This document shows positions 1 through 11,478 of a stretch of DNA of 11,478 nucleotides, piece after piece. Numbering within the stretch: position 1 is the first letter of the stretch; each line of letters opens with the position of its first letter. This stretch comes from a bacterium (GTDB taxonomy: Bacteria; BMS3Abin14), in the NCBI GenBank assembly GCA_029210545.1, contig JARGFV010000082.1, forward strand, positions 1 through 11,478. Direction: 5' to 3'. The translations under genes were made by a program, and so were the position numbers. The notes under the pieces were generated by a model. The model was not told the origin of the DNA and made no database searches. It saw nothing but the letters and a program-made list of their open reading frames with translations.

Positions 1-35
1 CTATGGATTGATTCAAGCTCAACCCATTCTACAGA

Positions 36-59
36 AGGCGGCCTGCGCCGTCTCTTTTT
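36..59 (+). terminator. Putative rho-independent terminator of an upstream plus-strand gene
   Basis: A GC-rich hairpin (GGCGGC at 37-42, loop CTGC at 43-46, GCCGTC at 47-52, one G-T wobble, plus an outer A36-T53 pair) is followed by the T-rich run CTTTTT at 54-59. The T run lies on the plus-strand side only, so it would end a rightward transcript from a gene left of the window. That gene would be convergent with the minus-strand operon. The stem is short, so confidence is moderate. Confidence 0.4.
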
Positions 60-153
60 ACACCACTATAAAGACATCACCGCCTGTTCCGAAAAAACAA
101 CTACTAACCTTGTTCATCCCTTACGCAATCAGGAAAGCTAACCACCAAGTATC

Positions 154-1827
154 TTACCGTAGCACATCCAACGTTTCATCACTCCCCACAACCACCAAAT
201 GTGCGTTGGCCCTGGTGATCCCCACATACAGCAGGTCCTCCTGGTCCAGAACGTCCTCCAGTTCAACGAGGATGACCACCGGTCTTTCCAAACCCTTGAA
301 GCGGCGTATGGATTCAAAGGCGACCTTATCCTCGTCACATTCTTCGCCGCTGCACACCTGGAAGGCGCCGATCTTTCCGTCCTCTGCCAGGGAGCTTTTC
401 TCAGTCGATCGGCCGGACAGGACCGCGATGGATGCGGGTGAGATGCGTTCATCAATGATGAGCCTGTGAAGGGTCCGGCTCACGCCCTTCTGCCGCTCCC
501 TCTCGCCACCTGCCTTGATGAACTCAACCGGCCTTCCCGCCGGCCCCCCTGCTTCCATCGCTTCCCCTTCATAGAATCTGGAGGCCAGGTCGTAGATCGA
601 CCTGGTGTTACGCAGGTTCTGATCGAGCGGGTATTCGTCCAGTCCCTGCGGTATAGCGTCCTTGTGGCCGTAGAGCCGCTGGTTGTCGTCGTAGAAGACA
701 TAGAGGATGCTCTGTTCCGGGTCGGTCATGGATAGCTGGAGCATGGTCCACCATTCCTCACGGAAGTCCTGCCCCTCATCCACCACGATGGCGTCAAAAC
801 GTTCTTCCGGCATCATCTCAAGTGCCTTCATGAAAGCGTTGGGAAGCACCTCGTTGAAGTAGTTCGATGAGGGAGAATCCTGCACCTGGATCTCCGGCAG
901 CTCGGCCTTTTCAGCCATGTCGTGGCAGAGCCAATGGAAGTTGCGCACCGTGATGTCCTCATGCTCTCCCGCCCGGTCTTCCAGGAACTCTGCCAGGGGT
1001 CGGTTGAAACATGTGAGCAGCACCTTCATCCCTTCGCCGGCCAGCTGCTTCGCTTTCTCCACTGCCAGCATGGTTTTGCCGGTGCCTGCACCTCCGGAGA
1101 TGGCCACTCTCCTTCTCCTTCGAAGGTAGCCCAGGAGATCGAACTGCCTTTCAGTCAGCTGCAGGATCTGTTTCGAATCAGCGGCGATGTCCGCCGCCAG
1201 GGGGTGTTCCAGCTGGAAACTCCGGGCCAGGAGCTTTTCGACCATCTCCATGCCCCGGGCGCCGAATTCCACACTTTCCAGATCCTTCCCGCTCCAGTAC
1301 TCCCAGGCGTTATCCAGCCACTTGTCCATCCAGCCCAGGTCACGGGTAAAGGCCATCATCTCGTGGGCTGAATCGGTGCTGATGGGGCCGGAGGGTCGTG
1401 CGGAGTCCGGGAAAATGACGCAATGCCCCAGTCTTACATATTTGCGGTTCCAGCCGGGCGCCTGCTTGATCTTACTCAGAAGGGCATACTTGCTCTTTTT
1501 GACCTGGTCGAAGGGATCGTCGATGCGGTGTTCTTTACCACTGCCGTCTATGCTGTACCATTGATCGGTAGCACCATCGTATTTGATCTTCCCGCCCTTG
1601 ACCTCGATGACCAGGATCCCGTTGTCCGGATGGGCAACCACAAAATCGGTCTCCCCATCCACGGGAGCCTGTCCCGGCGATGGCCTGCCCAGCCATGAAA
1701 CGCTGTAAAAGATAATGCTGTCGTCAGGAGCGTGGGAAGCGAAGGCCTCGTAAACGGCCTGCTCCGCATCCCGCAACGGGTCGTTGCGGACCGATTCAGG
1801 CAGTGGTGTGGGAATCAAGCGGGGCAT
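154..1827 (-). CDS. NERD nuclease-domain / superfamily 1 (UvrD-like, DUF2075-type) helicase fusion
   Basis: This 557-residue protein is predicted to be a cytoplasmic nuclease-helicase. Seen in the sequence: the N-terminal part carries a restriction-endonuclease-fold pattern typical of NERD domains, GETDFVV (E59, D61) followed by VIEVKGG (E75, K77), consistent with a D...ExK catalytic centre. A superfamily 1 motor follows: Walker A GGAGTGKT (245-252), Walker B/motif II VVDEGQDF (348-355), a motif IV-like stretch around QNLRNTRSIYDLASRFY, a motif V-like KGLERPVVIL (511-520) and motif VI LLYVGITRANAHL (532-544). All key motor residues look intact, so the gene is probably functional. Start: the ATG at 1827 leaves the whole NERD domain intact, but there is no clear Shine-Dalgarno sequence in front of it. 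It lies 184 bp downstream of the PLD-SNF2 helicase on the same strand, so it may share the operon transcript or have its own promoter. NERD-helicase fusions are frequent in defence islands. A role in DNA repair cannot be excluded. Confidence 0.88.
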   Translation of the reverse strand: MPRLIPTPLPESVRNDPLRDAEQAVYEAFASHAPDDSIIFYSVSWLGRPSPGQAPVDGETDFVVAHPDNGILVIEVKGGKIKYDGATDQWYSIDGSGKEHRIDDPFDQVKKSKYALLSKIKQAPGWNRKYVRLGHCVIFPDSARPSGPISTDSAHEMMAFTRDLGWMDKWLDNAWEYWSGKDLESVEFGARGMEMVEKLLARSFQLEHPLAADIAADSKQILQLTERQFDLLGYLRRRRRVAISGGAGTGKTMLAVEKAKQLAGEGMKVLLTCFNRPLAEFLEDRAGEHEDITVRNFHWLCHDMAEKAELPEIQVQDSPSSNYFNEVLPNAFMKALEMMPEERFDAIVVDEGQDFREEWWTMLQLSMTDPEQSILYVFYDDNQRLYGHKDAIPQGLDEYPLDQNLRNTRSIYDLASRFYEGEAMEAGGPAGRPVEFIKAGGERERQKGVSRTLHRLIIDERISPASIAVLSGRSTEKSSLAEDGKIGAFQVCSGEECDEDKVAFESIRRFKGLERPVVILVELEDVLDQEDLLYVGITRANAHLVVVGSDETLDVLR

Positions 1828-1956
1828 GGGGTTAGACTAGTTCATGAAAAGGTAGGAATGCAAGGTGGGGTTTTGGATTCAACCATTTCTCAAAAAGTGT
1901 GAAAGGAGAGCTTGCCAAGCCATAGCTCAAAGAGCGACGGCTGGAACTGACCACAC

Positions 1957-1991
1957 GGTTTGAACCTGCATGTCAAGTAATGACAATTGCA
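1957..1991. promoter_or_regulatory. Nested inverted repeats upstream of the NERD-helicase gene (possible operator)
   Basis: Two adjacent dyads lie in the 184-bp gap between the two helicase genes. GGTTTGAACC at 1957-1966 is nearly self-complementary. Next to it, TGCATGTCA (1967-1975) pairs with TGACA-AT-TGCA (1981-1991) around the 5-nt centre AGTAA, with a 2-nt bulge. The core TGTCA-N5-TGACA is like a repressor operator. On the minus strand it contains a perfect TTGACA (-35-like, 1976-1971), but I find no good -10 box at normal spacing. No T-run follows on either strand, so it does not look like a terminator. The function is speculative. Confidence 0.25.
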
Positions 1992-2011
1992 CGGCTCTTT
2001 TATTGTGAAAT

Positions 2012-4762
2012 TTACGACCAGTTTGAACGCATGATTGATGCTATAACCCGGGGGTCCAGCACCTTCTCACACGATTCCCAGTCGATCCTCTCCACATTGG
2101 CGTACCTTAATTCGAAGGGGTGACTTTTGGGTACCTCGTCTATGATTTTTGCGGCCTGTTCCCTTTCACCCATGGCCATGGCAACCCAGGCATCCTCCAG
2201 CACATCCGGGAGCTGGCCAAACAGGTTATAGATATCCTTGAGACGATCGGACAGGAGCTGATGCACCCGGTCTTCAACAGAATCCTTGTATCGCATGTTG
2301 TAAACGTAAACTTTGTCATGAACCTGGCCGATTCGCTGGATGCGGCCTTTTCTCTGTTCCAAACGGGTGGGGTTCCACGGAAGGTCCAGGTTAATCAACG
2401 TGGCAAGCCGTTGCAGGTTCAGCCCTTCCGAGGCGGCATCCGTTCCGATCATGAGTTTCAGCTCGCCCTTTCTAACCATAGTTTTAATGTCTTCGCGATT
2501 TTTCCGAGTCCAGGCGCCCCGCAGATAAATCCCTGACGATTGGGAGCCGGAGTATACAGCTATTTGTTCCTCAGGGTACTCTTCGGTAAGCTGCTCCGCC
2601 AGCCATAGCACCGAGTCACGGTACTGGCTGAAAATAATACACCCGCGCTCAAGCCACCTTCGGGCCGCCAGGCATTCGAGGACAACCTGATACTTGGGGT
2701 CCCTTTCCTGGTTCGCTTCCAGCGCCGCAACGAACTTTTCCAGAAGATCCCTTTCTGTCGAAGTCAGGCTTCGAGAGATACTGGCCATCTCAACTGGCTC
2801 TTCCTCCCCAAAAAGGTCCTCTTCCTCCTCCATCACTGGATCGAGGTCTTCCCATTCGGAGAGCATCTTTTGGGCCGTTTTCAATCCGGCATACACGGTG
2901 CTGCCAACGCGCCTTAAAAGGAGTGTTTTTAAAAACCCTGCCCCCTTCATTCGCTGACCCAGGGTGCGGCAAAATTCCTCAGCGAGGTCGTAGGCTTCGT
3001 GAAGGTAGGGCGGCAATAAGATGGCCTCCCTATCACCCTCACCAAACAGCTCAACACCGATTTTTTGCAAAAGTGGCTCGTTGGTCTCCGGGTCAATCTG
3101 GTTTTCCAGCTGCTCCCTGGTTCGCCGGATAATTCTGGTAATGAACGGATTGTGATCCTTGATGTATCGGGGAAAAAGGTCCCGCAGTCGCGAAACTTCG
3201 GGTGCTTTGAATCCCATAATGGCATCCCCGTCTACAACAGATTTCTTGTCTTCAAGGGCCAGCTTTGCCCGCAGTATTTCGAAATCCCGATGCTCTTCTT
3301 TCGGAGGGAGAGGGTTTCTTATCCATTCCCATTGCTCCTCAATACTTTCAGGTGGCTGATCGCTTCCCATGACCAGGGAGAGGGCCTGCCCCGACTTTCT
3401 CCAACGGCTAAAGGAGTTTCCCAATACGGATTCATCACCATGACTCAGGATATCAAGAAGGTCCCAGGCTTCAATCGGCCTGATCTGGACAGGAGTCGCT
3501 GTTGCCAGGAGCAGGCTCTGTGTTCTGTCGGCGATCTGCTTCATGAAAGCCAAGAGATTGTTCGCATCTGGTGCTTCATTATCCCTACCGTCCCCCAGGT
3601 TTTTACGGCGGGCACGATGGGCTTCATCAAGGATCACGCAATCATAAGTCAGGGAAAGAAGATGTTTGACCGCATCAGACCTTCGCGTGACCAACCCCCC
3701 TGATACGATCCCCACACGGCGCGGGCACCGTCGGATCCCCTCGGATCCTGTCACCGGGTATTCAATTTCACGTTCATCTACCCACTGTTTCCCTATCCAT
3801 ACCGCAGACGGCATTCCCAGGAGATCCAGCATCTCCCCTTGCCACTGCCATATGAGTGTCTTCGGGCAGATGATGAGGATCGGCTTATCCCCAGATAGAC
3901 CGATGAGCAGGGCTGTCATAGCCAGCTGAAGGGTTTTCCCCAATCCGACCTGGTCCGCAAGGATGTACCGGGCCTTGCCAAGGGGGCCCTTGTGGGCATC
4001 GAAAGCTGTCTTGACAAAGTATTTCTGGTGTTCCCACAGACCAACCTCACGACGGTAAACGGGAGACTCGATGACGACAGGGGCGGGGTCCATCTGACCC
4101 TCTTGTGTTTCTTCGCCCTTCCATCCCTCCCGTGTCGGGATGACTTTCCTTTTTGACAATCGGCCCAGATCCTCAACAACAAAATCAGCAAGAGGGATAG
4201 AGTAGGGGGAACTCCAAAGGGCGTTAAACTCTTCCTGGACCCACTCGACAGCCTCGGAGGAGGAATCCTCCCAGACCAGCTCGTAGTTCATCTCCCATGC
4301 GGATTTAGACTCGTTGGCGCTGCCTAGAAAGCTCGTTTTGCTTCCATCGGCCAGGGTGACCACTCCGGCCTTCCCATGGACCAGGCCAAAGGCGTTATCG
4401 GGCAGGACGCGCACCTGCAACTTACCGCTCCTGAGGTATTCAAAGAGGGCCTGGAACCTGGATCTTGCCTTTTCTCCTCCCTCAAGATCGAGGTAGGATT
4501 CCGGCTGGGAAGCACACCACGATCGCCGTAGGGCAGCCTGGGCAGCCTTGGCAGTGATGACATCGGCAGGGTTCAGATCGGAGTTACAGATGAGCCTAAT
4601 GGGGCCTGTTATGGATTCCAACTCCTCGCCGGCTACCTCTATAAGGGACGATGAGAAGTAACCGGCGATCCGGTCGTAGGACTTGGCGCCCCTGAGCCTG
4701 TCCAGCAGGAACGATTGTGACAGTGGTTCGAGCCGGGAAGAAAACCTTCGTACAGGGCTCAT
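2012..4762 (-). CDS. Phospholipase-D-like nuclease / SNF2-family helicase fusion
   Basis: This 916-residue protein is predicted to be a DNA translocase with an attached PLD-type phosphodiesterase. Seen in the sequence: the N-terminal ~190 residues resemble a PLDc_2 domain, with an HxK motif (H129, K131) followed by GSANES (147-152) and an acidic NYELVWED stretch. There is one HKD motif only, so an active site would need dimerisation. The SNF2 core follows: Walker A DQVGLGKT (270-277), motif II DEAH (379-382), motif III TATP (421-424), motif V GTDAASEGLNLQ (773-784) and motif VI QRKGRIQRIGQ (803-813). An acidic insert (about 639-656) lies between the two RecA lobes. Start: the ATG at 4762 is preceded on the minus strand by AGGT in three tandem copies ending in AGGTGA, a plausible ribosome-binding site. 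It lies 49 bp downstream of the methylase stop, consistent with one operon. The family is known from DISARM-like and other restriction-type defence loci, where PLD-helicases are the probable effector. No frameshift or missing motor motif is seen. Confidence 0.92.
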   Translation of the reverse strand: MSPVRRFSSRLEPLSQSFLLDRLRGAKSYDRIAGYFSSSLIEVAGEELESITGPIRLICNSDLNPADVITAKAAQAALRRSWCASQPESYLDLEGGEKARSRFQALFEYLRSGKLQVRVLPDNAFGLVHGKAGVVTLADGSKTSFLGSANESKSAWEMNYELVWEDSSSEAVEWVQEEFNALWSSPYSIPLADFVVEDLGRLSKRKVIPTREGWKGEETQEGQMDPAPVVIESPVYRREVGLWEHQKYFVKTAFDAHKGPLGKARYILADQVGLGKTLQLAMTALLIGLSGDKPILIICPKTLIWQWQGEMLDLLGMPSAVWIGKQWVDEREIEYPVTGSEGIRRCPRRVGIVSGGLVTRRSDAVKHLLSLTYDCVILDEAHRARRKNLGDGRDNEAPDANNLLAFMKQIADRTQSLLLATATPVQIRPIEAWDLLDILSHGDESVLGNSFSRWRKSGQALSLVMGSDQPPESIEEQWEWIRNPLPPKEEHRDFEILRAKLALEDKKSVVDGDAIMGFKAPEVSRLRDLFPRYIKDHNPFITRIIRRTREQLENQIDPETNEPLLQKIGVELFGEGDREAILLPPYLHEAYDLAEEFCRTLGQRMKGAGFLKTLLLRRVGSTVYAGLKTAQKMLSEWEDLDPVMEEEEDLFGEEEPVEMASISRSLTSTERDLLEKFVAALEANQERDPKYQVVLECLAARRWLERGCIIFSQYRDSVLWLAEQLTEEYPEEQIAVYSGSQSSGIYLRGAWTRKNREDIKTMVRKGELKLMIGTDAASEGLNLQRLATLINLDLPWNPTRLEQRKGRIQRIGQVHDKVYVYNMRYKDSVEDRVHQLLSDRLKDIYNLFGQLPDVLEDAWVAMAMGEREQAAKIIDEVPKSHPFELRYANVERIDWESCEKVLDPRVIASIMRSNWS

Positions 4763-4769
4763 GCGCTGT

Positions 4770-4782
4770 CACCTACCTACCT
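4770..4782 (-). promoter_or_regulatory. Tandem AGGT ribosome-binding site of the PLD-SNF2 gene
   Basis: On the minus strand the 5' leader reads AGGTAGGTAGGTGACAGCGC directly before the ATG at 4762. The last AGGTGA lies about 6 nt from the start, a normal distance. The two extra AGGT copies are unusual and may offer alternative anchoring for the ribosome or be a slippage product. This site supports the chosen start codon. Confidence 0.5.
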
Positions 4783-4811
4783 GAAAATGTGATATTGGAA
4801 GCCAGCAACCT

Positions 4812-7727
4812 CTACACATGGTCGTTCCTCACGGCCCCTGCCAGAAGAGCGGCTGACCTGGCATCCTCAGTCCAGTGATCCAGACCCCGCACACCGCCAG
4901 TGGACGCAAGGTTTTCCAGCAGGTGTATGATCTTCTCCCTGCTGTTCCAGTAATCGGGCAGCTCCGTATGGAACCAGTCGAGTCCGCTTTTCACCTCATT
5001 ATTTTTTCCAACAGAATGGATCGCAAAGAGGATCTGGCGGAGAAGAGAACCTGCAAACCCGTCCCCAGAAAGTCCACGTCGTCCGAGCTCCGTTGCTGTT
5101 TTCAGCCTTGTCTGGTTCGCCTTGGTCGAGGCTAGAAGGGCCGAATAATCGGCAGCCCCGAAACCCCTGGCCAGTTCCTGGTAAACACCGCTGCGCAGTT
5201 CTCCGTGTCCCTCGACTTCCAGACCTTTGAGGTAGAACCGCTCCATGGGGGAAAGAGTCTTCCATACCTCCCGGTCGATCCCCTTAGGGACAAGATGGTC
5301 ACAGGCAACCTTGACAGCGTTGACGATCATCTGCTCTACCGGGTTGACCTCTCCACGTGACCTTTCTCGTTGTATCTCCCGGGCCGGATCGACTTCCTCA
5401 ATAGGCCTCTCCGTCAGGATCCTCAAAGCAGCGGCGTAGGCTGCCAGCTGATAGTCAGCGTCGGCAAAATTGGGGTCGCTGTCATCCTCCAAAGCCGTCA
5501 TGCTGTCGAGTTGTTCCCTGACTTCGGCTTCAATCTTGTAGGCGATCTCGTCCAGGAACACCGGCTCCTCCTCCGTTCTTTTACGGCAGACGAGAAGCAC
5601 AGTTCCCTGAACGTAATTGCCTTCCTTGATGACGGCATCTGTCTCTGTCGAAATGCACCAGGCGGCGGTCACGCGCAGGCCGGCGGCCCATAGAATCAAA
5701 GCAAGGTCCGCCCAGACCCTTGCATCTTGATGGGTGAACATAACGATCTGCATGCCGTTATCCGGCATATGGTGGACCATTTTTTCGTAACACTCCACCA
5801 TGGCCTGGCGGAAACCCTGATCGTTTCCCTTAACGACCAGGGCTCTTTTCGAGTCGGCATACCAGTCGGGGAAAAGAACTGGCAGCCGACCTCCATACCA
5901 TGCCAGGAAGAATTCGGTGATCTCCTCATAATTGATGGCATCCGCATAAGGGGGATCAGTTATCCAGAAATGGCTCTTGTGTTCCAGCTGCCTGGCATCC
6001 AGAGGGATAACCACCGAATCCGAATCGATTTCCTGGGGATCATACCGCATGTACCAGACACCTTCGAGCAGTCCCAGGCCCTTGGAACCATAGTTATATA
6101 AGGTGTTAAGCGCCTGGTTGTAGAAGGTCTGGGCGAAGGATTCCCGAGCAGCACCAACGCCCCATCCCATAAGACGGGAGTTCCAGTTACAGCAGCGACC
6201 GACTCCAAGGAGGCCTGCAACCTTTTCCTCGATTGTGTCCCCGATTTCTTCGGTCATCTCCGTGAGCAGGCCATGGAGCAGAAGCTGGCGGGGAGTGAAC
6301 AGGTGATGCCAATAGGTCCACCCACGGGTACGGATTGGCTCATCTGTTTTACTCCCTGGTTCGATGCGACGGTTCGGAATGAATCCCTTCTTCTGCCACT
6401 CCGGGAACCGTTCCTTGAGAAGTTTGAGGACCTTGGCCTCCCTGGCCATGTCCTCCGCTGTCGGGGCCCTGTAGTGCCTACGGGTCCTCTCCTCACCTTT
6501 CTCACCAGAATAGGTCTCTATCCAACGGATGCAGTAGAGCCTTTCCTGGAAGACGTCATCGGGTCGGGGGGCTATATCTTCATTTTCCCACATCCTCATG
6601 CCACGGCGAATGACTTCGATAGGAGTAGAGGGGCCCCCATCAGGAGGGACCAGCCGCGAGCTGCTGATGGTCCCGATCCCCTTGGCCGTCTTCTGCTCCT
6701 GGGAGGTCGCGTCCCACTGAATCTCTACTTTGAACCTTTTTTCCCCATGGTCCGGAACCAGATGGCCCACCACTCCGGAGGAGGGGCCGATAAGGAGTGA
6801 CGGCAGGAGAGGAACGTGGTAGCCGGACTCCGGGTCCTTCACCTCGACGCAGTAAAGGAAGGCGTCAGCTCGCCAGCCGACCTCATTGGTTTCGATGCCC
6901 CACTCCACCACCTTCTCGTCCACGGCATGGAGGATCTTCTCCTGTGCCTCCCGGATCTTCTGGGCTGTCTCTTCACTCCCGCCAACCAAATTCAGGGAGG
7001 CCCAGGTGAGAATAGTTCCAACCGGACTCAGATCCGAACCGTATGCGTCACACCCTAACCGCGCCGCCTCGAAGGGAATGGAACCGGCTCCGCAGAAGGC
7101 ATCCCCGACTTTGGGTCGTGATCCAAACCGCCTCTGCCCAAGCTCCTCGACCAACTCAGGGAGGGAGGATGCTGCTGTTCCAAGGTGGGCATTAATGTTG
7201 CTCCAGGTCTGGTCAGATGGACCGTCGATCTGTTCGGGTCGGCTGGCATACTCCCTTTTCTCCGAGAATGGCATGCGGTCAAACACGAGAACCTGGAGTT
7301 TCTGTGCACCCTCCCGGTCCAGTTTCTTAATTGTTTGGCCATCTTCTTTAAGAAATCGCTTCTGCACGGAACCCGGCATTCTCAGGAGTTCTTCCACCAA
7401 ACGGGGGTTAGGGATCTTTTTGGATCTCCTTCGCCCCATGCCTTCATCATCCATGGTCAGGAGTTGGAGAAACACTTCACGGTCTTTGAGGGGGTCATCC
7501 GAGGCCGGCATAAGAAGGCCCAGGAGAGCAGCTCGAACCAGGATGAGGGGCTTTCGCCCCCACCATTTGCCTAGGCCTGTGAGGGTCTGGCTCTGGACCG
7601 CTTTCCTTTCCTTGAAGCTCTCCTGGGATATCTTCGCAACCGGGAACTGATCCTCGATAAAACTTTTGGCATCATGTAGATCGGCTATAACCTTACTAGA
7701 AGGGGCGGGTCTGGTTGAACGGCTCAT
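4812..7727 (-). CDS. DUF1156-containing DNA adenine methylase (COG1743-like)
   Basis: This 971-residue enzyme is predicted to transfer methyl groups from S-adenosylmethionine to adenine N6 (N4-cytosine is possible) in DNA, most likely marking the host genome as self. Seen in the sequence: an N-terminal DUF1156 block (residues ~22-66, with FIEDQFPVAKIS and KWWGRKPLILVRA), the SAM-binding motif I DAFCGAGSIPFEAARLG (209-225) followed by GSDLSPV, and the catalytic motif IV TDPPYAD (590-596). Motifs I and IV are about 370 residues apart, so a large domain sits between them. It holds a conserved-looking GWTYWHHLFTPRQLLLHGL segment (469-487) and may act in target recognition. The C-terminal ~230 residues (after about 740) are helical with no recognised motif. 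The start ATG at 7727 overlaps the DUF3780 stop by 4 bp (ATGA), with GAGAGG about 11 nt upstream, which indicates translational coupling. All key residues are present, so the enzyme may still be active. The target sequence cannot be predicted. Confidence 0.92.
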   Translation of the reverse strand: MSRSTRPAPSSKVIADLHDAKSFIEDQFPVAKISQESFKERKAVQSQTLTGLGKWWGRKPLILVRAALLGLLMPASDDPLKDREVFLQLLTMDDEGMGRRRSKKIPNPRLVEELLRMPGSVQKRFLKEDGQTIKKLDREGAQKLQVLVFDRMPFSEKREYASRPEQIDGPSDQTWSNINAHLGTAASSLPELVEELGQRRFGSRPKVGDAFCGAGSIPFEAARLGCDAYGSDLSPVGTILTWASLNLVGGSEETAQKIREAQEKILHAVDEKVVEWGIETNEVGWRADAFLYCVEVKDPESGYHVPLLPSLLIGPSSGVVGHLVPDHGEKRFKVEIQWDATSQEQKTAKGIGTISSSRLVPPDGGPSTPIEVIRRGMRMWENEDIAPRPDDVFQERLYCIRWIETYSGEKGEERTRRHYRAPTAEDMAREAKVLKLLKERFPEWQKKGFIPNRRIEPGSKTDEPIRTRGWTYWHHLFTPRQLLLHGLLTEMTEEIGDTIEEKVAGLLGVGRCCNWNSRLMGWGVGAARESFAQTFYNQALNTLYNYGSKGLGLLEGVWYMRYDPQEIDSDSVVIPLDARQLEHKSHFWITDPPYADAINYEEITEFFLAWYGGRLPVLFPDWYADSKRALVVKGNDQGFRQAMVECYEKMVHHMPDNGMQIVMFTHQDARVWADLALILWAAGLRVTAAWCISTETDAVIKEGNYVQGTVLLVCRKRTEEEPVFLDEIAYKIEAEVREQLDSMTALEDDSDPNFADADYQLAAYAAALRILTERPIEEVDPAREIQRERSRGEVNPVEQMIVNAVKVACDHLVPKGIDREVWKTLSPMERFYLKGLEVEGHGELRSGVYQELARGFGAADYSALLASTKANQTRLKTATELGRRGLSGDGFAGSLLRQILFAIHSVGKNNEVKSGLDWFHTELPDYWNSREKIIHLLENLASTGGVRGLDHWTEDARSAALLAGAVRNDHV

Positions 7728-8374
7728 GATTCGTTATCCCTCTCGTCGGCTTCTTTCGGCCGTTCATCCAAATCACTTTCACTGGCCAGACGGAAAAATT
7801 CCGGGACCACCAGATCGTCAGGCGAACGGTTAATGGCAGGGTTTTCGGAAAGGGCAAAACGCAGGGCTTTTCTCCAGCCCTTACCCCTGTCGAGGGTGCC
7901 GTGCCCGGTGGCAGCCGCTGTCTGGGTATAGAGCCACCACCGCTCCTCGGCCACCAGGCCCTTCCAGTTAGCCACTGCGTTGGAAACCAATCCCGGGTCA
8001 GCGTCCTCAATGGCCCAGGCGAGCAGTACGAGCTCTTTGCCCAGTTCCTTCCTCACCAGGTTGGGTCCGGTGCGCCATGCGCCGGCCTTTTTCCTTATTT
8101 TTTTCAGGCGTTGGTTAAAGTGCGCCCGGACTTCATCGGCGATGGCGTCCCATTTGGGACGGACGAGGACTGCCCTCACCTGGCCATCCAGTTTGTTGGT
8201 GTATGTCACTTCACTGGACCCTTTAACGCTGTCCCAGGTGAAATGTTCGCTGATCTCAACCTTCTGTGTTGAGGCTCGCTGTATCGTGACCACGAAATGA
8301 TGCTGGCTTTCGGCAGGATCGAAGCCAAAGGAGTGGGAAATCCGTTTTGACGTATCGTAGCTATCCCTGGTCAT
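7724..8374 (-). CDS. DUF3780 family protein
   Basis: This is a 216-residue protein of unknown biochemical activity. It is recognised as DUF3780 from characteristic blocks: SFGFDPAESQHHFVV near the N-terminus (15-29), LGKELVLLAWAIEDAD (111-126), NWKGLVAEERWWLYT (136-150) and GWRKALRFALSENP (166-179). It has no signal peptide or membrane segment, so it should be cytoplasmic. The last ~20 residues are highly charged and mostly acidic (DERPKEADERDNES). The family is known mainly as a neighbour of DUF499 and DUF1156 genes, which suggests a dedicated subunit or specificity/adaptor factor of the same complex; that role is inferred from context. It starts 4 bp after the DUF499 stop, with only a distant GGAAGAG at ~16 nt, so it may depend on reinitiation by ribosomes finishing DUF499. 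It overlaps the methylase start by 4 bp. If DUF499 translation is lost, expression of this gene may fall. Confidence 0.88.
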   Translation of the reverse strand: MTRDSYDTSKRISHSFGFDPAESQHHFVVTIQRASTQKVEISEHFTWDSVKGSSEVTYTNKLDGQVRAVLVRPKWDAIADEVRAHFNQRLKKIRKKAGAWRTGPNLVRKELGKELVLLAWAIEDADPGLVSNAVANWKGLVAEERWWLYTQTAAATGHGTLDRGKGWRKALRFALSENPAINRSPDDLVVPEFFRLASESDLDERPKEADERDNES

Positions 8375-8378
8375 TGAT

Positions 8379-11093
8379 TTACTGTTTTATCTCTTCCGCG
8401 GTGAAGTTTGTGCGGCCATCCTCGACCCAGTCCAGGAAGTCCTGTCCCGCCTGGAAAACTACTTTCCGCGTTTTTAACTGGACCTGGCCGTCTCCCTGGA
8501 TCTTCCTGAGGACATCGAGGCATTCCTCGATCAGCTCAGGGGCAATCTCCTTTTCTTCGAAGGTAGTGAGCTCTATCCACTCCCTTGTTCCAGCTATTCC
8601 CCCGATGATGATGGTTATCCCTTCCGCCCTGGCCTTATATTTCTTGAGGCCTTCCAGAAACTCATAGGATTCCTGGGTTGATGCGAAATCTTGAATGCGG
8701 GACCAAATCAAAGGTTTCTGGGGGTCAACCTTGATCTTCTCTTCCTTTTCCCAACTGATGGCAATGCGCTCAACTTCTGATTCGATTTCTTCCCTGGTTG
8801 CGTAAGCCAGGACCACAGAGGTGCCTTTGGGTAGGGCGAAGGGAGTATCGTAGACAGCCCCGGCAACTTTGGGATCAGAACCATCTGTCGAGTAGTAGAC
8901 ATCGGCTGATGGAGCGGCCTGAAGCTCCATCATCTTATCGCTGCCTTTCTGATAGGTTTTGTACTTCAAGGTGATCCGGTTTTTCCAAAGTGTGGGCTCT
9001 CCCGCCTCATGGCGGCCGGCACTGTCAACGGCAAGGAACGAAACCTTGAGATCGTTCCCATCCCACCTCGAGCCGTCCAGTTTGGCCGATGCAGTAGTGG
9101 CCGGCCCTCCGATTTCGTAATAGATGGTGTCTCCGTTAATGGGGGTGACCCTGAGTACAACGTCGCCGGTATTATCGTTCCTCGATTGCTCCTGGATGGA
9201 AACGTTGGTTTTCGGCTGGGGGAAAGGACCCTTGTCGACAAAACCACCATCCTCCCTCCAGAGATCCTTGTGCAGGCAGTCTTCCCTCAGACGGTCCAGG
9301 GCATCTGCTCTGTGCCACTGCCATTTCGGCATAGCGCCTGCCCTTTTCTTGATCTCCCCCCATGGCATGGATTGCTGAGTAAATAACCTCTGTTCACACT
9401 TCTTCCGGAAAGTCTCGCTGGAGATATCATCGGTGAACTTCATCTTCTCCTTCAGTACGTCGATGATCTGCTGCTCGCCGGAGTACTGGTTTCCCTCAAA
9501 CTTCATCCGGAAGTCAGCCTGGACGAGGCCTGATTCCGTTGGATACCAGACGGTGGTAAAGGTCTCCCGGACAGCTGAGTGGAAATTGTGCAGGATTCGC
9601 TCGTTCAGCTCCCTGGCCTGAAGCATCTGCGGGTCGTTATCAGGGACTCTCTCCGTTTGCAGGTCGTTGAGGATGTGCTGGACGGCCTTGAGCCGTTTCC
9701 CCACATCTATCAGCTGATCGTAGGTGTCCTTTGTTCCCGTGAGGAAACAGATCCTGTTTTTCCACATCGTCTGCTCATAGAACTGGACCAGTTCCGGTCG
9801 GAGGTGGCCACCTAATCGAGGTTCAGTAACTACCAACGTCGTCCGGTCCTGTTCGAGCTCAATCTCATCCACTGGAGGGAGAACCTGAACCTTCTGGTAG
9901 CACCATCCATTGGTGACTTTGAAAAGTTCCTGGAGTCGCTCCCTGAGTTCCTTTTCGGCTTGCTCCTGCGCGAAAGCTCGAACCAGAGATTCCAGTTTAG
10001 CAATGAGGTTCTGAACGTTTTTGAAAAAAAGCTTTCCATCTCTGGTGCTGTGAAGGTACCAGGCTGCGGTCGAAATCTTGGACAGGGTCTCCTCTTTGAG
10101 TTTTGAGAGATCCCTGCCCGGCTCGCACAGATAGGCCACCAGTTCAGGAATGGCGAGCCCCAGCGTGGCATTAGGAACGTTTGCCAAAGATGCCATGAGC
10201 AGAAGTTTACAGGCATCCGTTGCATCCTTGTTGCCCATGTTGGCAGCCATGACCTCGGCCACTGCCTGGCCGTCCGAAGCGATATCATGGGCGATAGCAT
10301 TATCCAGTGAACTGTTGATCTGGCCGATCTCTGCTCGGGTTTCCTGGTCGTTAAGGTCCAGGTCGTGGGCCCCCACAAGGTATGAATGCTCCGCAATACC
10401 TGTCGTCCAGAGGCGAGCAACCACGATCCTCATGAGCCGGATGAGGCCTCTGGTCTGTTGGAAGCCTGGGTTCTGCCTGAAGCGGGCATACAGATCACGG
10501 ATACCAGGGTGAAACGGGTAGGATGACGTGATGTGTTGGGCAAACTCCTCAGGAGACTGGCTGGTGATAGCCATCTGTTTGGCGTCCCTGATGGCTTTTG
10601 CGTACCCTTGAGCGACCTCTTCAATTTGACCTTCAGATGGCAGGCCGGTAAAGATCCGCTTGCGGAGGATGTGGTAGAGCTCATCAGAATTCAGTCTGAC
10701 GGGCTCGAGGGTCATCGCTGTTCTGTGAGTTTCATTTTCAAAATCCGAAAGGAGTGCCGTGATCTGAGCGCTCCCACTTTCATAAGCTGCCGCCAGATCT
10801 GTGATGACAAGACACACCCGTGAGCAGGATTCCTTGCCGATTGCTACAAGAAGGTTTGAGAGGGCGGTAGCCGTTACTTGCGCCAGATCTGAATTGCCCA
10901 CGGCTTTTGATTTGGCGTTTTCAAAGTAAGGTGGCAGTTCGTCGACCAACAGGAGAACAGTTTCGCCATCAAAAAGGTTCTCCCAGGCTTTCTGACCAGG
11001 GGCCTGAAGAGGTGAATAGCACTCTTTAAAATGGGCCTTTTTCCCTAACTGCTCGGCTAGAGAACCCCAGATCCCCTTGTTGATTCCTAGCAA
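8379..11093 (-). CDS. DUF499-type P-loop ATPase, 5'-truncated (probable pseudogene remnant)
   Basis: The remaining 904 residues match the DUF499 ATPase family. An IWGSLAEQLG segment (8-17), like the (R)TLWGELAxQLG block of the family, is followed by Walker B VLLLVDELPPYF (46-57), a sensor-like LVITDLAAAYE (95-105) and SYPFHPGIRDLYARF...FQQTRGLIRLMRIV (191-224). Known full-length relatives begin with a Walker A (GxGTGKT) that should lie upstream of the first block. No such motif is present here. The frame can be read only to the TGA at 11121-11123, which falls inside a putative transposon end (TGTCAG at 11119). The TTG at 11093 is simply the first possible start; it has no Shine-Dalgarno sequence. 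The C-terminal third contains beta-rich, immunoglobulin-like segments, one (~722-766) resembling chitobiase C-terminal repeats (YYSTDGSDPK...PFALPKGT). It is the first gene of the operon. Without Walker A it should not bind ATP normally. It could be completed beyond the inserted element, outside the window. Confidence 0.85.
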   Translation of the reverse strand: MLGINKGIWGSLAEQLGKKAHFKECYSPLQAPGQKAWENLFDGETVLLLVDELPPYFENAKSKAVGNSDLAQVTATALSNLLVAIGKESCSRVCLVITDLAAAYESGSAQITALLSDFENETHRTAMTLEPVRLNSDELYHILRKRIFTGLPSEGQIEEVAQGYAKAIRDAKQMAITSQSPEEFAQHITSSYPFHPGIRDLYARFRQNPGFQQTRGLIRLMRIVVARLWTTGIAEHSYLVGAHDLDLNDQETRAEIGQINSSLDNAIAHDIASDGQAVAEVMAANMGNKDATDACKLLLMASLANVPNATLGLAIPELVAYLCEPGRDLSKLKEETLSKISTAAWYLHSTRDGKLFFKNVQNLIAKLESLVRAFAQEQAEKELRERLQELFKVTNGWCYQKVQVLPPVDEIELEQDRTTLVVTEPRLGGHLRPELVQFYEQTMWKNRICFLTGTKDTYDQLIDVGKRLKAVQHILNDLQTERVPDNDPQMLQARELNERILHNFHSAVRETFTTVWYPTESGLVQADFRMKFEGNQYSGEQQIIDVLKEKMKFTDDISSETFRKKCEQRLFTQQSMPWGEIKKRAGAMPKWQWHRADALDRLREDCLHKDLWREDGGFVDKGPFPQPKTNVSIQEQSRNDNTGDVVLRVTPINGDTIYYEIGGPATTASAKLDGSRWDGNDLKVSFLAVDSAGRHEAGEPTLWKNRITLKYKTYQKGSDKMMELQAAPSADVYYSTDGSDPKVAGAVYDTPFALPKGTSVVLAYATREEIESEVERIAISWEKEEKIKVDPQKPLIWSRIQDFASTQESYEFLEGLKKYKARAEGITIIIGGIAGTREWIELTTFEEKEIAPELIEECLDVLRKIQGDGQVQLKTRKVVFQAGQDFLDWVEDGRTNFTAEEIKQ

Positions 11094-11118
11094 AAACGGT
11101 TCAAAAGAGTCGAGATAT

Positions 11119-11155
11119 TGTCAGTTTGAGTTGACCATTATGTAGAGATTGTCAG
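11119..11155 (+). repeat. Two TGTCAG repeats, 31 bp apart (putative transposase binding sites)
   Basis: TGTCAG occurs at 11119-11124 and 11150-11155. The spacing of 31 bp is about three helical turns, so both would face the same side of the DNA. Each copy is preceded by GAGAT (11112-11116 with AT in between; 11145-11149 directly). Multiple short end repeats are known as transposase binding sites in IS21- and Tn7-like elements. The assignment here is inferred. Confidence 0.45.
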
Positions 11156-11209
11156 AGAATATGGGCTTGTTGCGGAAGGCTCTTTTTTTTGACACCGTTG
11201 ATAGAAGGC

Positions 11210-11243
11210 GGGCGGAGAGTTTAGACGAACTCTCCGCCCTTTT
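11210..11243 (+). terminator. Strong rho-independent terminator in the transposon leader
   Basis: A perfect 12-bp stem (GGGCGGAGAGTT at 11210-11221 with AACTCTCCGCCC at 11228-11239) encloses a 6-nt loop, TAGACG, and is followed by TTTT on the plus strand. The minus-strand side has no T-run, so it works rightward. It lies between the element end and the first element gene (ATG 11283). It would stop transcription entering from outside, or act as an attenuator of the element's own leader. Confidence 0.7.
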
Positions 11244-11282
11244 ACATTCGGGGTGACAGCCCCTGTCCTACATGGAGGTTTA

Positions 11283-11478
11283 ATGATAAGGCCGGTGCTT
11301 GTTGAACTCAAGCAAATTTTTGAAATGGGCCGGTGCTATCCATGGCCAAGGCCGCAGTGCTGCCCGCGTTGCGGCAACTGGCGGGTCTGGGGACATGGCT
11401 ACGTCGCCCGCTATTTTGAGGGATATGGCGAAGCCCTGCTGGTGAAGTGCTACCGGTGCCCGGCGTGCGGTTGCGTCA
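11283..11478 (+). CDS. Cysteine-rich zinc-ribbon protein of a mobile element (partial, 3' end outside window)
   Basis: An open frame from ATG 11283 runs off the window edge and gives 65 residues. GGAGG at 11274-11278 lies 4 nt before the ATG and supports the start. The visible part has a CPRCG knuckle (27-31, with a further Cys at 26), a GHGYVARYFEGYGEALLV strand-turn-strand segment (37-54) and a second knuckle CYRCPAC (56-62) plus C64. This is a classic zinc-ribbon layout. Similar small proteins (I think of the DUF6431 type, from memory) often precede an integrase-like transposase and an ATPase in transposons. It could be a DNA-binding accessory factor or regulator for transposition. The family name is uncertain because only the N-terminus is visible. 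Confidence 0.65.
   Translation, partial: MIRPVLVELKQIFEMGRCYPWPRPQCCPRCGNWRVWGHGYVARYFEGYGEALLVKCYRCPACGCV

Follow-up and report, generated by a model that had tools for sequence, protein, structure and literature searches.

A probably broken copy of a Type-2 BREX-Related cassette with an N-terminally truncated DUF499 ATPase

Introduction

The Type-2 BREX-Related (BR) system, described in 1120 taxa by Rakesh and Krishnan (2026, PMC12839542), combines four components: an ATPase of the DUF499 family, which often carries FnIII-like domains; DUF3780 as a standalone protein; an N6-methylase with DUF1156; and a helicase of the HKD-SNF2 type. By homology, the ATPase corresponds to BrxC, the methylase to BrxXI and the helicase to BrxHII of Type-3 BREX, and an R-M-like mechanism with DUF3780 as the reader of the modification was proposed for the system (PMC12839542). 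DUF3780 itself was stated in the literature to be without a definite homologue. A three-gene relative that lacks DUF3780 is the Hma system (Type-1 BR) of PADLOC 2021 (PMC8565338), in which the helicase has a TUDOR domain and a PD-(D/E)XK nuclease instead of an N-terminal PLD domain (PMC12839542).

Gene content and organization

The window analysed here was one entire contig (C82, 11,478 bp) of a 2.72-Mb assembly of 241 contigs. Its minus strand showed five long genes, transcribed in the order DUF499, DUF3780, DUF1156 methylase, PLD-SNF2 helicase and, after a 184-bp gap, NERD-UvrD. The first four genes were spaced by a 4-bp gap, a 4-bp overlap and a 49-bp gap, and both this packing on one strand and the positions of the open reading frames were identical to those given in a first-pass annotation of the window.

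The DUF499 gene (11093-8379, minus strand) encoded an N-terminally truncated protein of 904 aa with a TTG start, which belongs to the BrxC-like AAA+ ATPase family (PF04465, E=2e-27; NF042962). The other three cassette genes encoded a DUF3780 protein (8374-7724; 216 aa; PF12635, E=2.6e-48; NF042961), a DUF1156 DNA methyltransferase (7727-4812; 971 aa; PF06634, E=1.9e-21; NF042963) and a fusion of a PLD (HKD-type) nuclease with an SNF2 helicase (4762-2012; 916 aa; PF13091, PF00176 and PF00271; NF042964). Pfam, NCBIfam and PADLOC were concordant for all four proteins and agreed with the identities assigned at first pass. All four also matched NCBIfam families named 'anti-phage-associated', as had been stated there. 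The Pfam and NCBIfam matches of the four proteins are not due to chance. The methylase (1305 bits, cut-off 1000) and the PLD-SNF2 protein (1273 bits, cut-off 1100, with the match extending to aa 915 of 916) scored above the NCBIfam thresholds. The DUF3780 protein reached 159 bits at a curated cut-off of 200, and the DUF499 protein 716 bits at a curated cut-off of 1200, the latter because it is incomplete.

The NERD nuclease-UvrD helicase gene (154-1827, minus strand; PF08378, PF00580) was rejected as a fifth member of the cassette, being absent beside it in related loci. In Thermomicrobium roseum, a NERD-UvrD gene was found about 140 kb from the cassette, and the search in locus L005 gave only a weak helicase-level match. 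The window protein resembled the reverse-transcriptase-associated NERD helicase of PADLOC (RTasNERD-Hel, E 2e-76), and the window has no reverse transcriptase.

Classification of the cassette

The window showed the same four components as Type-2 BR in a tight locus, with a standalone DUF3780 within the core, a putative DUF1156 N6-methylase with a DPPY motif, an HKD/PLD domain N-terminal on the SNF2 helicase and a DUF499 protein with an FnIII-like domain. Membership of the latter in the DUF499 ATPase family was clear; the difference from the described system was that this copy is truncated, without the N-terminal ~128 residues including Walker A. The set had been regarded at first pass as a little-characterised defence system, a view superseded by its description as Type-2 BR with a link to Type-3 BREX (PMC12839542). 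The remark that the mechanism had not been worked out still applies to Type-2 BR, for which the R-M-like mechanism is only proposed (PMC12839542). The classification and the kinship with Type-3 BREX are taken from the literature; the gene content, fixed order, catalytic motifs and truncation were observed here.

Three related systems were compared with the window. Type-1 BR (Hma) has a homologous helicase, methylase and ATPase (PADLOC: HmaA, E 4.5e-36; HmaB, E 9.6e-24; HmaC, E 1.1e-38), but it was ruled out by the presence of DUF3780 and of the N-terminal PLD domain on the helicase. With Type-3 BREX, the window shared a methylase matching PglXI (E 9.9e-9) and a helicase matching BrxHI/HII (E 1.1e-36) in PADLOC. 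A search for PglZ (PF08665) across the assembly (97.5% complete) at E 1e-3 gave no match, and no BrxA/BrxB was detected in the window. BREX proper was ruled out for lack of PglZ. The earlier statement that BREX core genes were missing was right for PglZ, but the ATPase is a BrxC homologue according to PMC12839542. DISARM shares an SNF2 helicase resembling DrmD (E 7.6e-40) plus a methylase; however, the PLD-helicase was a full-length match to NF042964 and scored only 164 bits with DrmD against a cut-off of 610. DrmB was not among the matches listed for the window proteins at E 0.1, which for the two helicases were the best 25. The DrmA model matched the PLD-SNF2 protein in its helicase region only (E 3.3e-27), much more weakly than the protein's own family did. 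On these listed matches, DISARM was ruled out for lack of DrmA and DrmB, in agreement with what had been noted before.

Conservation and distribution

In a Bacillota sample of 398 genomes, 19 had DUF3780 above the cut-off, and 17 of these 19 loci contained all four genes in the order DUF499-DUF3780-DUF1156-PLD-helicase, one with the methylase split by an insertion and two with DUF499 cut by the contig end. Of the remaining two, one had no helicase within the stretch covered, and the other consisted of DUF3780 alone, interrupted by an internal stop. The same order was found in all four close-relative loci, one of which was also among the 19. DUF499 adjoined DUF3780 in 20 of 20 plasmid records carrying DUF3780, and the gene order was kept in eight of the nine annotated plasmid loci (two Deinococcus, Thermomicrobium, Desulfosarcina and five proteobacterial genera), some with extra genes inserted and one without the helicase. 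For IMG/VR viral contigs, DUF499 was located directly upstream of DUF3780 in 21 of 30 DUF3780 loci. In addition, the best matches of the window DUF499 were DUF499 proteins adjoining DUF3780. The partners almost always occurred together in a single fixed order and not as scattered single genes, the pattern named at first pass as a refutation. The joint operon and the association with defence proposed there are right. On these comparisons, the cassette is genuine and conserved.

DUF3780 was not found in 11 other members of the window's own family, nor in the other 97 sampled genomes. One cassette-bearing plasmid was conjugative, with Tn7-like genes upstream. The sporadic distribution together with the plasmid carriage indicates horizontal transfer. 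Enrichment of defence genes around the cassette in Bacillota was weak, with matches at E 1e-20 for about 9 of 70 flanking proteins versus 7 of 70 control proteins, a small sample with the per-protein tally estimated from family counts. The flanking matches were more recognisably defence genes (GajA/Old, methylases, IetA, Csx1), and the control matches included housekeeping dGTPase and GlgB.

Several relatives showed interruptions. In Deinococcus NW-56 (L010), a transposase was located beside a truncated methylase and the helicase was missing. In a Bacillota locus, an IS256/Mutator-like transposase (family named from the translated sequence) was located inside the DUF1156 methylase gene (L057:11577-12785). 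Split frames in L007 and L011 could be sequencing errors. Since the window copy joins other insertion-damaged copies, there is a hint that the system may often be switched off. Separately, a toxin-antitoxin pair (Phd/VapC type) was found between DUF3780 and DUF1156 on two Deinococcus plasmids (L013:15449-16185 and L010:15461-16230).

Truncation of the DUF499 ATPase

Intact relatives of the DUF499 protein have ~1025 residues, and the window protein could be aligned only from residue ~126-129. In agreement, its match to the NF042962 profile started at position 126 of 1025, and tblastn showed that the homology begins abruptly at window position 11075, with 'GIWGSLAEQLGKK'. In the alignment, the Walker A motif was present at about residue 75 as Q-S/A-M-GGGKTHN in nearly all relatives, and every relative with its N-terminus inside the available sequence retained the loop; it was absent from the window protein. 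Walker B (VLLLVDELPPYF) was retained, as was a C-terminal CHB_HEX_C/Fn3_assoc domain at aa 719-774 (Pfam). The lost N-terminus was not found on the other contigs of the assembly, and a PDB sequence search with the DUF499 protein gave no convincing match. The description of this gene at first pass as a very large ATPase was correct as to family, but this copy has lost its N-terminus and Walker A. Without its first ~128 residues, and the P-loop among them, the protein cannot function as a normal ATPase. The copy is therefore probably not a working system.

Beyond position ~11079 and up to the contig end (11079-11478, plus strand), the sequence was unrelated to DUF499 N-termini. At 11210-11239 it contained a perfect hairpin of 12 bp with a T-run after it. 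A CxxC zinc-ribbon ORF opens on the plus strand at 11253/11283 and extends beyond the contig, so that only its beginning was present. A minus-strand site resembling a promoter (11311-11283) was a consensus match only. The foreign sequence is probably one end of a mobile element, although searches of the genome, of relatives and of plasmids yielded no second copy.

Methylase and PLD-SNF2 helicase

The methylase retained an intact SAM motif (DAFCGAGS) and an intact catalytic DPPY in the motif alignment, and it is probably of the N6-adenine type. A PDB sequence search with it gave no convincing match. In the methylases of Thermomicrobium roseum and one other (L012, L046), DPGY replaced DPPY, a possible change of the catalytic motif. 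The PLD-SNF2 protein showed PLDc_2 at aa 20-183 followed by SNF2 and Helicase_C (Pfam), which corresponds to an HKD/PLD nuclease N-terminal to a Swi2/Snf2 helicase. The motif alignment showed that HGK and GSAN of the PLD half and helicase motifs I, II, III, V and VI were retained as in relatives. Overall, the DUF3780, methylase and PLD-SNF2 proteins look intact from their sequences.

DUF3780 and its free-standing phage homologues

DUF3780 is the component specific to this subtype. An alignment of 27 sequences showed a strongly conserved DUF3780 core with GKEL..W, EERWWL and GWR. The AlphaFold model had an alpha+beta fold with a pLDDT of 80.9, good over the core. Foldseek with this model gave no match in PDB or BFVD at E 0.001, and a PDB sequence search gave no convincing match. 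RecO was repeatedly listed by VIA-align and was rejected, with Z of 2.3-2.9 and an rmsd of about 5 Å being at noise level. The lack of a convincing fold match agrees with the published absence of a definite homologue.

DUF3780 genes without nearby partners were found at eight IMG/VR loci and in one cultured phage, Proteus phage vB_PvuS_Pm34. These included L091:6001-6456, L093:5995-6468, L094:5983-6459, L095:934-1407, L096 at about 5182-5685, L097:5845-6378 and gene 4 of Pm34 (L115:7986-8501). The Pm34 protein was 39% identical to the window DUF3780 (E 8e-27) and its gene was located between the lysis genes and the record end. DUF499 and DUF1156 were not found over the entire record in seven of these (six contigs, some of them fragments, and Pm34). 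All seven viral-contig DUF3780 copies scanned were above the Pfam cut-off, and the family-wide motifs E-E-R-W-W-L and G-W-R were kept in the aligned phage copies L091, L093 and L094. In L093, L094 and L095, a common small upstream ORF (PHNLSFD-E-W-WLQSKR) overlapped or abutted DUF3780, which suggests that the two genes form a conserved unit there.

Discussion

The cassette belongs to an already classified system, of which the window holds a probably broken copy. The locus is likely a Type-2 BR, R-M-like anti-phage cassette that was acquired horizontally and then damaged, and in an intact copy the methylase would mark self, DUF499 with DUF3780 would discriminate and the helicase-nuclease would cut. 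In this R-M-like model, the DUF1156 methylase would mark host DNA at a specific site and the DUF499 ATPase would assemble on DNA. DUF3780, as a putative recognition or adaptor subunit, would together with DUF499 distinguish unmarked invading DNA, along which the SNF2 helicase would move while the PLD nuclease domain would cut. The model is the best available; we infer both the division of labour and the defence activity. For the window, we infer a loss of function of this copy: restriction is probably off in this genome because the P-loop was lost, while production of the methylase and the nuclease-helicase may continue.

The truncation could be an assembly chimera at the contig end, with the copy intact and fully functional in the organism. 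This is unlikely, although the break is followed by just the last 400 bp of the 11.5-kb contig, the assembly is fragmented into 241 contigs, and no decay is visible in the other three genes. The missing N-terminus is on no other contig, though an assembly of 97.5% completeness could have missed it, and insertion-sequence damage of the cassette was seen in other genomes (L010, L057). If the truncation is real, the shortened DUF499 might still be made from the TTG at 11093 as a non-hydrolysing scaffold, leaving a methylase and nuclease-helicase without the ATPase switch. The 904 aa that remain form an uninterrupted frame up to the stop, with three intact genes directly after it, but Walker A is kept by all relatives with the N-terminus inside the available sequence and the promoter-like site is only a consensus match, so a scaffold of this kind is very improbable.

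A role of the cassette in epigenetic regulation or plasmid maintenance, not phage defence, would fit the toxin-antitoxin pairs inside the operon of some relatives (L013) and the many relatives on plasmids. It is just as hard to credit, however, in view of the dedicated nuclease-helicase in every complete copy, the kinship with BREX and the antiphage activity published for a related Type-1 BR helicase-nuclease, according to a citation in PMC12839542.

The free-standing phage DUF3780 genes may act as decoys or in anti-defence. The fuller proposal, that Type-2 BR uses DUF3780 as its subunit for self/non-self recognition and that some phage copies are decoys disabling the system, is improbable. 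These phage genes nevertheless offer a direct and cheap route to DUF3780 function. The window copy in turn represents a DUF499 ATPase whose N-terminus was apparently deleted in nature. Finally, the cassette is widespread, and each well-delimited copy helps to separate the core (four genes in fixed order) from the accessory genes.

Follow-up and report, generated by a model that had tools for sequence, protein, structure and literature searches.

Apparent transposon insertion in a BREX-related operon of Type 2, within its DUF499 ATPase gene

The operon and its truncated ATPase gene

The window, by which we mean the whole stretch of DNA analyzed, is a complete contig (C82; 11,478 bp) from a 2.72-Mb assembly of 241 contigs whose completeness is estimated at 97.5%. 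Its minus strand carries an operon that encodes, in order, a DUF499 ATPase (8379-11077), a DUF3780 protein (7724-8374), a DUF1156 N6-adenine methyltransferase (4812-7727), a PLD-SNF2 helicase (2012-4762) and then a NERD-UvrD helicase (154-1827). By gene set and order, as defined for Type-2 DUF499-centred BREX-related (BR) systems (PMC12839542), the operon can be assigned to this type. The standalone DUF3780 protein scored 164.7 bits against PF12635 (cutoff 27) and the methyltransferase 1305 bits against NF042963, the model of DUF1156-type N6-methyltransferases (cutoff 1000). The helicase, which has PLDc_2 and SNF2 domains, reached 1273 bits against NF042964, the model of an HKD nuclease fused to an SNF2 helicase (cutoff 1100). 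The match of the ATPase to the DUF499 AAA+ family model (NF042962) yielded 716 bits versus a cutoff of 1200, a score that we count towards the Type-2 set as that of a truncated member of the family. The operon has in common with the known systems (PMC12839542; NF042962-NF042964) a DUF499 ATPase with an Fn3-like C-terminal region, a standalone DUF3780 protein, a DUF1156 methyltransferase and an HKD-nuclease/helicase fusion. The gene order is that of loci L024 and L025, and the operons of Thermomicrobium roseum and Lichenicola match in both set and order. It differs in having a DUF499 gene that appears to be cut by a transposon and an additional NERD-UvrD gene downstream.

The genes for DUF3780, the methyltransferase and the PLD-SNF2 helicase contain zero internal stops, are as long as their homologues and keep the motifs that we checked (DPPY in the methyltransferase; HxK, GLGKT, DEAH and QRKGR in the helicase). 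The NERD-UvrD gene is also intact. Thus, the four downstream genes are as complete as an earlier note on this DNA had described them, with the qualification that the fourth is accessory and lies outside the core system.

The ATPase gene, on the other hand, is truncated. Its host coding part, delimited with PADLOC and NCBIfam profiles and by alignment with homologues L022-L026, comprises 898 complete codons and starts at a GIWG motif, where homology to DUF499 proteins begins. Both profiles first match at position 126 (of 1022 in PADLOC and of 1025 in NF042962). Full-length homologues (1,024-1,040 aa) have the Walker A motif GGGKTH at residues ~75-88 (77-82 in L022) and the motif [GY][IL]WG at ~127-138; approximately 126-134 N-terminal residues are missing from the remnant, Walker A among them. 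Walker B (VLLLVDE) is kept and Walker A, present in L022-L026, is absent, as the earlier note had stated. The same note had placed the cut exactly before Walker A, yet it falls between the two motifs, at a distance of ~46 residues from Walker A and ~40 from Walker B. It had also named homologues of the same length that likewise lack Walker A as a reason to abandon its reading, and the full-length homologues examined all have the motif. The remnant has no functional P-loop, a feature that a working system needs and that the classification does not depend on.

The open reading frame extends on the minus strand to a TGA (11121-11123) inside a TGTCAG motif, exactly as first reported. Its first in-frame start, a TTG at 11093, has no visible ribosome-binding site. 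This start is not, however, the only one, as had been claimed: a TTG at 10949, a GTG at 10901 and an ATG at 10715 come later in the frame.

The left end of the element

The DNA upstream of the DUF499 homology carries the signatures of a mobile element. We aligned the region upstream of its first gene with loci L054-L057 and found that the homology crosses TGTCAG and runs 41 bp further out, to 11078. The outer end at this position (TGTTGATTCC / TGTTGATTCCTAGC) aligned with TGTTAGTTxCCACAA in the four relatives. In a scan with a matrix built from those ends of relatives whose position a target duplication or an alignment had settled, 11078 on the plus strand ranked first among 22,914 window positions (14.5 versus 10.8 for the next). 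An earlier set of ends, gathered by regular expression, was biased in the first 8 bases, and 11078 still came first once the matrix had been rebuilt. Shuffling one strand base by base 200 times gave a mean maximum score of 9.4 and a highest one of 14.39, as compared to 14.54 for the real sequence. Because 1 of the 200 shuffles came close to the score of 11078, the case for this position also draws on the alignment and on the match with the break in homology. The outer end of the element sits at the very base where DUF499 homology is lost, with the codon 11078-11076 spanning the join. Judged from the relatives, the element starts at 11078, and TGTCAG at 11119 is a subterminal repeat conserved among them. 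Hence, the earlier note was right about a mobile-element end and had placed it 41 bp away. With the element starting at 11078, the sequence from 11078 to 11120 is transposon DNA that is in frame by accident, and the TTG at 11093, like the final 14 codons of the frame, belongs to the transposon.

This left end (11078-11478, plus strand), recognized by the alignment and the first-ranked matrix score, runs off the contig, which ends 401 bp into the element. It contains three terminal repeats on the plus strand: an outer one (TGTTGATTCCTAGCAAAAACGG, 11078-11099), supported by the alignment, the relatives' ends and the matrix; a second one (GATATTGTCAG...TTGACC, 11114-11136), which holds TGTCAG and the TGA at 11121-11123 and corresponds to ATATTTTCAGATT...TTGACC in L054-L057; and a third one (ATTGTCAGAGAATATGGG, 11144-11165), also aligned in L054-L057 and recorded as direct repeat D5. 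Two terminator-like hairpins lie on the plus strand of the window directly before the first gene (11163-11239). The second of them (GGGCGGAGAGTTT...AACTCTCCGCCC, 11210-11239) is strongly conserved in the relatives and perhaps blocks transcription that reads through from outside. A DUF6431-like zinc-ribbon gene follows (11283-11478, plus strand), of which the 5' 65 codons are present and remain open at the contig end. The outer end lies 205 bp before this gene, as compared to 188-202 bp in L054-L057, L070, L084 and L086; C82 has the inner repeats and the hairpin as well as a TGT outer end in the range of about 190-205 bp ahead of the first gene.

The earlier choice of TGTCAG as the end and of GATAT as a 5-bp duplication was rejected, since the homology to the relatives continues 41 bp further out. 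From the 5-bp duplications at the ends of L070, L084 and L086 we predict instead the target duplication CCCCT at 11073-11077, for which no partner copy was found in the assembly.

Relatives of the element

The zinc-ribbon gene is homologous to L028-L030 and has relatives in 79 loci. Its product has the conserved CxxC pairs of a DUF6431-type zinc ribbon and is 38-44% identical to relatives; the 65-aa fragment had no Pfam match of its own, and relative L043 matched PF20020. Its nearest relative, with 77% identity, is at 36-494 of L053, a contig of a Desulfuromonadales metagenome-assembled genome, where no transposase comes next and the neighbour is a heavy-metal ATPase gene, encoded on the opposite strand and directly adjoining. 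Locus L053 may be a broken copy.

The transposase that the earlier note expected to the right of the insertion is indeed what relatives carry: an rve-type transposase follows the zinc-ribbon gene in 57 of those 66 related loci that have 1.5 kb or more of room, and a transposase plus an AAA ATPase do so in 47 of these 66. In three loci (L070, L084 and L086), a unit of 2,981-3,206 bp is bordered at left and right by ends of the same kind, and the 5-bp duplications are exact (CATGT, AGTGC and TCTGG, respectively). The relatives' transposase scored 216 bits with the IS481 model, just below its cutoff of 224, and also matched IS5376-annotated (IS21-type, IstA-like) and TnsB structures, while their ATPase matched MuB. 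The TGT...ACA ends, the several repeats per end and the 5-bp duplications of the relatives are likenesses to the IS481 / IS21 / Tn7-TnsB / Mu group, whereas the zinc-ribbon gene is extra; this putative placement is by model and structure matches.

Plasmid pBB2 of Cupriavidus necator (NC_015724) carries an annotated trio of DUF6431, DDE transposase and ATPase genes, and the relatives of the C82 element share both this trio and its order, starting as in C82 with a DUF6431-type zinc ribbon. The C82 element, in contrast to that of pBB2, is visible for its first 401 bp only, and its sequence has diverged. Paper searches, with incomplete literature coverage and without ISfinder, returned no descriptions of DUF6431 elements. 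It is conceivable, though we rate it as rather unlikely, that the C82 transposon belongs to a widespread and apparently undescribed three-gene group, defined by a zinc ribbon, an IS481-like transposase, a MuB-like ATPase, triple end repeats and a conserved entry terminator, in which the zinc-ribbon protein could be a DNA-binding or targeting factor.

Interpretation of the insertion

The explanation that we hold with high confidence is that a Type-2 BR operon had its DUF499 ATPase gene interrupted by a DDE transposon of ~3 kb with TGT...ACA ends. The genes of this transposon would be, in order, the DUF6431 zinc ribbon and, judging from relatives, an IS481-like transposase followed by a MuB-like ATPase. 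Its left end at 11078 lies ~46 codons past Walker A and ~40 codons ahead of Walker B, and the remainder of the element would be found past the contig end, together with the CCCCT duplication and the N-terminal portion of the ATPase gene. The removal of Walker A and the native 5' end by the transposon, already proposed in the earlier note, is well supported. With both gone, the ATPase should be inactive and defence lost or impaired, while the methyltransferase may still be made if transcribed. A native promoter upstream of DUF499 would be cut off from the rest of the operon by the element. We regard the case as an ordinary one, in which a transposon would have knocked out a known anti-phage defence system; of the "natural knockout" claimed earlier, the truncation stands and the knock-out itself we infer, since C82 includes no more than 401 bp of the element and no other contig yielded the N-terminal part.

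Searches of the assembly for the missing DUF499 N-terminus with the family model, the N-terminal 147 residues of a homologue and the predicted AGGGG/TGT junction did not find it, the sole match (contig C144) being a chance one, antisense to a peptidase-like frame. A scan of genome contigs with the DUF499 protein gave no relatives. Nor did the assembly contain further element DNA or the element's transposase, ATPase or right end. A transposase fragment at a contig end (2-472 of C46; L047) belongs to a different element, and the ATPase-like matches on C20 and C80 were weak (24-29% identity). Plasmid searches with the element DNA or the short zinc-ribbon fragment returned chance matches only. No DUF499 relatives were found at E 1e-40 in the other 11 of the 12 genomes of the phylum and, as a result, there is no empty site for comparison.

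A branched node in the assembly graph could also explain why the assembly stops in the element and lacks the N-terminal piece. This would fit an insertion present in part of the population, with other cells keeping an intact system and the assembler taking the inserted variant. Such a mixture is possible, and we consider it unlikely, as the sequence gives no sign of two variants. Less probable still is a misjoin at a repeat edge, in which the assembly linked the end of a repeat to a DUF499 gene, the organism's own copy being intact. The 241 contigs of the assembly and the missing continuation of C82 would suit such an artefact. Yet the join coincides exactly with the outer terminal repeat, as it does in a real insertion, and neither an intact copy of DUF499 nor an N-terminal piece is found elsewhere in the assembly. 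That the shortened ATPase is a working variant whose start lies inside the element, or internally within its 898 stop-free host codons at one of the downstream in-frame starts, is highly improbable given the absence of Walker A (present in all homologues examined) and of a good ribosome-binding site, and the in-frame stop inside the element.

The insertion adds a natural case in which a Type-2 BR system has a broken ATPase while its methyltransferase and nuclease-helicase genes are still open. The main value of the case is as a corrective: defence operons listed by gene presence may be inactive, and the ends of an element are better placed from related elements than from the first stop codon.

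Other loci with DUF499 homologues have peculiarities of their own. On a plasmid of Deinococcus sp. NW-56 (L022, 8617-19591), Type-2 BR DUF499 and DUF3780 genes are followed by an antitoxin/VapC pair and then by several transposases; the annotation of the stretch includes neither a methyltransferase nor a helicase, and it is possibly another transposon-degraded copy. A Phd/VapC-type toxin-antitoxin pair, comparable to that of L022, also lies between the DUF3780 and DUF1156 genes of the Type-2 BR operon on a Deinococcus psychrotolerans plasmid (L026, 12449-13185). Finally, DUF499 is annotated on a Desulfosarcina sp. BuS5 plasmid (L023, 7354-10450) as two overlapping frames, one for the ATPase part and one for the Fn3 part, an arrangement suggestive of a frameshift or of a split gene. 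Its upstream neighbours are a group II intron gene and a transposase.
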